The position numbers and the translations under genes were made by a program. The notes beneath the pieces are model-generated. The model was not told where the DNA came from and searched no databases. It saw only the letters and a list, made by a program, of their open reading frames with translations. DNA of 64,000 bases from Roseateles oligotrophus (GTDB taxonomy: Bacteria; Pseudomonadota; Gammaproteobacteria; Burkholderiales; Burkholderiaceae_C): NCBI RefSeq assembly GCF_025717515.1, contig NZ_JAJIRN010000008.1:310001-374000 (forward strand), read 5' to 3'. This document shows positions 1 to 64,000 of this stretch, in pieces (the first letter of the stretch is position 1; each line of letters starts with the position of its first letter).

Positions 1-650
1 CGCGCCAGATAGAGCCAGACATCCAGCTCGGTCCAGTTGCTGATCGGGAAGGCGCGGAAATGCTCGCCCGGCCGGATGCGGGTGTTGAACAAGCTCCACA
101 ACTCGGGCCGCTGCTCCTTGGGCTGCCATTGGCCGAAGCTGTCGCGGTGGCTGAAGATGCGCTCCTTGGCGCGCGCCTTTTCTTCGTCGCGGCGGGCGCC
201 GCCGATCAGCACATCGAAGCGGTTTTCCTCGATCGCTTCCAGCAGCGTGACGGTCTGGTGGCCGTTGCGTGACTCGAGCGGATAGGCCAGGCGCACCGTG
301 CCTTTTTTGATCGACTCGTCCATGTGGGCGACGATCAGGCGGTCACCCGATTCGGCCACCAATTGGTCGCGGAATTCAATCACCTCGGGGAAGTTGTGAC
401 CGGTGTCCACATGCACCAGCGGGAAGGGCAGCTTGCCCTTGTAGCTGCCGTCGGGCTGGCGGGTCTTGAAGGCCTTTTCGGCCAGGCGCAAGACCACGCA
501 GGAATCCTTGCCGCTGGAGAACAGCAGGCCAGGGCGCTCGAAGCCGGCGGCCACTTCACGCAGGATGAAGATCGCTTCTTCTTCCAGATGGTCGAGATGG
601 CGGTGGTCGATATTCGGCAGCAATTGGTTCAGGTTCACGGGGGCGTTCAT
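1..650 (-). CDS. cysD: Sulfate adenylyltransferase subunit 2 (partial, 3' end outside window)
   Basis: This is the small, ATP-pyrophosphatase-type subunit of ATP sulfurylase. With CysN it makes adenosine 5'-phosphosulfate from sulfate and ATP in the cytoplasm. Read on the minus strand from ATG 648-650, the frame is open to the window edge (216 codons). It shows the P-loop-like motif LLFSSGKDS, then LPFPLVHVDTGHNFPE, IGGARRDEEKARAKER and FPISNWTELDVW, all typical of CysD. The start codon overlaps the cysH stop (ATGA, 648-649 shared), so the two are translationally coupled. The family is about 300 residues long, so roughly the last third, and presumably cysN, lie beyond position 1. Recognition is very secure. 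Confidence 0.95.
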   Translation of the reverse strand, partial: MNAPVNLNQLLPNIDHRHLDHLEEEAIFILREVAAGFERPGLLFSSGKDSCVVLRLAEKAFKTRQPDGSYKGKLPFPLVHVDTGHNFPEVIEFRDQLVAESGDRLIVAHMDESIKKGTVRLAYPLESRNGHQTVTLLEAIEENRFDVLIGGARRDEEKARAKERIFSHRDSFGQWQPKEQRPELWSLFNTRIRPGEHFRAFPISNWTELDVWLYLA

Positions 651-1435
651 GCCGAGGCTCCAGTTTTCAGTTCTTCGTTGGAATGCGATTTATGCAAGCC
701 GCATTCCTTCGCATCTTCACTCTCCCACCACCAACGCCCCGAGCGGAAATCTTCTCCGACCGAGATCGCCCGCGTGCAGGGCGCGCAGCCGATGCTGGGC
801 ATGAATTGGTCATGCAAGGCGTTGAAGGGCAGGTCATAAGTGGCAATGTAATGCCAGACATCGGCCCAGCTCCAATCGGCCAGCACATTGAGCTTGGTCC
901 GGCCCTGATGGTCCGGCTCACTGAAGGGCACCACCGCGCGGTTGCTCGACTGTTCGCGGCGCAGGCCGGTGATCCAGGCGGTGCGGCCGTCCAGCATGCG
1001 CGAGAGCGGCTCCAGCTTGCGGATCGCACAGCATTCCTTGCGCAGCGCAAGGCTCTCATACATGGCATCAGCGCCGCGCACGCGCACAAAGGTCACGACG
1101 GCGTCATTGACCGGGCTATAGACCGCCACCTTGAGGCCATAGCGCGCTTCGATCTGCGGCAGCAGCGCCAAGGTCTCGGCATGCAGGCGACCGGTGTCCA
1201 GCGTTGCGATGGCGATCGGCAGCTTGTGGCGGGCGATCAGGTCGGTGATGACCATGTCCTCTGCGCCCAGGCTGCTCGATTGCAGCAAACCATCGCCATG
1301 GTCGAGCACCGCCTCCTGCAGCAGCTCTACCGTCTTGGCCAGGCGCTCGGCAAAGCCGGCGGTCTCGCGGGCGTAAAGCTTGATGGCCGAGGCGCTCGGC
1401 GCAGCGCCGGGCAAGGCAAAGACCTCGCCGCTCAT
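647..1435 (-). CDS. cysH: Assimilatory phosphoadenylyl/adenylyl-sulfate reductase
   Basis: This 262-residue enzyme reduces (phospho)adenylyl sulfate to sulfite with thioredoxin. The PAPS reductase fold is visible: SSLGAEDMVITDL near the N terminus, then the arginine-rich TGLRREQS. The C-terminal catalytic motif is ECGLHK. Two cysteine pairs, RKECCAIRK and GCAPCTR, are the signature of a [4Fe-4S] cluster. By family knowledge this points to the APS-using type (bacterial/plant branch) rather than the cluster-free E. coli PAPS enzyme. It overlaps the upstream DUF934 gene and downstream cysD by 4 bases each, so the block is one operon. Confidence 0.95.
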   Translation of the reverse strand: MSGEVFALPGAAPSASAIKLYARETAGFAERLAKTVELLQEAVLDHGDGLLQSSSLGAEDMVITDLIARHKLPIAIATLDTGRLHAETLALLPQIEARYGLKVAVYSPVNDAVVTFVRVRGADAMYESLALRKECCAIRKLEPLSRMLDGRTAWITGLRREQSSNRAVVPFSEPDHQGRTKLNVLADWSWADVWHYIATYDLPFNALHDQFMPSIGCAPCTRAISVGEDFRSGRWWWESEDAKECGLHKSHSNEELKTGASA

Positions 1436-1920
1436 GCTGCAGCTCGCGCAAACAAAGGTTGAGTAGCAGCCACATCACCCTGGTAATGCCCGGCAAAGAA
1501 GCCCAAGGCGCGCTCGGCGGCGGCCTTCGACTGGTCGGCGCGCATATGCACCGCGTCAAAGCCGGTGCGGGCCAGCAGCGGCAGCATGTCGACCAAGACC
1601 TCGCCGGTGGCGCGGATTTCGCCGGCAAAGCGGTAACGCGAACGCAAGAGCTTGGCCTGGCTGTAGGCGCGGCCGTCCACCCATTTCGGGAAGCGCAGCG
1701 CAATCATCGTCAGCCGCGGCAGATCGGCCACCAGGCCTTCGATGTCAAAGTCGTTGTTCAGCTCCACGGCGGTCACCAGACCGGCCGGCCAATGGTCGCG
1801 CACCGCATGCCATTGCTCCAGGCTCAAGAGGATGTTGGGCGCCGGATCGGGATGCGGCATTGGGCCGTCTTCGCCGACCACGTGGTGCCATTGCTGATTG
1901 TGGTTATCAATGAACTTCAT
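1432..1920 (-). CDS. DUF934 domain-containing protein of the cys operon
   Basis: This is a 162-residue soluble protein of the DUF934 family. The conserved core is present: WPAGLVTAVELNNDFD, the family-typical IALRFPKWVDGRAYSQ and LLRSRYRFAGEIRATGEVL, then FDAVHMRADQ. In proteobacteria this family sits almost always between the sulfite reductase hemoprotein gene and cysH, as here. A role in assembly of or electron transfer to sulfite or APS reductase is a context-based guess; no biochemical function is established that I know of. The stop overlaps the cysH start, and cysI ends 14 bases upstream. Confidence 0.9.
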   Translation of the reverse strand: MKFIDNHNQQWHHVVGEDGPMPHPDPAPNILLSLEQWHAVRDHWPAGLVTAVELNNDFDIEGLVADLPRLTMIALRFPKWVDGRAYSQAKLLRSRYRFAGEIRATGEVLVDMLPLLARTGFDAVHMRADQSKAAAERALGFFAGHYQGDVAATQPLFARAAA

Positions 1921-1934
1921 GAGGATCTGGTCTT

Positions 1935-3641
1935 TCAGTGAGCTGCGCCGGTCATGCCAGTCAGGGTGCGTACGGCGTTAGCGGGCGCCTTGAAGGGCTC
2001 CAGCCCGATGCGGCGCACGGTGTCGATGAAGCGCTCGGCGCCGCTGCTGCGCTGGGCGCGGTAGGTGTCGATGACGGACTCGATCACATCGGCCACCTCA
2101 TCGGCGGCAAAGGAAGGGCCGATCACGCGGCCGGCCACCGAGTTGCCGGAAATGGTCGAGCCGTCCGAGCCGCCGAGCGAGATCTGGTACCACTCCTTGC
2201 CGTCCTTGTCGACGCCGAGCACGCCGATATGGCCGCTGTGGTGGTGGCCGCAGCTGTTGATGCAGCCGCTGATGTGCAGGTCGATGTCGCCGATGTCGTA
2301 CTGCTCGTCGAGGTCTTCAAAGCGCTCGGTGATGGCCGCCGCGACGGGGATGGAGCGGGCATTCGCCAGCGCGCAGAAGTCGCCGCCGGGGCAGGCGATC
2401 ATGTCGGTCAGCAGGCCGATATTCGGTGTTGCCAGGCCCAGCGCGCGGGCGGCTTCAAAGACCGCCGGCAGGTCGGCCTCGCGCACCCAGGGCAGCACCA
2501 GATTCTGGTCATGGCTGACGCGCAACTCGGCCGCGCTGTAGCGATCGGCCAAGTCTGCAGCAGCTTCCATTTGCGCGTCGGTCGCGTCGCCGGGCGCGAT
2601 GCCGGCCCGCTTCAGCGACAGCGTCACCGCGCGGTAGCCGCTCAAGCGGTGGCGGGCCACATTGCGCTCGAGCCAGCGCTTGTAAGCCCCAGCCTCCACG
2701 CCGGCAAAGATGTCCGTCGTGGCGCTTGCCTGCACGCCGGCCGGCGTGACGAAGCAGGCCGCCACGCGGTCCAGCTCGGCTTGTGGAATCAGGTGCTCTT
2801 GGCCCCCGGCATCCAGCTCCAGAATCTGCTTGAACTCGGCGTTAACGTCGTCGAAGAAGGCCTGGCCTTCGGCCTTGACCAGGATCTTGATGCGGGCCTT
2901 GTAGGCGTTGTCGCGGCGGCCATAGCGGTTGTACACGCGCACGATGGCCTCGATATAGACGAGGATCTGCTGCCAAGGCAGGAACTCATTGATGACCTGG
3001 CCGACGATGGGCGTGCGGCCCATGCCGCCGCCAACCAGAACCTTGAAGCCGACCTCGCCGGTTTCGTTCTTCAGCAATTGCAGGCCGATGTCATGCCAGG
3101 CAATCGCGGCGCGGTCTTCCGTCGTGCCCGAGATCGCGATCTTGAACTTGCGCGGCAAAAACGCGAACTCCGGGTGCAGCGTGCTCCATTGGCGGATCAC
3201 CTCGGCATAAGGGCGCGGGTCGACCAGCTCGTCATGTGCGACGCCGGCAAAGCAGTCGCTGGTGATGTTGCGGATGCAATTGCCGCTGGTCTGGATGCCG
3301 TGCATGTCAACGGCGGCGAGGCGGTCCATCACATCGGCCGATTTGTCCAGTGGGATCCAGTTGTATTGCAGGTTCTGGCGCGTCGTGAAGTGGCCATAGC
3401 CGCGGTCGAACTCACGCGCAATGCCGGCCAACTGGCGCAGCTGCGCGCTGCTCAGCGCGCCGTAAGGCACGGCCACGCGCAGCATCGGCGCGTGGCGTTG
3501 CACATACCAGCCGTTTTGCAGGCGCAGCGGGCGGAAGTCTTCGTCCGGCAGGTTGCCGGCCAAGTGGCGCTCCAATTGGTCACGGAACTGCGCCGCGCGG
3601 GCGTGGACGAATTGGCGGTCAAAGTCGGTGTAGGCGTACAT
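1935..3641 (-). CDS. cysI: Sulfite reductase hemoprotein (nitrite/sulfite reductase family)
   Basis: This 568-residue siroheme and [4Fe-4S] enzyme reduces sulfite to sulfide by six electrons. It has two ferredoxin-like half domains (for example RLAAVDMHGIQTSGNCIRN and FKILVGGGMGRTP) and the cluster/siroheme cysteines in ACPGGDFC and SGCINSCGHHH. The length fits a single-chain CysI. The cytoplasmic electron donor is not encoded here; no cysJ flavoprotein follows, so a ferredoxin or other partner is inferred. It lies second in the operon, after the TauE/SafE gene. Distinguishing sulfite from nitrite reductase rests on the cys neighbours. Confidence 0.93.
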   Translation of the reverse strand: MYAYTDFDRQFVHARAAQFRDQLERHLAGNLPDEDFRPLRLQNGWYVQRHAPMLRVAVPYGALSSAQLRQLAGIAREFDRGYGHFTTRQNLQYNWIPLDKSADVMDRLAAVDMHGIQTSGNCIRNITSDCFAGVAHDELVDPRPYAEVIRQWSTLHPEFAFLPRKFKIAISGTTEDRAAIAWHDIGLQLLKNETGEVGFKVLVGGGMGRTPIVGQVINEFLPWQQILVYIEAIVRVYNRYGRRDNAYKARIKILVKAEGQAFFDDVNAEFKQILELDAGGQEHLIPQAELDRVAACFVTPAGVQASATTDIFAGVEAGAYKRWLERNVARHRLSGYRAVTLSLKRAGIAPGDATDAQMEAAADLADRYSAAELRVSHDQNLVLPWVREADLPAVFEAARALGLATPNIGLLTDMIACPGGDFCALANARSIPVAAAITERFEDLDEQYDIGDIDLHISGCINSCGHHHSGHIGVLGVDKDGKEWYQISLGGSDGSTISGNSVAGRVIGPSFAADEVADVIESVIDTYRAQRSSGAERFIDTVRRIGLEPFKAPANAVRTLTGMTGAAH

Positions 3642-3659
3642 AGTTCTTCGAGGAGGAAT

Positions 3660-4427
3660 TCAGTGGATAACTTTCCAGCCGGCCAAGACCAGCGAGCCGC
3701 AGAGCAGGCCGCGAATCACGCCGTCGGGCAGACGGCGCGTCAGCTGCGCGCCCAGCCAAATGCCGGGCATCGAGCCCATCAGCAGCGGCAGCAACAAGCC
3801 CCAATTTACATTGCCCAGCGTCGCATGGCCAATGCCCGCGACGAGCGTCAGGGGAACGGCGTGCGCAATATCACTGCCGACGATGTAGCGGGCTTCCAGG
3901 CGCGGGTAGAGCAAGAGAATCAGCGTCGCGCCAATCGCGCCGGCGCCGATCGAAGACAGCGACACCAACACGCCCAGAATCACGCCGCAGATGACCGTCA
4001 AGGCCGGCTTGCGCGACTCCGGGATGTAACGCTCCAGGCGCAGGCCCACCGCTTGCCAGGACTTCTTGAAGGCCACTACCACGGCGGTCAGCAGCAGCGC
4101 GATGCCGAGCGAAAAGGTCAGCGTGCTGGCCCAGCCCTTGGTGATCTCGGTCATGTGCATCACGGCGACGGTGCCGATCGAGGCCGGGATGCTGCCGAGC
4201 AGCAAGAGGCCGGTCAGGCCCCATTTCACATGGCCGTGGCGAGCGTGGGCCACCGAGCCGGAAATCTTGGTCAGCGCCGCGAACCAGAGATCGGTGCCGA
4301 TGGCGACCGCCGGGCTCAGCTTGAAGACCGACAGCAGCAGCGGCGTCATCAAGGAGCCGCCGCCCACGCCGGTGATCCCGACGATGATGCCGACACCCAA
4401 GCCGCTCAATACTGCAATCCAGTCCAT
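3660..4427 (-). CDS. TauE/SafE-family sulfite/sulfur-anion transporter
   Basis: This is a 255-residue polytopic inner-membrane protein of the TauE/SafE (formerly DUF81) family. It opens with a first helix and the family loop IVGITGVGGGSLMTPLL, and an internal second copy of the pattern appears around VLVSLSSIGAGAIGATL. Several hydrophobic segments follow (such as WGLTGLLLLGSIPASIG and LLCGSLVLAGW). The family exports or takes up sulfite, sulfoacetate or related anions. As the first gene of the cys operon it most likely moves sulfate, sulfite or thiosulfate. A good ribosome site (AAGGAG, 5 nt before the ATG) supports this start. Confidence 0.85.
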   Translation of the reverse strand: MDWIAVLSGLGVGIIVGITGVGGGSLMTPLLLSVFKLSPAVAIGTDLWFAALTKISGSVAHARHGHVKWGLTGLLLLGSIPASIGTVAVMHMTEITKGWASTLTFSLGIALLLTAVVVAFKKSWQAVGLRLERYIPESRKPALTVICGVILGVLVSLSSIGAGAIGATLILLLYPRLEARYIVGSDIAHAVPLTLVAGIGHATLGNVNWGLLLPLLMGSMPGIWLGAQLTRRLPDGVIRGLLCGSLVLAGWKVIH

Positions 4428-4519
4428 GAAACTCCTTGTTGGGCGGCCAGGTGGGCAACCCTAGGGGGCGGACTTTAAAGTTACTCCATAGATATGCAAA
4501 CCATTTGTTTGTAAGTTGC

Positions 4520-4530
4520 TTATTCGATAA
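4520..4530. promoter_or_regulatory. Candidate LysR-type (CysB-like) site upstream of the cys operon
   Basis: The 190-base gap between the cys operon and the NYN gene contains a strikingly AT-rich stretch (about 4470-4550). Within it is a perfect dyad with arms TTAT and ATAA around a 3-base centre. CysB of the LysR family is the known activator of sulfate-assimilation genes and binds AT-rich sites of this kind. The exact site here is inference. Confidence 0.3.
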
Positions 4531-4619
4531 TTGATATATAGCGTGTATCCGGTCACTTGAAGCGACCGGCTCGCGGTAAGCTCGGCGTCCTCGCCCTTTT
4601 CCTGAACACCATCGTCCAC

Positions 4620-5533
<914 letters not shown>

Positions 5534-5537
<4 letters not shown>

Positions 5538-6454
5538 GTCCTGGCCAGCTGCAGCAGCGCCTGCACCTGCTCGCTGATGCGCGGCGGCACCGGCTCGCTA
5601 CCGTCCAGCATCGCGCGAATCAGCGCCGCATTCGCCTTCGCTTCGCAGGCATCCGAGAGCGGCCAATCGATGTCTTCGGTGTCGGCCGGATGCAGATCGC
5701 TGCGCTGGCCGTCGGCATAAGCATAAAGCTGGGCCTTGCGGCGCAGATGTGCATAGGCTTCACCCTCGCTGGCGCGCATCAAGAGCGCGCGCCCGCCGCC
5801 TGCGGTCAGGCCGGCAAGCGCTTCGCCCATGCTGAGCAGGTATTCCGGGTGCGTGACGGCCACCACCCGCACGCTGCGCCCCGGCGCCGCGTCGAGCAGC
5901 TTGGCGACGCTGTGTCCGCTATTGCGCACACCCAGCCGGGGCCGCAAGGCCATCAAGGCATCCAGGCCCGGGTTCAATTTCGCCAGCGGCAGGCAAGCCA
6001 AGCGGCTGTCCCGCAACTGCTGCGACGCTTGCTGCACCGAATCGGCCAGCGGCAAATCCAGCGCGGCCAATAGCTCAAACGGGCTCTCGCGGCTGTCGAA
6101 ATCATGGCGGCCGTGGATCAACACCGGAACGCCCTCACGGGCCAGCAGCAGCGCCACCAGCGGCAGCAGATTGGCCTGCTTGCGGGCGCCGTTGAAGGTC
6201 GGCAGCAGCACGCAGCGCGGGCCGTCGGGCACGTCGAGGTGCGCGGTGCGCGCCTGCATGGCGCGCTCGAAGCCGGCCAACTCCGCCTCGCACTCGCCCT
6301 TGATGCGCAGCGAGATCAGAATGGCGCCCAGCTCCATATCCGGCACGGTGCCGTCCAGGATGGCGCCAAACAGCGCCTCGGCCGTGGCCGTGTCCATATC
6401 CCGCGCGCCCTTGCTGCCGCGGCCGATTTCTTTGATGAGGGGAGCGAATTGCAT
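5534..6454 (-). CDS. ybiB: YbiB/TrpD2-family DNA-binding protein
   Basis: This 306-residue protein has the anthranilate phosphoribosyltransferase fold. The helical N-terminal domain (about 1-70, RGSKGARDMDTATAEALFGA) is followed by the phosphoribosyltransferase-like body (LPTFNGARKQANLLPLVALL, GVPVLIHGRHDF and RPRLGVRNSGHSVAKLL). The YbiB (TrpD2) branch is known to bind nucleic acid rather than make tryptophan precursors, and there is no trp context here. The family is about 320 residues, so this one is full length. It is transcribed convergently with the NYN gene. Confidence 0.88.
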
Positions 6455-6500
6455 GGACGCAGTTTAGATGCCGGTAGAACTCAAGCGCTTCATAACGCAA

Positions 6501-6531
6501 CAGGGCCCGACCCCAGAAGAGTCAGGCCCTG
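6501..6531 (-). terminator. Possible stem-loop terminator after the small periplasmic protein gene
   Basis: The arms CAGGGCC and GGCCCTG, extended by GAC/GTC after one mismatch, form an 11-base stem 25 bases past the stop of the minus-strand gene at 6556. No clear T-run follows on the minus strand, so efficiency is doubtful. Confidence 0.4.
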
Positions 6532-6555
6532 CCTCTAGAACAATTGAATTTGCGT

Positions 6556-6996
6556 TTAATTCTTCGGCGCGCTGGCGCCTTGCACGCTCTTCAAACCCTG
6601 CTCCATCTTGGTCGTGGCGGCTGCTTGTGCGGGGGCCGCGCCGGCTTTGGCTGCCGCTTCTGCGGCGCTGCGGGCTTCCTTGGCGGCCTTGATCTTGGCC
6701 TTGTAGCTCAGGTTGGAGGCGTGATCCAGATGGCGCTTCAGGATCAAACCGTCCTTGCCGGCTGCGGTTTCGGCCTTGGCGCGGGCGGTGTTGCTGGCTT
6801 TTTCCTCCGCCAGCTCGGCCTTGGCTTTGGCCTTGGCCGCGTCGTATTCCTTGCCGGCAGCGGTGGTCGCGGCCTTCTTGCCATGTTTGGCCTGCGCCAT
6901 TTCGGAGCGACCTTCAGCCACCGGGTCGGCAGCCATTGACAGCAAAGGTGCAGCGGCCAAGCTCAAGGCGGCCAAGATCTGTACAAACTTGCTCAT
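6556..6996 (-). CDS. Small Ala/Lys-rich exported protein of unknown function
   Basis: This 146-residue protein starts at ATG 6994-6996, preceded by an AGAGGA ribosome site. A Sec signal peptide is clear (MSKFVQILAALSLAAAPLLS, with a cut expected near AMAAD/AADP at about residue 22). The mature part is a highly charged, Ala/Lys/Glu-rich, probably helical chain (KAKAELAEEKASNTARAKAE, KAKIKAAKEARSAAEAAAKA) with no cysteine. I do not recognise the family. Similar low-complexity helical periplasmic proteins are common in Burkholderiales. An in-frame upstream start at 7074 is less likely because it would bury the signal peptide. Confidence 0.65.
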   Translation of the reverse strand: MSKFVQILAALSLAAAPLLSMAADPVAEGRSEMAQAKHGKKAATTAAGKEYDAAKAKAKAELAEEKASNTARAKAETAAGKDGLILKRHLDHASNLSYKAKIKAAKEARSAAEAAAKAGAAPAQAAATTKMEQGLKSVQGASAPKN

Positions 6997-7150
6997 TAGG
7001 GTTCCTCTTTCCAATGGTTGACGTCGACGCATCGAGTCTAATGCTTGATTCAAGCAGGGCGAAACGGGGTTCATCCCTAGCTTGTTCGGCGGCCATGATG
7101 CCGGCCTGCCAGAATGGCGCTTTTTCGAACCTCAAACAGCGGGATATTCC

Positions 7151-7660
7151 ATGAGCAACCTGATTTTTCAAGGCTCCGTGCCTGTTTTCAAGCAGATGTT
7201 GGGCGGCTTGTCTGACGTGCTCGCCAAGGCCGAGGCCCATGCCGGCGCGCGCAATATCGAGGCCAGCGCCTTGCTGCAAGCGCGTTTGTTCCCCGATATG
7301 TTTGCGCTGACCAAGCAGGTGCAAGTAGCCTGTGACTTCGCCAAGGGCGTGTGCGCCCGCTTGGCCGGTGTCGAAGTGCCTTCTGCCGAAGACACCGAGC
7401 AGAGCTTTGCTGATTTGCAGGCGCGCATCCAAAAAACGCTGGCCTTTATCGAGGGGCTGGATCCGGCCAAGTTCGAGGCCGCAGGCGCACGCGACATCGT
7501 CACGCGCCCCGGTACGCCCAAAGAGCGCCACTTCACCGGCCAGGACTATCTGTTGCATTACGGCCTGCCGCAGTTCTTCTTCCATGTCACGACCGCCTAC
7601 GCCTTGCTGCGTCATAACGGCGTGGAAGTGGGTAAGAAGGACTATATGGGCGCCTACTGA
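7151..7660 (+). CDS. DUF1993 domain-containing protein
   Basis: This 169-residue soluble protein matches DUF1993 (PF09351) from end to end. Family features are VPVFKQMLGGLSDVLAKAEAH near the N terminus, LLQARLFPDMFALTKQVQVA, and the C-terminal FTGQDYLLHYGLPQFFFHVT. DUF1993 is a four-helix protein distantly like the DinB fold; its reaction is unknown. The start ATG at 7151 is preferred to an upstream in-frame codon at 7082 because family members begin with the short sequence before VPVFKQML. It runs divergently from the gene at 6556-6996. Confidence 0.85.
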   Translation: MSNLIFQGSVPVFKQMLGGLSDVLAKAEAHAGARNIEASALLQARLFPDMFALTKQVQVACDFAKGVCARLAGVEVPSAEDTEQSFADLQARIQKTLAFIEGLDPAKFEAAGARDIVTRPGTPKERHFTGQDYLLHYGLPQFFFHVTTAYALLRHNGVEVGKKDYMGAY

Positions 7661-7755
7661 TGAAGGCCCCCCCCCGCGTTCGTGGCAAACTCGGGGCAGC
7701 AGTAGCGTTAGTTCCAGCAATATCGGCGTTATGTGCGCCAGAACAGGAGATCACC

Positions 7756-7896
7756 ATGGCCAAAGGACAGCAAAAAACCAATAAGGAAGCAAAGAAGCCG
7801 AAGAAGGACACCTCGCCTCCAAAGCCGATTTCTCCCGATGCCGTGATGCCCACACGCGTGACCGTGGTGGCCGATCGCAGCAAGAAGACGAAGTGA
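7756..7896 (+). CDS. 46-residue lysine-rich small protein
   Basis: This short reading frame starts at ATG 7756 behind a good ribosome site (AGGAGA, 5 bases before the start). It encodes a very basic protein beginning MAKGQQKTNKEAKKPKKD and ending in RSKKTK. Small proteins with this MAKGQ-KSNKEAKKPKK opening recur in many proteobacteria and are annotated only as hypothetical. Strong charge suggests nucleic-acid or ribosome contact, but that is a guess. It lies 95 bases after the DUF1993 gene and ends just before a strong terminator. Confidence 0.7.
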   Translation: MAKGQQKTNKEAKKPKKDTSPPKPISPDAVMPTRVTVVADRSKKTK

Positions 7897-7942
7897 TTCA
7901 GGGGCGCCAGTTGGCCGGCTAGACGGTCATGGCGTCGCCAAT

Positions 7943-7972
7943 AAAAAATGGGCCCAGTGGGCCCATTTTTTC
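7943..7972. terminator. Strong bidirectional intrinsic terminator
   Basis: A perfect 13-base inverted repeat (arms AAAAAATGGGCCC and GGGCCCATTTTTT, loop AGT) lies between the convergent small-protein gene and the PEP-CTERM gene. It gives a T-run in both directions, so it should stop transcription of both. Confidence 0.92.
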
Positions 7973-7990
7973 TTTCAAGCGCCGTAGCGT

Positions 7991-8698
7991 TTAGCTTTTG
8001 ATAGCGCTTGACCGGCGGCGGGATACAAAGCCGATCACGCCAAGGCCGGCCATCAGCAGCGCATAGCTGCTGGGTTCCGGCACCGCTGTCACGACCGCGT
8101 TGAAGCGCAGCAAGTCTTGTTGCTCAGGGTTGCTGAGCTTTTCGATTTGATACAGATTCGCGCCCTTGTAGGCTGCGCCGGCGTCCAGATAGCTATTGGC
8201 CTGGCTCATCAGCGAGCTGTAATTTTTGCTGCTGTTGTTCAGGTTGAAGCCCTGGCCGTCGGAGTCATTGGCCCCTTCGGTGACGCTGAATTTTCCGGCC
8301 TTGCTCTCATGCGTCAGCTCCCAAACGGCCAGCTGAAAAGCGGCGCGCTCGGCGTTGGTGTCGACCGTGGCATAGCTGGCGGAAAGCAGGTTCTGCAAAT
8401 TTGTGCCCTGCGTGGTGCTGAAGCTGCCGACTGTGTAAGTCTTCAAGGATTCGATCGTGTATTGACCCAGCTCGACGCAATAGGCCGAGAAACTCTTGTT
8501 GTCGCTGGTCTCGAAATTCAGCAAACCGGCCGTCACGTGGTCATTGTTTTTACCAAACTGTTCGATTTTGACGGCCTCGCCACCATCCGCAATGCCGGTG
8601 TACTTGAGGCTGAGAGTGGTGGCAGACGCGGCAGAAGAAGCTGCCACGAGGCAGGCCAAGATTGAAGCGGAGACAAAAGCAGAGTTGATTTTTTTCAT
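7991..8698 (-). CDS. PEP-CTERM surface protein with possible thioester (TQXA-like) core
   Basis: This 235-residue exported protein is a likely substrate of the exosortase at 17166. It has a signal peptide (about 1-26, ending SAASAT) and a beta-rich body. The C-terminal sorting signal is VPEPSSYALLMAGLGVIGFV followed by basic SRRR, the textbook PEP-CTERM tripartite signal. Cys74 lies in FSAYCVEL and Gln122 in AFQLAVWE. This spacing and context resemble the Cys/Gln pair of thioester-domain (TQXA) adhesins, so an internal thioester is possible but unproven. It lies about 4 kb before the eps operon. Extracellular or outer-membrane display is inferred from the family. Confidence 0.88.
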   Translation of the reverse strand: MKKINSAFVSASILACLVAASSAASATTLSLKYTGIADGGEAVKIEQFGKNNDHVTAGLLNFETSDNKSFSAYCVELGQYTIESLKTYTVGSFSTTQGTNLQNLLSASYATVDTNAERAAFQLAVWELTHESKAGKFSVTEGANDSDGQGFNLNNSSKNYSSLMSQANSYLDAGAAYKGANLYQIEKLSNPEQQDLLRFNAVVTAVPEPSSYALLMAGLGVIGFVSRRRSSAIKS

Positions 8699-8906
8699 GT
8701 GTCTTGTAGCAGGGCTGTTGCCCCCGTCCCGTTGATCAAGTGATTGAAGACTTGCACTTTAGGGACTCAGGCAGGCAGGCAACAGCCCTTGCGGCGATGA
8801 CAAAAGCCACCCGCGTGAAGGAACACACGGCGGCCGCGCTCAAGTTCTCGAGCGGGCCGCAGACTCAAGCAGCAAGGCGCCTCCCGGCGCCCGACGCAAG
8901 CAGAAA

Positions 8907-10454
8907 TCAGGCGCGCAACTTGAAGGCCGCCACCGAGTCCACCAATTGCGAGGCCTGATCGCGCAGACTTTGTGCCGCTGCCGCGGACTCCTCCACCAAG
9001 GCGGCATTTTGCTGGGTCATCTTGTCCAGCGCGCCGACCGCCTGGCCGATCTCGCCCAGGGTCAAAGCCTGTGCCGAGGTCGAGCCTGAAATCTCCGCCA
9101 CGATTTGCGTCACACGCTGCACGCTCTGCACCACTTCGCCGATGGTGTCGCCGGTGTCCTGCACCAGTTTGGCTCCGCTCTCGACCTTCTCCACCGAGGT
9201 GGAGATCAAGGCCTTGATTTCGCGCGCGGCCTGTGCGCTGCGCTGCGCCAGCAAACGCACCTCGCTGGCCACCACCGCGAAGCCGCGTCCTTGTTCGCCG
9301 GCCCGGGCCGCTTCCACGGCCGCGTTCAGCGCCAGGATATTGGTCTGGAAGGCGATGCTGTCGATCACGCCGATGATGTCGGAGATCTTGTTGGACGACT
9401 GCTGAATTTCCTGCATGGTTGCCACCACGCGGCTGACCATGGCGCCGCCTCGGTCGGCCACCGCCGAGGCCGATTGCGCCAAGCCGTCCGCCTGGCGCGC
9501 GGCATCCGCATTGCTGCGCACACCTTCGCCAAGTTGTTGCATCGCCGCGCCGGTTTGTTCCAGGCTGCTGGCGGCCTGCTCGGTGCGGTTGGACAGATCC
9601 ATATTGCCGGTGGCAATCTCGGCCGAGGCAATGCGCACCTGTTCGGCCGCGCTTCGCACGCCTGAAATCGTGTTCGACAGTTGCTGCTGCATCTGTTGCA
9701 GTGACTGCGTCAGGTCGGCGAGTTCATCGCTGCCTTGTGACTGCACATTCATCGTCAAGTCGCCATCGGCGATGCTGTGCGACAGCGCCTGCGCCTGCTC
9801 GATCGGCTTGATCACCGAGCGCGTGATGGCCAGCGCGATCACCACGCCCAGGCCGATCGCCAGCACCAGCAGCAGCAAGACCAGATTGCTGGCCGACTCG
9901 GCCTGCGCCTCGGCATCGTTTTTGGCCTCGTTCAAGCGTTCGCGGGTATGGTCGGCATAGGCATTGATGGCATCAAGATAAGACTCCATCGCGGGAATCA
10001 ACTCTGCGATGACGCGCGAGCGGATGTCCTGGCCATCCTTTTTGAGCTTGCTCAGCTCGTCCCGTATGGTTTGGTACTGCTTGCGGGTGCCGCCAATCTT
10101 GTCACTCAAACGCTCGGAGGCAGGCGTCTTGCTGAGCTTGTCTAACTCGGTCTGAATCTTGTCCACTCGGGCCGAGGTTTCCTTGGCCTTGCTGGTAAAG
10201 GCTTTGACGAACTCGGCGTCGTCGATGGCCAGGGTGACGATGCGCCGCTGTATGTTCGACTCCGTCAGCCCCGCCCATTGCCGAGCCAATTCCAGCGTGT
10301 GCATATCGGTCTCGACCAATTGCTCGATGCGGGCATTCAGTTGATTGACCCGCATCACCCCCACCACCGAGGCCACCAACATCAAGCTCATCACCAGAGC
10401 GAAGCCGGCCAGCACACGCGCGCGCAAGCGCCAGGAAAGCATTGTTGTACCCAT
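8907..10454 (-). CDS. Methyl-accepting chemotaxis protein
   Basis: This 515-residue transmembrane chemoreceptor has TM1 at about 11-34. A periplasmic four-helix ligand-binding region (about 35-190) ends in ERLNEAKNDAEAQAESA, and TM2 spans about 191-211 (LVLLLLVLAIGLGVVIALAI). A HAMP domain (IKPIEQAQALSHSIADGDLT) precedes the long signalling coil. The hairpin tip is intact (IAFQTNILALNAAVEAARAG, EQGRGFAVVASEVRLLAQRS). There is no C-terminal CheR/CheB pentapeptide; the chain ends AFKLRA. No che genes are nearby, so it is an orphan receptor whose ligand is unknown. Confidence 0.95.
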   Translation of the reverse strand: MGTTMLSWRLRARVLAGFALVMSLMLVASVVGVMRVNQLNARIEQLVETDMHTLELARQWAGLTESNIQRRIVTLAIDDAEFVKAFTSKAKETSARVDKIQTELDKLSKTPASERLSDKIGGTRKQYQTIRDELSKLKKDGQDIRSRVIAELIPAMESYLDAINAYADHTRERLNEAKNDAEAQAESASNLVLLLLVLAIGLGVVIALAITRSVIKPIEQAQALSHSIADGDLTMNVQSQGSDELADLTQSLQQMQQQLSNTISGVRSAAEQVRIASAEIATGNMDLSNRTEQAASSLEQTGAAMQQLGEGVRSNADAARQADGLAQSASAVADRGGAMVSRVVATMQEIQQSSNKISDIIGVIDSIAFQTNILALNAAVEAARAGEQGRGFAVVASEVRLLAQRSAQAAREIKALISTSVEKVESGAKLVQDTGDTIGEVVQSVQRVTQIVAEISGSTSAQALTLGEIGQAVGALDKMTQQNAALVEESAAAAQSLRDQASQLVDSVAAFKLRA

Positions 10455-10602
10455 TGATTCGCCCCGATTCCAGTTTCAATAAAACGAATCAGTATCTGCG
10501 CAGGGCGAAGCCTTGAAAGCTTGAATAGAAGGGTAAGCCCGGATGGGGCCGCTAAACTCCCGCTCTTGCGCAGCAGTACTCCATTCAGCGAGATTCGTAT
10601 CC

Positions 10603-11019
10603 ATGGCCGGCCTCAACCCCACCACCCCCACGCCCACCGAAATCACCGTGCACCAGGCCTCCAAGGTGCTGGAGGTGGCGTTTTCGGATGGCGCGCGCTT
10701 TCGGATCCCGTTCGAACTGATGCGCGTCTACAGCCCCTCGGCCGAGGTCAAAGGCCACGGCCCCGGCCAAGAAACGCTGCAAACCGGCAAACGCGAGGTT
10801 CTGATCACCGCACTCGCCCCGGTCGGCCACTACGCCGTGCAGCCGCAGTTTTCCGACGGTCACGACAGCGGCCTGTTCTCCTGGGACTATCTGTATGAGC
10901 TGGGCGCCAACGAGGCGCGGCTGTGGCAAGACTATGAGGTCCGCTTGGCAGCGGCCGGCGCCAACCGGGATCAGCCGATGGCAGTAGCAGCCCCTGCCGC
11001 GTCGAGCGGCTGCCATTAG
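10603..11019 (+). CDS. DUF971 domain-containing protein
   Basis: This 138-residue soluble protein has the DUF971 (gamma-butyrobetaine hydroxylase N-terminal-like) fold: TEITVHQASKVLEVAFSDG, then FRIPFELMRVYSPSAEV, and PVGHYAVQPQFSDGHDSGLF with DYLYELG. The lone domain occurs next to ubiE in many beta- and gammaproteobacteria, as it does here, and has been suggested to act in iron-sulfur or ubiquinone-related work; that role is not settled. ATG 10603 fits the family start better than an earlier in-frame ATG at 10543. A toxin-antitoxin pair now separates it from ubiE. Confidence 0.87.
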   Translation: MAGLNPTTPTPTEITVHQASKVLEVAFSDGARFRIPFELMRVYSPSAEVKGHGPGQETLQTGKREVLITALAPVGHYAVQPQFSDGHDSGLFSWDYLYELGANEARLWQDYEVRLAAAGANRDQPMAVAAPAASSGCH

Positions 11020-11023
11020 CGTG

Positions 11024-11052
11024 TTGTGGATGGTTAGCGAATTTGCTAACAT
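11024..11052 (+). promoter_or_regulatory. Promoter and 18-base palindromic operator of the HigBA-like pair
   Basis: The near-perfect palindrome GTTAGCGAATTTGCTAAC (11033-11050, one mismatched pair) covers a plausible sigma-70 promoter. Its -35 is TTGTGG at 11024-11029, and its -10 is TAACAT at 11047-11052, with a 17-base spacer. The toxin ATG follows 15 bases later. Autorepression by the XRE antitoxin is the usual arrangement; it is inferred here. Confidence 0.65.
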
Positions 11053-11066
11053 CCGGGCCAGCAGCT

Positions 11067-11393
11067 ATGAGCTTCCAAATTGAGTATTTTCACGAACGAA
11101 TCCTCGCGGAAATCGAATCTTGGCCGGTTGATGTGCTGGCTGACTACGCCCGCTTGCTGGAATTGCTGGCCGAGCATGGCCCCAGTCTTCGCCTGCCGCA
11201 CTCGCGAGCATTCGGAGGCGGGCTGTTCGAATTGCGCCCGCGTGGACGATCCGGCATAGGCCGCGCCTTTTATTGTTTTTTGGTGGGCAAGCGAGTGGTG
11301 ATCTTGCATGCCTTCATCAAGAAAACACAGCAAACGCCTGACGGTGAATTGAAAACCGCGCGCAAGCGCCTGAAGGAGGTCCAAGATGGCTGA
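11067..11393 (+). CDS. RelE/HigB-like toxin (phage Gp49-like family)
   Basis: This 108-residue basic protein of the RelE-fold 'phage-derived Gp49-like' (DUF891) family acts as an mRNA-interferase type toxin. Recognisable elements are YARLLELLAEHGPSLRLPHS, the central GGLFELRPRGRSGIGRAFYC, and the C-terminal HAFIKKTQQTPDGELKTARK. The pattern LFELR...R..YC...V.LLHAFIKKTQKTP is diagnostic. The toxin gene comes first and overlaps the antitoxin by 8 bases, the HigBA order. ATG 11067 is chosen over a TTG at 11043, which lies inside the palindrome. Confidence 0.88.
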   Translation: MSFQIEYFHERILAEIESWPVDVLADYARLLELLAEHGPSLRLPHSRAFGGGLFELRPRGRSGIGRAFYCFLVGKRVVILHAFIKKTQQTPDGELKTARKRLKEVQDG

Positions 11394-11703
11394 TCTGAAT
11401 TACAAGCCCGTGCGCCACGATCACGCGGCCTTCATCGCAAAAGCAAAGCAAAGAGCGGGTTTCACCGACGCGTACGACGAACTCGAACTCGAATATGCGT
11501 TGGCCAGTCAAATGCTGACGGCGCGCTCCAAAGCCGGGCTGACCCAAGATGCCGTGGCCGAGCGCATGGGCACCACCAAAAGCGCGATTTCCCGGCTTGA
11601 GTCGGCCGGCCGACATGCGCCCTCACTCGCGACGCTGAAAAAATATGCATCGGCTGTGGGCTGTGATCTGCAGGTCAAGCTGGTGCCGCACAAGTCGAGC
11701 TGA
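11386..11703 (+). CDS. XRE-family HTH antitoxin (HigA-like)
   Basis: This 105-residue antitoxin has a helix-turn-helix at about 38-95 (SQMLTARSKAGLTQDAVAER, MGTTKSAISRLESAG, LATLKKYASAVGCDLQVKLV). The N-terminal extension DAYDELELEYALA probably contacts the toxin. The HTH type and toxin-first order match HigBA-type type II modules. It probably binds the palindrome at 11033-11050. The pair lies between DUF971 and ubiE. Confidence 0.88.
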   Translation: MADLNYKPVRHDHAAFIAKAKQRAGFTDAYDELELEYALASQMLTARSKAGLTQDAVAERMGTTKSAISRLESAGRHAPSLATLKKYASAVGCDLQVKLVPHKSS

Positions 11704-11766
11704 TGGCCTTTATCGCCCACTGGGCGCCGTCAATTTCCAATCAAATCCTGACCCCGAGACATCCCC

Positions 11767-12498
11767 ATGACCAGCACCCATTTCGGCTACAAAACCGTTG
11801 ACGAACGCGAGAAGGCCAGCCGCGTGCGCGGTGTGTTCGATTCGGTCGCCTCGCGCTACGACGTGATGAACGACCTGATGTCCATGGGCATGCACCGTGC
11901 CTGGAAGGCCTACACCGTGGCGGTGGCCAACCTCAAGGCCGGCGAACGAGTGCTCGACATCGCCGGCGGCACCGGCGATTTGTCGCGTGCTTTTGCCCGC
12001 AAGGTCGGCGACAGCGGCATGGTCGTGCACACCGACATCAACGAGGCGATGCTGCGCCAGGGCCGCAACCGCCTGCTCGACGAAGGCCTGATCTTGCCCA
12101 CCGGCCTGTGCGATGCCGAAAAGCTGCCCTTCAAATCTGGCAGTTTCGATTTGGTCAGCGTCGCCTTCGGTCTGCGCAATATGACCCACAAGGATCAAGC
12201 ACTGGCCGAGATGTGCCGGGTGCTCAAGCCGGGCGGGCGCTTGCTGGTGCTGGAGTTCTCCAAGGTCGCCGCGCCGCTGCAAAAGCCCTATGACTGGTAC
12301 TCGTTCAAGATCCTGCCGCGCCTGGGTCAAATGATTGCCGGCGACGCCGACAGCTACCGCTACCTAGCCGAATCCATCCGCATGCATCCGGGCCAGCAAG
12401 AACTCAAAGCGATGATGAAAACCGCCGGCTTCGGCCATGTCGATGTGCACAACCTCAGCGCCGGGGTGGTGGCGCTGCATGCCGGGATCAAGTGCTGA
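11767..12498 (+). CDS. ubiE: Ubiquinone/menaquinone C-methyltransferase UbiE
   Basis: This 243-residue SAM-dependent methyltransferase methylates the ring carbon of the demethoxyubiquinol or demethylmenaquinol precursor. N-terminal [20 protein letters not shown] and [20 protein letters not shown] are UbiE signatures. SAM motif I is [12 protein letters not shown], and the later family block [14 protein letters not shown] precedes the [19 protein letters not shown] segment. The length is normal. It probably acts at the inner membrane with the other Ubi enzymes, none of which are in the window. Confidence 0.96.
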
Positions 12499-12500
12499 AC

Positions 12501-12544
12501 GTGCCGATAGAGTTGGCGGCCGCTTCTTCCTGGCCGCTCGGCAC
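12501..12544 (+). terminator. Hairpin directly after ubiE, possible terminator
   Basis: The outer arms GTGCCGA and TCGGCAC enclose an inner stem GCGGCC/GGCCGC with a 10-base loop; 8 unpaired bases sit on the 5' side. It begins 2 bases after the ubiE stop. No T-run follows, so it could be a weak or Rho-assisted terminator or an mRNA 3' stabiliser. Confidence 0.35.
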
Positions 12545-12793
12545 TTGCAGCGAGGCCAAGGCAACCACAGCGCGCGGTTGATGCAGCCCTCCGGGAATTT
12601 GGCGGGAGTCGGCTGAGCCGGTTCGCCCCCCCCTGAACCAATGCCCCCAACCCCGGCCTGCATCAGAACAAGTCATTTGAAGCTTGTTCATCCGGGTAAA
12701 CCGTAGGCAATCCGACCGGGATTTGCCTTGGTGGCGGGATGAATTGTCATTTTCCAAAGTTACACTCGCACGTCCCAAAAGGGCAGAACGGCG

Positions 12794-12808
12794 TGCTGCA
12801 TTGCAGCA
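12794..12808. promoter_or_regulatory. Perfect palindrome in the eps leader (site 1)
   Basis: The arms TGCTGC and GCAGCA flank a 3-base centre, 65 bases before the epsD start. It could be an operator or a small hairpin in the eps leader; no regulator is identified. Confidence 0.3.
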
Positions 12809-12825
12809 ACACAAGAATTCAGAGA

Positions 12826-12839
12826 TGCCGGGGCCGGCA
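12826..12839. promoter_or_regulatory. Perfect palindrome in the eps leader (site 2)
   Basis: The arms TGCCGG and CCGGCA flank a GG centre, 33 bases before the epsD start. It is close enough to the ribosome site to affect translation if transcribed, or to act as an operator. Confidence 0.3.
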
Positions 12840-12872
12840 CCTCGAGTGGATTAGATCAAGGGTAGACAAGTC

Positions 12873-13907
12873 ATGAAGCTGAAGACGACTCAACAACAAG
12901 AATTCCTGGCCGCACGCAAGACCTTGCACACCGCGCCGCGCCTGTCGGCTCTGGTTGCCGCCGTCGCGGTGACCGTGCTGCTGGCCGCTTGCGGTGGTGG
13001 TGGCAAGTCCGACAAGGCCTCGCAGACTGCGGCCAAGGTCAATAAAGAAGAGATCACCGTTCATCAGATCAACTTTGTGCTGCAGCGCCAACAAGGCCTC
13101 AAGCCCGAGCAGGCCGAAGCCGCCTCCAAGCAAGTGCTGGAGCGTCTGATCGAGCAAGAACTCGCCGTGCAAAAAGGCCAAGAGCTGAAGATTGACCGCG
13201 ACCCCAAGGTGGTCCAGCAGATCGAAGCCGCCAAGCGCGAAATCATCGCCCGCGCCTATGTCGAGCGCATCGGTGAGTCCATCGCTAAGCCGACGGCCGA
13301 AGAAGTCAGCAAGTACTACAACGAGAAGCCGGCGCTGTTCAAAGACCGCCGCATCTTCAGTCTGCAAGAGCTGGCCATTGAAGCCACGCCCGAGCAGTTC
13401 CCAGTCATCCGCGAAAAGCTGCAATCCTCCAAGAGCATGGCCGAATTCGCCGAGTTCTTGAAGGCGAGCAATATCCGCTTCAACGGCAACCAGGCCGTGC
13501 GTGCCGCCGAGCAGCTGCCGCTGGCCGGCCTCGACGCCATCTCGCGCATGAAGGACGGCGACTCCGCCGTCACGCAAACCCCCACCGGCATGACCGTCTT
13601 GTTCCTGGTCGGCTCGCGCAGCCAGCCGGTTGACGAAGCCCGCGCCAAGCCTGCGATCGAAGCCTTCCTGGGCAACCAGCGCAAGTCCGAGCAAGTGCAA
13701 AAAGACATCAAGGCGCTGCGTGAAGCCGCCAAGATCGAATACATCGGCAAGTTTGCCGAAGGCGCACCGGGCAAGGCCGGCGCGGCACCTGCTTCGGCAC
13801 CTGTTGCAGCCGCCACCGGCGACGCTCCGGCTGCAGCTGCACCCGTGGCTCCGGCCGCCAGCGGCCTCGACGCCAACGCCATCTCCAAGGGCATGGGCCT
13901 GAAGTGA
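12873..13907 (+). CDS. epsD: EpsD-family peptidyl-prolyl cis-trans isomerase lipoprotein
   Basis: This 344-residue periplasmic lipoprotein has a signal with lipobox LLAAC at Cys40, followed by a GGGGK linker. A SurA/parvulin-type N-terminal region follows (KVNKEEITVHQINFVLQRQ, LERLIEQELAVQKGQEL). The PPIase-like part is degenerate (ERIGESIAKPTAEEVSKYYN, RRIFSLQELAI). An Ala/Pro-rich tail closes the chain. The layout fits the EpsD family (TIGR02925), which is found only in exosortase-linked EPS loci. It probably chaperones the outer-membrane export parts. It starts the eps operon and overlaps epsE by 4 bases. Confidence 0.9.
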   Translation: MKLKTTQQQEFLAARKTLHTAPRLSALVAAVAVTVLLAACGGGGKSDKASQTAAKVNKEEITVHQINFVLQRQQGLKPEQAEAASKQVLERLIEQELAVQKGQELKIDRDPKVVQQIEAAKREIIARAYVERIGESIAKPTAEEVSKYYNEKPALFKDRRIFSLQELAIEATPEQFPVIREKLQSSKSMAEFAEFLKASNIRFNGNQAVRAAEQLPLAGLDAISRMKDGDSAVTQTPTGMTVLFLVGSRSQPVDEARAKPAIEAFLGNQRKSEQVQKDIKALREAAKIEYIGKFAEGAPGKAGAAPASAPVAAATGDAPAAAAPVAPAASGLDANAISKGMGLK

Positions 13908-14800
13908 AAGCCATGAAGAAGATGAGCGAGCAGAAAACCATGATGAAGATGAAGCCCATGAGCATGAACAAGGCCTTGTTGGCTTGTGCATTGATGGCAA
14001 CCCAGGCAACGCTGCTGGCCCCGGCCTTCGCGCAAACTACCGCCGCCGCTGCTCCCGTCGCCTCCGCTTCAGCCGAATACCGACTCGGCGCCGGTGACGT
14101 GATGCGCATCTCGGTCTATCAAAACCCCGACCTGACGCTGGAGACACGCGTCTCCGAGAACAACGTCATCTCCTTCCCCTTGCTGGGCAGCATTCGCGTC
14201 GGTGGCCTCAGCGTCACGCAGGCCGAGCAGCTGATCAGCGACGGGCTCAAGAAGGGCAACTTCGTCAAGAACCCGCAAGTCACCATCGTGGTCTTGCAGG
14301 TCAAGGGCAACCAAGCCAGCGTCTTGGGCCAAGTCAACCGCCCGGGCCGTTACCCGATTGAAACAGCCGATATGCGCCTGACCGATCTGATCGCCAACGC
14401 CGGCGGTGTGGTCACCGGTGTGGGCTCCGAAACGCTGATCCTGTCGGGCAAGCGCGAAGGCAAGCCTTACCGTTTGGAAATCGACTTGCCTGGCATCTTT
14501 GCGGTCGGTGGTGGTGCGCAAGACGTCTTCATCCAGAACGGCGACGTGGTCTGGGTGGACCGTGCGCCAATGGTCTACATCTACGGTGAAGTGCAGCGCC
14601 CCGGCCCGATGCGCCTGGAGCGCGGCATGACGCTGATGCAGAGTTTGGCCACGGGTGGCGGCATCACGCAGCGCGGTACCGAAAAGGGCATCCGCGTGCA
14701 CCGCAAGAACGCCGACGGCAAGGTCGAAATCATTCAACTCCCGATGGACGAGAGTTTGAAAGATGGCGACGTTGTTTATGTCAAAGAGAGTTTGTTCTAA
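13904..14800 (+). CDS. epsE: EpsE polysaccharide export (Wza-like) periplasmic protein
   Basis: This 298-residue polysaccharide export protein of the Wza/OPX type has a signal sequence ending PAFAQ (about residue 44). The Poly_export domain is clear (YRLGAGDVMRISVYQNPDLT, ISFPLLGSIRVGGLSVTQAE). Two SLBB repeats follow (ASVLGQVNRPGRYPI and VYIYGEVQRPGPMRLERGM). There is no lipobox and no Wza C-terminal amphipathic helix, as usual for the EpsE (TIGR03028) branch. It should gate export across the periplasm with EpsF. The GTG start overlaps the epsD stop; an ATG at 13913 is an alternative. Confidence 0.93.
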   Translation: MKAMKKMSEQKTMMKMKPMSMNKALLACALMATQATLLAPAFAQTTAAAAPVASASAEYRLGAGDVMRISVYQNPDLTLETRVSENNVISFPLLGSIRVGGLSVTQAEQLISDGLKKGNFVKNPQVTIVVLQVKGNQASVLGQVNRPGRYPIETADMRLTDLIANAGGVVTGVGSETLILSGKREGKPYRLEIDLPGIFAVGGGAQDVFIQNGDVVWVDRAPMVYIYGEVQRPGPMRLERGMTLMQSLATGGGITQRGTEKGIRVHRKNADGKVEIIQLPMDESLKDGDVVYVKESLF

Positions 14801-14812
14801 GGATCGCCGACC

Positions 14813-16243
14813 ATGAGTTTCGGACAATTTATCGCCATATTGCGCGCCCGGTGGGTTCTCTCGGCAGCACTATTTGCCCTGACGGTTTTGACAACGGTTG
14901 TCGTCAGTCTTTTGCTGCCAAAGCAGTACTCAGCTGTTGCGTCGGTCGTTATTGACCCCAAACCAGATCCGTTGTCTTCGGTTTTGTATGGTGGCGGCGC
15001 AAACCCTGCTTTCATGGCCACTCAGGTCGATGTCATCCAGAGTGATCGGGTCGCGCTGCGCGTTGTTCGTAACTTGAAGCTTGGTGAAAATCCGCAAGTG
15101 CGGGCTCAATGGCTGGAAGAAACAAAAGGCATCGGCAGTGTGGAGAGTTGGCTGGCTGAGTCTTTTCAGAAGAACTTGGACGTCAAGCCCTCCCGAGAGT
15201 CGAACGTCATTTCGGTTGGTTATCGGGGCACAGACCCTCGATTTGCTGCGGCCCTTGCCAATGCATTCGTTCAGTCTTTTGCGGAAGTCACGCTGGAGCT
15301 GAAGGTTGATCCAGCCAAACAGTACGGAGCATTTTTCGACGTCCGTGCAAAAGAAGCGCGTGATTCGCTAGAAAAAGTTCAATCAAAGCTGAGTGATTTC
15401 CAAAAGGAAAGCGGTATTACTGCGGCCGATGAGCGTTTGGATATTGAAAACGCTAGGCTGAATGAGCTTTCCACTCAGTTGGTCGGATTGCAAGCGTTGG
15501 CCAGTGATTCGGGCAGTCGGCAATCTATTTCAAAGGGCGCCGGTGGCGACCGTATGCAAGAAGTTTTGGGTAACCCGCTGATTTCCAGTCTCAAGGCCGA
15601 CCAGACGAGATTGGAAGCTCGGCTGGAAGAATTGAATTCCAAGCTCGGTACCAGTCATCCTCAAGTTATCGAAGCCAAGGCCAATTTGACCGAGTTGAAC
15701 AAGCGCGTCGTCGAAGAGACGGCCAAGGTCAGCAGCAGTCTCGGGCTTGCCAACTCGATCAACAACCAACGCCTGGGCGAGCTGCGTACATCCCTGGAAG
15801 CGCAGCGTGCCAAGGTGTTGCAGATGAAGGCCGTGCGAGATCAGGCTGCCGTTTTGGCCAGGGATGTCGAGAGCGCGCAGCGTGCCTATGACATGGTTCT
15901 GGCGCGCTTGAATCAGACCAATCTTGAAAGTCAGACGACACAGAGCTATGTCAGCGTGCTGACGCAGGCAGAGCCACCGCTGAAACCATCTTCGCCGCGC
16001 ATTTTCCTGAATACGGCGTTGTCGGTTTTCGTAGGTACTCTGTTGGCATTGGGTGCAGCTTTCCTGCTTGAAATGCTTGACCGCCGTGTGCGCAGTGTCG
16101 ATGACATTGCCACTGCCATCGGCCTGCCCGTCATTGGCACTCTTCCTAAGCCAGGCACTTCAATTGCTGCGCAGCGAGGCTTGGGCAGCTTGATGCAGCA
16201 GCGCATTCTTGGCCAATTGGCTGCGCCTTCCAAGGGGGCGTAA
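14813..16243 (+). CDS. epsF: EpsF chain-length determinant (Wzz-type polysaccharide co-polymerase)
   Basis: This 476-residue inner-membrane co-polymerase has TM1 at about 15-37 (WVLSAALFALTVLTTVVVSL), then the Wzz motif YSAVASVVIDPKPDPLSS. A long coiled periplasmic helix follows (FQKESGITAADERLDIENAR, EVIEAKANLTELNKRV-like coil). The C-terminal PLKPSSPRIFLNTALSVFVG runs into TM2. There is no kinase domain; that is supplied by the next gene. It should set chain length together with the Wzy-type polymerase at 23308. Codon use is visibly richer in T/A third positions than in epsD/epsE. Confidence 0.93.
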   Translation: MSFGQFIAILRARWVLSAALFALTVLTTVVVSLLLPKQYSAVASVVIDPKPDPLSSVLYGGGANPAFMATQVDVIQSDRVALRVVRNLKLGENPQVRAQWLEETKGIGSVESWLAESFQKNLDVKPSRESNVISVGYRGTDPRFAAALANAFVQSFAEVTLELKVDPAKQYGAFFDVRAKEARDSLEKVQSKLSDFQKESGITAADERLDIENARLNELSTQLVGLQALASDSGSRQSISKGAGGDRMQEVLGNPLISSLKADQTRLEARLEELNSKLGTSHPQVIEAKANLTELNKRVVEETAKVSSSLGLANSINNQRLGELRTSLEAQRAKVLQMKAVRDQAAVLARDVESAQRAYDMVLARLNQTNLESQTTQSYVSVLTQAEPPLKPSSPRIFLNTALSVFVGTLLALGAAFLLEMLDRRVRSVDDIATAIGLPVIGTLPKPGTSIAAQRGLGSLMQQRILGQLAAPSKGA

Positions 16244-17158
16244 ATGTCACACCAATCAGAATCGACCATGACAGACCGAGCTTCTTCCGCAGTAAGCGGT
16301 GCCAACTCCAAGCCCGATGTCCGGGATCGCTCCATTGGCGACATCATTGCCGACACCCGCAATCTGAGTGTCGAGCAGGTTGAGAAGATTGTTGCTCATC
16401 AAAAGCAGACCGGCGCTCGCTTTGGTGAGGCCGCAATTGCCTTGGGCTTTGCCAGTTCAGATGATGTGTTGTTCGCACTGGCACAGCAATATCACTACCC
16501 TCTGGCAGCCGAAGACCAGCGCAAGCTCAGTCCGGAACTGGTGACTTTGAACCAGCCGTTTTCGGCACAGTCCGAGGCCTTCCGGGCTCTGCGTAGCCAG
16601 ATCATCATGCGGGTGTTGGGCGACGAGGGTTCCGAGCGTCATTCCTTGGCCGTGGTCAGTCCGGACAATGGTGACGGCAAGACGTTTTTTGCCGCAAATT
16701 TGGCCGTCACCCTGGCGCAATTGGGTGGCCGTACCTTGCTGGTGGACGCGGATATGCGCTCGCCCAGGTTGCATGAGGTCTTCGGCTTGACAAATGCGAC
16801 CGGTTTGTCCGGCATCTTGTCGGGTCGATCCGAGAACCAAGTCGTGCAGCAAGTGCCAAGCGTGCCCAATCTATTCTTGTTGCCGGTTGGCGCCACGCCA
16901 CCGAATCCGGTGGAGCTGGTGGAGCGGCCTGCTTTTGGGTTGCTGGTTCGCGAGTTGGCGGGCAAGTTCGACCATGTGGTGGTCGACACCCCGGCCGGAT
17001 CACTCGGCTCGGACGCTGCAGTGATCGCCTCCAAATGCGGCGCTGCGGTCATCATCGCTCGCAAGAATTCCTCGCGGGTTGAGGCGCTTCAACAATTGGT
17101 CTCCTTGTTGAGTGATGGTCGTACCAAGCTCGCCGGGGTGGTGATCAACGAGTTCTGA
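16244..17158 (+). CDS. epsG: EpsG bacterial tyrosine kinase with N-terminal MshEN-like domain
   Basis: This 304-residue BY-kinase (TIGR03029 type) partners EpsF. Residues about 31-86 look like half of an MshEN/GspE N-terminal domain (VEKIVAHQKQTGARFGEAAI, ALGFASSDDVLFALAQQ). The kinase domain has Walker A SPDNGDGKT (139-147), Walker A' LLVDADMR (165-172) and a Walker B-like VVVDTPAG. The C terminus stops at VVINEF, so the tyrosine cluster of Wzc/CpsD is missing, as is usual in this branch. It is cytoplasmic and membrane-associated through EpsF. A GGGGG ribosome site lies 5 bases upstream. Confidence 0.92.
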   Translation: MSHQSESTMTDRASSAVSGANSKPDVRDRSIGDIIADTRNLSVEQVEKIVAHQKQTGARFGEAAIALGFASSDDVLFALAQQYHYPLAAEDQRKLSPELVTLNQPFSAQSEAFRALRSQIIMRVLGDEGSERHSLAVVSPDNGDGKTFFAANLAVTLAQLGGRTLLVDADMRSPRLHEVFGLTNATGLSGILSGRSENQVVQQVPSVPNLFLLPVGATPPNPVELVERPAFGLLVRELAGKFDHVVVDTPAGSLGSDAAVIASKCGAAVIIARKNSSRVEALQQLVSLLSDGRTKLAGVVINEF

Positions 17159-17165
17159 GTAGACG

Positions 17166-18077
17166 ATGATGAGCGACTCAAAGCCGCAGCCTGCGACTGG
17201 CGGTCGGGAATGGTGGGCGGATATTTTGCCCAAGGGCGCCGATTTGATCGGTTTGCTGATTCTCCTGACCGGTTTGGCCGTCATGTTTGGCCCGACGGGG
17301 GCACATTTGGCCGGCACGGTCTGGGTCAAAGATGAGCAGGGCCACGGCCCCATCATCTTTGCCGTGGTGTTGTGGCTGCTCTATGGCAAACGGCATGCGT
17401 TCGCCGAACTGGTGGCCAAGCCAAAACCCATCGCCGGCAGTCTGTTGCTGGCGCTGGGCCTGATGCTCTATGTGCTGGGGCGCTCGCAAGCCGTATTGAT
17501 GTTTGAAGTCGGCGCCTTGATCCCGATCTCCATCGGCTTGATTTTGCTGTTCAAAGGCGTTGAAGCCTTGCGCCTGGTCTGGTTTCCAATTTTTTTCTTG
17601 ATTTTCATGGTGCCTTTGCCAGCCACCTTGGTGATCGCCATCACCACACCGTTGAAGACCGCTGTTTCGGCGGTGGCCAGCAGCCTGCTTTACAACATCG
17701 GTTATCCCGTCGGGCGCAGCGGCGTGATCTTGACGGTCGGCCCTTATCAGCTTCTGGTGGCTGATGCCTGCGCCGGTTTGAACTCGATGTTCACGCTGGA
17801 GGCGCTGGGCCTGCTCTACATGAATTTGATGAACTACAAGTCGGCGGCCAGAAATGTGGCCTTGGCCGTGTTGATCATCCCGATCTCCTTTGTGGCCAAC
17901 ATCATCCGGGTGATGATTTTGGTCTTGGTTACGTACCACTTTGGTGACGAAGCCGGCCAAGGTTTCGTGCATGGTTTTGCGGGCATGGTGCTCTTCATCG
18001 TGGCGCTGTCTTTGATATTGTTTGTGGATCACGGTATGAATGCGGCAGCCAAATATGCAAAGGCGGTGTTCAAGTGA
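17166..18077 (+). CDS. xrtB: Exosortase B
   Basis: This 303-residue polytopic inner-membrane protein with about eight hydrophobic segments is a cysteine transpeptidase-like enzyme that cleaves PEP-CTERM signals. The family catalytic residues are all visible: Cys202 in VADACAGLNSMFTLEALG, Arg248 in VANIIRVMILVL, and His269 in GFVHGFAG. The MVPLPATL segment and the adjacent EpsI mark it as the XrtB branch. It sits 7 bases after epsG and overlaps epsI by 4. Its likely substrate in the window is the PEP-CTERM protein at 7991-8698. Confidence 0.94.
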   Translation: MMSDSKPQPATGGREWWADILPKGADLIGLLILLTGLAVMFGPTGAHLAGTVWVKDEQGHGPIIFAVVLWLLYGKRHAFAELVAKPKPIAGSLLLALGLMLYVLGRSQAVLMFEVGALIPISIGLILLFKGVEALRLVWFPIFFLIFMVPLPATLVIAITTPLKTAVSAVASSLLYNIGYPVGRSGVILTVGPYQLLVADACAGLNSMFTLEALGLLYMNLMNYKSAARNVALAVLIIPISFVANIIRVMILVLVTYHFGDEAGQGFVHGFAGMVLFIVALSLILFVDHGMNAAAKYAKAVFK

Positions 18078-18781
18078 ACTCGCGCCGCACCGCTCTGGTC
18101 GTGATGGCCGCCATGTTGGGTTCGGCCGCCTTGGCGGATTGGGCTCGGCCCACCATCAAGGTGTCCGACTCCTTCAAGAATTTCAAACTCGATGCCGTAT
18201 TCCCCAAGTCCTTCGGGGATTGGCGTGTCGATGAAAACCTGCCCGTGATCGTGCCTCCGCCCGATCAACAAGCCCAGTTGGACAAAATATATAACCAGAC
18301 GCTGGCTCGCACCTATGTCAACCGTGAGGGGGCTCGCGTGATGTTGTCGGTCGCTTATGGCGGCGACCAATCCGACGGTTTGACCGTCCATGTGCCCGAT
18401 GTTTGCTATGTCTCCCAGGGCTTTCGCATGGGTGAAACGCGCGATGCAACTTTGCAGGTGTCCGGGGATATTGTCATACCCGTGCGACATTTGATGATGA
18501 CAATGGGGCCGCGCTTGGAGGTCGTCACTTATTGGGTACTGATGGGTGACGAGGCGACCACCTCTAACACCCAACGCAAGTGGGTATCCATTCGTTATGG
18601 GCTCAAGCGGCAAATTCCTGAAGGCATGTTGATTCGCGTCTCGTCCATCAATCCGGAGATGGATAAAGCGATACCGCTGCACAAAGATTTTATTAATCAA
18701 TTGATGCTGGCCATGCCTGAAAACCAACGTGACCGGGTGATTGGTCGGGTGTCTGTCAAAAAAGATGATTCGAGAAGTTGA
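18074..18781 (+). CDS. epsI: EpsI, exosortase B-associated protein
   Basis: This 235-residue exported protein has an N-terminal hydrophobic segment ([19 protein letters not shown]). The EpsI core follows: [33 protein letters not shown] and the conserved DVCYVSQGF. EpsI occurs either fused to the exosortase C terminus or, as here, as a separate gene right after it. Its biochemical task is unknown; periplasmic assistance to exosortase or EPS assembly is inferred. The GTG start overlaps the xrtB stop. Confidence 0.92.
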
Positions 18782-18782
18782 A

Positions 18783-19907
18783 ATGACACAGAACAAAAAA
18801 GTAGCTTTGATTACTGGCGTGACTGGCCAAGACGGCGCTTACCTGGCGGAGTTGCTGCTCTCCAAGGGTTACGACGTGCACGGCATCAAGCGCCGTTCGT
18901 CCTCGTTCAACACCGACCGCATCGACCATCTGTACCAAGATCCGCATGTCGACAAGAAGAACTTCACCCTGCATTACGGTGACCTGACCGACAGCAGCAA
19001 CCTGATCCGCATCATCCAGCAAGTGCAGCCGGACGAGATCTACAACCTTGGTGCGATGAGCCATGTGGCCGTCAGCTTCGAGAGCCCCGAGTACACGGCA
19101 GATGCCGACGGCATGGGTACGCTGCGTATCCTGGAGGCCATCCGGATCCTGGGCCTGGAGAAGAAGACCCGCTTTTACCAAGCCTCGACCTCCGAGCTTT
19201 ACGGTCTGGTGCAAGAGATTCCCCAAAAGGAAACCACGCCCTTCTACCCACGCAGCCCTTACGCCGTGGCCAAGATGTACGCCTACTGGATCACGGTCAA
19301 CTACCGCGAGGCCTACGGCATCTACGCCTGCAACGGCATTCTGTTCAACCACGAGAGCCCGCTGCGCGGCGAAACCTTCGTTACCCGCAAGATCACCCGC
19401 GCCATTTCGCGTATCGCGCTGGGCCTGCAAGACTGCCTGTACCTGGGCAATATGAGCGCGCTGCGTGACTGGGGCCATGCCCGCGACTACGTGCTGATGC
19501 AATGGATGATGCTGCAGCAAGAAGTGGCCGAAGACTTCGTCATCGCCACCGGCGTGCAGTACAGCGTGCGCCAGTTCGTTGAGTTCGCCGCTCTTGAGTT
19601 GGGCATCACCATCGCCTTCACGGGCGAAGGCGCGGATGAGATCGGCACCGTGTCCGCCGTCACCGGCGACAAGGCCAAGTGCAAGGTCGGTGATGTGATC
19701 GTCAAGGTCGATCCGCGTTATTACCGCCCGACCGAAGTTGAAACCCTCTTGGGCGACCCGACCAAGGCCAAAGAGAAACTCGGCTGGGTGCCCACCACCA
19801 CCTTGCGTGAATTGGTGGCCGAAATGGTCGAGGCCGATTACACATCGGCGCGCCGCGACAGCCTGGTGAAGATGGCCGGATTCAAGGCTTACGACTACAA
19901 CGAGTAA
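18783..19907 (+). CDS. gmd: GDP-mannose 4,6-dehydratase
   Basis: This 374-residue SDR enzyme makes GDP-4-keto-6-deoxymannose, the first step to GDP-L-fucose. The NADP site [19 protein letters not shown] is at the N terminus. The RR motif [16 protein letters not shown], the active-site STSELYG and the [10 protein letters not shown] (YxxxK) signature follow. [17 protein letters not shown] is a Gmd hallmark. The start ATG at 18783 follows epsI directly. The C-terminal substrate loop ([20 protein letters not shown]) is normal. Fcl, the second enzyme, is at 20834. GDP-mannose can come from ManC at 61531. Confidence 0.97.
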
Positions 19908-20028
19908 TTTCGATATACGTGCTTAGCCGCCGAATCATCCGAGTAGACGCGGACTAGTCTGGAATATTTTTGAATATTTCGGCTTTAGGTTAGCCGGGTG
20001 AGTTTGATCGTCGGGGAGGAATACCTAT

Positions 20029-20796
20029 ATGCTGCTCAAAAGGCTGAAACATCCGATCGAGCGAGCCATAGATCGTTGCTTGCCCTTGCGAGAGTTTGAA
20101 CGACTTCAATGGCAGGGCCCAGCGGCCGTCAGCTTTGTGTTCGATGACGGATTTGCCGAGGATTTCGAATACGGTGTCAAGGTATTGGATGAGTTTGGAG
20201 TCAAAGGTGTATTCGCGCCCAGCTCCGATCTGGTCGGCAGCAAGGGTTATTTATCTGCCTCGGCGTTGCGCGAGATGGCGCTTGGCGGGCACGAGATTGC
20301 AAGCCATATGGACAGCCACACGGCGCTGTGGAATCGGCCGGCCGAGCAACTACCACAAGCATTGATCCGTTCTCGCGACGAATTGAGTCTGATGGTGGGC
20401 AAACAGGTAGATTGTTTGGTCTATCCCTATGGCGCGAATACGCGCCGTATCAGGGCCGAGGCGACCCAGGTCTATGGCTCGGCTTTCACAACCTGGACGG
20501 GTTTGAATGCGGGGGTATTCAATCGTTATGCGATTCGACGCTTTGCATTTGGCTCGCATACCAAGCCCGGTGAAGACCGGCTTGAGCATTACTTAACCCT
20601 GCTGCAATCGGCGCGACAGGCAAATGCCTGGTTGGTCTTTATGCTGCATACCCATGCGCCCGCACATGATGCTTATCAAAGCGATTGCCTCAGGCGTGTC
20701 ATTGCTCAGGCTTTAGAGAGCGGGGTAGCTGTGATGACGGCTCGGGATGCATTGCAAAGAAGTAGTATCAATATAGAAATGGTGCCGGCTAAATAG
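20029..20796 (+). CDS. Polysaccharide deacetylase family protein (NodB homology)
   Basis: This 255-residue protein has the NodB carbohydrate esterase 4 fold. Motif 1 FDDGFAEDF supplies the aspartates. Motif 2 is HEIASHMDSH, with the zinc-binding His pair. VYPYGANTRRIR matches motif 3, and FMLHTHAP gives the late histidine. No signal peptide is seen, so the protein is probably cytoplasmic or membrane-associated, unlike exported deacetylases. De-N- or O-acetylation of an EPS sugar or lipid-linked repeat unit is inferred from its position between gmd and fcl. The ribosome site GGGGAGGA lies 8 bases before the ATG. Confidence 0.85.
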   Translation: MLLKRLKHPIERAIDRCLPLREFERLQWQGPAAVSFVFDDGFAEDFEYGVKVLDEFGVKGVFAPSSDLVGSKGYLSASALREMALGGHEIASHMDSHTALWNRPAEQLPQALIRSRDELSLMVGKQVDCLVYPYGANTRRIRAEATQVYGSAFTTWTGLNAGVFNRYAIRRFAFGSHTKPGEDRLEHYLTLLQSARQANAWLVFMLHTHAPAHDAYQSDCLRRVIAQALESGVAVMTARDALQRSSINIEMVPAK

Positions 20797-20833
20797 TCCG
20801 ACGCAGCTAAAAGCAGCAGAGGGGAATTGAAAA

Positions 20834-21772
20834 ATGGATAAGAAAAGCAAAATATTCGTCTCCGGCCATCGCGGCATGGTGGGTTCGGCCTTGGTGCGGC
20901 GTCTGCAAAAAGCCGGCTACAGCAATATCATCACGCGCGGTCGTACCGAGCTGGATCTGATGAACCAGCAAGCGGTGCACAATTTCCTGGCCGAAGAAAA
21001 ACCGGACTACATCTATATTGCAGCCGCCAAGGTCGGCGGCATCAATGCCAACAATACCTACCGGGCCGACTTCCTTTATCAAAATCTGCTGATAGAAGCG
21101 AACCTGATCCACGGAGCCCATATGGCCGGCGTGCAGCGGCTGATGTTCCTGGGCTCCAGCTGCATTTACCCGCGTGATTGCCCGCAGCCGATCAAAGAAG
21201 AATATTTGCTGACCGGCCCCTTGGAGCAAACCAATGAGCCCTATGCAATTGCAAAAATCGCCGGCATCAAACTGGCGGAAAGTTATGGTAAACAATATGG
21301 CCGCCAATACATCAGCGCCATGCCCACCAATCTCTATGGGCCCAACGACAACTACGACCTTAGCAACAGCCATGTGCTGCCCGCGCTGATCCGCAAGGCA
21401 CACGAAGCTAAGCTGCGCGGCGACGCCGAGTATGTGGTCTGGGGCACGGGCACGCCGATGCGCGAATTCCTCTATGTCGATGACCTGGCCGATGCCTGCG
21501 TCTACCTGATGGAATCCGGTTATGACGGCCCCTTGGTCAATGTCGGCACCGGCACCGATGTGACCATCCGCGAATTGGCCGAGACGGTCATGAAAGTGGT
21601 GGGCTTTGAGGGCCGCATTGTGTTTGATGCGAGCAAGCCGGACGGTACGCCGCGCAAGTTGATGGATGTGGGCCGCCTTGCTGGCTTGGGTTGGCGCGCC
21701 TCCACCGGCCTGAGTGCCGGTGTCTCCTTGGCTTATCAGGACTTTCTGAGCAAGCAAAGCCAAACGGCTTGA
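20834..21772 (+). CDS. fcl: GDP-L-fucose synthase
   Basis: This 312-residue SDR epimerase/reductase converts GDP-4-keto-6-deoxymannose to GDP-L-fucose. It shows the cofactor loop [34 protein letters not shown], the catalytic serine in [10 protein letters not shown], and the YxxxK motif [23 protein letters not shown] and the late [16 protein letters not shown] segment are Fcl/WcaG signatures. The length is normal. It lies 37 bases after the deacetylase gene and 34 bases before the flippase gene, so it is part of the same transcription unit. Confidence 0.97.
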
Positions 21773-21806
21773 ACAACAAGCACCACTTCCGAGAAGCCAC
21801 CCCCAA

Positions 21807-23306
21807 ATGCCCGCTGTGCGCGCCGACAATTCCAGCCTGACCAAGCGCGCGATGCGAGCGGTCGCCTGGGGCTATGGAGGCACTTTCGTTCGCATGGCCA
21901 TGCAGCTAGGCGCACAGGCGGTGCTGGCTCGGCTCTTGGGCCCTGCCGAATTCGGGGTTTTTGCTGCTTTGATGCTCTTGGCTGCTGTGGCCGTATTGGC
22001 GGCCGACTTGGTCAGCGCGCCCATTATTCAGTCGGCGGACTTGACCGCGGAGCAGCTGGCCTTTGCCTGTGCTTGCCAATTGTTTGGTTCGCTGCTGGTG
22101 GCGATATTGGTCATGGCCTGCTTGCCCTTCTACCGGGCCATGTTTCCGCTGTTGGATGATATTGGCCTCGGCCTGGCCTTTATGGCCGCTGGCACGCTGG
22201 TCACGGGGCTGAGTGGTGTATCCCTGTCCTTGTTGAGGCGCCATTTGCGCTATCGCGAGATTCAAACGGCTCAAGTGGCGGGATATTTTGCCGGCTATAT
22301 CTTGCTGGCGATTCCGCTGGCCTTGGCGGGATTCAAAACCTATCAGGTGCTGGTGTTGGCCTGGCTGGGGCAGGCGGTAGTCAGTTCTGCTTTGCTGTAT
22401 GCCGCCGAACGGCATGCATGGACCTTGTCTTTCTCGGTTCGGGCCAACGCCAAGTTCCTGACCTTCGGGGCTCAAATCTCGCTGGGCAATATCGGCAATT
22501 GGTTGGCCAGCAGTGGGGACAGAGTCTTGGTCACCAAATTCGCCGGGCCCGTCGAAATCGGCTACTACAACACCATGCTGAATTTGTTGATGACGCCGGT
22601 GGTGCAGTTGGCTGCCTCGCTCAATACCGTGGCGTTTTCGGTTGCGGCCCAGTCCAGCCAGGAGACCCGAAGGCGCGGCGCCTTGGCCTATCTCAATTTA
22701 ACCGCCATGGTCGCCTGCCTTTTGTATGGCGTGTTTTTTGCGTTTCCGGAGAGCTTTGTCGCCCTGATCTACGGGCCACGCTGGTTGGGCGGTGCGGCCT
22801 TTGTTCAGCCTTTTTGCTTGGCGGCGGTGGGTTTTGCGATCGGTGCGGCCGCCAATGCCGTGTTGACGTCTACTGGCAAAGGATCGGCGGTGGCCATGGT
22901 GCAGGCAGCCACCGCCTGCCTGCTGCTGATCGCCGTGTTTGTCGCGTTGCGCAGCTCGGTGCTCTTGGCCGCGCAGTGGATGGCCGGCGTCTACCTTTTG
23001 CGGGCCATCGCCTTGACTCTGCTCAGCCTGCGGCATGTCGGCGCCGGCTTGGCGGGCGGCTTGACCATTATTGCGCTGCCACTGTTCTGGCTTTGCGTTC
23101 AGGTGCTCTTGGCAAGACAAGTCGCCGATGTTCTTGCTTTGCAACAGGCTCTTGTGCGAATGCTCCTATCGCTTGGCGCGGGGTGTTTGATGCTTGGTTT
23201 GGCGCTGGCTCTGCGGCGGCAAGTATTCCTACACGATGCACAACTGCTGTTGACCCGATTGCTCGCGCGGTTGTTCCCTAATTTTTCTTTTGGTCAAAAG
23301 GCCTGA
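21807..23306 (+). CDS. Wzx-type lipid-linked oligosaccharide flippase (MATE/PST family)
   Basis: This 499-residue inner-membrane protein has about 12-14 hydrophobic segments. The N-terminal region AMRAVAWGYGGTFVRMAMQL followed by ARLLGPAEFGVFAALMLL is typical of the PST-family flippases (WzxC-like). LLRRHLRYREIQTAQV and YGPRWLGGAAFVQPF match conserved loops of the family. It should flip the undecaprenyl-linked repeat unit to the periplasm for polymerisation. The ATG is far downstream of fcl's stop by only 34 bases, so it is in the operon. Substrate sugar cannot be read from sequence. Confidence 0.88.
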   Translation: MPAVRADNSSLTKRAMRAVAWGYGGTFVRMAMQLGAQAVLARLLGPAEFGVFAALMLLAAVAVLAADLVSAPIIQSADLTAEQLAFACACQLFGSLLVAILVMACLPFYRAMFPLLDDIGLGLAFMAAGTLVTGLSGVSLSLLRRHLRYREIQTAQVAGYFAGYILLAIPLALAGFKTYQVLVLAWLGQAVVSSALLYAAERHAWTLSFSVRANAKFLTFGAQISLGNIGNWLASSGDRVLVTKFAGPVEIGYYNTMLNLLMTPVVQLAASLNTVAFSVAAQSSQETRRRGALAYLNLTAMVACLLYGVFFAFPESFVALIYGPRWLGGAAFVQPFCLAAVGFAIGAAANAVLTSTGKGSAVAMVQAATACLLLIAVFVALRSSVLLAAQWMAGVYLLRAIALTLLSLRHVGAGLAGGLTIIALPLFWLCVQVLLARQVADVLALQQALVRMLLSLGAGCLMLGLALALRRQVFLHDAQLLLTRLLARLFPNFSFGQKA

Positions 23307-23307
23307 A

Positions 23308-24795
23308 ATGAAATTCAAGCTTGGCTTTGCTCGCCCCGTTGTACTGGGCCCAAATTTCAACCAGGGTCGGAAGGTGAGAAAACCGGTATCCCGGTTTGTG
23401 ATACCCGCTTTGGGCATTCTTCTCGCATTGTTTTTTGGACTGGCTGCAGCGGTTCTGCCTTGGCAGTTCTTGGTGGGCATTGCGGGTCTGCCTTTGTTGC
23501 TTTTGATCGGGTTGGCATTCCCGCTGCCAATTTTTGCAATATCACTGTTGTTGATGTTTGGGCTTGTGCCTGAGTTCATCATGGCCGCATTGCCTCTTGG
23601 TGGTGCCGCCTTAAGGCCCCCCGAATTGATGCTGATCTTCTTGTTTGTGGTTGTCGGCTTCAAATCACTTGTCCAGGGAGTTTCCTTGGTCGCGCCGCTG
23701 AAGCAGATAAAGGTTCTTCTGTTTGTGCTGGCCTTGGGCCTGTTCCTGGGTGTATTGAAGGGTAAATTTGTTTCACATAATGTGCTGGCCATGGCAGATG
23801 CAAGGCAATTTGTGGGATGGCTGGCTTTGCCGATATCGATATGGTTTTTGAGTACCAAGCCGGAGGTTTTGCATAAGCTCGTCATCGGTATTGCCATTCT
23901 TTCCGCGGTATTAATGTTGGCCCAATTGGCCCTGGGTGTTCAGTTGATTTTTGGGTTCCGAGGTGCCGAAACACTCGGTACGGAATTCAGAGACGTTACT
24001 CGCAGCGCCATTGGTGGCGGTTTATTCTTTTTGGCGTACGCTGCCTATAGTTTGTTCCTGAGTGCCTGCCATAGCGAGAAAAATAGATTGATATATTTGG
24101 TTGGCTGTATTCTTGCGATTGGGGGCGTGGTCGCCAGTTTTAATAGAGGGGTCTGGGCTGGTTTTGTACTTTGCGCCTTATTGCTGTTGGTCTTTAAGCC
24201 AAAAACACGGCATGGCTTTTTGATGCCGCTCGTGGCTCTATTGCTGATGGTGTCGATCGGGCTTGCCGGGCTGTTCGTCGCTAAGCCACGCGTTGCGGAT
24301 GCGATGCTCAGTCGAGTGCTAAGTTTGCAGGAGGAAGGCAAACGAGGCTCTTCCTTAGGGTTCCGTTTCGAGGAGAACTCACAAGCTGTCGAGGCAATCC
24401 GAAAGAATCCCTTGCTTGGGGTAGGCATGGGGGGCGAGTATAAACATGCGTATAGGCAGCTAGGCGTTGGCGGTGGGTTTGATACCGAGAATTCATACAT
24501 TCACAATGGTTACTTGTCCTTGTGGCTGAAGTTGGGCCTGATGGGGGCGATAATTCCTGTGGCCTTGCTGTATTTTGTGGGGAAAGGCTTTGCCAATGTG
24601 GCGAAAAATCGGTCGACAGAAGTCCCTGTTGAGCACAAGCTCAAATGTTTAAGTGCAGTAGCTGCAATAGCCTTGTCTTTTGTTAGCGCTTTGACGAGTC
24701 CTGACTGGTCAACGATGGGCCAGTTGGCAGCTTTTTCAATATTCATAGCTATTTTGATAGTGCCCGTGAAAGCGGGTGCAGATGTTCGTGCTTGA
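23308..24795 (+). CDS. O-antigen ligase/Wzy-type polysaccharide polymerase
   Basis: This 495-residue integral membrane protein has about ten to twelve helices. It carries the Wzy_C/O-antigen ligase core: a large periplasmic loop with LGFRFEENSQAVEAIRKNPL, GVGMGGEYKHAYRQLG and ENSYIHNGYLSLWLKLGLMG. ENSYIHNGYL is the conserved EN-x-x-H-N pattern of this superfamily. As the only such gene in the locus it is the likely repeat-unit polymerase working with Wzx and EpsF. Codon use is clearly AT-richer than in neighbours. The start could also be a TTG at 23290, overlapping the flippase gene; ATG 23308 is preferred. Confidence 0.85.
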   Translation: MKFKLGFARPVVLGPNFNQGRKVRKPVSRFVIPALGILLALFFGLAAAVLPWQFLVGIAGLPLLLLIGLAFPLPIFAISLLLMFGLVPEFIMAALPLGGAALRPPELMLIFLFVVVGFKSLVQGVSLVAPLKQIKVLLFVLALGLFLGVLKGKFVSHNVLAMADARQFVGWLALPISIWFLSTKPEVLHKLVIGIAILSAVLMLAQLALGVQLIFGFRGAETLGTEFRDVTRSAIGGGLFFLAYAAYSLFLSACHSEKNRLIYLVGCILAIGGVVASFNRGVWAGFVLCALLLLVFKPKTRHGFLMPLVALLLMVSIGLAGLFVAKPRVADAMLSRVLSLQEEGKRGSSLGFRFEENSQAVEAIRKNPLLGVGMGGEYKHAYRQLGVGGGFDTENSYIHNGYLSLWLKLGLMGAIIPVALLYFVGKGFANVAKNRSTEVPVEHKLKCLSAVAAIALSFVSALTSPDWSTMGQLAAFSIFIAILIVPVKAGADVRA

Positions 24796-24840
24796 ACGAA
24801 TGTTTTCTTATTCGCTTATGTGCTCAAAGGTTTTTGAATA

Positions 24841-25602
24841 ATGTTTGTTTCAATAGTGACCTGCACTTGGAATAGCATGGCGACCATAGTACAAACTATT
24901 GCGTCGGTTGATCAGCAAATTGGCGCTGACTATGAGCAAATTTTTGTCGATGGAGGGTCTACCGATGGCACGCTTGAATATTTGGAAAGCTTGCCGGGTC
25001 GTAGGCGGATACTTCGAAACGTGTCGGGCGGGATTGCTCGGGCCATGAATGCCGGCGCCTTGGAGGCCAAGGGTGAATACCTGTGCCACCTTCATTCCGA
25101 TGACTATTTTCTGCACTCTCATGTATTGAGTCGTGTGGCCCAGCACTTTGAGCGGTCCAAGGCAGATTGGTTGTTTGGCCGCATTTTGAGCGACGTGGAC
25201 GGCGCCTTGATTCCCGAACAGTACCGTGTGCCCGAATACAGTTTCAAACGACTGGTGCAGGGCAATTTTGTACCGCATCCTGCAACCTTTATTCGAACCC
25301 GCGTTTTCAATGAGATCGGTGGCTTTCGCGAAGACTTGCGTTTGGCCATGGACTATGAGTTTTTTCTCCGTCTCGCCAGCAAGTACGAACCGCTGGCTTT
25401 GAAGGAGGCGTTGGCGGTGTTCCGCCGCCATGAGGGTAGCGCCACGCAAAAGAATCGATTGGCCTCCTTTGAGGAGGATCACCGGGTTCGCATGCAATAT
25501 GCCGGTGAGTCTCTGAGCGAACGTTTGATGCACGCTGCCCGGTATCAGGTGCGCAAACGGCGCTTATTGGCCCAGTTGGCTCAGTTGGCACAAGAGACTT
25601 GA
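24841..25602 (+). CDS. Glycosyltransferase family 2
   Basis: This 253-residue cytoplasmic GT-A enzyme begins SIVTCTWNSMATIVQTIASV, and the first aspartates occur in IFVDGGSTDGTLEYLES. The metal-binding motif HSDDYF follows, and PHPATFIRTRVFNEIGGF plus LAMDYEFFLRLA match the acceptor-side conserved region (ED/xD catalytic base). The pattern resembles WcaA/PgaC-like repeat-unit transferases such as the colanic acid family. Its sugar is unknown. It has AT-leaning codons in the first half. It overlaps the next transferase by 4 bases if that gene uses TTG. Confidence 0.88.
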   Translation: MFVSIVTCTWNSMATIVQTIASVDQQIGADYEQIFVDGGSTDGTLEYLESLPGRRRILRNVSGGIARAMNAGALEAKGEYLCHLHSDDYFLHSHVLSRVAQHFERSKADWLFGRILSDVDGALIPEQYRVPEYSFKRLVQGNFVPHPATFIRTRVFNEIGGFREDLRLAMDYEFFLRLASKYEPLALKEALAVFRRHEGSATQKNRLASFEEDHRVRMQYAGESLSERLMHAARYQVRKRRLLAQLAQLAQET

Positions 25603-26582
25603 GGCTGCCGGTGACGCCCGACTCGACGACGCTTGGTATTTCAATTTGTATTTGCACCTACCGGCGCAAGGACGGATTGGCCCGGGCCTTGGAGAGCCTG
25701 CGTGGCTTGCGCATGCCTGCCAACACGGCTGTTGAGGTGGTGGTGGTGGATAACGACGCCGAGGCCAGCGCCCAGGCTTTGGTATTGGCGCTGCGGGCCG
25801 AGTTCCCTTTGCCGCTGAACTACTTCTGTGAACCACGCAGCGGTGTCAGCCATGCCCGCAATCGTTGCGTCGTCGAAGCCAAAGGAGATTGGATCGCCTT
25901 CATCGATGACGATGAATACGCCGAGCCAGGCTGGTTGTGTGAGCTTTGCACGTTGGCCATGCCGGATTCCAATCCGGGCGCATCACCGTCAGCAATAGCT
26001 ACCCCAATTGATGGCGTGTTTGGGCCGGTCTTGGCAGACTTCGAGGCAACACCGCCCGCTTGGCTACTGGCGAGTGGCGCACACCAAAGGCCAAGATATC
26101 CGACCGGAGCTGTGATGTCTTGGGGCGACTGCCGCAGCGGCAACGTTATATTTCGACGCCGCTTGTTTATCGCCCAGCACGGTTTTGATGCCCGCTTTGC
26201 GGCCACCGGGGGCGAGGATGTTGATTTTTTTTGGCGCTGCAGAAAGGCCGGCGCCAATTTGATTTGGTGTGACAGCGCCATTGTTCACGAGTCTGTGCCC
26301 GCGCAAAGGCTGACGCGAGCTTGGTTGCTGCGGCGTGCTTTTGCGGGCGGCCGCACCTTTGCGCGCTTGCGCGGCTTGCATCGAGGCGCGTGGAGCTATG
26401 CGCCCGATGCCGCCTGGGGCCTGGCCAATGTACTCGTCTACACGCCTCTGGCCTTGTGGGGGCGCTTGGTCGGCTTACCTCGGCGCTTCGCTTACGAGCG
26501 CAAGGTGGCCGGCGGCTTGGGGATGTTGTTGGCACTCGGCTTGCTGCGGACAGGAGGCGAATATGGCACGGTGGGCAAATGA
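25599..26582 (+). CDS. Glycosyltransferase family 2
   Basis: This 327-residue GT-A transferase has N-terminal ISICICTYRRKDGLARALES, VEVVVVDNDAEASAQAL, and YFCEPRSGVSHARNRCVVEA. The metal site FIDDDEYAEPGW (DxD) and GGEDVDFFWRCRKAG, with the catalytic acid, follow. Family members of this kind transfer rhamnose, glucose or related sugars. A hydrophobic C-terminal stretch (VLVYTPLALWGRLVG and LGMLLALGLLRTG) suggests membrane association. The start is uncertain: TTG 25599 overlaps the previous stop, while GTG 25611 also has suitable spacing. Confidence 0.87.
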   Translation: MRLPVTPDSTTLGISICICTYRRKDGLARALESLRGLRMPANTAVEVVVVDNDAEASAQALVLALRAEFPLPLNYFCEPRSGVSHARNRCVVEAKGDWIAFIDDDEYAEPGWLCELCTLAMPDSNPGASPSAIATPIDGVFGPVLADFEATPPAWLLASGAHQRPRYPTGAVMSWGDCRSGNVIFRRRLFIAQHGFDARFAATGGEDVDFFWRCRKAGANLIWCDSAIVHESVPAQRLTRAWLLRRAFAGGRTFARLRGLHRGAWSYAPDAAWGLANVLVYTPLALWGRLVGLPRRFAYERKVAGGLGMLLALGLLRTGGEYGTVGK

Positions 26583-26651
26583 AGAGTTGGCATGCGGTGC
26601 CGATGCCTTTATTGGCTAGGCTCGGTGGAATTATTCGATGACTGGGGTGGT

Positions 26652-27875
26652 ATGAGGATTTTGCTTTCAGCGTTTGCGTTTTCGCCGGGTCTTGGCAGTG
26701 AAGCCGGTGGCGCTTGGCGTTGGGCGCTCGAGTTGTCCAAAACCCATGATGTGGTGGTGGTCACCGATGTGTCGCGGCGGGCTCGGGTCGAACCGGCCTT
26801 GGCCGAGTTGAATAACCCGAGGCTCAAGGTCTATTACTACCGACCGAGTTGGGTGAGTCGCGTGCCGCTCAATAGCAAGACGGCGCAATTGCTGTTCGGC
26901 CAATGGCAATTCGGCTTGCTGGGTTTTGTCCGCAAGCTGCACCGGCGCCAACCTTTTGACCTGCTCCATCACCTGTCTTACGGCGTATTCAGGCAAGCCT
27001 CCTGGTTGGGCTTTATCGAGGGGCCAAAATTTGTTTTTGGGCCGGTAGGTGGTGGTGAGGATGCGCCGTGGCGCTTGAAAAAGTCATTTCCTTGGGGTGA
27101 AAAGGTGCGCGAGGCCGCACGAGCCACGGTCAATTGGCTGGCGGTGCGTAATCCGCTTTGGCATTGGGCTATATCAAAGGCTGATTTGGTCATTGCCCGT
27201 ACGCCCGAGACCAAGGCCCGCTTGCCCGTGGCCGTGCAGCAGCGAACTTTTATCGCGCAAGAGACCGGTGCACCGCATCTGGCGATTCAACGTGCCGCGC
27301 CCTGGGAACATGGGCAGCCGCTTGAGTTGCTGTTCGCTGGGCGCTTGCTTGGCTTGAAGGGTGTGCATTTTGCGGTGCGGGCGGTGGCGCTGCTGAGGCG
27401 CAAGGGCTTGGCGGCTCGCCTGACCGTGATCGGCAGTGGGCCGATGTTGCCCCATTTGCAGGCCTTGGCGCTGGACTTGGATGTGAGTGATCAGATCTGT
27501 TTTGTGTCTCACTTGCCGCAGAGTGAGTTGTTCGATCGCTATGCCAAGGCGCATATCTTTGTCTTCCCCAGCTTGCGAGATGCCGGGGGCAATGTAGTGC
27601 AAGAGGCGTTGGCGGCCGGGCTGCCGGTGGTTTGCTTGAATATGGGCGGGCCGCCGAGCTTTGTGAACGCCTCATGCGGCGTGCTGGTCGAGGCCAGGGC
27701 AGGCAACGAAGATCAGTTGGTTGAGAACTTCGCCAAAGGTATCGAGAGTGTGGCGAGTTCCAATGAGCATTGGCAAATGCTGCATCAGGGCGCTTTGGCG
27801 CGTGCCGCCGAGTTGACCTGGGAGTTGCAAATTGGGCGCATTCAGGCGCGCATTAAGGAACTCTTCAATGAGTGA
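26652..27875 (+). CDS. Glycosyltransferase family 4 (GT-B, GT1-like)
   Basis: This 407-residue protein has a GT-B fold. It opens MRILLSAFAFSPGLGSEAGG, with a glycine-rich donor-side loop. The C-terminal domain includes LELLFAGRLLGLKGVHFAVR, LTVIGSGPMLPHLQALA and the retaining-transferase E(x)7E region FVFPSLRDAGGNVVQEALAA. Such enzymes use nucleotide sugars (commonly GDP-mannose, GDP-fucose or UDP-sugars). The start ATG 26652 is chosen because residues before it are not conserved-looking. It probably assembles the EPS repeat unit on undecaprenyl phosphate in the cytoplasm. Confidence 0.88.
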   Translation: MRILLSAFAFSPGLGSEAGGAWRWALELSKTHDVVVVTDVSRRARVEPALAELNNPRLKVYYYRPSWVSRVPLNSKTAQLLFGQWQFGLLGFVRKLHRRQPFDLLHHLSYGVFRQASWLGFIEGPKFVFGPVGGGEDAPWRLKKSFPWGEKVREAARATVNWLAVRNPLWHWAISKADLVIARTPETKARLPVAVQQRTFIAQETGAPHLAIQRAAPWEHGQPLELLFAGRLLGLKGVHFAVRAVALLRRKGLAARLTVIGSGPMLPHLQALALDLDVSDQICFVSHLPQSELFDRYAKAHIFVFPSLRDAGGNVVQEALAAGLPVVCLNMGGPPSFVNASCGVLVEARAGNEDQLVENFAKGIESVASSNEHWQMLHQGALARAAELTWELQIGRIQARIKELFNE

Positions 27876-27962
27876 TGACCTTGAGCTTGCATTTGGCGGC
27901 ATGGCAGCGGTTTGCCAACAGACGAATTGTGATCCCGGTCAATTCGATGGGGTTGTATTCCA

Positions 27963-28574
27963 ATGAAGAACCGCCTGCTTGCTCTGTTTAGAAATCTGGC
28001 GACACTGTATCGAGTCAAGAGCAATTCAAGTATCAAGTTTTGTGGTGCGCAAGTACATATTGGAACGGGGTGCAGATTCTGGGCTCGGAATGGAATTTCT
28101 ATAGGCGAGAAAAGTTATATCGGCAAAGAGGTTTCAATAGAAACGAATGCCGAGATCGGGCGCTACGCCCTGATTGCCAATCGCGTTGCATTTGTTGGCC
28201 GCAATGATCATGAGTTTTCCCGACTCGGTGTGCCTACGCGCTTCGGGCGCTGGGTTGGCGCAGCGGATGCCGACCCCGCCATCGCGCAGAGCGGTGTCGT
28301 GTTGGAAGACGATGTGTGGATAGGTTTTGCGGCCATCGTTTTGTCCGGCGTTCGAATTGGCCGTGGCTCGGTTGTGGCTGCCGGTTCTTTGGTCACGGCA
28401 GATGTTCCCGCCTACAGCATCGTCGGCGGAGTTCCTGCCAAGGTTATCGGGGCACGCTTTGCCGACCCCATGCAGATAGCGGCCCATGAGCGCGCCCTCG
28501 CGACGGGCGAATTTGAATTCTCTGAGCGAGGCTACGCGTTCTGGACCGTGAAGCCTGGAAACCCTTATCCATGA
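27963..28574 (+). CDS. Hexapeptide-repeat acyltransferase (left-handed beta-helix)
   Basis: This 203-residue acyltransferase has hexapeptide repeats throughout ([56 protein letters not shown]). The motif [11 protein letters not shown] ends the helix, as in maltose/galactoside acetyltransferases. The loop [11 protein letters not shown] carries a probable catalytic histidine. Acetylation of an EPS sugar is inferred. It overlaps the following glycosyltransferase by 4 bases. It could be countered by the deacetylase at 20029. Confidence 0.87.
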
Positions 28575-29719
28575 AACAAATGACCAAGGTCTGCATTGTT
28601 CAGCACCGCCTCTTGCATTACCGCACCGAGCTGTTTGGGCGTTTACGGGCGGCATGCGCCGAGGTCGATGTGGAATTAATGCTGGTGCATGGGCAGGCCA
28701 CTCCGACCGAGGCCAGCCGCAAGGACACCGGAAGATTGCCCTGGGCCATCGAGGTCAAGAACCGCATTTGGCGCGTCGGCGGGCGCGACATTCTTTGGCA
28801 GCCGCTGCCCAAGGCGGCGGCTGATTGCGAATTGATCGTACTCATGCAGGAGAGTCGGCTGCTTTCCAACTACCCTTGGTTATTTGGCCTCGGGCCCAAG
28901 AAAACCCGCGTGGCCTTTTGGGGTCATGGCCGAAATTTCCAAAGCGATGCGCCCGAGGGCTGGCGCGAGCGCTGGAAGCGCCGCAATCTGACTGCCGTCG
29001 ATTGGTGGTTTGCCTACACGCAGATGTCCGGCGATATCGTGGCCGAGGTGGGCTACCCGCCCGAGCGCATCACGGTGCTGAATAACGCAATCGATAACAG
29101 CCTGTTTTCGGCCGACTTGGCTTCGGTCGGCGAGGCCGAAGCGGCGGCCTTGCGCGCGTCGATCGGCGCCGAGGCTGGGGCGCCGGTCGGCTTGTATTGC
29201 GGCTCTTTGTATCCGGACAAACGCTTGGAGCTGTTGCTTGAGGCCTGCGACAAGATCGTCGCGCTCCTGCCGGCGTTCAAGCTGGTGGTGGTTGGTGATG
29301 GGCCAAGCCGGACGGTGCTGGAGGCTTCGGCGGGTAACCGGCCTTGGCTCCATTGGGTCGGTGTCAAGCGCGGGCACGACAAGGCGGCCTGGTTTCGGGC
29401 CGCCCAGCTCTACCTGAGCCCCGGCGCGGTGGGCCTGCATGTGCTGGACAGCTTTGTGGCCGGCACGCCCATGGTCACGACGGTTGACGCCTTGCATGGG
29501 CCGGAGATCGCCTATTTGCAGGACGGCATCAATGGGCTTGTCACGCCCGGTGATGCCGACTGCTACGCGCAGGCCGTGCTGGCGCTGCTGCAAGACCCGG
29601 CACGCTTTGCCGAGATCCAGCGAAATGCGGCGGCGAGCGCAGAGCAGTACACGCTGGATCAAATGGTGCGGCGCTTCCTGGACGGGATTCTGGCTTGTCT
29701 CAAGTCACCGCGACTCTAA
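28571..29719 (+). CDS. Glycosyltransferase family 4
   Basis: This 382-residue GT-B transferase is the last gene of the plus-strand eps block. N-terminal residues [20 protein letters not shown] and a linker with [15 protein letters not shown] are followed by the C-terminal domain: [40 protein letters not shown] and [20 protein letters not shown]. It resembles capsule and LPS transferases that use GDP-mannose or UDP-sugars; donor is unknown. It ends 50 bases before the convergent lyase gene, with a hairpin between. Confidence 0.87.
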
Positions 29720-29726
29720 ATTGATA

Positions 29727-29746
29727 GCGGCCCCGATTGGGGCCGC
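29727..29746. terminator. Perfect hairpin between convergent eps and lyase genes
   Basis: The arms GCGGCCCC and GGGGCCGC form an 8-base stem with a GATT loop, between two convergent stops at 29719 and 29770. T content downstream is modest on both strands, so it is a plausible but not certain bidirectional terminator. Confidence 0.55.
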
Positions 29747-29769
29747 CGTTCTAAACGTTCGGATAAACG

Positions 29770-32421
29770 TCAAGGCATCGCTTTGATGCTGGTGGTGAAG
29801 CTGGCATCCACGCCCGAGGTCTCCACATAAAGCGCCGTGCGCGTCGCCGGCAGCGGTGTGTTTGGTGCGGTGGCCCGGTAGACGGTGTGCGGGCCGGGGC
29901 CGGCAATCGTCATTTCGTAGTTTTTGCCGCTGGCGCAGGCCAACTTGGCTGTCCAAGTGGCTTGCGCCTGATGCTTGAGCACCCCCGTCCAATGCTTGAA
30001 ACCGGGGCTGCCCAAGGGTGCGGCACTCGCGCTGGCAACACCGGCACGCGGATCGCTGACCTGCACGGCACAGCCGGTGTTGAACATCACGCCGAGACGG
30101 CGCACCGTGGCATTGGCGGCGGTGACGGTGATGCGGCTGGTTTCGCTGAAGCCGTTGGCGTCGAGTTTGTAGCTGCGGCGTGCGCTGGCGTCCTTGCGGT
30201 AGCTCGGGTGCAGCACTTCCAGCGTGCCGGCGACCGGATTGAACCCCTTGACCTCGCCCAGCGCCCATTGCTCCTGGCCAAGTCCGTCGATCAAGGGCAC
30301 GTTGTTGCCAACGCCTTTGATGAAGTATTCATTTTGCTTGGCAGACGAATAGGAGGTGTCTGCACCGGCATCGCGTGATATCGACGTTTTGCCATGGACA
30401 AGCTCATAGGTCAGCGCTTCTTCTTGGGCGTGGTTGATGGTCTTTTGCCCAAAATGCACGAAGACTTGCCAATCCCCACCGCGCAGTGAGGCCATGCGGA
30501 TGTCGGGCGAGAAATTGCTTTGCGGCGCAGGCAAAGTTGGTGCCACGCCGGTCTTGGCGGGCGGGTCCATCAAGGTATCCCAGGTCCTGACCCCGGCCGC
30601 ATATTGGAGGCCATAGGTGGTCGGCACATGCCGATACATGGCGCCATGCGTGGGTAGGTCGATGGGCGGCACGGCCCCACGTGTGTCAGATGGGCTGGGC
30701 AATGTGCCATCGTCAAAGCGGTAGACGGCGGGAGCCATCAGCATTTTTTGCACATCGGCCGAGTAGAGGTTGACGAGGTCGCTGCGACCCAAGCTGGCGG
30801 CGGCATCGAAAAACCATGCCAGCCCTAGCACCACATAGTTGTTGTACGCGAAGGAGCCTTCGGCCCAGATGCCGTCGGTGGTGACGCCTTGCTTCATGAC
30901 GGCCGAGATGCCGCGCGGGCCGGTGGTGCCGGCGTCTATCCAGGTTTGGTTGTTGTGCCCAAGGCCGATGGCGGCGGTGCCGGCGGCGCACCAGAGATTG
31001 ATGTTGTTGAGCGGGCCGTAGGAGTAGGTCTGCAAATTGCTGGCGATGGGGTAAAACAAGCCGTCACGCCATTTGGCTTTCTGGGCCGCGCTTGCGTAGC
31101 CTTGCAATGCATGCGATGTCTGCAGCAAGGTCAGTACGGTGGTGGCTTCGTCCAGGCTTTGGCCCATCATGCGGGCATTGCCTATGCGCGTGGCCAGAGG
31201 CCATTTCATGTAGTTGCTGGCGTAAAAGTCGAGTTGGGCGGCGGCAAGTTCGGCGTACTTGCTCTCCCCTGTGAGCTGATAGAGCCGGGCGGCGTCGAGC
31301 GCAAAGGAGATATTGTTTTGCCGGTTGATCGCCGACCAGGCATTTTTGTAAGAAATTTCAGCAGGTGTGCTGCCTGTTGGCGGCTCTGCCAGGTCCATGG
31401 TCCACTTCACGGCCGCGCCGGTTGTTGGGCTGACAAAGTCGTTAGGAAAACCGGCGATCAAGTCCGCGCGATCCCGCGTTTTAGCAAACCATTTTGCCGA
31501 TAAGGCCTTCTTGGCATTGACCCAGTCCGCCCAATTGGGGTCGGACTTGACCAAGGCTTTGGCCGCAGCCCAGTTCTCGGGCGCCGCACGCACGGGCAGC
31601 ATCATGCTGGTCGAGCGGCTGGCAAATCCGGTCTGGCTGGGCGGGTAGGCTAGCGGCTCGGCTGTTTTGGCCGCGCTCAGCGTGCTGCTAGCCGGAGCCG
31701 CAACCGGAGCCGCAACCGGCGCCGGGGCTGCAATGGGTGCGGGCAGGATCAAGGGAGGCAAAGTCAACACCGGCGCCGGCGCCGGCGACGGCGACGGCGA
31801 CGGCGACGTCGCGATCTTGGAAGCTGTTGTGACAGCGGGTTTGACCGCCACAGTGCTGGGCGCAGGCGTTGCGCTCGGCGCCGGGAGCGCTATTGGTTTG
31901 ATGACGGGGGTGTTCAAGGCGAGTGCAACTGCTGCAGGTGCCGGCGCCTGCGCTGCGGGCTTTGGAGCCGCCGGCGGAGCGACGGGCTTAGCCGCTACCG
32001 CACTCGTTACCAGCGCGACGGTGTCGGTCTTTTTGTTTGTTGCCAGTGCAATTTTGCTGGTCGGCCCGGCTGCGTCGCTGGCGGCCGTGGCAATTGCTGG
32101 CGCTGGATCGTTTGCCATCTGAGCCGTGGCGCTAGGGGCGGCGTTTGCATTGGCCTCGGCTGCAGACGCTGCGGCCGAGGCTGCTTCACTGCCAGCATCC
32201 GCGCCTGCGCCCGAGGCCGCCGTGGCCGCTGCCATATTGGTCATGCTGGGCAGCTCGGCCGACAGCGGCTTTTCGGGCTCACTGCTGGCACCGCCGCCTC
32301 CGCCGCAGGCACTCAGCACCCCGCAGCATGCCGCTGCGATCAAACAGCTGGAGAGAACCGTCAAACGAGGTTGGTGGGCTTGGCTGGCGGATTGGTGGCA
32401 GGTGGTGGCGGAGTACTGCAT
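29770..32421 (-). CDS. Polysaccharide lyase-like lipoprotein (alginate lyase/heparinase II-III type)
   Basis: This 883-residue exported lipoprotein has a lipobox VLSACGG at Cys39. A long Ala/Pro/Ser/Lys-rich linker (about residues 45-280) includes a run of PS repeats. A catalytic region with the (alpha/alpha)-toroid pattern of alginate lyases follows (LYQLTGESKYAELAAAQLDF, TRIGNARMMGQSLDEATTVL, WAEGSFAYNNYVVLGLAWFF). The C-terminal heparinase II/III-like beta domain includes DGTLPSPSDTRG and FSPDIRMASLRGGDWQVFVH. Lyases like this trim or release uronate-containing EPS; uronic acid precursors are made in the window. ATG 32421 is preferred over an upstream one at 32478 because it gives a clean signal. 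Confidence 0.82.
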   Translation of the reverse strand: MQYSATTCHQSASQAHQPRLTVLSSCLIAAACCGVLSACGGGGGASSEPEKPLSAELPSMTNMAAATAASGAGADAGSEAASAAASAAEANANAAPSATAQMANDPAPAIATAASDAAGPTSKIALATNKKTDTVALVTSAVAAKPVAPPAAPKPAAQAPAPAAVALALNTPVIKPIALPAPSATPAPSTVAVKPAVTTASKIATSPSPSPSPAPAPVLTLPPLILPAPIAAPAPVAAPVAAPASSTLSAAKTAEPLAYPPSQTGFASRSTSMMLPVRAAPENWAAAKALVKSDPNWADWVNAKKALSAKWFAKTRDRADLIAGFPNDFVSPTTGAAVKWTMDLAEPPTGSTPAEISYKNAWSAINRQNNISFALDAARLYQLTGESKYAELAAAQLDFYASNYMKWPLATRIGNARMMGQSLDEATTVLTLLQTSHALQGYASAAQKAKWRDGLFYPIASNLQTYSYGPLNNINLWCAAGTAAIGLGHNNQTWIDAGTTGPRGISAVMKQGVTTDGIWAEGSFAYNNYVVLGLAWFFDAAASLGRSDLVNLYSADVQKMLMAPAVYRFDDGTLPSPSDTRGAVPPIDLPTHGAMYRHVPTTYGLQYAAGVRTWDTLMDPPAKTGVAPTLPAPQSNFSPDIRMASLRGGDWQVFVHFGQKTINHAQEEALTYELVHGKTSISRDAGADTSYSSAKQNEYFIKGVGNNVPLIDGLGQEQWALGEVKGFNPVAGTLEVLHPSYRKDASARRSYKLDANGFSETSRITVTAANATVRRLGVMFNTGCAVQVSDPRAGVASASAAPLGSPGFKHWTGVLKHQAQATWTAKLACASGKNYEMTIAGPGPHTVYRATAPNTPLPATRTALYVETSGVDASFTTSIKAMP
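31784..31807. repeat. Tandem hexanucleotide repeat inside the lyase linker
   Basis: Four exact copies of GGCGAC (plus strand) encode the Pro-Ser repeats of the lyase linker. Such runs can change in copy number by slippage; in-frame (6 bases), so a change would only alter linker length. Confidence 0.75.
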
Positions 32422-32605
32422 ATGGGGCTGACCTACTGCGGTTATGAGAAAAACAACGAAAAACAGAGGCGCCAGCAAAGTGTTGGCGGTGTCTCGGCAT
32501 TTTCGGCCGTTCGGCCCCGCAGTTGAGAGCCCATTTGTTACATGTCAGATCGATTGGTAACAGCCAGCAAGGTCTGTGCACAAAGTCGCTGTTTTTGGGT
32601 GGGCG

Positions 32606-33364
32606 TCAGCGGCTGAGTAATTGCCTTGCCGCACCGGCAATAAATGCGGTGTTGGTGATGAGGTAGCGGCGCCACAGCCGGCGCGGCTCGGTCACCAGGC
32701 GGTAGAACCATTCGAGCCCGCGCTTTTGCATCCAAAGCGGCGCGCGGCGCAGGGTGCCGGCGTGATAGTCAAACGCGGCGCCAACGCCAATCATTACGGC
32801 GTTGATATGGCCGCGCTGTTTGGCCATCCAGAGTTCTTGTTTGGGGCAACCCAGGCTGACCCAGACGGTGCCGGCACCGGAGTCATTGATGAGTTTGACG
32901 ATGGCCGCGTCTTCTTCGGCGCTCAAAGGCCGGAAGGGCGGAGAGTAGGCGCCGGCGATCTTCAGCGTGGGCCAGTCTTGGGCCAGGCGCTGTTGCAAGA
33001 GGTTCAAGGTGTCGCTGCTGGCGCCATACAGAAAGATCGATTCGTCGCGTTGGCTGGCCAATGCGCAGTAGCGCAGCATCAGGTCGGGGCCGTTGATGCG
33101 TTGCTGAGTCGGGTGGCCGAGCTTGCGCAGCATCCAGGCGACCGGTGCACCGTCGGGGGTGTTCATATTGGAGCCTGCCAAGGCCGCAGCAAAAGCCGGG
33201 TCTTGCGCGGCGGTGACGACGGAATGGGCGTTGCAGATGCCGACATAGCTGCTTTGGCGGCGGCGGGCGAGTTGCCCGATGCGCTCCAAGGCTTCGTCCC
33301 AGCTGACTGGGTCGATGAGTGCGCCGAGCACGCGAACTTGAGATTTTTTCTGGTCTTGGGTCAC
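32606..33364 (-). CDS. WecG/TagA/CpsF-family glycosyltransferase
   Basis: This 252-residue enzyme belongs to the WecG/TagA (GT26) family, whose members add ManNAc or ManNAcA to a lipid-linked GlcNAc. Signatures are GICNAHSVVTAAQDPAFAAA, NMNTPDGAPVAWMLRK, ESIFLYGASSDTLN and the late WVSLGCPKQELWMAKQRG. It carries no signal peptide and is probably peripheral to the inner membrane. With WecB (34226) and a UDP-HexNAc dehydrogenase (60213), a ManNAc/ManNAcA donor is a natural guess, but substrate is not proven. Lies 184 bases upstream of the lyase gene on the same strand. Confidence 0.88.
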   Translation of the reverse strand: MTQDQKKSQVRVLGALIDPVSWDEALERIGQLARRRQSSYVGICNAHSVVTAAQDPAFAAALAGSNMNTPDGAPVAWMLRKLGHPTQQRINGPDLMLRYCALASQRDESIFLYGASSDTLNLLQQRLAQDWPTLKIAGAYSPPFRPLSAEEDAAIVKLINDSGAGTVWVSLGCPKQELWMAKQRGHINAVMIGVGAAFDYHAGTLRRAPLWMQKRGLEWFYRLVTEPRRLWRRYLITNTAFIAGAARQLLSR

Positions 33365-33559
33365 GGGCGAATTGAGGCGAAGGCAGCTTTGAGTCAGCGC
33401 GCGATTCTAGGGTGTGAATGTGTCGGTTCCAGATCAAGTCCGGCAAGCCTCAGCGGCATATGCGACAGCTATCCCTTTTGACTCCTCTATCCGGGCTCAA
33501 TTCTCTTTTGGCCTGGATGGAGGGGGTGCAATGGATGAAGACTGACTCGACGAGTGTGA

Positions 33560-33599
33560 TAGACAAAGCATTACCGGGTTTGTACAATAAAACGTACAA
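33560..33599 (+). promoter_or_regulatory. Promoter and TGTACA-type operator of the yefM-yoeB pair
   Basis: A good sigma-70 promoter is visible: -35 TAGACA (33560-33565), 17-base spacer, -10 TACAAT (33583-33588). The -10 overlaps TGTACA (33581-33586), and a second half CGTACA lies 12 bases on (33593-33598). Paired TGTACA cores 12 bases apart are the known YefM-YoeB operator of E. coli, so the same autorepression is inferred. Confidence 0.75.
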
Positions 33600-33614
33600 T
33601 TAAGGAGTTCCGAA

Positions 33615-33866
33615 ATGGATGCCATCACCTACTCGACGGCACGCGCCAACTTGGCCAGCACCATGGACCGGGTTTGCAATGATCACGAAGCGCTCATCAT
33701 CACGAGGAACGGCGACCAGTCTGTGGTGATGCTTTCATTGGAGGACTATCAAGCCATGGAAGAGACTGCCTACCTGCTGCGCAACCCGGCAAATGCGAAA
33801 CGTTTGATGTCGGCGGTGGCCCAGTTGGGTGCCGGCAAGGGGGTTGAGCGAGAACTGGCCAAGTGA
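33615..33866 (+). CDS. yefM: YefM-family antitoxin
   Basis: This 83-residue antitoxin of the YefM/Phd family has the N-terminal DNA-binding part ITYSTARANLASTMDRVCND and HEALIITRNGDQSVVMLSLE followed by DYQAMEETAYLLRNPANAKR, all typical of YefM. The AAGGAG ribosome site is 5-10 bases before the ATG. Its gene overlaps yoeB by 4 bases. It should neutralise YoeB and repress the operon through the TGTACA sites upstream. Confidence 0.93.
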   Translation: MDAITYSTARANLASTMDRVCNDHEALIITRNGDQSVVMLSLEDYQAMEETAYLLRNPANAKRLMSAVAQLGAGKGVERELAK

Positions 33867-34117
33867 GCTTGATCTTTGCCGAGGAGGCCTGGGAAGACTA
33901 TCTCTATTGGCAAAAGCAAGATCGGAAAATGGTCGAGCGCATCAATAAGTTGATTCAAGAGATACAGCGTGACCCATTTGCTGGCATTGGCAAGCCCGAG
34001 CCGCTGAAGCATGCGCTTGCGGGATTTTGGTCGCGCCGCATCACGGATGAGCACCGGGTGGTCTACAAGGTCGACGGCGATGCGCTTCTGATTGCGCAGC
34101 TCCGCTATCACTATTGA
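33863..34117 (+). CDS. yoeB: YoeB-family mRNA interferase toxin
   Basis: This 84-residue RelE-superfamily toxin cleaves mRNA in the ribosomal A site. It shows WEDYLYWQKQDRKMVERINK, DPFAGIGKPEPLKHALAGFW and the C-terminal SRRITDEHRVVYKV followed by RYHY. The catalytic Glu/Arg/His set of YoeB (Glu in GKPEPL, Arg in SRRI, His near the C-terminal YHY) is present. The GTG start overlaps the antitoxin stop. Length matches E. coli YoeB. Confidence 0.94.
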   Translation: MSLIFAEEAWEDYLYWQKQDRKMVERINKLIQEIQRDPFAGIGKPEPLKHALAGFWSRRITDEHRVVYKVDGDALLIAQLRYHY

Positions 34118-34225
34118 GCCGCCCGGCGTGTTGTTTCTCATGTGCGGCGGCGGGCCACTTTTTTTGACTTCGCCCCCGCTCCGAGTGTGCTCTTGCAGCC
34201 TTAGGCCGCGCTCCAGTCAGACGAC

Positions 34226-35332
34226 TTAAGCGCCCAGCTTCTCCGCCAGGATCGCCACAATCCGCTCGGCCGATTTGCCGTCCCACAGGGCCGGGCGGCG
34301 GCCGCGCTTGCCGCCGTTTTTGATCGCGTCCAGCGCCAGCGGGATGATCACAGCCGGGTCGGTGCCGGCCAGCACGTTGCTGCCTTCGTCGACGGTGATT
34401 GGCCGCTCGGTGTTCTCGCGCATGGTGATGCAGGCGACTCCCAGCGCGGTGGTTTCTTCTTGCAGGCCGCCGCTGTCTGTCAGCACGACGACGGCGTCTT
34501 TCCACAGATGCAGGAAGGACATGTACGCCTGCGGGCCCATCAGCGTGACGTTGGCGCCGAGGTTGACACCGAATTTCTCGATATTGGCGCGGGTGCGCGG
34601 GTGCACCGGGAAGACCAGCGGCAGCTCGGGCGAGACGGCGCGCAGCACGGTGGCGATGCGCTCCAGCGCCTCGGCGCTGTCCACATTGCTGGGGCGATGC
34701 AGGGTGACGACGCCGTATTTGGGGTGCTGGCGCTTGAAAGCATCGGTCTCGAAGTCGGAGGTGTCGGTGGTTTCCAACTTATGGGCCTGGAACAGCACGT
34801 TGTCGGCCATCACATGGCCGACGTCATAGACGACGCTCATGTCGCGGCCTTCGCGCTTGAGGTGTTCGGTGGCGCTGGGCTCGGTGACGAAGAACCAGTC
34901 GGTGATGGCGTCGGTGACGAGGCGGTTGATTTCCTCGGGCATGGACATGTCGCCGCTGCGCAGGCCGGCTTCAACGTGGGCCACGGGCACGCAGGCTTTT
35001 TTGGCGACGATGGAGCAGGCGGCGGTGGAGTTGACGTCGCCGACCACCAGGCAGGCGGCCGGTTTGTCGGCGGCGATCAGCGCTTCATAGGCGACCATGA
35101 TCTTGCCGGTTTGCTCGGCATGGCTGCCGCCGCCGCAGCCCAGACGCACATCGGGCGCGGGGATGCCGAGCTCCTCGAAGAAGACCTCGTTCATGTCGCG
35201 GTCGTAATGCTGGCCGGTGTGAATGATCTTCCAGGCCAGACGGCCGTCGGCCTGCAGCGCCCGCACGATGGGGGCGATCTTCATGAAGTTGGGGCGTGCG
35301 CCGGCGATCAGGTGAATGCAAGGCTTGGTCAT
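34226..35332 (-). CDS. wecB: UDP-N-acetylglucosamine 2-epimerase (non-hydrolysing)
   Basis: This 368-residue GT-B-fold epimerase converts UDP-GlcNAc to UDP-ManNAc. Signatures are HLIAGARPNFMKIAPIVRAL, KIIHTGQHYDRDMNEVFFEE, VGDVNSTAACSIVA, the catalytic HVEAGLRSGDMSMPEEINR and LTDSGGLQEETTALGVACIT with RENTERP. It is full length. It is flanked by two toxin-antitoxin pairs on the opposite strand, so it is its own transcription unit. UDP-ManNAc could feed the WecG-type transferase upstream. Confidence 0.95.
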   Translation of the reverse strand: MTKPCIHLIAGARPNFMKIAPIVRALQADGRLAWKIIHTGQHYDRDMNEVFFEELGIPAPDVRLGCGGGSHAEQTGKIMVAYEALIAADKPAACLVVGDVNSTAACSIVAKKACVPVAHVEAGLRSGDMSMPEEINRLVTDAITDWFFVTEPSATEHLKREGRDMSVVYDVGHVMADNVLFQAHKLETTDTSDFETDAFKRQHPKYGVVTLHRPSNVDSAEALERIATVLRAVSPELPLVFPVHPRTRANIEKFGVNLGANVTLMGPQAYMSFLHLWKDAVVVLTDSGGLQEETTALGVACITMRENTERPITVDEGSNVLAGTDPAVIIPLALDAIKNGGKRGRRPALWDGKSAERIVAILAEKLGA

Positions 35333-35458
35333 GGTCTGGTCTGCGTTGGAGGTGGGGCATTCTAAGAGGCGAATATGTCGCTTCTTGGGCCTGATGCCAC
35401 GCGGCGGCGGGGCTTGTGACGCGTGTCACGGCGACAGAGTCAGTTTGTTTTGTTAAAC

Positions 35459-35475
35459 TAGACGGACTTAGTCTA
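35459..35475 (+). promoter_or_regulatory. Candidate operator upstream of the Phd/VapC pair
   Basis: The arms TAGAC and GTCTA with a 7-base spacer lie 12 bases before the antitoxin ATG, in an AT-rich stretch. A second dyad (GTGAC/GTCAC, 35416-35429) lies further up between wecB and this pair. Antitoxin autoregulation is the usual reason, but neither site is verified. Confidence 0.4.
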
Positions 35476-35486
35476 TTGGATCTTCC

Positions 35487-35738
35487 ATGCAAACCGTCAA
35501 TATTCATGAGGCGAAAACGCATCTGTCCAAGCTGATTGAGCAGGCGGTGCAAGGCGAGCCTTTCGTCATCGCCAAGGCCGGTAAACCGCTGGTGAAAGTG
35601 GTGGCCTTGAATTCGCTTGAGCGCAGCCCGCCCAAACGCTTGGGCTTTCTGGCCGGGCAAATCGAGGTGCCGGCCGACTTTGACAGCCTGGGTGCTGCTG
35701 AGATCGAGCAGTTGTTTGGTGGGGGGGATCTGCCGTGA
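35487..35738 (+). CDS. Phd/YefM-type antitoxin (VapB-like partner of PIN toxin)
   Basis: This 83-residue protein matches Phd-type antitoxins: MQTVNIHEAKTHLSKLIEQA then VQGEPFVIAKAGKPLVKVVA. The C-terminal LGFLAGQIEVPADFDS (toxin-binding tail) is typical for the subgroup paired with PIN-domain VapC toxins. It overlaps the toxin gene by 4 bases. It should bind the dyad at 35459-35475. Confidence 0.9.
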   Translation: MQTVNIHEAKTHLSKLIEQAVQGEPFVIAKAGKPLVKVVALNSLERSPPKRLGFLAGQIEVPADFDSLGAAEIEQLFGGGDLP

Positions 35739-36121
35739 AGCTCTTGTTGGATACCCATGTGCTGTTGTGGGCGGCGGGGCAGCCCGAGCGCTTGCCAGAA
35801 TTGGCGCGGTCGCTGCTGGAGGCTCCAGAGAATGAGTTGTTTTTCAGCGCGGCAAGCCTGTGGGAAATCGCGATCAAACGCGGCTTGGGGCGCAGCGACT
35901 TTCGCGTCGACGCGCGTGTACTGCGCCGGGGTTTGCTGGACGCGGGCTATAGCGAGTTGCCCATAAGCAGCGAACATGCGGTGGCTATCGACAGCCTGCC
36001 GCCGATTCACAAAGATCCCTTCGACCGCATGCTGGTGGCTCAAGCGACCGCAGAGGGCATCACCTTGCTGACGGCGGATGCCAGCGTCAGCCAGTATCCG
36101 GGGCCGATTTGTAAAATCTGA
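35735..36121 (+). CDS. vapC: PIN-domain VapC-type ribonuclease toxin
   Basis: This 128-residue PIN toxin has the acidic active-site residues in place: Asp in LLLDTHVLLWA, Glu in SAASLWEIAIKRGLG, and the Asp residues of DPFDRMLVAQA and TADASV. The pattern HKDPFDRMLVAQA is typical of VapC subfamilies that pair with Phd antitoxins. It starts with GTG overlapping the antitoxin stop and ends 30 bases before the MntA gene. Target RNA unknown. Confidence 0.92.
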   Translation: MKLLLDTHVLLWAAGQPERLPELARSLLEAPENELFFSAASLWEIAIKRGLGRSDFRVDARVLRRGLLDAGYSELPISSEHAVAIDSLPPIHKDPFDRMLVAQATAEGITLLTADASVSQYPGPICKI

Positions 36122-36151
36122 CGGTGACCCGTCGTTCTGCAGGGCGATATC

Positions 36152-36484
36152 ATGAAGGCCGGGCCGGGCATAGAGAGAAAGAACGGGGGATTTGTGAAAC
36201 CATCCATCGCATTGAGTACCAAACGCCTGGCTGTCCGCGAGTTGGCGCGTCGATTCCCGGTTGAAAACCCGCGCGTGTTCGGATCTGCAGCGATGGGCAC
36301 GGATGTCGATGGCAGTGACCTTGATTTGTTGGTCGACGCCTTGCCCGGAGCGACGCTATTTGATTTGGGCGGTTTGCAGGTGGAGTTGGAGGCTCTGCTT
36401 GGTGTGCGCGTGGATTTGCTGACGCCGACCGACCTGCCTTTGAAGTTTCGCGCGCAGGTATTGGCCCAAGCGCAGCCGATATGA
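36152..36484 (+). CDS. MntA-type minimal nucleotidyltransferase antitoxin
   Basis: This 110-residue protein is a minimal nucleotidyltransferase (MNT) that in studied pairs adenylylates and silences its HEPN toxin. The motif GSX10DXD is exact: GS at 44-45 and DLD at 56-58 (FGSAAMGTDVDGSDLDLLVD). GTG at 36194, with a GGGGGA ribosome site four bases upstream, is an alternative start giving 96 residues. Stop overlaps the HepT gene by 4 bases. Confidence 0.9.
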   Translation: MKAGPGIERKNGGFVKPSIALSTKRLAVRELARRFPVENPRVFGSAAMGTDVDGSDLDLLVDALPGATLFDLGGLQVELEALLGVRVDLLTPTDLPLKFRAQVLAQAQPI

Positions 36485-36834
36485 AGCCGGAGCGACTGGC
36501 CGACTATTTGGCGCTTATCGAGCAGGCGGCTGCCGATGCCTGTGGTTTTGTCGCCGGCATGAGCAGGCAAGAGTTTCTGGCCGACAAGCGGACTCAGCAG
36601 GCTGTGGTCTTGAGTTTGATGGTAATCGGCGAGGCCGCGACAAAACTTCTGGCGCAACACGCAGAGTTTCTGGCTCAGCATCCCGGGCTGCCTTGGGCCA
36701 GCATGAAAGGCATGCGCAACCGCATTGCACACGGCTACTTTGATATCAATCTGGAGGTGGTTTGGGATACCGTCCAGAAAGCGTTGCCTGGCTTGCTGTT
36801 GCAACTGCCCGCCATTCGGGCTGCTGCCGAATAA
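36481..36834 (+). CDS. HepT-type HEPN ribonuclease toxin
   Basis: This 117-residue HEPN-domain protein is the toxin partner of MntA. The catalytic RX4HXY motif is intact: Arg79, His84, Tyr86 in MRNRIAHGYF. LSLMVIGEAATKLLAQHAEF is another family block. In characterised MNT-HEPN pairs the antitoxin adenylylates the Tyr of this motif. The ATG overlaps the antitoxin stop. Ends about 130 bases before the epimerase gene. Confidence 0.93.
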   Translation: MKPERLADYLALIEQAAADACGFVAGMSRQEFLADKRTQQAVVLSLMVIGEAATKLLAQHAEFLAQHPGLPWASMKGMRNRIAHGYFDINLEVVWDTVQKALPGLLLQLPAIRAAAE

Positions 36835-36968
36835 GTAGCCCGCGCCAAACGTGAACAATGCCGGTTCGCTTCGCTGCTGTCACGGCGGGCTGGCGAGCAT
36901 GAGCGAGAATGCCGGGCGCTGTGGGCTTCAAGCCCTTGAATTCCAAGCAACACCAGGAGATTGCATTC

Positions 36969-37976
36969 GTGAAAGTACTCGTCACCGGCGCGGCCGGATT
37001 TATCGGCATGCATGTCAGCCAACTGCTGTTGGCGCGCGGCGACCAAGTGGTCGGCCTGGACAACCTCAATGACTATTACGACCCGCAGCTCAAGCATGAC
37101 CGCTTGGCTAGGCTGACGCCGCTGAAGGGTTTCAGCTTCGTCAAGATGGATGTGGCCGACAAGGACGGCATCGCTCAGTTGTTTGCGACCGAGAAGTTTG
37201 ACCGCGTGGTGCACCTGGCCGCGCAAGCCGGCGTGCGTTATTCGATCGAGAACCCGCACGCTTATATCGAAAGCAATATCGTCGGCTTCACCAATATTCT
37301 GGAAGGCTGCCGGCACAACAAGGTGGAGCACCTTGCCTATGCGTCGAGCTCGAGCGTTTACGGCGGCAACACGCTGATGCCGTTCTCCGAGCATCACAGC
37401 GTCGACCATCCGGTCAGCCTGTACGCGGCGACCAAGAAAGCCAATGAGCTGATGGCGCACACCTATAGCCATTTGTTCCGCCTGCCGACCACCGGCCTGC
37501 GCTTCTTTACCGTCTACGGGCCTTGGGGCCGGCCGGATATGGCGCTGTTCTTGTTCACCAAGGCCATCATCGACGGCAAGCCGATCAATGTGTTCAACCA
37601 CGGCAATATGGTGCGCGACTTCACCTATGTGGACGACATCGCCGAGGGCGTGGTGCGGGTGCTGGACCGGGTGGCCACGCCGGAGCCGGGCTATGACGCC
37701 ATGAAGAGCGACCCGGCGCATTCGAACGCGCCTTACCGCGTCTTCAATATCGGCAACCATGCGCCGATCAAGCTGATGGAGTTCATCGAGGCGATTGAAA
37801 CCGCCGTCGGCAAAGTGGCCGAGAAGAACTACATGCCGCTGCAAGACGGCGATGTGCCGGCCACGCATGCCGATGTGGAAGAGCTCGCCGCCTGGACCAA
37901 CTTCCGCCCGGCCATGCCGGTGCCGGACGGGGTGGCCAAGTTTGTGGCTTGGTACCGGGATTACTACAAGGCTTGA
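36969..37976 (+). CDS. NAD-dependent epimerase, probably UDP-glucuronate 4-epimerase
   Basis: This 335-residue extended SDR enzyme has the cofactor site [20 protein letters not shown] and the family segment [39 protein letters not shown], the SSSSVYGGN active site and [20 protein letters not shown] follow. [20 protein letters not shown] is the mark of UDP-glucuronate 4-epimerases (CapI/LspL type), giving UDP-galacturonate. GTG 36969 with AGGAG 9 bases ahead is preferred to an upstream ATG at 36909. The donor UDP-glucuronate can come from Ugd at 55478. Confidence 0.93.
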
Positions 37977-37983
37977 GGCGAAA

Positions 37984-38313
37984 TTAGGCTTCCAACAGCC
38001 GCCGCATCAGCAGTCGGCTCATCTCGCGGCGGCCGTCGGCAATCAGGTAGATGTAGACCTGCAAGCCCAACACGCGATAGATGATGCGGTAGGGCTTGTA
38101 GTTGCTTTGACGAAAGTCGCGGATGCCCAGGCTCAGCAGTTCCTTGGGGTAGCTGCCGCGCTCAGGCTCGGTCTGCAGTCGCTGGGCGGCGTCCAGCAGT
38201 TTGTCTTGTAGGCTGGCGGCCTTCGCAGCGCTATCGAACTCGGCAACGTAGTCGTGAATGTCTTGCAGGTCGCGCTCGGCGCCCGCCGTGAACAAAACTT
38301 CGTAGGTATGCAC
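37984..38313 (-). CDS. RelE/ParE-family toxin
   Basis: This 109-residue protein has the ParE/RelE fold: VLFTAGAERDLQDIHDYVAE, then GSYPKELLSLGIRDFRQSNY and KPYRIIYRVLGLQVYIYLIA. The R-x-x-x-Y-R-I-I-Y pattern is typical of ParE toxins acting on gyrase or on mRNA (RelE-like). Its gene lies 10 bases after the antitoxin gene on the minus strand. It ends 7 bases before the stop of the convergent epimerase gene. It is the fourth toxin-antitoxin pair in this 5-kb stretch. Confidence 0.9.
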   Translation of the reverse strand: MHTYEVLFTAGAERDLQDIHDYVAEFDSAAKAASLQDKLLDAAQRLQTEPERGSYPKELLSLGIRDFRQSNYKPYRIIYRVLGLQVYIYLIADGRREMSRLLMRRLLEA

Positions 38314-38323
38314 GGTGCGCAGC

Positions 38324-38596
38324 TTACTTTTCGCGTCTGGCGCGCAAGCGTTCGGCTACCTCCACAATCGGGCTTACCTGCCCCGACTCTAGCTCGCGGC
38401 TGCCCAGCGCCAGGATCTTTAGCAGCGCCAGTGTGTTCTGCGTTTCCTCATAGCTGGCTAGGTCTTGAATCACCGCTTTGGCTTCGCCGTTCTGAGTAAT
38501 GATCATCGGCTCGCGCTCGGCTGCGAGCAAGGTGAGTACTTCGGCCGCATTGGCTTTCAGGTAACTGATCGGTTTGACTTGGGTGGAGTAGCGCAT
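38324..38596 (-). CDS. Phd/YefM-type antitoxin of the ParE pair
   Basis: This 90-residue antitoxin begins MRYSTQVKPISYLKANAAEV, followed by LAAEREPMIITQNGEAKAVI and QDLASYEETQNTLALLKILA, the family pattern of Phd antitoxins that accompany RelE/ParE toxins. ATG 38594-38596 is preferred over a TTG at 38611. The upstream bases (about 38610-38645) are AT-rich and probably hold the promoter, with AAAGA/TCTTT half-sites visible. The pair sits between the epimerase and MBL genes. Confidence 0.87.
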   Translation of the reverse strand: MRYSTQVKPISYLKANAAEVLTLLAAEREPMIITQNGEAKAVIQDLASYEETQNTLALLKILALGSRELESGQVSPIVEVAERLRARREK

Positions 38597-38659
38597 AGGG
38601 CGATCCGGCAATTTATTCGAAAGACTGAATATAGACTCTTTTTGGTCCGATTGCTCGAC

Positions 38660-39622
38660 TTAGGCCTTCGGCTTGTCCAGCCACACCGCCAAGCCCTGCG
38701 CGTTCAACTCAATGTCCATGCTCAAGAGCGCGGTCAGCTGCTGCTCCGGCAACTGGCAGCCATGCTCCTGCAGGCTGCGCAAGTAGATCGCCCGCAGCCC
38801 GTCCATCAATTGCCGATGCCGTTCGGCTGCGTCACGCAGCTTGAGCCCCAAGGCAACCATCTCGTCCACCTGCGCCAGCAGCAGCGCGGCCAGGCGCGGC
38901 AGGTCTTGCTTGTTGAAGCCGATGCGGCCGAAATGCGTCAGATACATCGCCTGCGGATCAAAACTCATCAGCCGCTCCACCGAGGCGCGCAGCGATTGCG
39001 GGTCAAACTGCACCGGCGTGCTGGTGGGCAGCAACCATTCGCCGGCTGAAGTGTCGAACTCGCGGTAGCTCAGCCCAAAGGTGTCGCCGGTGAACCAGCC
39101 GCGGCTGCGTGCGTCCCAGATGCAATGGTGGTGGCGGGCATGACCAGGGGTGTCGATCAGCAGCAAAGGCCTTCCGGCCAGCTCAATCGTCTGCTCATCA
39201 ACGCTGGCTTGCGCGCGCTCGGCCGGCACCGGCTGCAACTCGCCGTAGGAGCGCTGCATTTCCTCCTGCCCATAGACGGCCAACGCGCCTTGATACAAGG
39301 CCGAGGGGTCGATCATGTGGCGCAGGCCGCGCGGGTGCACCAGCAACTTGGCCTGCGGCAGTGACTGCATCAAGAGCCCCGCGCCGCCGGCATGGTCCAG
39401 ATGCACATGGGTGGGGATGACCCAATCGACGGCAGAGGGCGCCAAGCCCAGTGCGTCGAGGGCCGCCAGCAGGCGCGGTACGGCATGGTTGGTGCCGGTG
39501 TCGATGAAAGCGGCGCGGCCGTTTTCCACCATCAAATAGGCGGCGTCAAAACGCGGGCGCTGGAAGCCGGTGTCGATGGCGTAAATACCCTGGCCCAGGG
39601 ATTCGATGAAGTCAGGCTGCAC
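38660..39622 (-). CDS. MBL-fold metallo-hydrolase
   Basis: This 320-residue protein has the metallo-beta-lactamase fold with the metal motif [10 protein letters not shown], a second His site [13 protein letters not shown] and the Asp in [18 protein letters not shown] supplies the C-terminal histidine. The length (320) exceeds a bare glyoxalase II (about 255) because of a C-terminal helical extension ([13 protein letters not shown] onwards). The substrate is not identifiable. It is divergent from the peptide deformylase gene; the two are 63 bases apart. Confidence 0.85.
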
Positions 39623-39685
39623 AGGTGTCTCCTTAGAATGGCGCCAACGATAACGCAGAGATTTTTAGCAGCGAGGAAAACGCCC

Positions 39686-40222
39686 ATGGCCGTGTATGAG
39701 ATTTTGAAGATGGGTGACCCGCGTTTGCTGCGCGTGGCCCAGCCGGTGACCGAGTTCGGCACGCCGGAACTGAAGGCGCTGATCGCCGATATGTTCGAGA
39801 CCATGAAGGCCGCCAACGGCGCCGGGCTGGCCGCGCCGCAAATCGGCGTGGATTTGCAGTTGGTGATCTTTGGCTTTCAGAGCAACGAGCGCTACCCGGA
39901 GGCGCCGCCGGTGCCGCCGACGGTGCTGATCAACCCGGTCATCACGCCCCTGTCCGACGCCTTGGTGGAAGGTTGGGAGGGCTGCTTGTCGGTGCCGGGC
40001 CTGCGCGGTGTGGTCGAGCGCTTTGAGCGCCTGCGCTACAGCGGTTTTGATGCCGACGGGCAGGCGATTGAGCGCGAGGCCGAGGGCTTTCATGCCCGGG
40101 TCGTTCAACATGAATGCGATCACCTGATCGGCGTGTTGTACCCGTCGCGGATCAAGGACTTCAGCCGTTTCGGTTTCACCTCGGTGCTGTTCCCTGAAAT
40201 GGATCCGGCGGCGGATGACTGA
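39686..40222 (+). CDS. def: Peptide deformylase
   Basis: This 178-residue metalloenzyme removes the formyl group from the N-terminal Met of new proteins. The three motifs are intact: [21 protein letters not shown] and the metal-binding [12 protein letters not shown]. It lacks an fmt neighbour, so it is probably the second def copy often present in Burkholderiales. The start ATG 39686 follows a GAGGAAAA ribosome site. A start further upstream at 39392 is open but has no support. Cytoplasmic, ribosome-associated. Confidence 0.95.
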
Positions 40223-40308
40223 AGGTTTGCAATAGTTTGTAAAGCCGCGAGTTCATGGTCGGCGCGAATGCGGTCTCAAACGTTGTGCGCCGACAGAAGG
40301 AGTTCCTC

Positions 40309-42216
40309 ATGCTTGCCGCTACATTGAAAAAATTCTCTTTCCCCTCGCTGATCTTGGCATGCCTGCTGAGCGTCGGCGCTGGGCAGGTCATGGCCAATGA
40401 GGGTGATCCGCCGGCGCGTGCCGGGCGCGTTTCCGAGGTGATCGGGGATGCATGGCTGTTTGATGTCGACAGCAAGGAATGGGTCAGGGTCACGCGCAAC
40501 CAGACCGTTGCCGAGGGCGACCGGCTGCGTACCGATGAGCGGGCCCGCGTCAGCCTGAGCGTCGGCTCCACCAGCTTGTGGCTGGATGAGCGCAGTGACC
40601 TTGAGTTCACTCAGCTTGATGAGGGTCGGGTCTTGCTCCTGCTGGCGAAAGGCGACCTGGGCCTGCGCCTGCGTTCGCAGGAGGCCGTCAGCGAGTACAA
40701 GGTGCGGACCCGCGAGGGCCAGTTCTTCGCGGAGCAGCAAGGGCTTTACCGGGTCGAGCAACTCGACCGCGGCAGCCGCGCCTATGCTTTTCAGGGACGC
40801 TATCGTTTTGAATTCGCGCGTGGTGAGGCCAGTCAGCCGGTTTGGTTGCAAGACGGTGATCAGGCCGAGTTTTGGTGGGCCGGTGGGCCGCGCACCGAGC
40901 GCCAGCGTTTGCACAATGATGGGTTTGCCGATTGGCTGCTGGCGCAAAGCCGAGCCGAGGGTGACCGCTTTGCTTCCGGCGTCAGTCAGCGTTATGTGTC
41001 GCCCGAGATGACCGGTGCCGATGAGCTCGATAGGCATGGCCGCTGGGAGTCGGCACCCGAGTACGGCAATGTCTGGATCCCAACGGCGGTGGCGGTGGAC
41101 TGGGCGCCTTATCGGCATGGCCGCTGGGCATGGTCGCGCCATTGGGGCTGGACCTGGGTGGACGACGCGCCCTGGGGCTATGCGCCGTTTCACTATGGCC
41201 GCTGGGTCTCTTGGGGTGGGCGCTGGTGCTGGGCGCCGGGCAGTTATGTGGCGCGGCCGGTCTATGCGCCGGCCCTGGTGGCCTGGGTGGGTGGGCCATC
41301 GGTCAGCATAGGCATCAATATCGGCGGCCATTCGCCACGCCCGCATTACGGTTGGTATCCGCTGGGCCCGCGCGAAGTCTATGTGCCGCCCTATCGGCAC
41401 AGCCCATCGCACAATCAGCGCATCAATGTCGACCCCGATCCGGTCACGGTGAAACGGCCGCATAGCAACCGCGATGTGGTCGGCGCGGTCAGCTATTTGC
41501 CGGGCCAGGGTGCTGCGGTTCGGCCCATGCCGGCCAGCGAAGTGAGGCCCGTGCGGCCCTTGCCGACGGCTCCGGCTCGCAATGAGCTGACGCCGGTGTT
41601 GCCCGCGCGCCCTGCGCTTGATGGCCAGGTCAAGCAAGCGCCGGCGGACATGCCTTGGCGCAGCGAAAATCTGGGGCGACGTGAACGTGAACGTGACCGC
41701 GAACGCGAGCGGGATCAGGTGCAGGTGCCGGAGCGCGAGCGGGCCCGGCCACCGTCGCCGGATGTGAGTGGCCCGCCGGCGCTTGCCAGGCCGGTGCCGG
41801 CGCCAGAGGTTCGCAGGGAAGTTCAAGTCCCGGCGCAGCGGGCGGAACGTTCAGAGCAAGCCGAACGCGCGGAGCGCATCGAGTGGCCGCAACGGCAACA
41901 GCGGCAACGCAGCGAAGCGGAGCAGGAGCCCTCACAGGTTCGCCAGGCGGCCGATCGCGCGATGGAACAAATGAGGGCGCGTCAAGCTGAGCGTCAACCG
42001 GAGCGCCAGCCAGAACGCCAAGTCGAGCGTCCGGTTGAACGGCAGCGTGCCATGGAGCCCCCGATGCAGCAGCAGGCACAAGCTCCGCGGCCTCAGCCCG
42101 AAGCGCAGCGGCCGGCGCAGCCGCAACGCCAGGATGATGCCGGCCCCAAGCGTAATCGCGCCGAAGATGGGCAAAAAGCTAACGGTGAGCGCCGTCGGGG
42201 TGAGGTCGAACGCTGA
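40309..42216 (+). CDS. DUF6600/FecR-like exported protein with Arg/Glu/Gln-rich tail
   Basis: This 635-residue exported protein has a signal peptide ending GAGQVMANEG. A FecR-like N-terminal domain (about 35-160; VTRNQTVAEGDRLRTDERAR, DERSDLEFTQLDEGRVLLLL) resembles cell-envelope sensors. A Trp/Gly/Tyr-rich DUF6600 section follows (VDWAPYRHGRWAWSRHWGWT and YAPFHYGRWVSWGGRWCWAP). A long disordered tail contains RERERDRERERD and RQPERQPERQ repeats. Function is unknown. AGAAGGAG (5 bases before ATG 40309) supports the start. It is convergent with tesA. Confidence 0.8.
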   Translation: MLAATLKKFSFPSLILACLLSVGAGQVMANEGDPPARAGRVSEVIGDAWLFDVDSKEWVRVTRNQTVAEGDRLRTDERARVSLSVGSTSLWLDERSDLEFTQLDEGRVLLLLAKGDLGLRLRSQEAVSEYKVRTREGQFFAEQQGLYRVEQLDRGSRAYAFQGRYRFEFARGEASQPVWLQDGDQAEFWWAGGPRTERQRLHNDGFADWLLAQSRAEGDRFASGVSQRYVSPEMTGADELDRHGRWESAPEYGNVWIPTAVAVDWAPYRHGRWAWSRHWGWTWVDDAPWGYAPFHYGRWVSWGGRWCWAPGSYVARPVYAPALVAWVGGPSVSIGINIGGHSPRPHYGWYPLGPREVYVPPYRHSPSHNQRINVDPDPVTVKRPHSNRDVVGAVSYLPGQGAAVRPMPASEVRPVRPLPTAPARNELTPVLPARPALDGQVKQAPADMPWRSENLGRRERERDRERERDQVQVPERERARPPSPDVSGPPALARPVPAPEVRREVQVPAQRAERSEQAERAERIEWPQRQQRQRSEAEQEPSQVRQAADRAMEQMRARQAERQPERQPERQVERPVERQRAMEPPMQQQAQAPRPQPEAQRPAQPQRQDDAGPKRNRAEDGQKANGERRRGEVER

Positions 42217-42227
42217 TCAAAGCTGGC

Positions 42228-42890
42228 TTAAAGCAAGGGCTGCAAGCTAGGCCAGACCAGATCCAGCATGACCGGGTGTGCCTTGGCCAAGGGGTGAATG
42301 CGGTCGGGCTGAAACCAGTCCATCGCATCGGGCCGATCCGCCACGCCTTTCAGCAAGAACGGCGTCAAGGCGACCTTCTCTTCTTTGGCGATTCGCTCAA
42401 AGATGCCGGCGAATTCACGCCCATAGCTAGCACCGTAATTTGGCGGGACCTGCATGCCCAGCAGCAGTACGCGGGCACCGGCTGCTTTGGCCGCGCGAGT
42501 CATGGCCAGTAAATTCTCGTGGCTCGAAGCCAGCGGCAACCCGCGCAGGGCGTCGTTGCCGCCCAACTCGATGATCACAACGCTGGGCTTGTGCTGCTGC
42601 AAGAGCGCGCCAAAACGGGCTCGCCCGCCGGCCGTGGTGTCGCCGCTGATGCTGGCATTCAATACCTGCAGAGGCAGCTTCTTCTCTTTCAGTCGCTGCT
42701 CCAGCAAGGCGACCCAGCCTTGGCCGCGCGCCAATCCATATTCGGCGGAGAGGCTGTCGCCGACCACCAGCACCAGCGGCGCCGTCTTGCTTTGTGCGGC
42801 AGGGGCGGCTCCGGCAAGACCCGGCGCAGCCCAAGCCAAGGCTAAGGCGCTAAAGTACGCGCAGCAATCACGCCGTCTCGATGTCATCAC
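42228..42890 (-). CDS. tesA: TesA-type multifunctional acyl-CoA thioesterase/arylesterase (GDSL)
   Basis: This 220-residue SGNH hydrolase has a signal peptide (about 1-28) and block I LVLVVGDSLSAEYGLARGQG with the nucleophile Ser. The Gly/Asn blocks are NASISGDTTAGGRAR and IIELGGNDALRGLP. The catalytic Asp-His pair appears in FQPDRIHPLAKAH. Location is periplasmic. In E. coli and relatives tesA is divergent from the ABC ATPase ybbA; the same pairing is seen here, 15 bases apart. Physiological substrate uncertain. Confidence 0.92.
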   Translation of the reverse strand: MMTSRRRDCCAYFSALALAWAAPGLAGAAPAAQSKTAPLVLVVGDSLSAEYGLARGQGWVALLEQRLKEKKLPLQVLNASISGDTTAGGRARFGALLQQHKPSVVIIELGGNDALRGLPLASSHENLLAMTRAAKAAGARVLLLGMQVPPNYGASYGREFAGIFERIAKEEKVALTPFLLKGVADRPDAMDWFQPDRIHPLAKAHPVMLDLVWPSLQPLL

Positions 42891-42905
42891 TAGGGTTTCC
42901 GTTCA

Positions 42906-43570
<665 letters not shown>

Positions 43571-43574
<4 letters not shown>

Positions 43575-44131
43575 CTTCTGCGGGCGCGCTGGCGCAGGCG
43601 CCGCCAGCGTTCGCCCTTGATGACCGCCCACCAGCCAAAGTAGACAACCAGATAGGCCAAGGCACCCAAGACCAGGCCGGCCAATGGCAGGCCAATCAAC
43701 AAGGGCTCGCCCAAGGCCTGTACCCAGGTCCATAGCGATGCAGCCCAAGTTCCCGGCTGCTGCCATTCGATGGCCAGCATCTCCGGTGTCGCGATCGGGC
43801 CGTGGTGGCCCGATGCAAAACGGCCCAGTGCAATCGCCAAGCTCCAGATTGGCACCAAGGTGAGCGGATTGGTCAGCCAGGTGGCCGCGATGGCCGCAGC
43901 AACGTTCGCCCGGCAGGCAATCGCCAGGACGGCCGCCAGCACCATCTGGGTCGGCAGCGGGATCACACCGACCGCCAAGCCCACGGCCACGCCCAAGGCC
44001 ACCCGTCGCCTATGTGCGACCCAAAGCCAAGGCCTGGGAGCCAGGTAATGGCCCAGCCATTTCAGGCCCTTGGTCTGAGCCAGGGTGTCGGGGTGGGGCA
44101 AGATTCGGCGGGCGAGGCGGGAAGCGGACAC
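43571..44131 (-). CDS. DUF2062 domain-containing membrane protein
   Basis: This 186-residue inner-membrane protein has the DUF2062 pattern: WLWVAHRRRVALGVAVGLAV, GVIPLPTQMVLAAVLAIACR, and NVAAAIAATWLTNPLTLVPI, then a C-terminal hydrophobic helix pair (PLAGLVLGALAYLVVYFGWW). The family is widespread in proteobacteria with no assigned function. It lies downstream of the terminator that ends the parvulin gene. Confidence 0.88.
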
Positions 44132-44151
44132 GCTGTTCCTTCGATCGGAAA

Positions 44152-44188
44152 TAAAAAACCCGCGCCGCCCGAAAGGGCCTGCACGGGT
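44152..44188 (-). terminator. Intrinsic terminator after the parvulin gene
   Basis: Read on the minus strand, outer arms ACCCG/CGGGT enclose an inner stem GCCC/GGGC with a TTTC loop, followed directly by TTTTTTAT. It starts 80 bases past the parvulin stop and 21 bases before the DUF2062 start. Confidence 0.85.
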
Positions 44189-44267
44189 CAGGGCAGTTCA
44201 AGTCAGGTGGGCGCTGAACCGGCAAATGCAAGCCGGTTTGTCATGCGCCGAGCCCCCGATCAATCAA

Positions 44268-45077
44268 TCAGTTAGGTGCAGTACCTGCGAACTTGTAATC
44301 GGTCTTCGCCTTGCTCTTCAGCTCTTGCTGATAGGAGCCCAGCTTTTGCTGCTCCAGGCGTTTGACGATTTGTGGCTTGACGTCATCGAAGGCGGGGAAC
44401 TGGGCTTCGCGGCTGTCTTCCAGCTTGATGATGTGGAAACCGAATTGCGATTTGACCGGCGTTTGCGTCATCTCGCCCTTTTGCAGCAGAGCCAAAGCCT
44501 CGGTGAATTCCTTCACATAGCTGTTGCCATTGGCCCAGTCCAGATCGCCACCGTTGGCGGCCGAGCCGGGGTCTTTGGAGTTCTTGGTGGCCAGCTCTTC
44601 AAACTTGGCGCCGGCCTTGATCTGGGCGATCAAGGCTTTTGCATCATCTTCCTTTTCAACCAGGATATGGCGAGCGCGGAATTCCTTGCCGCTGTTCTGG
44701 GCCTTGAACTTGTCGTACTCGGCTTGCGCTTCGGCGTCCGAGACCGGGTTCTTCTTGGCGTAGTCGGCAAACAGCTCGCGGATCAGAATGCTCTGGCGGG
44801 CCAATTCCATTTGGGCCTTGTAGTCGGCGCTGGCGGGCACGCCGCGCTTTTCGGCTTCCTGGATGAAGATCTCGCGCAGCACGACTTCGTCCTTGACCTG
44901 TGTCTCCAACTCGGGTGTGCGTTGCTGCTGGCCGGTCTTGGTGACTTGGGCGAGCAGCAGTTCGGCACGGGCCTTGGGCACCGGCTTGCCGTTGACGACG
45001 GCGAGGTTCTGTGCGCTGGCGGCCAGCGGCAACAAGGCAGCGGACAGGGCCACAGCGGCCAACAAATTTTTCTTCAT
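44268..45077 (-). CDS. Periplasmic peptidyl-prolyl cis-trans isomerase (parvulin/SurA-like)
   Basis: This 269-residue protein has a signal peptide (MKKNLLAAVALSAALLPLAA, cut near ASAQ). A SurA/PrsA-like N-terminal domain follows (VVNGKPVPKARAELLLAQV, VVLREIFIQEAEKRGVP). The parvulin domain at about 125-235 shows RARHILVEKEDDAKALIAQI, AKFEELATKNSKDP and PVKSQFGFHIIKLEDSRE. In betaproteobacteria it follows bolA/yciB. Helps fold exported proteins. It is preceded by an unusual leader with a terminator 22 bases before the ATG. Confidence 0.94.
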   Translation of the reverse strand: MKKNLLAAVALSAALLPLAASAQNLAVVNGKPVPKARAELLLAQVTKTGQQQRTPELETQVKDEVVLREIFIQEAEKRGVPASADYKAQMELARQSILIRELFADYAKKNPVSDAEAQAEYDKFKAQNSGKEFRARHILVEKEDDAKALIAQIKAGAKFEELATKNSKDPGSAANGGDLDWANGNSYVKEFTEALALLQKGEMTQTPVKSQFGFHIIKLEDSREAQFPAFDDVKPQIVKRLEQQKLGSYQQELKSKAKTDYKFAGTAPN

Positions 45078-45098
45078 GAGTCGATGATCACTTAGGCT

Positions 45099-45123
45099 AA
45101 AAAAATTGCGCCGGTAGGGCGCA
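45099..45123 (-). terminator. Intrinsic terminator 22 bases upstream of the parvulin start
   Basis: On the minus strand the arms TGCGCC and GGCGCA (loop CTACC) are followed by A then seven T. It lies between bolA (ending 45275) and the parvulin ATG (45077). It can end the yciB-bolA transcript, or act as an attenuator for the parvulin gene. Confidence 0.82.
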
Positions 45124-45160
45124 TCACGGTTAACACTGGCAGTTTGACTTAACTTTTGTA

Positions 45161-45262
45161 GCGAGCGGCTGTCAGGCTAGGCGGGCGGAGCGCAGAAACC
45201 GCAACGTACTTGCGGTACGCGAGGATTTTGAGCATCCGGCCAACGACGCATGGCAGTCGCGC
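45161..45262. other. About 100-nt structured intergenic element between bolA and the parvulin gene
   Basis: Arms at 45161-45177 and 45248-45262 can form about 14 base pairs (with one G-T and a 2-base bulge). Inside is a perfect hairpin CCGCAA/TTGCGG with a 5-base loop (45199-45215), followed by GAGGATTTTGAG. The layout resembles dispersed structured repeats I recall from Burkholderiales and Pseudomonas; a genome search is needed. Possibly a repeat element or a leader RNA. Confidence 0.5.
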
Positions 45263-45274
45263 AGTAAACAGTTC

Positions 45275-45553
45275 TCAAGCTTCATCCGGTGCGCGGGCAT
45301 CAATCACCAGCGCGTGGATGCCTTGCTGCATCAACTCTGCCAGGCAATGATATACGAGCCGATGACGGGCCACCCGGCCCAGGCCTTCGAAGCGGCTGCT
45401 GACGATGCTCAGGCTGTAATGGCCGCCTTCCTTGGCGCCGGCATGGCCAGCATGCTGGTGGCTATCGTCTTGCAGAGTCAGAACGCTGGGAGCCAGCCCG
45501 GCGCGCAGCCGGGCTTCCATTTCCACCATGCTCGCCTTGGGTGTCGTGCTCAT
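45275..45553 (-). CDS. bolA: BolA-family protein
   Basis: This 92-residue protein has the BolA fold: MVEMEARLRAGLAPSVLTLQ, HYSLSIVSSRFEGLGRVARH and RLVYHCLAELMQQGIHALVI. The signature SxxFEGxxxxxRHRLVY is intact. BolA proteins work with monothiol glutaredoxins in Fe-S cluster and stress biology. It overlaps yciB by 4 bases and is the last gene before a terminator. Cytoplasmic. Confidence 0.94.
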   Translation of the reverse strand: MSTTPKASMVEMEARLRAGLAPSVLTLQDDSHQHAGHAGAKEGGHYSLSIVSSRFEGLGRVARHRLVYHCLAELMQQGIHALVIDARAPDEA

Positions 45554-46203
45554 GGCTTCTTGCCTCCTTTTTCTTCTTCCTCGGCTTGTGGTTCGGGCAG
45601 GTGCCGGCTCAGGTAAATGCCTTGTGCCAAGGTGAATACCAGGATCAGCCCGGTGGTGCCGAAGGCCTTGAAATTGGCCCAGGCCGAGGTGGAAAAGTTA
45701 TAGGCGACATAGATATTGAGCACCCCGAGTGCAGCAAAGAACAGCACCCAGGCCCGGTTCAAGGTCTTCCAGACCGGGTCGGGCAGCTCCAACTCGGCAC
45801 CCAACATCGCCTTGATCAGGTTCTTGTCCCAAAACGCCTGCGAAGCCCAGAACACGGTGGCCATCGCCCAGTACAGGCCGGTGGGTTTCCATTTGATGAA
45901 GGTCGCGTTGTGGAACCAGATCGTGGCGCCGCCCAAGGTGACAACCAGCCCCAGGCTGATCCACAGCATCAGATCGATCTTTTTGCCGCGCAGCTTGATG
46001 ATCAAGGCCTGCGTCAAGGTGGCCAGCATCACCACCACGGTGGCCAGCAGCACGGCCGCTTCGTCTGGGCCGACCTTGCCGCCGGAGACTAAAAAGCCAA
46101 AGTTGTCGGTCGCGAACTGGGCCGCCCAGTCCTTGTGAGTGTCCGCGTATTTAAAGCTGCCGAAGAATAGCAACAGGGGCAAAAAATCGAGCAAAAGCTT
46201 CAT
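45550..46203 (-). CDS. yciB: Septation/intracellular septation protein YciB (IspZ family)
   Basis: This 217-residue inner-membrane protein has about five TM helices. It begins MKLLLDFLPLLLFFGSFKYA and contains the family marks FIKWKPTGLYWAMATVFWA, FWDKNLIKAMLGAELELP and VWKTLNRAWVLFFAALGVLN. YciB is linked to envelope and cell division in E. coli. A soluble charged C-terminal tail (PEPQAEEEEKGGKKP) is present. The order yciB-bolA-ppi is common in betaproteobacteria. The stop overlaps the bolA start. Confidence 0.95.
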   Translation of the reverse strand: MKLLLDFLPLLLFFGSFKYADTHKDWAAQFATDNFGFLVSGGKVGPDEAAVLLATVVVMLATLTQALIIKLRGKKIDLMLWISLGLVVTLGGATIWFHNATFIKWKPTGLYWAMATVFWASQAFWDKNLIKAMLGAELELPDPVWKTLNRAWVLFFAALGVLNIYVAYNFSTSAWANFKAFGTTGLILVFTLAQGIYLSRHLPEPQAEEEEKGGKKP

Positions 46204-46248
46204 GGGGGAACCGGGGCAGGGCAGGAGCGTGCGGTAAGTCGGCGCCGA

Positions 46249-46671
46249 TCAAGGCGGCAGGGGCGTGAAGTCTATCGCAGCCGAGTTGATGCAGAAGCGC
46301 TCGCCGGTCGGCTCTGGGCCGTCGGGGAAGACATGGCCCAGATGCGATCCGCAGTTGTTGCAGCGCACCTCCACCCGCACCATGCCGTGGGCATGGTCGA
46401 CCACGCGCTCGATCACCTCGGCGTTGACGGGGGCGAAATAGCTGGGCCAACCGCAGCCGGCGTCGAACTTGGTGTCGGCCTCAAACAGCGGCGTGCCGCA
46501 ACCGATGCATTGGTAGGCGCCGGCCTCGAAGTGATCCCAGTATTTGCCCGTGAAGGCGCGTTCGGTGGCGGCGTGGCGGGCCACCGCATATTGTTCGGAG
46601 CCGAGTTGGGCGCGCCACTCGGCGTCGGTCTTTTGGACCGGGTAGGTTTTGTCGTCTATGGCTTTGCTCAT
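46249..46671 (-). CDS. msrB: Peptide-methionine (R)-S-oxide reductase
   Basis: This 140-residue enzyme repairs R-methionine sulfoxide. The zinc cysteines are in [20 protein letters not shown] and [17 protein letters not shown]. The catalytic Cys is in [21 protein letters not shown] and the HLGHVF block are diagnostic. The ATG at 46669-46671 overlaps the selO stop, and it is followed by yciB 45 bases on. An upstream in-frame start at 46704 would extend into selO without support. Cytoplasmic, with no signal peptide. Confidence 0.96.
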
Positions 46672-48197
46672 GATGAACAGCTGACTTCCAAGGTTTGCGC
46701 CCAATCGGGCGGGAGGGCGGCGTCTGAAGCGCGCTCGGGTTCGTCGTAGGGGCGCTGCAAAACTTTCAGCAGCCGCTCGGTTTCGCTGAAGTCACCGGCC
46801 TGTGCCGCCCGAATCGCGCCCTCGGCCAGATGATTGCGCAGCACCACCGCTGGGTTGACGGCGCGCATGCGTCGCGCGCGATCTTGATCGTCATTGCGGC
46901 CTTCTGCTGACAAACGGTCGCGGTAGCGCTGCAGCCATTGCGCCAGAGCGGCTTGGTCGATGAACAGATCGCGCAACTTGGCCGGGTCTTCCGCCTGGGT
47001 GAGCGAGCTCAAGCGCCTGAAGCTCTGGGTGAAGTCGGCGCGGGCGGCGGCCATCAGCTTGAGCCAGTCGTCGACCAAGGCGCGGTCATCGGCCTGCTCG
47101 GTCAGCAAGCCCAGCTTGGCGCGCATGCGTTGCATCAAGGCGGCGGGGAAGGCGGTTTTGTAAACATCCAGCGCGGCCAGCAAGGGCGCACCTTCTCTTT
47201 CGGCATCGTCGTCGGCGTTCATCAGCGGCAACAAGGCTTGCGCCAGCGCGTGCAGATTCCAGAGGCCGATATTGGGTTGACGGGCGTAGGCGTAACGCCC
47301 TTGATGGTCGGAGTGGTTGCAGACATGGCCGGGGTCGAAACCGTCCATGAAACCAAACGGGCCGTAGTCCAGCGTCAGCCCGAGCATAGACATATTGTCG
47401 GTATTCATCACCCCATGGCAAAAGCCGACCGCCTGCCAGTCGGCCATCAGCGTGGCGGTCTGGCGCACCACCCGTTCCAGCATCGCGACGTAAGGATTGG
47501 CGGCTGCCAGGCATTCGGGCGCGTGGTGGCGGATGAAGAAGTCGGCCAGTTGGCGCAGCTCCGCATGCTGATTGGTGTGGGCGAAATGCTCGAAATGGCC
47601 GAAGCGGATAAAGCTTGGCGCGACACGGGTGACGACGGCCGCGGTTTCCAGCGTCTCGCGTCGCACCGGCAAGGCCGACGCCGTAATGGCCAGCGCCCGC
47701 GTGCTCGGGATGCCCAGGCCGGCAAATGCCTCCGAACACAAGAACTCACGGATCGACGAGCGCAGCACCGCGCGGCCATCGCCCATGCGGGAGTAGGGCG
47801 TGGCGCCCGCGCCTTTGAGTTGCAGCTCCATGGCGCCTGCTTGCGTCTGGACTTCTCCCAGCAGCAGCGCCCGGCCGTCGCCGAGTTGACCGGCCCAGGA
47901 ACCGAATTGATGGCCGCTATAGACCGTGGCCAGCGTGCACATGCCGGGCCAGACGGCGTTGCCGCTGAGCACGTCCAACGCTTGCCAGCCTTCGCGCTGC
48001 CACCAGTCGGCGGGCCAACCGAGCTCGGCGGCCAGGCCGTCGCTGCGCGCGACCCAGACGGGCTTGGCCATGCCCTGCGCCGGCAGCTCGGTGTGAAAAG
48101 CGCTGCCAAGCGCGGCATAACGGTTCAACCAGGCGGCGGCTGGCGGTGGACCGTCCAAATGGCCGCCGCTGGCATGGGTCAAGTCTGCAGAAATCAT
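46668..48197 (-). CDS. selO: SelO-family protein adenylyltransferase (YdiU)
   Basis: This 509-residue pseudokinase-fold AMPylator has conserved [40 protein letters not shown] and [20 protein letters not shown]. The [20 protein letters not shown] segment carries the catalytic Asp/Asn equivalents of the SelO fold, and [18 protein letters not shown] follows. SelO transfers AMP to Ser/Thr/Tyr and is linked to redox stress. The C terminus LEVSCSS ends with a Cys-containing tail, as typical for the family (where eukaryotes have selenocysteine). It precedes msrB, another redox gene; stops/starts overlap by 4 bases. Confidence 0.95.
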
Positions 48198-48324
48198 CCG
48201 GTCAGTGTAGCCAGCGAGCTTGGGCGCTGTGGGCGAAGGGGCAATCTTGAAGCCCGGCAGGTGAATACCCCTAGAGCTGTTGCCAAGCCTGTGCAAGGCG
48301 GGTGACTATCGGGGTTTTATGGGC

Positions 48325-48343
48325 TGAAACTAGACTGGTTTCA
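48325..48343. promoter_or_regulatory. Inverted repeat upstream of the acyl-CoA ligase gene
   Basis: A perfect dyad TGAAAC-N7-GTTTCA lies 46 bases before the ligase ATG, between divergent selO and the ligase. The half-sites resemble those of TetR-type fatty-acid regulators such as PsrA (GAAAC...GTTTC), though the spacer is longer. A local operator is inferred. Confidence 0.45.
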
Positions 48344-48389
48344 AGCAAAAGGCTGGGTAGAACCGGCGCCAACAATCGGAGACAAGCAC

Positions 48390-50036
48390 ATGGCTTTGAT
48401 GGGTCAGATGATGACGATGCCGCTGTTGATCTCGTCGCTGCTCAAGCATGCGGCGCGGCATGCGGGCGATACCGAAATTGTCAGCAAGCGGGTCGAAGGT
48501 GACCTGCATCGCTACAACTGGCGCGAGGCGGAGCTGCGAGCGCGCAAGCTCGCGCAAGCGCTCGCCCGGCTGGGTTGCGGCCCGGGGGATCGCATCGCGA
48601 CGCTGGCCTGGAACGGCTACCGACACCTGGAGATCTATTACGGCGTGTCGGGCTCGGAGCTGGTCTGTCACACCATCAACCCGCGCCTGTTCCCCGAGCA
48701 GATTGCCTGGATCGCCAATGACGCGCAGGACAGCGCGCTCTGCTTTGATCTGAACTTTTTGCCCTTGGTGGAAAAACTGGCTTCGGCCATGCCCAGCATC
48801 AAGCACTATGTATTGATGACGGGCCGCAGTCACATGCCGGCGCAGACTTCTTTGGCCGGCCTGCTCTGCTACGAAGACTTGGTCGAGGCCGAAGACGGCC
48901 AATATCAATGGCCCGAATTTGACGAGCAAACCGCATCCAGCATCTGCTACACCTCGGGCACCACCGGCAACCCCAAGGGTGCCGTCTACAGCCATCGCTC
49001 CAGTGTGCTGCACGCGATGGGTGCGGCGCTGCCGGACGCGCTGGACTGCTCGGCCCGCGATGTGGTGATGCCGGTGGTGCCGATGTTTCACGTCAATGCC
49101 TGGGGCCTGCCTTACTCATGCGCCATCGTCGGCTGCAAGATGGTGATGCCGGGGCCCCATATGGACGGCAAGTCGCTGTATGAATTGTTCGAGGGCGAGG
49201 GCGTCACCTTCAGTGCCGGCGTGCCGACCATCTGGCTGGGGCTGCTCAGTTATGTGAAGACCAATGGCCTGAAATTCAGCAGCTTCAAGCGCACGGTGAT
49301 CGGTGGCTCGGCCTGCCCGCCGGCCATGATGGCGACGCTGATCGACGAATATGGGGTCGATGTGATCCACGCCTGGGGCATGACCGAGATGTCGCCGCTG
49401 GGTACCGCGTCCAAGCTCAATGCAGCGCAGCTGAAGCTGCCCAAGGATGAGCAGCGCCGCCTGCTTTCCAAGCAAGGCCGTGCGGTCTACGGCGTCGACA
49501 TGGCGGTCATTGATGATGAGGGTCAGACCTTGCCTTGGGACGGCCTCAGCGCCGGCAACCTGGTGGTGCGCGGGCCTTGGGTGATCAGCCAGTATTTCGG
49601 CCATGCCGAGTCACCGCTGATCACGGTCGACGGTGAGCCGGGCTGGTTTCCGACCGGCGATGTGGCCACCATTGACGCCTATGGCTTCATGCAGATCACC
49701 GACCGCAGCAAGGACGTGATCAAGTCCGGCGGCGAGTGGATCAGCTCAATCGATCTTGAAAACATCGCAATGGCCCACCCGGCCGTGTTTGAAGCGGCAG
49801 TGATCGCCTGCGCGCACCCGAAGTGGGACGAACGGCCATTGTTGGTGGTGGTCAAAAAACCTAACGCTGAATTGACACGCGAGCAGTTGCTGGAATTCTT
49901 TGAAGGCCGGATCGCCAAATGGCAGATCCCGGACGATGTGGTCTTTGTGGCCGAGTTGCCGCACACCGCCACCGGCAAACTGCAAAAACTGAAGCTGCGC
50001 GAGCAGTTCAAGGCCCACCGTTTGGCCGGGGTTTGA
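48390..50036 (+). CDS. Acyl-CoA synthetase (medium/long-chain fatty-acid-CoA ligase, DmdB-like)
   Basis: This 548-residue AMP-forming ligase has A3 [20 protein letters not shown], the A5 region [21 protein letters not shown]7 [12 protein letters not shown] and A8 [20 protein letters not shown]. The lysine in [15 protein letters not shown] (A10) is present. The pattern resembles 3-(methylthio)propionyl-CoA ligase DmdB and the long-chain ligase group; exact chain-length preference is unknown. Expression may be controlled by the inverted repeat upstream. Cytoplasmic. Confidence 0.9.
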
Positions 50037-50062
50037 CTATGTCGGCATGGGGCGATTGGCGG

Positions 50063-50239
50063 CTAAACGGGCGAAGCCATCGGCGGCACAAAATTCGGCC
50101 TGCCCGGCTTGCGTGCAATCTTGCCGCTAGCATTTGATTTGATGGGCTGTGCTGGAGCCCGCGCCCCTATACTTTTCGCTGCCTTGCTTGGCCGCTTCGC
50201 GTGACCATGCTTTTGATCAGACCACTTGCCCCATGCCAT
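50063..50239 (-). CDS. Possible 58-residue basic protein, overlapping the prsT start
   Basis: A minus-strand frame from ATG 50237-50239 gives MAWGKWSDQKHGHAKRPSKA and ends in VPPMASPV. A very strong ribosome site (AAGGAGG, 5 bases before ATG) supports translation, but the site lies inside prsT codons 3-6 on the opposite strand and third-position GC is only moderate. I do not recognise the protein. It may be real, or a chance frame. Confidence 0.3.
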   Translation of the reverse strand: MAWGKWSDQKHGHAKRPSKAAKSIGARAPAQPIKSNASGKIARKPGRPNFVPPMASPV

Positions 50240-53054
50240 GACATCCTCCTTGCTCAAGAACATCGCCCCCGCTGTTTTGTCGGCCTTCCTGTTGGCGGCT
50301 TGCGGCGGGGAGGGCTACGACAGTTTGATGAACTCGGCCCGCACGGCCTTGTCCAAGGGCGAAAGCAAGGCGGCGATCATTCAGCTGAAAAATGCTTTGC
50401 AAAAGAACCCCGAGGCGGGCGAGGCCCGTTTTCTCTTGGGCAAGGCATTTTTGGATAGCGGCGACGCTCGCTCCGCAGAGGTGGAATTGCGCAAGGCGAT
50501 CGCGGCCAAGTTTGAGCCCGCCCGCATTGCGCCGGTGATGGCGCGGGCGCAGTTGGCGCTGCAGGCTTACAAGCCGATGATCGAGTTGTACGGCGAATTC
50601 AAGCTGGAAGATGCAGCGGCCAGAGCCGATTTGAAGACATCGCTGGCCACTGCCTTTGCGGCGACCGGTGTGCGCGACAAGAGCGAAGCGGCCTTGCAGG
50701 AAGCCTTGCAGGCCGCGCCCGGTTTTGCTCCGGCCGTTCTGCTGCAGGTGCGTCTGAAGCTGCGAGATGGCGATGCCCAGGGTGCCCTGCAGGTTCTCAA
50801 TGGCTTGCTGAAGAGCGACGCGACGCAAGCGGAAGGCTGGCGACTCAAGGGCGATGTGGTCTTGGGCAGCATCAAATCAGGCGCCGAGGGGAGCAAGGAT
50901 ATGGACGCCGCCGAGGGCATCGCGGCCTACCGTCAGGCCTTGGTTCTGGCGCCCAAGGACTTGGGTGCGCATGCCGGGCTGATCAACCATTGGATCGAAG
51001 CCGGGGAGTTCGACAAGGCCGCGGCCGATTTGGAGAATTTGAAGAAGGCTTTGCCCAAGGATCCGCAATCTTTCTACTTTGATGCGCTTTTGGCCTACTC
51101 ACGCAAAGACTTTGCGGCCGCGCGTGGGCCGGTCCAGGAATTACTGACGCTGGCGCCCGAAAGCCCTTTGGCTTTGCAGTTGGGCGGGGCGATCGAATAT
51201 GAACTGAAGGCTTTTGCGCCGGCCGAGGAGATGCTGTCCAAGGCCTTGAAGCTGGCGCCGAATTTGTCGGCACCGCGGCGCATGTTGACGCAGATTTACC
51301 TGCTGACCTCCAGCCCCGCCAAGGCGGTGGCGGCGATCCAGCCGCTGCTGCTGAACGGCACGCCGGATGCACAAATCTATTCGCTGGCGGGTGAGGCCTA
51401 TCTGCAAAATGGCGACCCGAAAAAGGCCGAGACCTACTTCGCCCAAGCCGCCAAGTTGAATCCCAAGGACAGCCGCAGCCGTACGCAGCTGATCTTGGGC
51501 AAGGCGTCGAGCGCCAAGCCGGAGGACGTGCTGGCCGACCTGAAATCAATCTCGGACAGCGATCCGAGTTCGGTCGCCGACATCGCCATCATCCGCGCGC
51601 ATTTGCAGCGCCGCGATCTCGACAAGGCCATGGCGGCGATCGATGTGCTGGAGCGCAAACAGCCGAAACGCCCGATCGCGGCGAATTTGCGTGGCTTGGT
51701 GCTGCTGGCGCGCAAGGATGTGGCCGGTGCCAAGGTCAATTTCGAAAAGGCACTGAGTCTCGATCCGACCTTCTACCCGGCCGCCGCCTTGCTGGCCTCG
51801 CTGGACATGGCCGACAAGCAGCCCGATGCCGCCAAGCAGCGCTTCGAGACCTTGTTGAAGGCGGCGCCCGATAACGTCAAGGCTCATCTGGCTCTGGCCG
51901 AGTTGAAAGAAATTGGCGGAGCGACGAAAGAAGAGGTCGGCGCCTTGATAGAGAAGGCTGTGCTGATCAAGCCCACGGATGCTGCGCCGCGTGTGGCGCT
52001 GGTTGACCACCATCTGAAACATCGCGATTTGAAGGCAGCTCAAATTGCCGCGCAAAAAGGTATTGCCGCCTTGCCCGAAGCACCCGAGTTGCTTGAGGTG
52101 CAGGGGCGCGTGCGCATGCTGGCCGGCGAGTACAACCAGGCCACCGAGTCCTTCAACGCCTTGGCCCGCGTGATGCCACGCTCGCCGATGCCGCATATGC
52201 GCTTGGCCGAGGCCTATGTGGCCTTGAAGAATTTTCCGAACGCGACTGCAAGTCTGAAGCGGGCCCTGGATTTGGCGCCCGACTATCTGGTCGCCCGCAA
52301 GCGCTTGGCTGAGGTGTATTTGGCGGCCGGCGATCACAAGAATGCGCTGGCGAGTGCGACCCTGATGCAAAAACAAGAGGCCGGTAAGGCCGCCGGCCTG
52401 GGCCTGCAGGGTGATGTGTTGGCGGCGCAGAAAGATTGGGTTGGCGCGGCTGCGGCCTATCGCCAAAGCTTGGCGGCCGGCGGCGACGCCAATGTCGATG
52501 TGGCTGCCGGTTTGGCCAGCAAACTGCATCATGCCTTGGCGCTCGGGCCTAACAAGGCCGAAGCCGAGAAGTTTGCCGCCGGATGGATCAAAGATCATCC
52601 GAAGGACGCGGTATTCCAGTTTTATCTAGGCGGCGAGGAGTTGCTGCAGGGCAAGTTGGCGCCGGCCGAAACCCGTTTCGCTGCGGTCTTGAAGCTGCAG
52701 CCCGAGAACGCTCCCGCCTTGAATAATATGGCCTGGTTGCTGCTCAAACAGGGCAAGCCCGGTGCTTTGCCCTTGATCGAAAAAGCCAATCAATTGGCGC
52801 CAAAACAGGCCGAATTTTTGGATACCTTCTCGATGATTCTGGAGGCCGAGAAACAGTTGCCCAAGGCAATCGAGGTGCAGAGCCAAGCGCTTGATTTACA
52901 ACCCGAGAATCATGAGATGCGTATGCGTTTGGCCAAACTCTATTTGGCCTCCGGTGACAAGACCAAGGCCGGTGCCGAATTGCAGCGTTTGGCCAAGGCG
53001 GGCAAGCAGTACGGCGGTCAGGCCGAGGTCCAGCAGTTGCTGCGTGCGCTCTGA
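50238..53054 (+). CDS. prsT: PrsT, PEP-CTERM-system TPR-repeat lipoprotein
   Basis: This 938-residue lipoprotein has its lipobox LLAAC at Cys22, followed by about 20 TPR-like repeats (ALSKGESKAAIIQLKNALQK, QNPEAGEARFLLGKAFLDSG-like units, and the late NNMAWLLLKQGKPGALPLIE). It matches the giant TPR protein PrsT (TIGR02917) found with exosortase EPS systems. It probably scaffolds EPS or PEP-CTERM transport at the periplasmic face. It lies 32 kb from xrtB, unlinked to the eps operon. ATG 50238 is favoured over TTG 50226. Confidence 0.93.
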   Translation: MTSSLLKNIAPAVLSAFLLAACGGEGYDSLMNSARTALSKGESKAAIIQLKNALQKNPEAGEARFLLGKAFLDSGDARSAEVELRKAIAAKFEPARIAPVMARAQLALQAYKPMIELYGEFKLEDAAARADLKTSLATAFAATGVRDKSEAALQEALQAAPGFAPAVLLQVRLKLRDGDAQGALQVLNGLLKSDATQAEGWRLKGDVVLGSIKSGAEGSKDMDAAEGIAAYRQALVLAPKDLGAHAGLINHWIEAGEFDKAAADLENLKKALPKDPQSFYFDALLAYSRKDFAAARGPVQELLTLAPESPLALQLGGAIEYELKAFAPAEEMLSKALKLAPNLSAPRRMLTQIYLLTSSPAKAVAAIQPLLLNGTPDAQIYSLAGEAYLQNGDPKKAETYFAQAAKLNPKDSRSRTQLILGKASSAKPEDVLADLKSISDSDPSSVADIAIIRAHLQRRDLDKAMAAIDVLERKQPKRPIAANLRGLVLLARKDVAGAKVNFEKALSLDPTFYPAAALLASLDMADKQPDAAKQRFETLLKAAPDNVKAHLALAELKEIGGATKEEVGALIEKAVLIKPTDAAPRVALVDHHLKHRDLKAAQIAAQKGIAALPEAPELLEVQGRVRMLAGEYNQATESFNALARVMPRSPMPHMRLAEAYVALKNFPNATASLKRALDLAPDYLVARKRLAEVYLAAGDHKNALASATLMQKQEAGKAAGLGLQGDVLAAQKDWVGAAAAYRQSLAAGGDANVDVAAGLASKLHHALALGPNKAEAEKFAAGWIKDHPKDAVFQFYLGGEELLQGKLAPAETRFAAVLKLQPENAPALNNMAWLLLKQGKPGALPLIEKANQLAPKQAEFLDTFSMILEAEKQLPKAIEVQSQALDLQPENHEMRMRLAKLYLASGDKTKAGAELQRLAKAGKQYGGQAEVQQLLRAL

Positions 53055-53057
53055 AAA

Positions 53058-54329
53058 TCAGCTCTTGACGGCCTTGCTTGGCTTGGCGGGCTTCAGCCAG
53101 TCCTGCATCTGCTGAGTCAGCATGGGGCTGCTGAGCAACTCCATATGGTTCATGCGGTAACAGATCAGTTGCTCTGACTTGGCGAAGCCGAGGTCGCGCC
53201 TGGGGTCACTGTGCTCGCCCAAGGCGCTGTGCAAGGGCACCAAACCGTCACCGATCAAACGGTTGGCGAGCGCGCCACGTTTGGCGGCCATGGTCGCCGC
53301 CACCGCGAAGCAATTGACGCCGGCGGGCAGCGGCGTGATCAGGCGTTGATCGGGCAGGCGATGAAAGCGGTTATCGCCCATCCAGTCTTCATCGCGCACA
53401 TGGCCATGGCGCAGGTCGGTGATGCCGGCGCTGCGCAACTGTCCGAGCTTGGCCAGCGGGGCGGTGTAGGGCGTGCTGCCCAGCAAGACATCGATCCAGT
53501 TGCCGGCCCGCTCCAAGGGCGCGCCGTGATGCGGTGTGCCGAGGAAAACGATGTTTTTCAGCAGCGGCAGCCAGTGGGATGTTTGTTCGGTGGCGAAATG
53601 GCAGGCGCTGCGCGTCAAGAGCCCGCCCATGCTGTGGGCCACGATGCTGATTTCTTCGACCGGTACCGGCCAATGCCGGACCAGCAACTCCAACTGAGCT
53701 GCCAACTCGCGGCCATTCTGCGAGGTATGCAGGCCCGAGTTGTAGCGCAGATAGATGGGGCAATAGCCGAGGGCCGCCGCCAGCGATTGGCCATGGTCGA
53801 CCGGCTGACCCTTGTGCGATGCCTGCCACTGCAGATCGTTCATGCACAGACCGTGGATCAGCAGCAGCACCTTGCCCGATGGCGCGAAGTCCGGGGGCAG
53901 ATCTTGCCAGTCCAGGGTGTGGTCCTGCCAGCGCATGCTCATCGGTATGGCCAGCGGGTTGTTGGAGGCCAGCAGGTGATCGCCCATCACCCCGTTCAGC
54001 GCCGCCAGCAAGGCCGCGCGTTGAGGGCTCGCCTGCTGGGTTTGCGCGTCGGCTGCCAGCAAGGGCTCAAGCCGCTTCAACAGCGCTTGCAAGCCGTCGC
54101 CGACGAGTCGGTTGACCCCATGCACGCTTCTGTAGGCCAGGCCGGTGATGCCGCGTGTTTGCCCCGGTGCATGGCCGCCCGGCACGCCCAGGCGATCCCA
54201 AATCGATTGATGCACGCCTTCGACGATGCGGGCGATGCCGGCCGTAGCCTGGCTACCCAATTGGGCGATACCGCGCAAGTCGGAGGCCAGCAAATGTTTG
54301 GCGGTGCGTTTCGGAGGGCTTGAATTCAT
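53058..54329 (-). CDS. Alpha/beta-hydrolase (lipase/PGAP1-like)
   Basis: This 423-residue cytoplasmic or membrane-associated hydrolase has no signal peptide. The oxyanion stretch VLLLIHGLCMNDLQWQASHK and the nucleophile elbow IVAHSMGGLLTRSACHFA (AHSMGG) are intact. FLGTPHHGAPLERAGNWIDV matches the PGAP1/lipase loop. A late GDGLVPLHSALGEH supplies the acidic residue and MNHMELL the His. Substrate unknown. ATG 54327-54329 is chosen; the frame stays open upstream but those codons are antisense to the next gene. Confidence 0.82.
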   Translation of the reverse strand: MNSSPPKRTAKHLLASDLRGIAQLGSQATAGIARIVEGVHQSIWDRLGVPGGHAPGQTRGITGLAYRSVHGVNRLVGDGLQALLKRLEPLLAADAQTQQASPQRAALLAALNGVMGDHLLASNNPLAIPMSMRWQDHTLDWQDLPPDFAPSGKVLLLIHGLCMNDLQWQASHKGQPVDHGQSLAAALGYCPIYLRYNSGLHTSQNGRELAAQLELLVRHWPVPVEEISIVAHSMGGLLTRSACHFATEQTSHWLPLLKNIVFLGTPHHGAPLERAGNWIDVLLGSTPYTAPLAKLGQLRSAGITDLRHGHVRDEDWMGDNRFHRLPDQRLITPLPAGVNCFAVAATMAAKRGALANRLIGDGLVPLHSALGEHSDPRRDLGFAKSEQLICYRMNHMELLSSPMLTQQMQDWLKPAKPSKAVKS

Positions 54330-54403
54330 GCTCGCTGCGCCGGCGATAAAAAGTCGCGAGGCAGGCCGATTGTGCGGCCAGCCCGCTAGAGGCGCGCCTC
54401 TAT

Positions 54404-55330
54404 TCAACTCACCAAGGTCATCAAGGCGAAAGTCGCGAACACAAGGCTGACGCTGCTGAGGTTCAGCACAAAGAGCGCAAAGGCGCGCGGCAAGGTGCTC
54501 CACCAGCGGCAGCGATAGACCCGGTGCAAGGCGATCACCGGATAGATGACGGTGGCTATGCCTGCGAGCGCCGACAAGGGCTCCCATTGAATCAACAGCA
54601 GCATCACCATCGCAAACCAGAAGGCGTGCAGATGCAGCGCGAAAGTCAGGTGCTCGGTATAGCGCATGCGCTTGTCCCAAAAAATCAGCTTCAACCAGAG
54701 CGCGAAGCAGGGCAGCAGCACAAACATGGTGGTGCCCACATTGTTGAGTGCGCGCTCGGACAGCTGCACCATCTCTTTGGCCATACCGGCGTGGTCCAGC
54801 GTTAGCCGGCGCTCCAGCCGCTTGCACATGGATGCAGGAAACTTCGTGCAATAAAACACGCCGTCCTTGAGGCCGGCCTTGAAACCCCACAGGCCGCCGA
54901 TCTGGATGTTCTTGGTGTCACCGTCCTCCAACTGGATCGCCTTTGAGGAGCTTGAACTGTTGATCTCCGGCACATTGGCCTCAATTTTTCCGCTGGTGAC
55001 CAGGCGCAGCGACAACAAGGCCAAGACGCTGATGGTCAGGTACAGGCGCAGCGGCAGCACGTAACGCCGGCGTCGACCGGCCAAGTACTCCAGCGTCAGT
55101 TGCCCCGGCAGCAGGAGCAGCCGCCACAAGGTGCGCCAGAGCGCTCCTTCGGTGGAAATATAGGCGCCGCCAAATTGCTGCAAGAACTCCAGCAGGGTTG
55201 GCGCTCGCAGGTTCGACTCCTGGCCGCAGGCGCCGCAGAACTTGGGTCTAGGGTCTGCAAATGCTGCCCCGCAATTGGGGCATGGCTGGCTGGTGGCCTC
55301 GGGATTCAGGGCGGTGGCGGGAAGGATCAT
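54404..55330 (-). CDS. DUF3667 membrane protein with zinc ribbon
   Basis: This 308-residue protein has a zinc-ribbon head: Cys17, Cys20, Cys32 and Cys35 (PCPNCG and FCGACGQ). A region typical of DUF3667 follows (LLEFLQQFGGAYISTEGALW, RTLWRLLLLPGQLTLEYLAG) with RRRRYVLPLRLYLTISVLAL leading to TM helices. Four to five hydrophobic segments end it. The family is common in betaproteobacteria and Bacteroidetes and its role is unknown. It runs divergently from ugd. Confidence 0.87.
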   Translation of the reverse strand: MILPATALNPEATSQPCPNCGAAFADPRPKFCGACGQESNLRAPTLLEFLQQFGGAYISTEGALWRTLWRLLLLPGQLTLEYLAGRRRRYVLPLRLYLTISVLALLSLRLVTSGKIEANVPEINSSSSSKAIQLEDGDTKNIQIGGLWGFKAGLKDGVFYCTKFPASMCKRLERRLTLDHAGMAKEMVQLSERALNNVGTTMFVLLPCFALWLKLIFWDKRMRYTEHLTFALHLHAFWFAMVMLLLIQWEPLSALAGIATVIYPVIALHRVYRCRWWSTLPRAFALFVLNLSSVSLVFATFALMTLVS

Positions 55331-55477
55331 CGGCAGATTGTCCGGGCAAATGCCGCGCGTGAACGGAGGGCGATCGTTTTGAACGTTTCACAGTGTCTAC
55401 ACAGTCGCCGCGTAGTCTAGCCGGAGCATAGAGGCTGCGAGTTTGGTCCTTGCATCAAACCATCAAGGAGAAGAGAC

Positions 55478-56818
55478 ATGAAAGTTACAGCAATTGGCAC
55501 CGGCTACGTTGGCCTGGTGACGGGCGCTTGCCTGGCGGAGATGGGTAATCATGTGCTGTGCCTGGACGTCAATGCGGAAAAGATCCGGGTTCTGAACGCC
55601 GGTGAAATTCCGATCCATGAGCCCGGTCTGCTTGAAATCGTGCAGCGAAACGTCGCCGCCGGGCGTTTGCAGTTCACCACCGATGTGGACCGCGCGGTCA
55701 ACCACGGCACCATCATGTTCATCGGCGTCGGCACGCCGCCCGATGAAGATGGCTCGGCCGATCTGCAATATGTGCTGGCGGCGGCGCGCTCGATCGGAGC
55801 CCGCATGACCGATTACAAGGTGATCGTCGACAAGAGCACGGTGCCGGTCGGAACGGCCGACAAGGTGCGGGCCGCCGTGGCCGAAGAGTTGGCCAAACGC
55901 GGCTCGACGCTGGCCTTCTCGGTCGTCTCCAACCCAGAGTTCCTGAAGGAGGGCGCTGCGGTCGAAGACTTCATGAAGCCCGACCGCATCATCATCGGCT
56001 CCGACGATGAGCAGGCAACGCTGTTCATGCGGGCGCTTTATTCACCGTTCACGCGCAACAACGACCGCATGATCGTGATGGATCTGCGCAGCGCCGAATT
56101 CACCAAATACGCGGCCAACGCGATGTTGGCCACGCGCATCAGCTTCATGAACGAGATGGCGCTGCTGGCCGAAACGGTCGGCGCAGATATCGAGTTAGTT
56201 CGTCGGGGCATAGGCTCCGATCCGCGCATTGGCTACAGTTTCTTGTATGCCGGCGCCGGCTATGGTGGCTCCTGCTTCCCAAAGGACGTCAAGGCCTTGG
56301 TGCAGTCGGCGCAGCTCCAAGGCATCTCTTTGCGGGTGCTGACGGCGGTGGAGCAGGCGAACGAACGTCAAAAAATGGTGCTGGTGGACAAGGTGGTGGC
56401 GCGTTTTGGCCCCGACCTGAGCGGCCGCCATTTCGCCATCTGGGGTCTGGCCTTCAAGCCCAATACCGACGATATGCGCGAAGCCCCGGCCTTGGTGATC
56501 GTGCACGAATTGATTCGACGGGGCGCGACTGTCACGGCCTACGATCCGGTGGCGATGGTCGAAGCGAAGCGCTTGCTGGCCGATCTGCGGGGCCTGAGCT
56601 TTTGCGAGCGCGCCGAGCAGGCGCTGGAAGGCGCCGATGCTTTGCTGCTGGTGACCGAGTGGAAGGAGTTCAAGAGCCCGGACTTCGAGGCCATCAAAGC
56701 GACATTGAAGCAACCCGTGGTGTTCGATGGCCGCAATCAATACGAGCCGGCCCTGATGAAGGCCTTGGGGATCGAGCATCACGGCATCGGCCGTGGCTCG
56801 GCCCTTAACTTGAGCTAA
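55478..56818 (+). CDS. ugd: UDP-glucose 6-dehydrogenase
   Basis: This 446-residue enzyme oxidises UDP-glucose to UDP-glucuronate with two NAD. Signatures are the nucleotide site [60 protein letters not shown] and the catalytic Cys in [18 protein letters not shown], then [16 protein letters not shown]. The AAGGAG ribosome site is 6 bases before the ATG. It is divergent from DUF3667 and convergent with rfbC, overlapping by 4 bases at the 3' end. Feeds the UDP-glucuronate 4-epimerase at 36969. Confidence 0.97.
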
Positions 56819-57366
56819 TCGAACAGCCTGGCCTCGGCCAGCAATGCCGCGCGGGCGTCCTTGTCCGCCAGCAGTGCGGGCACGCCGGTGTCAGGCCATT
56901 CGATGCCGATCGCGGGGTCGTCCCAGCGCACCGCGCCCTCGCATTGCGGCGCGTAGTAGTCGGTCGTCTTGTAGAGGAAGTCGGCCGTTTCGCTCAGCAC
57001 CAGAAAGCCATGGGCAAAACCCGGCGGCACCCAGAGCTGGCGCTGGTTCTCGGCGCTCAGTTCGACCCCTTCCCAGCGGCCGAAGTTGGGGCTTGAGCGG
57101 CGGATATCGACCGCCACATCGAACACCGCACCGCTGACCACCCGCACCAGCTTGCCTTGCGTGTGGGGCGGCAGTTGAAAGTGCAGACCGCGCAGCACAC
57201 CGCGGGCCGAGCGGGAATGGTTGTCCTGCACAAAGCGGACCTCGGAGCCGACCGCCTTGTTGAAGCTGGCCTCGTTCCAGCTTTCGGTGAAAAATCCGCG
57301 CGCATCGCCGAACACCTTGGGCTCGATGATCAAGACCTCGGGCAGGCTGGTAGTGGTGATCTTCAT
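56815..57366 (-). CDS. rfbC: dTDP-4-dehydrorhamnose 3,5-epimerase
   Basis: This 183-residue cupin-fold epimerase acts at the third step of dTDP-L-rhamnose synthesis. Signatures are [40 protein letters not shown] (catalytic His) and [20 protein letters not shown], with [20 protein letters not shown]. The length is normal. The ATG overlaps the rfbA stop by one base (57366), so the pair is coupled. Last gene in the minus-strand nucleotide-sugar operon. Confidence 0.97.
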
Positions 57367-58253
57367 CAGAAGGCTTTATCGTTCAGCAGCTTTTGCAGGT
57401 ATTGACCGTAGCCATTCTTGGCCAAGGGCTTGGCCAAGGCGGCCAATTGATCAGCGGTGATCCAGCCCGAACGGAAGGCGATTTCCTCCGGGCAGGCGAC
57501 CTTCAGACCCTGGCGTTTTTCCAGCGTGGCGATGAACTGCCCGGCTTCCAGCAGGCTGTCATGGGTGCCGGTGTCCAGCCAGGCGTAGCCGCGGCCCATG
57601 ATCTCAACCTGCAGTTGCTGCTGGCTGAGGTACTGGGCATTGACGTCGGTGATCTCCAACTCGCCGCGCGGGCTGGGCTTGATGGCGGCGGCGATATCGC
57701 AGACCTGCTCGTCGTAGAAGTAGAGGCCGGTGACGGCGTAATTGCTCTTCGGCTGCGTCGGCTTTTCGGCGACCGAGATAGCTTTTTTCTGCGCATCAAA
57801 CTCGACCACACCGTAACGCTCGGGGTCGGTCACATGGTAGGCAAAAACGGTCGCACCGGTCTGATTGGCGTTGGCGTTAGCGAGCAGGCCTTGGAAGTCA
57901 TGGCCATAGAAAATATTGTCACCCAGCACCAAGGCGCTAGGGGCTCCGCCAATGAAGTCGCGGCCCAGGATAAATGCTTGGGCCAAGCCGTCCGGGCTGG
58001 GTTGCACGCAGTAGCTGATATTCAGGCCCCAGCGTTTGCCGTCGCCGAGCAAGGCCTCAAAGCGCGGAATGTCTTGCGGCGTGCTGATCAAGAGGATGTC
58101 GCGGATGCCGGCCAGCATCAAGGTGGCCAGCGGGTAATACACCATCGGCTTGTCATAGACCGGCAGCAACTGCTTGCTCATCGCCAGCGTGGCGGGGTGC
58201 AGGCGCGTGCCGGAGCCGCCGGCGAGGATGATGCCTTTGCGATTCTTTGTCAT
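57366..58253 (-). CDS. rfbA: Glucose-1-phosphate thymidylyltransferase
   Basis: This 295-residue enzyme makes dTDP-glucose, first step of the rhamnose branch. Signatures are [60 protein letters not shown] and [32 protein letters not shown] is typical of the RmlA family. The ATG at 58251-58253 with AAGGGG 7 bases ahead is favoured over an upstream frame start at 58331. Codon use is typical for the region. Confidence 0.97.
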
Positions 58254-58263
58254 GAATACCCCT

Positions 58264-59145
58264 TTAAAGAATTTCGTACAGCATGCGCTCGACACCGACT
58301 TGCCAATGCGGCAAGCAGAGCCCGAAAGCATGTTGCAATTTTTCGGTGGACAGCCGCGAGTTCAGCGGCCGCCGGGCCGGCGTCGGGTAATCACTGCTTG
58401 GTATAGCCAGCACTTGGTCTGCAGCAACCTTGATGGGCTTGCCATGTAGCCGAGCAAATTCGATCACATGCTTGGCGTAGGCATGCCAGCTGGTCTCACC
58501 GGCGGCCACCGCGTGGTAGGTGCCACTCAGCGAGGGTTGAGTCAAGGTGGCTCTGAGCATATGAGCTGTCAGGTCGGCGAGCAGGTCGGCACCGGTCGGT
58601 GCGCCGATCTGGTCGGCAATCACCTTCAAATGCTCGCGTTCAGTCGCGAGTCGCAACATGGTCTTGGCGAAATTGCCGCCGCGTGCCGCATAAACCCAGC
58701 TGGTGCGCAGGATCAGATGTTCACAGCCAGTGGCGCGAATCGCATCCTCACCGGCCAATTTGCTGGCGCCGTAAACGCTCAAGGGCGCGGTGGCCGCATT
58801 TTCATCGCGGGCCTGGTCGCCGCTGCCGTCGAAGACGTAGTCCGTGCTGTAGTGAATCAGCAAGGCGCCCAAGGCCTTGGCTTCGGCGGCCAATAGGCTA
58901 GGTGCGGTCGCGTTGATTTGCCGCGCCAGATCTTGATCGGTTTCGGCCTTGTCGACCGTCGTGTAGGCGGCGGCGTTGACGATCACTTGTGGCGCAGCTG
59001 CACGTACTGCCGCGATCAATCCGGCGCTGTCTGCCAAGTCGCCACCTTGATGACGATCCAGTGCGATCAACTCACCCAGCGGCGCCAACGCACGCTGCAA
59101 CTCCCAGCCGACTTGGCCGTTCTTGCCGAGAAGCAGAATTTTCAT
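58264..59145 (-). CDS. rfbD: dTDP-4-dehydrorhamnose reductase
   Basis: This 293-residue SDR enzyme makes dTDP-L-rhamnose. Signatures are the glycine motif [40 protein letters not shown], the STDYVFDG site and [15 protein letters not shown] (YxxxK). Late [17 protein letters not shown] is also typical. The start is placed at 59143-59145 to overlap the rfbB stop by 4 bases. Lies in the usual order rfbB-rfbD-rfbA-rfbC. Confidence 0.97.
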
Positions 59146-60200
59146 GCGGTGTATTGCTGAGCGACCCAATCTCGATAAGCGCCGCTCTGCACCCGTGCCA
59201 CCCATTCGGGGTGATCCAGATACCACTGCACCGTTTTGCGGATGCCGGTCGCAAAGGTCTCGGCCGGTCGCCAGCCGAGCTCGCGCTCAATCTTGCGGGC
59301 GTCGATCGCATAGCGCCTGTCATGGCCGGGGCGGTCCTTGACGTAGGTGATCAAGCGCTTGTAGCTGCCGCCGGCATCGGGGCGCAGCTCATCCAGCAGC
59401 GCGCAGACGGTGTGCACGATGTCCAGATTGGTCATCTCGTTCCAACCGCCGATGTTGTAGGTTTCGCCCAAACGCCCGCCCGCCAGCACGGCACGGATCG
59501 CCGAGGCATGGTCGGTGACATACAACCAGTCCCGTACATTCTTGCCGTCACCATAGATGGGCAGCGCCTTGCCGGCCAGCGCGTTGACGATCATCAGCGG
59601 GATCAGCTTCTCGGGGAAATGCAGCGGGCCGTAATTGTTCGAACAGTTGGTCGTCAAGACCGGCAGGCCATAGGTGTGATGCCAGGCGCGCACCAAATGA
59701 TCGCTGGCGGCCTTGCTGGCCGAATAGGGACTGTTGGGTTCGTAGGTCTTGGTCTCGGCAAACGGCGCGTCATCCGCGCCGAGCGAGCCATAGACCTCAT
59801 CGGTCGACACATGGTGGAAGCGGAACGCCGCCTTGTCCGCCTCGCCCAGCTCGCTCCAATAGGCTCGCGCCGCTTCAAGCAGCGTGTAAGTGCCTTCGAT
59901 ATTGGTGCGCATAAAGGCGCCGGGCCCGCTGATGGACCGGTCTACATGGCTCTCGGCGGCGAAGTGCAGCAGAGCGCGCGGCTGGTGCTCGGCCAATAGC
60001 TTGGCGACCAACGCGCCATCGCAGATATCGCCCTTGACGAAAATATGGCGCGCGTCGCCGGCGAGCGAGGCCAGATTTTCCAGATTGCCCGCATAGGTCA
60101 GCGCGTCCAGCGTCACCACCGGCTCGTCCGAAGAGCTCAGCCAATCCAGTACGAAATTGCTGCCGATAAAGCCGGCGCCGCCGGTGACGAGTATGGTCAT
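59142..60200 (-). CDS. rfbB: dTDP-glucose 4,6-dehydratase
   Basis: This 352-residue SDR enzyme forms dTDP-4-keto-6-deoxyglucose. Signatures are [40 protein letters not shown], the catalytic [13 protein letters not shown] and [20 protein letters not shown], then [40 protein letters not shown] is also diagnostic. Full length. Overlaps rfbD by 4 bases and lies 12 bases after the dehydrogenase gene. Confidence 0.98.
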
Positions 60201-60212
60201 ATCAATCCCAAA

Positions 60213-61490
60213 TTACAGACGCCAGACACGCAGTCCGGCGGCTTGCAAGGCTTGTTGGTCAAAGGCAGCCTTGACGTCAATGAAGGCGCCGCCGGTCACC
60301 AACTTGTCGGCGATCTCTGCGGTGCTCAATTGCTTGTAGCTCTTGTGAGCGACGGCCGCGACGATTGCGTCGGCCTTGGGCAACTCTCCCCAAGTGACCG
60401 GCCGCACGCCGTACTCATGCACCGCTTCATCCGCGTCGGTGACGCTCACCTCGACGCCATAGGTCTTCAGCTCGGTGATGATGTCGATGACCTTGGAGTT
60501 GCGCAGATCAGCGCAGTCTTCCTTGAAGGTCAGGCCCAGGACGTTGACCTTGGCACCCTTGATTGCGCTGCCTGCCGCAATCATCTGCTTGATGGTCTGC
60601 TCGGCGATGAACTTGCCCATGCCGTCATTGATGCGCCGGCCGGCCAGAATCACCTGCGGGTGATAGCCCAGCATATCGGCCTTGTGCGTCAGGTAATAAG
60701 GGTCGACGCCGATGCAATGGCCGCCGACCAGGCCCGGCTTGAACTTCAGAAAGTTCCATTTGGTGCCGGCCGCTTCGAGCACCTCGGAGGTGTCGATGCC
60801 GATCTTGTCGAAGATGATGGACAGCTCGTTCATCAAGGCGATATTGAGGTCGCGCTGGGTGTTCTCGATCACCTTGGCGGCCTCGGCCACCTTGATGCTG
60901 GCGGCACGGTGGACGCCGGGAATGATGATCTTTTCGTAGACCTTGGCGACGGTGTCCAGCGTCGCGGGCGTATCGCCGGAAACGATCTTGAGAATCTTGG
61001 TCAGCGTGTGCTCTTTGTCGCCCGGGTTGATGCGCTCGGGGCTGTAGCCGATGAAGAAGTCCTGCTTCCACTTCAGGCCCGACTCGCGCTCCAGCACCGG
61101 GATGCAGACCTCTTCGGTGGCGCCGGGGTAGACGGTCGACTCGTAGACGACGATCGCGCCCTTTTTGAGGTTGCGGCCGACGCTGGTGCTGGCGCCGACG
61201 AGTGGGCGGAAGTCGGGGATATGGGCGTCGTCGACCGGTGTGGGCACGGCGACGATGATGACATCGGCTTCGCGCAAGCAGGCCGGATCAAAGCTGTACT
61301 CGGCATGCGGCGACTGGCTCATTTCCTCGTCGCTCAACTCGCGCGAGGGGTCCACGCCGGCCTGGCACTTGGCGACCTTGTCCTTGGCGATATCAAAACC
61401 GATGGTGCGGCCATGTTTGCCGAACTCGATCACCAGGGGCAAGCCCACATAACCCAAACCCACGACAGCAATGACGTTCTTCTCGCTCAT
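60213..61490 (-). CDS. tviB: UDP-N-acetylhexosamine 6-dehydrogenase (TviB/WbpA type)
   Basis: This 425-residue nucleotide-sugar dehydrogenase has VVGLGYVGLPLVIEFGKHGR, VAVPTPVDDAHIPDFRPLVG, STVYPGATEEVCIPVLERES and FFIGYSPERINPGDKEHTLT, and the catalytic Cys is in VGGHCIGVDPYYLTHKADML. These blocks match the Vi-antigen TviB / WbpA group acting on UDP-GlcNAc or UDP-GalNAc (less often WecC on UDP-ManNAc). With WecB at 34226, UDP-ManNAcA is possible, but the substrate cannot be fixed from sequence. In operon with rfbB and manC. Confidence 0.9.
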   Translation of the reverse strand: MSEKNVIAVVGLGYVGLPLVIEFGKHGRTIGFDIAKDKVAKCQAGVDPSRELSDEEMSQSPHAEYSFDPACLREADVIIVAVPTPVDDAHIPDFRPLVGASTSVGRNLKKGAIVVYESTVYPGATEEVCIPVLERESGLKWKQDFFIGYSPERINPGDKEHTLTKILKIVSGDTPATLDTVAKVYEKIIIPGVHRAASIKVAEAAKVIENTQRDLNIALMNELSIIFDKIGIDTSEVLEAAGTKWNFLKFKPGLVGGHCIGVDPYYLTHKADMLGYHPQVILAGRRINDGMGKFIAEQTIKQMIAAGSAIKGAKVNVLGLTFKEDCADLRNSKVIDIITELKTYGVEVSVTDADEAVHEYGVRPVTWGELPKADAIVAAVAHKSYKQLSTAEIADKLVTGGAFIDVKAAFDQQALQAAGLRVWRL

Positions 61491-61530
61491 CTTCTATTCC
61501 CCAAAATCGAATTAATAGTCAACCTCGGTC

Positions 61531-62970
61531 TCAGTTTCGACCGTAGGTATCTTCAAAACGCACGATGTCGTCCTCGCCCAAATAGGAGCCGGACTGTACC
61601 TCGATAATTTCCAGCGGCACCTTACCCGGATTGGCCAGCCTATGCGTTTGGCCCAGGGGGATATATGTGCTTTGGTTCTCGCTTAACAGGAATACTTTGT
61701 CCCCATTGGTGATCTCGGCGGTGCCGGAAACAACAATCCAATGCTCGGCGCGGTGGTGGTGCATCTGCAGGCTCAGCGTTGCGCCGGGCTTGACCATGAT
61801 GCGTTTGACCTGGAAGCGCTCGCCCGAGTCTATGCTGTCGTACCAACCCCAGGGACGGTGGACCTTGCGGTGCAGCGTTTGCTCGCCGCGCTTTTCGGCG
61901 TCCAGGCGCGCGACGATTTTCTTCACTTCCTGGCTGCGCGCGCGGTCGCTGACCAGAATCGCATCGGGCGTCTCCACTACGACCACATCGCTCAGGCCGA
62001 CCACGCTGACCAAGCGGCTGGTCGCATGTACCAAGGTGTTGTGGCTGTCGCTGAAGATCGCGTCGCCGATCGCGGCATTGCCGTCGGCATCCTTGTCCGC
62101 CACCTGCCAGACGGCGTCCCAGGCGCCGAGGTCGTTCCAGCCGGCGTCCAGCGCCAACATGCGCAGCGCAATATCGCTGCCGGGGCATCGTTCCATCACC
62201 GCATAGTCGACCGACTCGGACGGTACGGCCGCGAATTCGACCTTGCCGGGCCGAATGAATTTGGCGTCGACGCTGCGGGCCGCCCAGGCCAGTCGAGTGG
62301 CGGCGGCGATGTCGGGGCGGAAACGCTCCAGCGCCTTCATCCAGACCGAGGCACGCAGCACAAACATGCCGCTGTTCCAGAAGTAACTGCCTTCGGCCAC
62401 ATAACGCTCGGCGGTGGCGGCGTCAGGTTTTTCCACAAATTGGGCCACGCCCAATCCGGACGCGTCCGCTTCGGTACGGATATAGCCAAAGCCGGTCTCG
62501 GCGCGATCGGGCGTGATGCCCAGAATCACGATGGCCCCATCGGCCGCCTGACGGATCGCCTGCTGCAGCGCCGCCGTGAAGGCCGGGCCGTCTGCCACGG
62601 TCTGATCGGCGGGCGTCACCACCAGCACCGGATCGGCGCCGGCTTCCAAGGCATGCAGCGCCGCCAGCGTCAGCGCGGGTGCGGTGTTGCGGCCCATTGG
62701 CTCGAGCAGAACGCCGCTGGTGTCTTGGCCGGTTTCGCGCAGTTGATCGAGCACCAAAAAGCGGTGTTCCTCGTTACCGATGATGGCCGGCCCGGCCAAG
62801 GCGATGTCGACCGCGCTCAGCGCCGCCAGGCGTTCCGCGGCCTGTTGAAACAAGCTGGTATTGCCGGACAGCACGAGGAACTGCTTGGGGAAGCCGGCGC
62901 GCGACAGTGGCCAGAGGCGTGTGCCGCTGCCGCCGGCCATGATGACGGGTTGAACTTGAATCAAAGACAT
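61531..62970 (-). CDS. manC: Mannose-1-phosphate guanylyltransferase / mannose-6-phosphate isomerase
   Basis: This 479-residue bifunctional type II PMI/GMP enzyme has the N-terminal guanylyltransferase head [26 protein letters not shown] and VEKPDAATAERYVAEGSYFW. The C-terminal cupin PMI domain includes RPWGWYDSIDSGERFQVKRI and LSLQMHHHRAEHWIVVSGTA. It provides GDP-mannose for Gmd (18783). A phosphomannomutase (ManB) is not in the window. It lies 31 bases after galE and 40 bases before the dehydrogenase on the minus strand. Confidence 0.95.
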   Translation of the reverse strand: MSLIQVQPVIMAGGSGTRLWPLSRAGFPKQFLVLSGNTSLFQQAAERLAALSAVDIALAGPAIIGNEEHRFLVLDQLRETGQDTSGVLLEPMGRNTAPALTLAALHALEAGADPVLVVTPADQTVADGPAFTAALQQAIRQAADGAIVILGITPDRAETGFGYIRTEADASGLGVAQFVEKPDAATAERYVAEGSYFWNSGMFVLRASVWMKALERFRPDIAAATRLAWAARSVDAKFIRPGKVEFAAVPSESVDYAVMERCPGSDIALRMLALDAGWNDLGAWDAVWQVADKDADGNAAIGDAIFSDSHNTLVHATSRLVSVVGLSDVVVVETPDAILVSDRARSQEVKKIVARLDAEKRGEQTLHRKVHRPWGWYDSIDSGERFQVKRIMVKPGATLSLQMHHHRAEHWIVVSGTAEITNGDKVFLLSENQSTYIPLGQTHRLANPGKVPLEIIEVQSGSYLGEDDIVRFEDTYGRN

Positions 62971-63001
62971 TTCAGGGATCCAGAATTTTGGTGAGAATCA
63001 A

Positions 63002-64000
63002 TCAAACAAAGCCTTGCGGATTCATGCTCTGCCAGCGCCAACTGTCCTCGCACATTTGCTTGATGTCATGGCGAGCTTGCCAACCCAGGCGCTCACGGGC
63101 GAGTTGGGGGTCGGCATAGCAGGCCGCCACATCGCCGGCACGACGGGGGACGATGTCGTAAGGCACGCTGCGCCCACTGGCCGCCTCATAGGCTTTGACC
63201 AGGTCGAGCACGCTATAGCCCCGGCCGGTGCCGATATTGGCGGTGATCGATTCTTTGCCGTCCAAGAGAAAGCGCAGAGCGGCTACATGCCCTTCGGCGA
63301 GGTCGACGACGTGGATGTAGTCGCGCACACCGGTGCCATCGGGCGTGTCATAGTCATCGCCGAAAACCTGCAGGCGCTCGCGCCGACCGACGGCGACCTG
63401 CGCCACATAAGGCATCAGATTGTTCGGTGTGCCGCGCGGGTCTTCGCCAATCAGGCCGCTGGCATGCGCACCGACCGGATTGAAGTAGCGCAATGCGGCG
63501 GTTTGCCAAGCCGGGTCGGCGGCACCCAGATCGCGCAGAATGGTCTCGCCCATCAGCTTGGTCGCACCATAAGGGTTGACGGCTGAGAGCGCCGCGTCTT
63601 CGCGCAAGGGAAGCTTTTCGGGGACGCCGTAGACCGTGGCGCTGGAGCTGAAGACCATGCGCTTGCAATCAAAGCGGGTCATGGTCTCGCAGATATTGAC
63701 CAGACCGCCGAGGTTGTTGCGGTAATAGCTGAGCGGCTGGGAGGTCGATTCACCGACCGCCTTGAAGGCCGCGAAATGAACGACGGCATCGGGGCGATGG
63801 CGCTCGAACACGGCGTTCATCGCGACGGCGTCGCAGACATCGGCACGCTCGAACATTGGTGTTTGCCCGCTGAGCCGCGCCAAACGGTTCAGCACCTCGG
63901 GCGAGCTGTTGGAGAAATTGTCGACCCCGACCACATCGAAGCCGGCCGCTTGCAGGGCCAACCAGGTGTGTGAGGCGATATAGCCGGCGCCGCCGGTCAG
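63002..64000 (-). CDS. galE: UDP-glucose 4-epimerase (partial, 5' end outside window)
   Basis: This frame runs open from the window's end (LTGGAGYIASHTWLALQAAG) to the stop at 63002, about 332 residues, so only the very N-terminal residues are missing. Signatures are VDNFSNSSPEVLNRLARLSG, VVHFAAFKAVGESTSQPLSY, the active-site VFSSSATVYGVPEKLPLRED and NPYGATKLMGETILRDL (YxxxK). It interconverts UDP-glucose and UDP-galactose (or the HexNAc forms). It is the first gene seen of the minus-strand operon that ends at rfbC; its promoter is beyond the window. Confidence 0.96.
   Translation of the reverse strand: MTGGAGYIASHTWLALQAAGFDVVGVDNFSNSSPEVLNRLARLSGQTPMFERADVCDAVAMNAVFERHRPDAVVHFAAFKAVGESTSQPLSYYRNNLGGLVNICETMTRFDCKRMVFSSSATVYGVPEKLPLREDAALSAVNPYGATKLMGETILRDLGAADPAWQTAALRYFNPVGAHASGLIGEDPRGTPNNLMPYVAQVAVGRRERLQVFGDDYDTPDGTGVRDYIHVVDLAEGHVAALRFLLDGKESITANIGTGRGYSVLDLVKAYEAASGRSVPYDIVPRRAGDVAACYADPQLARERLGWQARHDIKQMCEDSWRWQSMNPQGFV

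Follow-up and report, generated by a model that had tools for sequence, protein, structure and literature searches.

The window, by which we mean the whole 64,000-nucleotide stretch of DNA analysed here, encodes on its minus strand a protein of 235 residues (7991..8698, ATG open reading frame) that very probably carries the thioester ("chemical harpoon") domain of Gram-positive adhesins together with a Gram-negative sorting tag. By every feature open to testing, the protein is a thioester-domain (TED) protein. An earlier note had proposed a TQXA-like thioester domain on a PEP-CTERM protein, with an internal bond between Cys74 and Gln122. The domain is borne out by PF08341, by the predicted model and by comparison with the PDB, and Cys74 stands as the candidate cysteine, whereas Gln122 is not supported as its partner. 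The earlier idea was of the right kind, with one residue mistaken.

Domain organization and profile matches

Both segments named in the earlier note, FSAYCVEL with Cys74 and AFQLAVWE with Gln122, are present in the open reading frame. A signal peptide, judged by eye, spans residues 1-26 (8621..8698, minus strand), with ASA (AxA) preceding Thr27. The mature thioester domain follows at residues 27-205 (8084..8620, minus strand), as assigned from PF08341 (30.2 bits on this stretch alone), the model and its Z-score to PDB entry 6fwv. The PEP-CTERM sorting signal occupies residues 205-229 (8012..8086, minus strand) and was rightly called clear: it exceeds the cut-offs of both PF07589 in Pfam (37.1 bits against 20.7) and TIGR02595 in NCBIfam (26.4 bits against 16). 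The protein has the PEP motif, hydrophobic stretch and Arg-rich C-terminus of an exosortase substrate, and its genome has exosortases, XrtB within the window and XrtA on another contig. We also considered a lipoprotein reading of the N-terminus and rejected it; among the N-termini of six relatives, four have no cysteine (L041, L042, L043, L051) and two have cysteines at other places (L044, L045).

In the full protein, residues 72-169 score 29.3 bits with the Pfam "Thioester domain" model PF08341 (cut-off 22, E 1.2e-6), and no other Pfam domain besides the PEP-CTERM signal exceeds its cut-off. PF08341 found no match in 14 control genomes. For comparison, the pLS20 TED (Bacillus subtilis) scores 24.6 bits with PF08341 and 30.3 bits with the sister model TED_2. 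PF08341 is the sole Pfam family that matches rows of our alignment A2, doing so at E<=0.01 in 42 of 73 rows; these rows are the window protein and 72 of the 80 loci kept as the best 80 of 124. NCBIfam has no family matching the thioester domain (0 of 73 rows), and its matches to the protein fall within the tail or extend into it, the exception being a chance-level match at residues 1-17.

A PDB sequence search with the protein did not find TEDs, and the family profile gave no match there even at E 10. Such searches miss TEDs because the sequences are too divergent, like known TEDs among themselves, whose pairwise identities are described as going down to about 5% (PMC4450167). When seven class II TEDs from Gram-positive plasmids were compared profile to profile, no match emerged (probability 1.6); the 19 aligned columns placed YCVEL on YCIDP. 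In all seven, x-L follows the last-strand glutamine. In the annotated frame of the pLS20 TED the cysteine is residue 57 and the last-strand glutamine residue 245, an offset of 11 from the bond pair Cys68/Gln256 given in the pLS20 paper, where the cysteine is described as required for efficient conjugation.

Predicted structure and register of the bond residues

The AlphaFold2 model of the mature domain, computed from the 73-row alignment A2, has a pLDDT of 93.5 and a pTM of 0.91 and consists, in order, of six strands, two helices, a third helix and two last strands. In a Foldseek search against the PDB, TED proteins took all of ranks 1-11 (best E 3.3e-4; three below 0.001). Comparison with 997 chains in VIA-align gave 30 chains with Z of at least 8; by entry, 12 TED-protein entries lie at Z 8.8-12.2 and the next entry at 2.9. 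Titles or papers identify eleven of these 12 as TED proteins. The twelfth, 5dcq (FNE), we take to be one as well. The best match is 6fwv (Z 12.2, rmsd 3.2, 147 aligned residues), and by this comparison the predicted model has the TED fold.

The register of the last strand was read from where the aligned ranges end, with no gap assumed in that strand. These ends pair residue 275 of 5a0g with model residue 176, 276 of 5a0d with 177 and 268 of 5a0l with 175, and likewise 585 of 2xic, 2xid and 2xi9 with 178 and 584 of 4bug with 177. The published bond glutamines are Gln267 in CpTIE and Gln261 in SfbI (PMC4450167), and the crystallographic bond residue of Spy0125 is Gln575. Counting back from the range ends places Gln267 (5a0g, 5a0d), Gln261 (5a0l) and Gln575 (2xic, 4bug) on model residue 168, which is Gln194 of the protein. 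On the model, Gln194 would thus stand in register with the bond glutamines of all three proteins.

A second model, of a Planctomycetota relative (L097; pLDDT 89.4), was built from an alignment of its own group (A4), which holds 15 of the 16 Planctomycetota loci and the single Verrucomicrobiota one. VIA-align ranked nine TED-protein entries at Z 8.4-11.2 and the next entry at 2.9, and the same count-back puts Gln267, Gln261 and Gln575 on its Gln189, the glutamine of its own QD motif. Since 14 of the 16 rows of A4 are also in A2, this second model checks a distant member of the family and does not amount to an independent alignment. No non-TED entry exceeds Z 2.9 in either VIA-align list, though such lists do not exclude other folds.

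Class I TEDs are described as having a helix α0 between strand D and α1, and class II TEDs a β-sandwich between α3 and strand P (PMC6194298). The DSSP assignment of our model runs from strand 60-65 straight into helix 69-85, and from helix 134-150 on to strand 157-163, and includes neither feature. With both absent, the protein as modelled looks like a minimal TED.

Motifs and conservation of the candidate bond residues

In known TEDs, the bond cysteine is described as lying in a [YFL]C-Φ-ζ motif and the bond glutamine in a weak ΦQζΦΦ motif of the last strand (PMC4450167, PMC6194298). A further motif, TQxxΦW, lies on the central helix apart from the bond residues, and neither its Gln nor its Trp is needed for the bond (PMC4450167, PMC6194298); it is weak and not fully conserved across known TEDs (PMC4450167). 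In our protein, Cys74 (8477..8479, minus strand), the proposed thioester cysteine by motif and conservation, lies in YCVE, a full [YFL]C-Φ-ζ motif. Gln122 (8333..8335, minus strand) lies in FQLAVW, within model helix 89-104, and this segment follows TQxxΦW with Phe instead of Thr. By the published motif and by conservation, Gln122 is the helix glutamine, for which a hydrogen bond to the Cys backbone is expected instead of a part in the thioester. Gln194 (8117..8119, minus strand), the proposed thioester glutamine by conservation and by register with the solved TEDs, lies in QQDLL, which follows ΦQζΦΦ except that its first position is not hydrophobic, just ahead of model strand 170-175.

Conservation was assessed in three sets, which overlap (for example in the L012 and L044 proteins) and are not summable; every row count includes the window protein. 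Set 1 aligns 31 proteins. Besides the window protein it has 29 from whole-genome protein searches and one from the PF08341 search, making 30 of 39 loci plus the query after removal of two query copies, one paralogue copy and six loci matching by the PEP tail. Set 2 holds 81 rows, the window protein and the best 80 of 124 confirmed loci from titled genome records; for L088, which has two matching ORFs, the first was used. The search pattern for this set covered A120-E127, so the set is no test of Gln122, and the pattern is free of Cys74 and Gln194. Set 3 holds 30 loci from the genus, those 30 of the 35 listed matches for which loci were given.

In set 1, Cys74, Gln122, Trp126 and Gln194 are each conserved in all 31 proteins. 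Gln184 and Gln193, the other candidate glutamines near the last strand, are kept in 8 and 1 of the 31, respectively. Across the best 80 of 124 loci and the window protein, the Cys74 position is Cys in 80 of 81 rows and Ser in L066, and Gln194 is kept in 80 of 81, the exception being L119, whose frame stops short of it. With L119 set aside, Gln194 is the sole fully invariant mature column outside the search pattern (80 of 80), followed by Cys74 and Leu104 with 79 each. Set 3 gave 30 of 30 for both Cys74 and Gln122 and 29 of 30 for Gln194, L148 being cut by a contig end. Trp126 is present there in 29 of 30, again with one cut, and both set 1 and set 3 were found without the helix motif. The relatives share 22-78% domain identity with our protein, most of them below 42%.

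The flanking residues vary more. The full [YFL]C-Φ-ζ motif is found in 51 of the 80 Cys-bearing rows of set 2 (best 80 of 124 loci plus the window protein), the rest mostly having W before the cysteine (14) or T after it (12). Around the last-strand glutamine, the same rows read YQDLV (11 rows), YQDLL (5) and similar forms.

These data, together with the register, point to Gln194 and not to Gln122 as the candidate bond partner of Cys74; the earlier idea was largely right and had the wrong glutamine. That note had looked to co-conservation of Cys74 and Gln122 as a check on their bond. The two are co-conserved, but Gln194 is equally so, and the check could therefore not discriminate between the two glutamines.

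We also considered an intramolecular disulfide and rejected it. Beyond the column of residue 27, exactly one cysteine is found in 69 of the 81 rows (best 80 of 124 loci plus the window protein), two in 11 and none in L066; by eye, nine of the 11 second cysteines lie in the C-terminal tail, with those of L084 and L119 elsewhere. A cysteine that is mostly alone in the exported protein is a poor fit to such a bond.

Two variants were seen alongside. In L066 (Roseateles cellulosilyticus, about 3998-4546), an AGC codon puts Ser where the thioester Cys would be, and the other motifs are intact; this protein may be a natural loss variant or a candidate ester-former. Another, deeper group of PEP-CTERM proteins with a TED comprises L128 (in the same genome as our protein, C52:215439-215879), L155-L159, L161 and L162. 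Its members have WVYCLDP and GQ- or SQ-type ends, with the Cys and Gln kept and the Asp after the Gln not.

Distribution among bacteria

The best 80 of the 124 confirmed candidates, which are not a census and were sorted to taxa by record title, comprise 49 loci from Burkholderiales and other betaproteobacteria plus 3 from Neisseriales, 7 from Rhodobacteraceae, 4 from gammaproteobacteria, 16 from Planctomycetota and 1 from Verrucomicrobiota. A regular expression applied to their last 60 residues assigned PEP tails to 55 of the 80, PxPA/G-type tails to 14 and other tails to 11. The last are all from Planctomycetota, and the non-PEP tails are putative exosortase signals.

The protein has a match at 1e-9 in 28 of 200 genomes of the family sample, its own included, and in 14 of 18 genomes of the genus, most with more than one. 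PF08341 matches in 1 of 300 genomes of the order sample and 2 of 299 of the phylum sample, again including the protein's own, and the family profile A1 in 3 of 299 of the phylum sample. With matches in so few sampled genomes, the domain is patchy. No relative is encoded on any plasmid of the searched collection.

The genome itself encodes three such TED proteins. Within it the window protein finds 29 matches, 22 of which start at residue 190 or later, that is, via the PEP-CTERM tail; with these tail matches and with both XrtA and XrtB present, the genome has a large PEP-CTERM repertoire. A further locus from the same phylum, L040 (1333-3330, minus strand), encodes a large repeat protein with a TED match of 27.2 bits near its C-terminus. 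By eye, its repeats resemble Cna-B/SdrD units, which may make it a Gram-negative protein of TIE-like build with a stalk.

Genomic surroundings

About 4 kb from the TED gene begins an exopolysaccharide (EPS) cluster of the exosortase B type (12873-18781). EpsD, EpsE, EpsF and an EpsG-like kinase (12873..17158, plus strand) were assigned from NCBIfam models: TIGR02925 (238.8 bits, cut-off 108.9), TIGR03028 (331.7, cut-off 262.65), TIGR03017 (544.1, cut-off 422.75) and, for the kinase, TIGR03029 with 274.8 bits, under its cut-off of 313.8. They are followed by exosortase B (XrtB; 17166..18077, plus strand; TIGR03113, 357.8 bits, cut-off 275), a candidate for the enzyme that processes the PEP-CTERM tail, and by the exosortase-associated, B-type EpsI (18074..18781, plus strand; NF045609, 264.2 bits, cut-off 220). 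Flippase- and transferase-like genes seem to come after EpsI, the flippase families matching 21807-23306 under cut-off.

Upstream of the TED gene, across a gap of 208 bases, is a gene of the same orientation (8907-10454) that resembles chemoreceptors in NCBIfam matches under cut-offs; the TED gene also faces a gene on the opposite strand. No neighbouring gene names a target. Of the 12 window genes compared, the neighbours of the TED gene recur beside its relative in each of L041, L042 and L043, except for some genes and, in L041, the chemoreceptor gene. The TED protein is 76, 68 and 62% identical in these three loci, in each the lowest value among the matched genes.

No sigma-70-like promoter was found in 7650-8910, nor a sigma-54-like site in the upstream stretch 8699-8906; across the window the sigma-54-like pattern has 151 matches, set against a chance mean of 122 and a largest shuffle of 160. 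Between the convergent genes, at 7943-7971, an inverted repeat read by eye has perfectly matching 13-bp arms with A and T at its ends; it is likely a two-way terminator, which the terminator scan omits probably because the T run lies inside the stem. At 11043-11703, two overlapping small genes have, by eye, the look of a RelE/HigB-type toxin and an Xre antitoxin. The pair has no match in the syntenic L041-L043, where genes on both sides match, and is thus perhaps an insertion.

Proposed mechanism and alternative readings

We consider it probable that this is a small single-TED protein whose Cys74 and Gln194 form a buried thioester, displayed through an exosortase as a covalent matrix or adhesion protein or linker. 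The calculated domain, predicted fold, residues, tail and exosortases, with the signal peptide read by eye, are the ground from which we infer bond, processing and capture. After Sec export the domain would fold, and attack by Cys74 on the Gln194 side chain would expel NH3 to give a buried thioester, with Gln122 and Trp126 bracing the Cys backbone. XrtB or XrtA would process the PEP tail, and the protein would reach the outer surface or the EPS. A target nucleophile (lysine amine, amino sugar or hydroxyl) could then enter the pocket and open the thioester, becoming covalently bound through Gln194. With an exosortase end and a thioester end, the protein might serve as a covalent linker of cell surface, EPS and neighbours. 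Counting against this explanation are the PF08341 matches at E<=0.01 in no more than 42 of 73 rows, the negative results of the PDB sequence search and of the profile comparison with class II TEDs, the missing stalk, the Ser of L066, the lack of a target named by any neighbouring gene and the patchiness of the domain.

We expect the protein to act as an adhesin or matrix protein, and other PEP-CTERM proteins have been tied to EPS binding (papers on PEP-CTERM proteins); the word "thioester" has no occurrences in the PepA paper or in the other PEP-CTERM/EPS paper. The target could also lie outside the matrix, on a host, an alga or another bacterium, which would make the protein a short adhesin instead of a matrix linker. 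Attachment of this sort is a reasonable alternative, plausible without being our first choice: known TEDs are described as binding host protein or acting in mating (PMC4450167; pLS20 paper), and the TED gene is the least conserved of the matched window genes in the three syntenic relatives, as is often the case for exposed proteins. The PEP-CTERM tail and the nearby XrtB-EPS locus, however, point toward EPS, and the absence of a stalk, which speaks against a long-reach adhesin, also weighs against a short one.

It is improbable that the protein has the TED fold without the thioester, its Cys and Gln being kept for packing and the Cys remaining a free thiol or joining an intermolecular disulfide. 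L066, with Ser at the Cys position and the other motifs intact, fits such a reading, as does the report that Cys-to-Ala TEDs fold normally (PMC4450167), which makes the fold independent of the bond. A mostly lone cysteine and a near-invariant bond glutamine, at the low identities seen among the relatives, are nevertheless what a reactive pair predicts, and the 2015 paper describes a 17 Da loss in each TED protein measured (PMC4450167). A Cys74-Gln122 bond is very improbable: Gln122 is invariant in sets 1 and 3 and its equivalent adjoins the Cys in known TEDs, but that helix Gln makes a hydrogen bond to the Cys backbone in solved TEDs, neither it nor the Trp proved essential when a Cpa TED was mutagenized (PMC4450167), and the position of the bond glutamine fits Gln194 by register and conservation.

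If the Cys74-Gln194 thioester is taken further, to an exosortase-displayed class of covalent adhesins in Gram-negative bacteria of at least three phyla, in which a minimal TED holds EPS, the cell surface or neighbours covalently, the proposal becomes tentative and falls somewhat short of an even prospect. The 2015 survey described TEDs as found exclusively in Gram-positive bacteria (PMC4450167), a 2021 domain survey described TEDs with SpaA stalks in Firmicutes and Actinobacteria, and a 2022 domain survey added further TED clusters, with no occurrence of PEP-CTERM. No paper joining TEDs with PEP-CTERM or exosortases was found among the titles and abstract starts listed from a library with few subscription journals; PMC12617251 and PMC8416519 do not deal with thioester-domain PEP-CTERM or exosortase proteins. 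A TED on PEP-CTERM proteins would give them a concrete chemistry and a testable route for the covalent gluing of slime or neighbours, with Gln194 replacing Gln122 as the glutamine to mutate. If true, it would be a Gram-negative counterpart of the sortase-TED system, on an exosortase anchor.

Comparison with known systems

Floc-forming bacteria have PepA and other PEP-CTERM proteins that share with our protein the signal peptide, the PEP-CTERM tail and the exosortase/EPS setting, and PepA overexpression is described as increasing bound EPS (PepA paper). The likeness to PepA is partial: NF033554 matches residues 138-230 only, with 29.5 bits against a cut-off of 80. The thioester proteins of the complement and alpha-2-macroglobulin family likewise use a Cys-Gln thioester as a covalent harpoon (PMC4450167). 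They are described as carrying a CxEQ motif (PMC8416519), whereas in our protein the Cys is followed by VEL, giving CVEL, and 120 residues separate the Cys from the Gln.

The closest likeness is to the TEDs of Gram-positive TIE/LPXTG adhesins (CpTIE, SfbI, Cpa/Spy0125, BaTIE, EfmTIE86, SaTIE), with which the protein shares the predicted fold, the YC-Φ-ζ cysteine, the Q/W helix, a bond-type glutamine at the last strand and a C-terminal sorting signal. It is not a TIE adhesin, although it would work like one: with 235 residues in a single domain, it has no isopeptide or ester stalk, and in place of LPXTG and sortase it has a PEP-CTERM tail and exosortase, in Gram-negative hosts. Relative to the published descriptions of class I and class II TEDs, the model shows the domain pared down, without the helix α0 of the one and the β-sandwich of the other.
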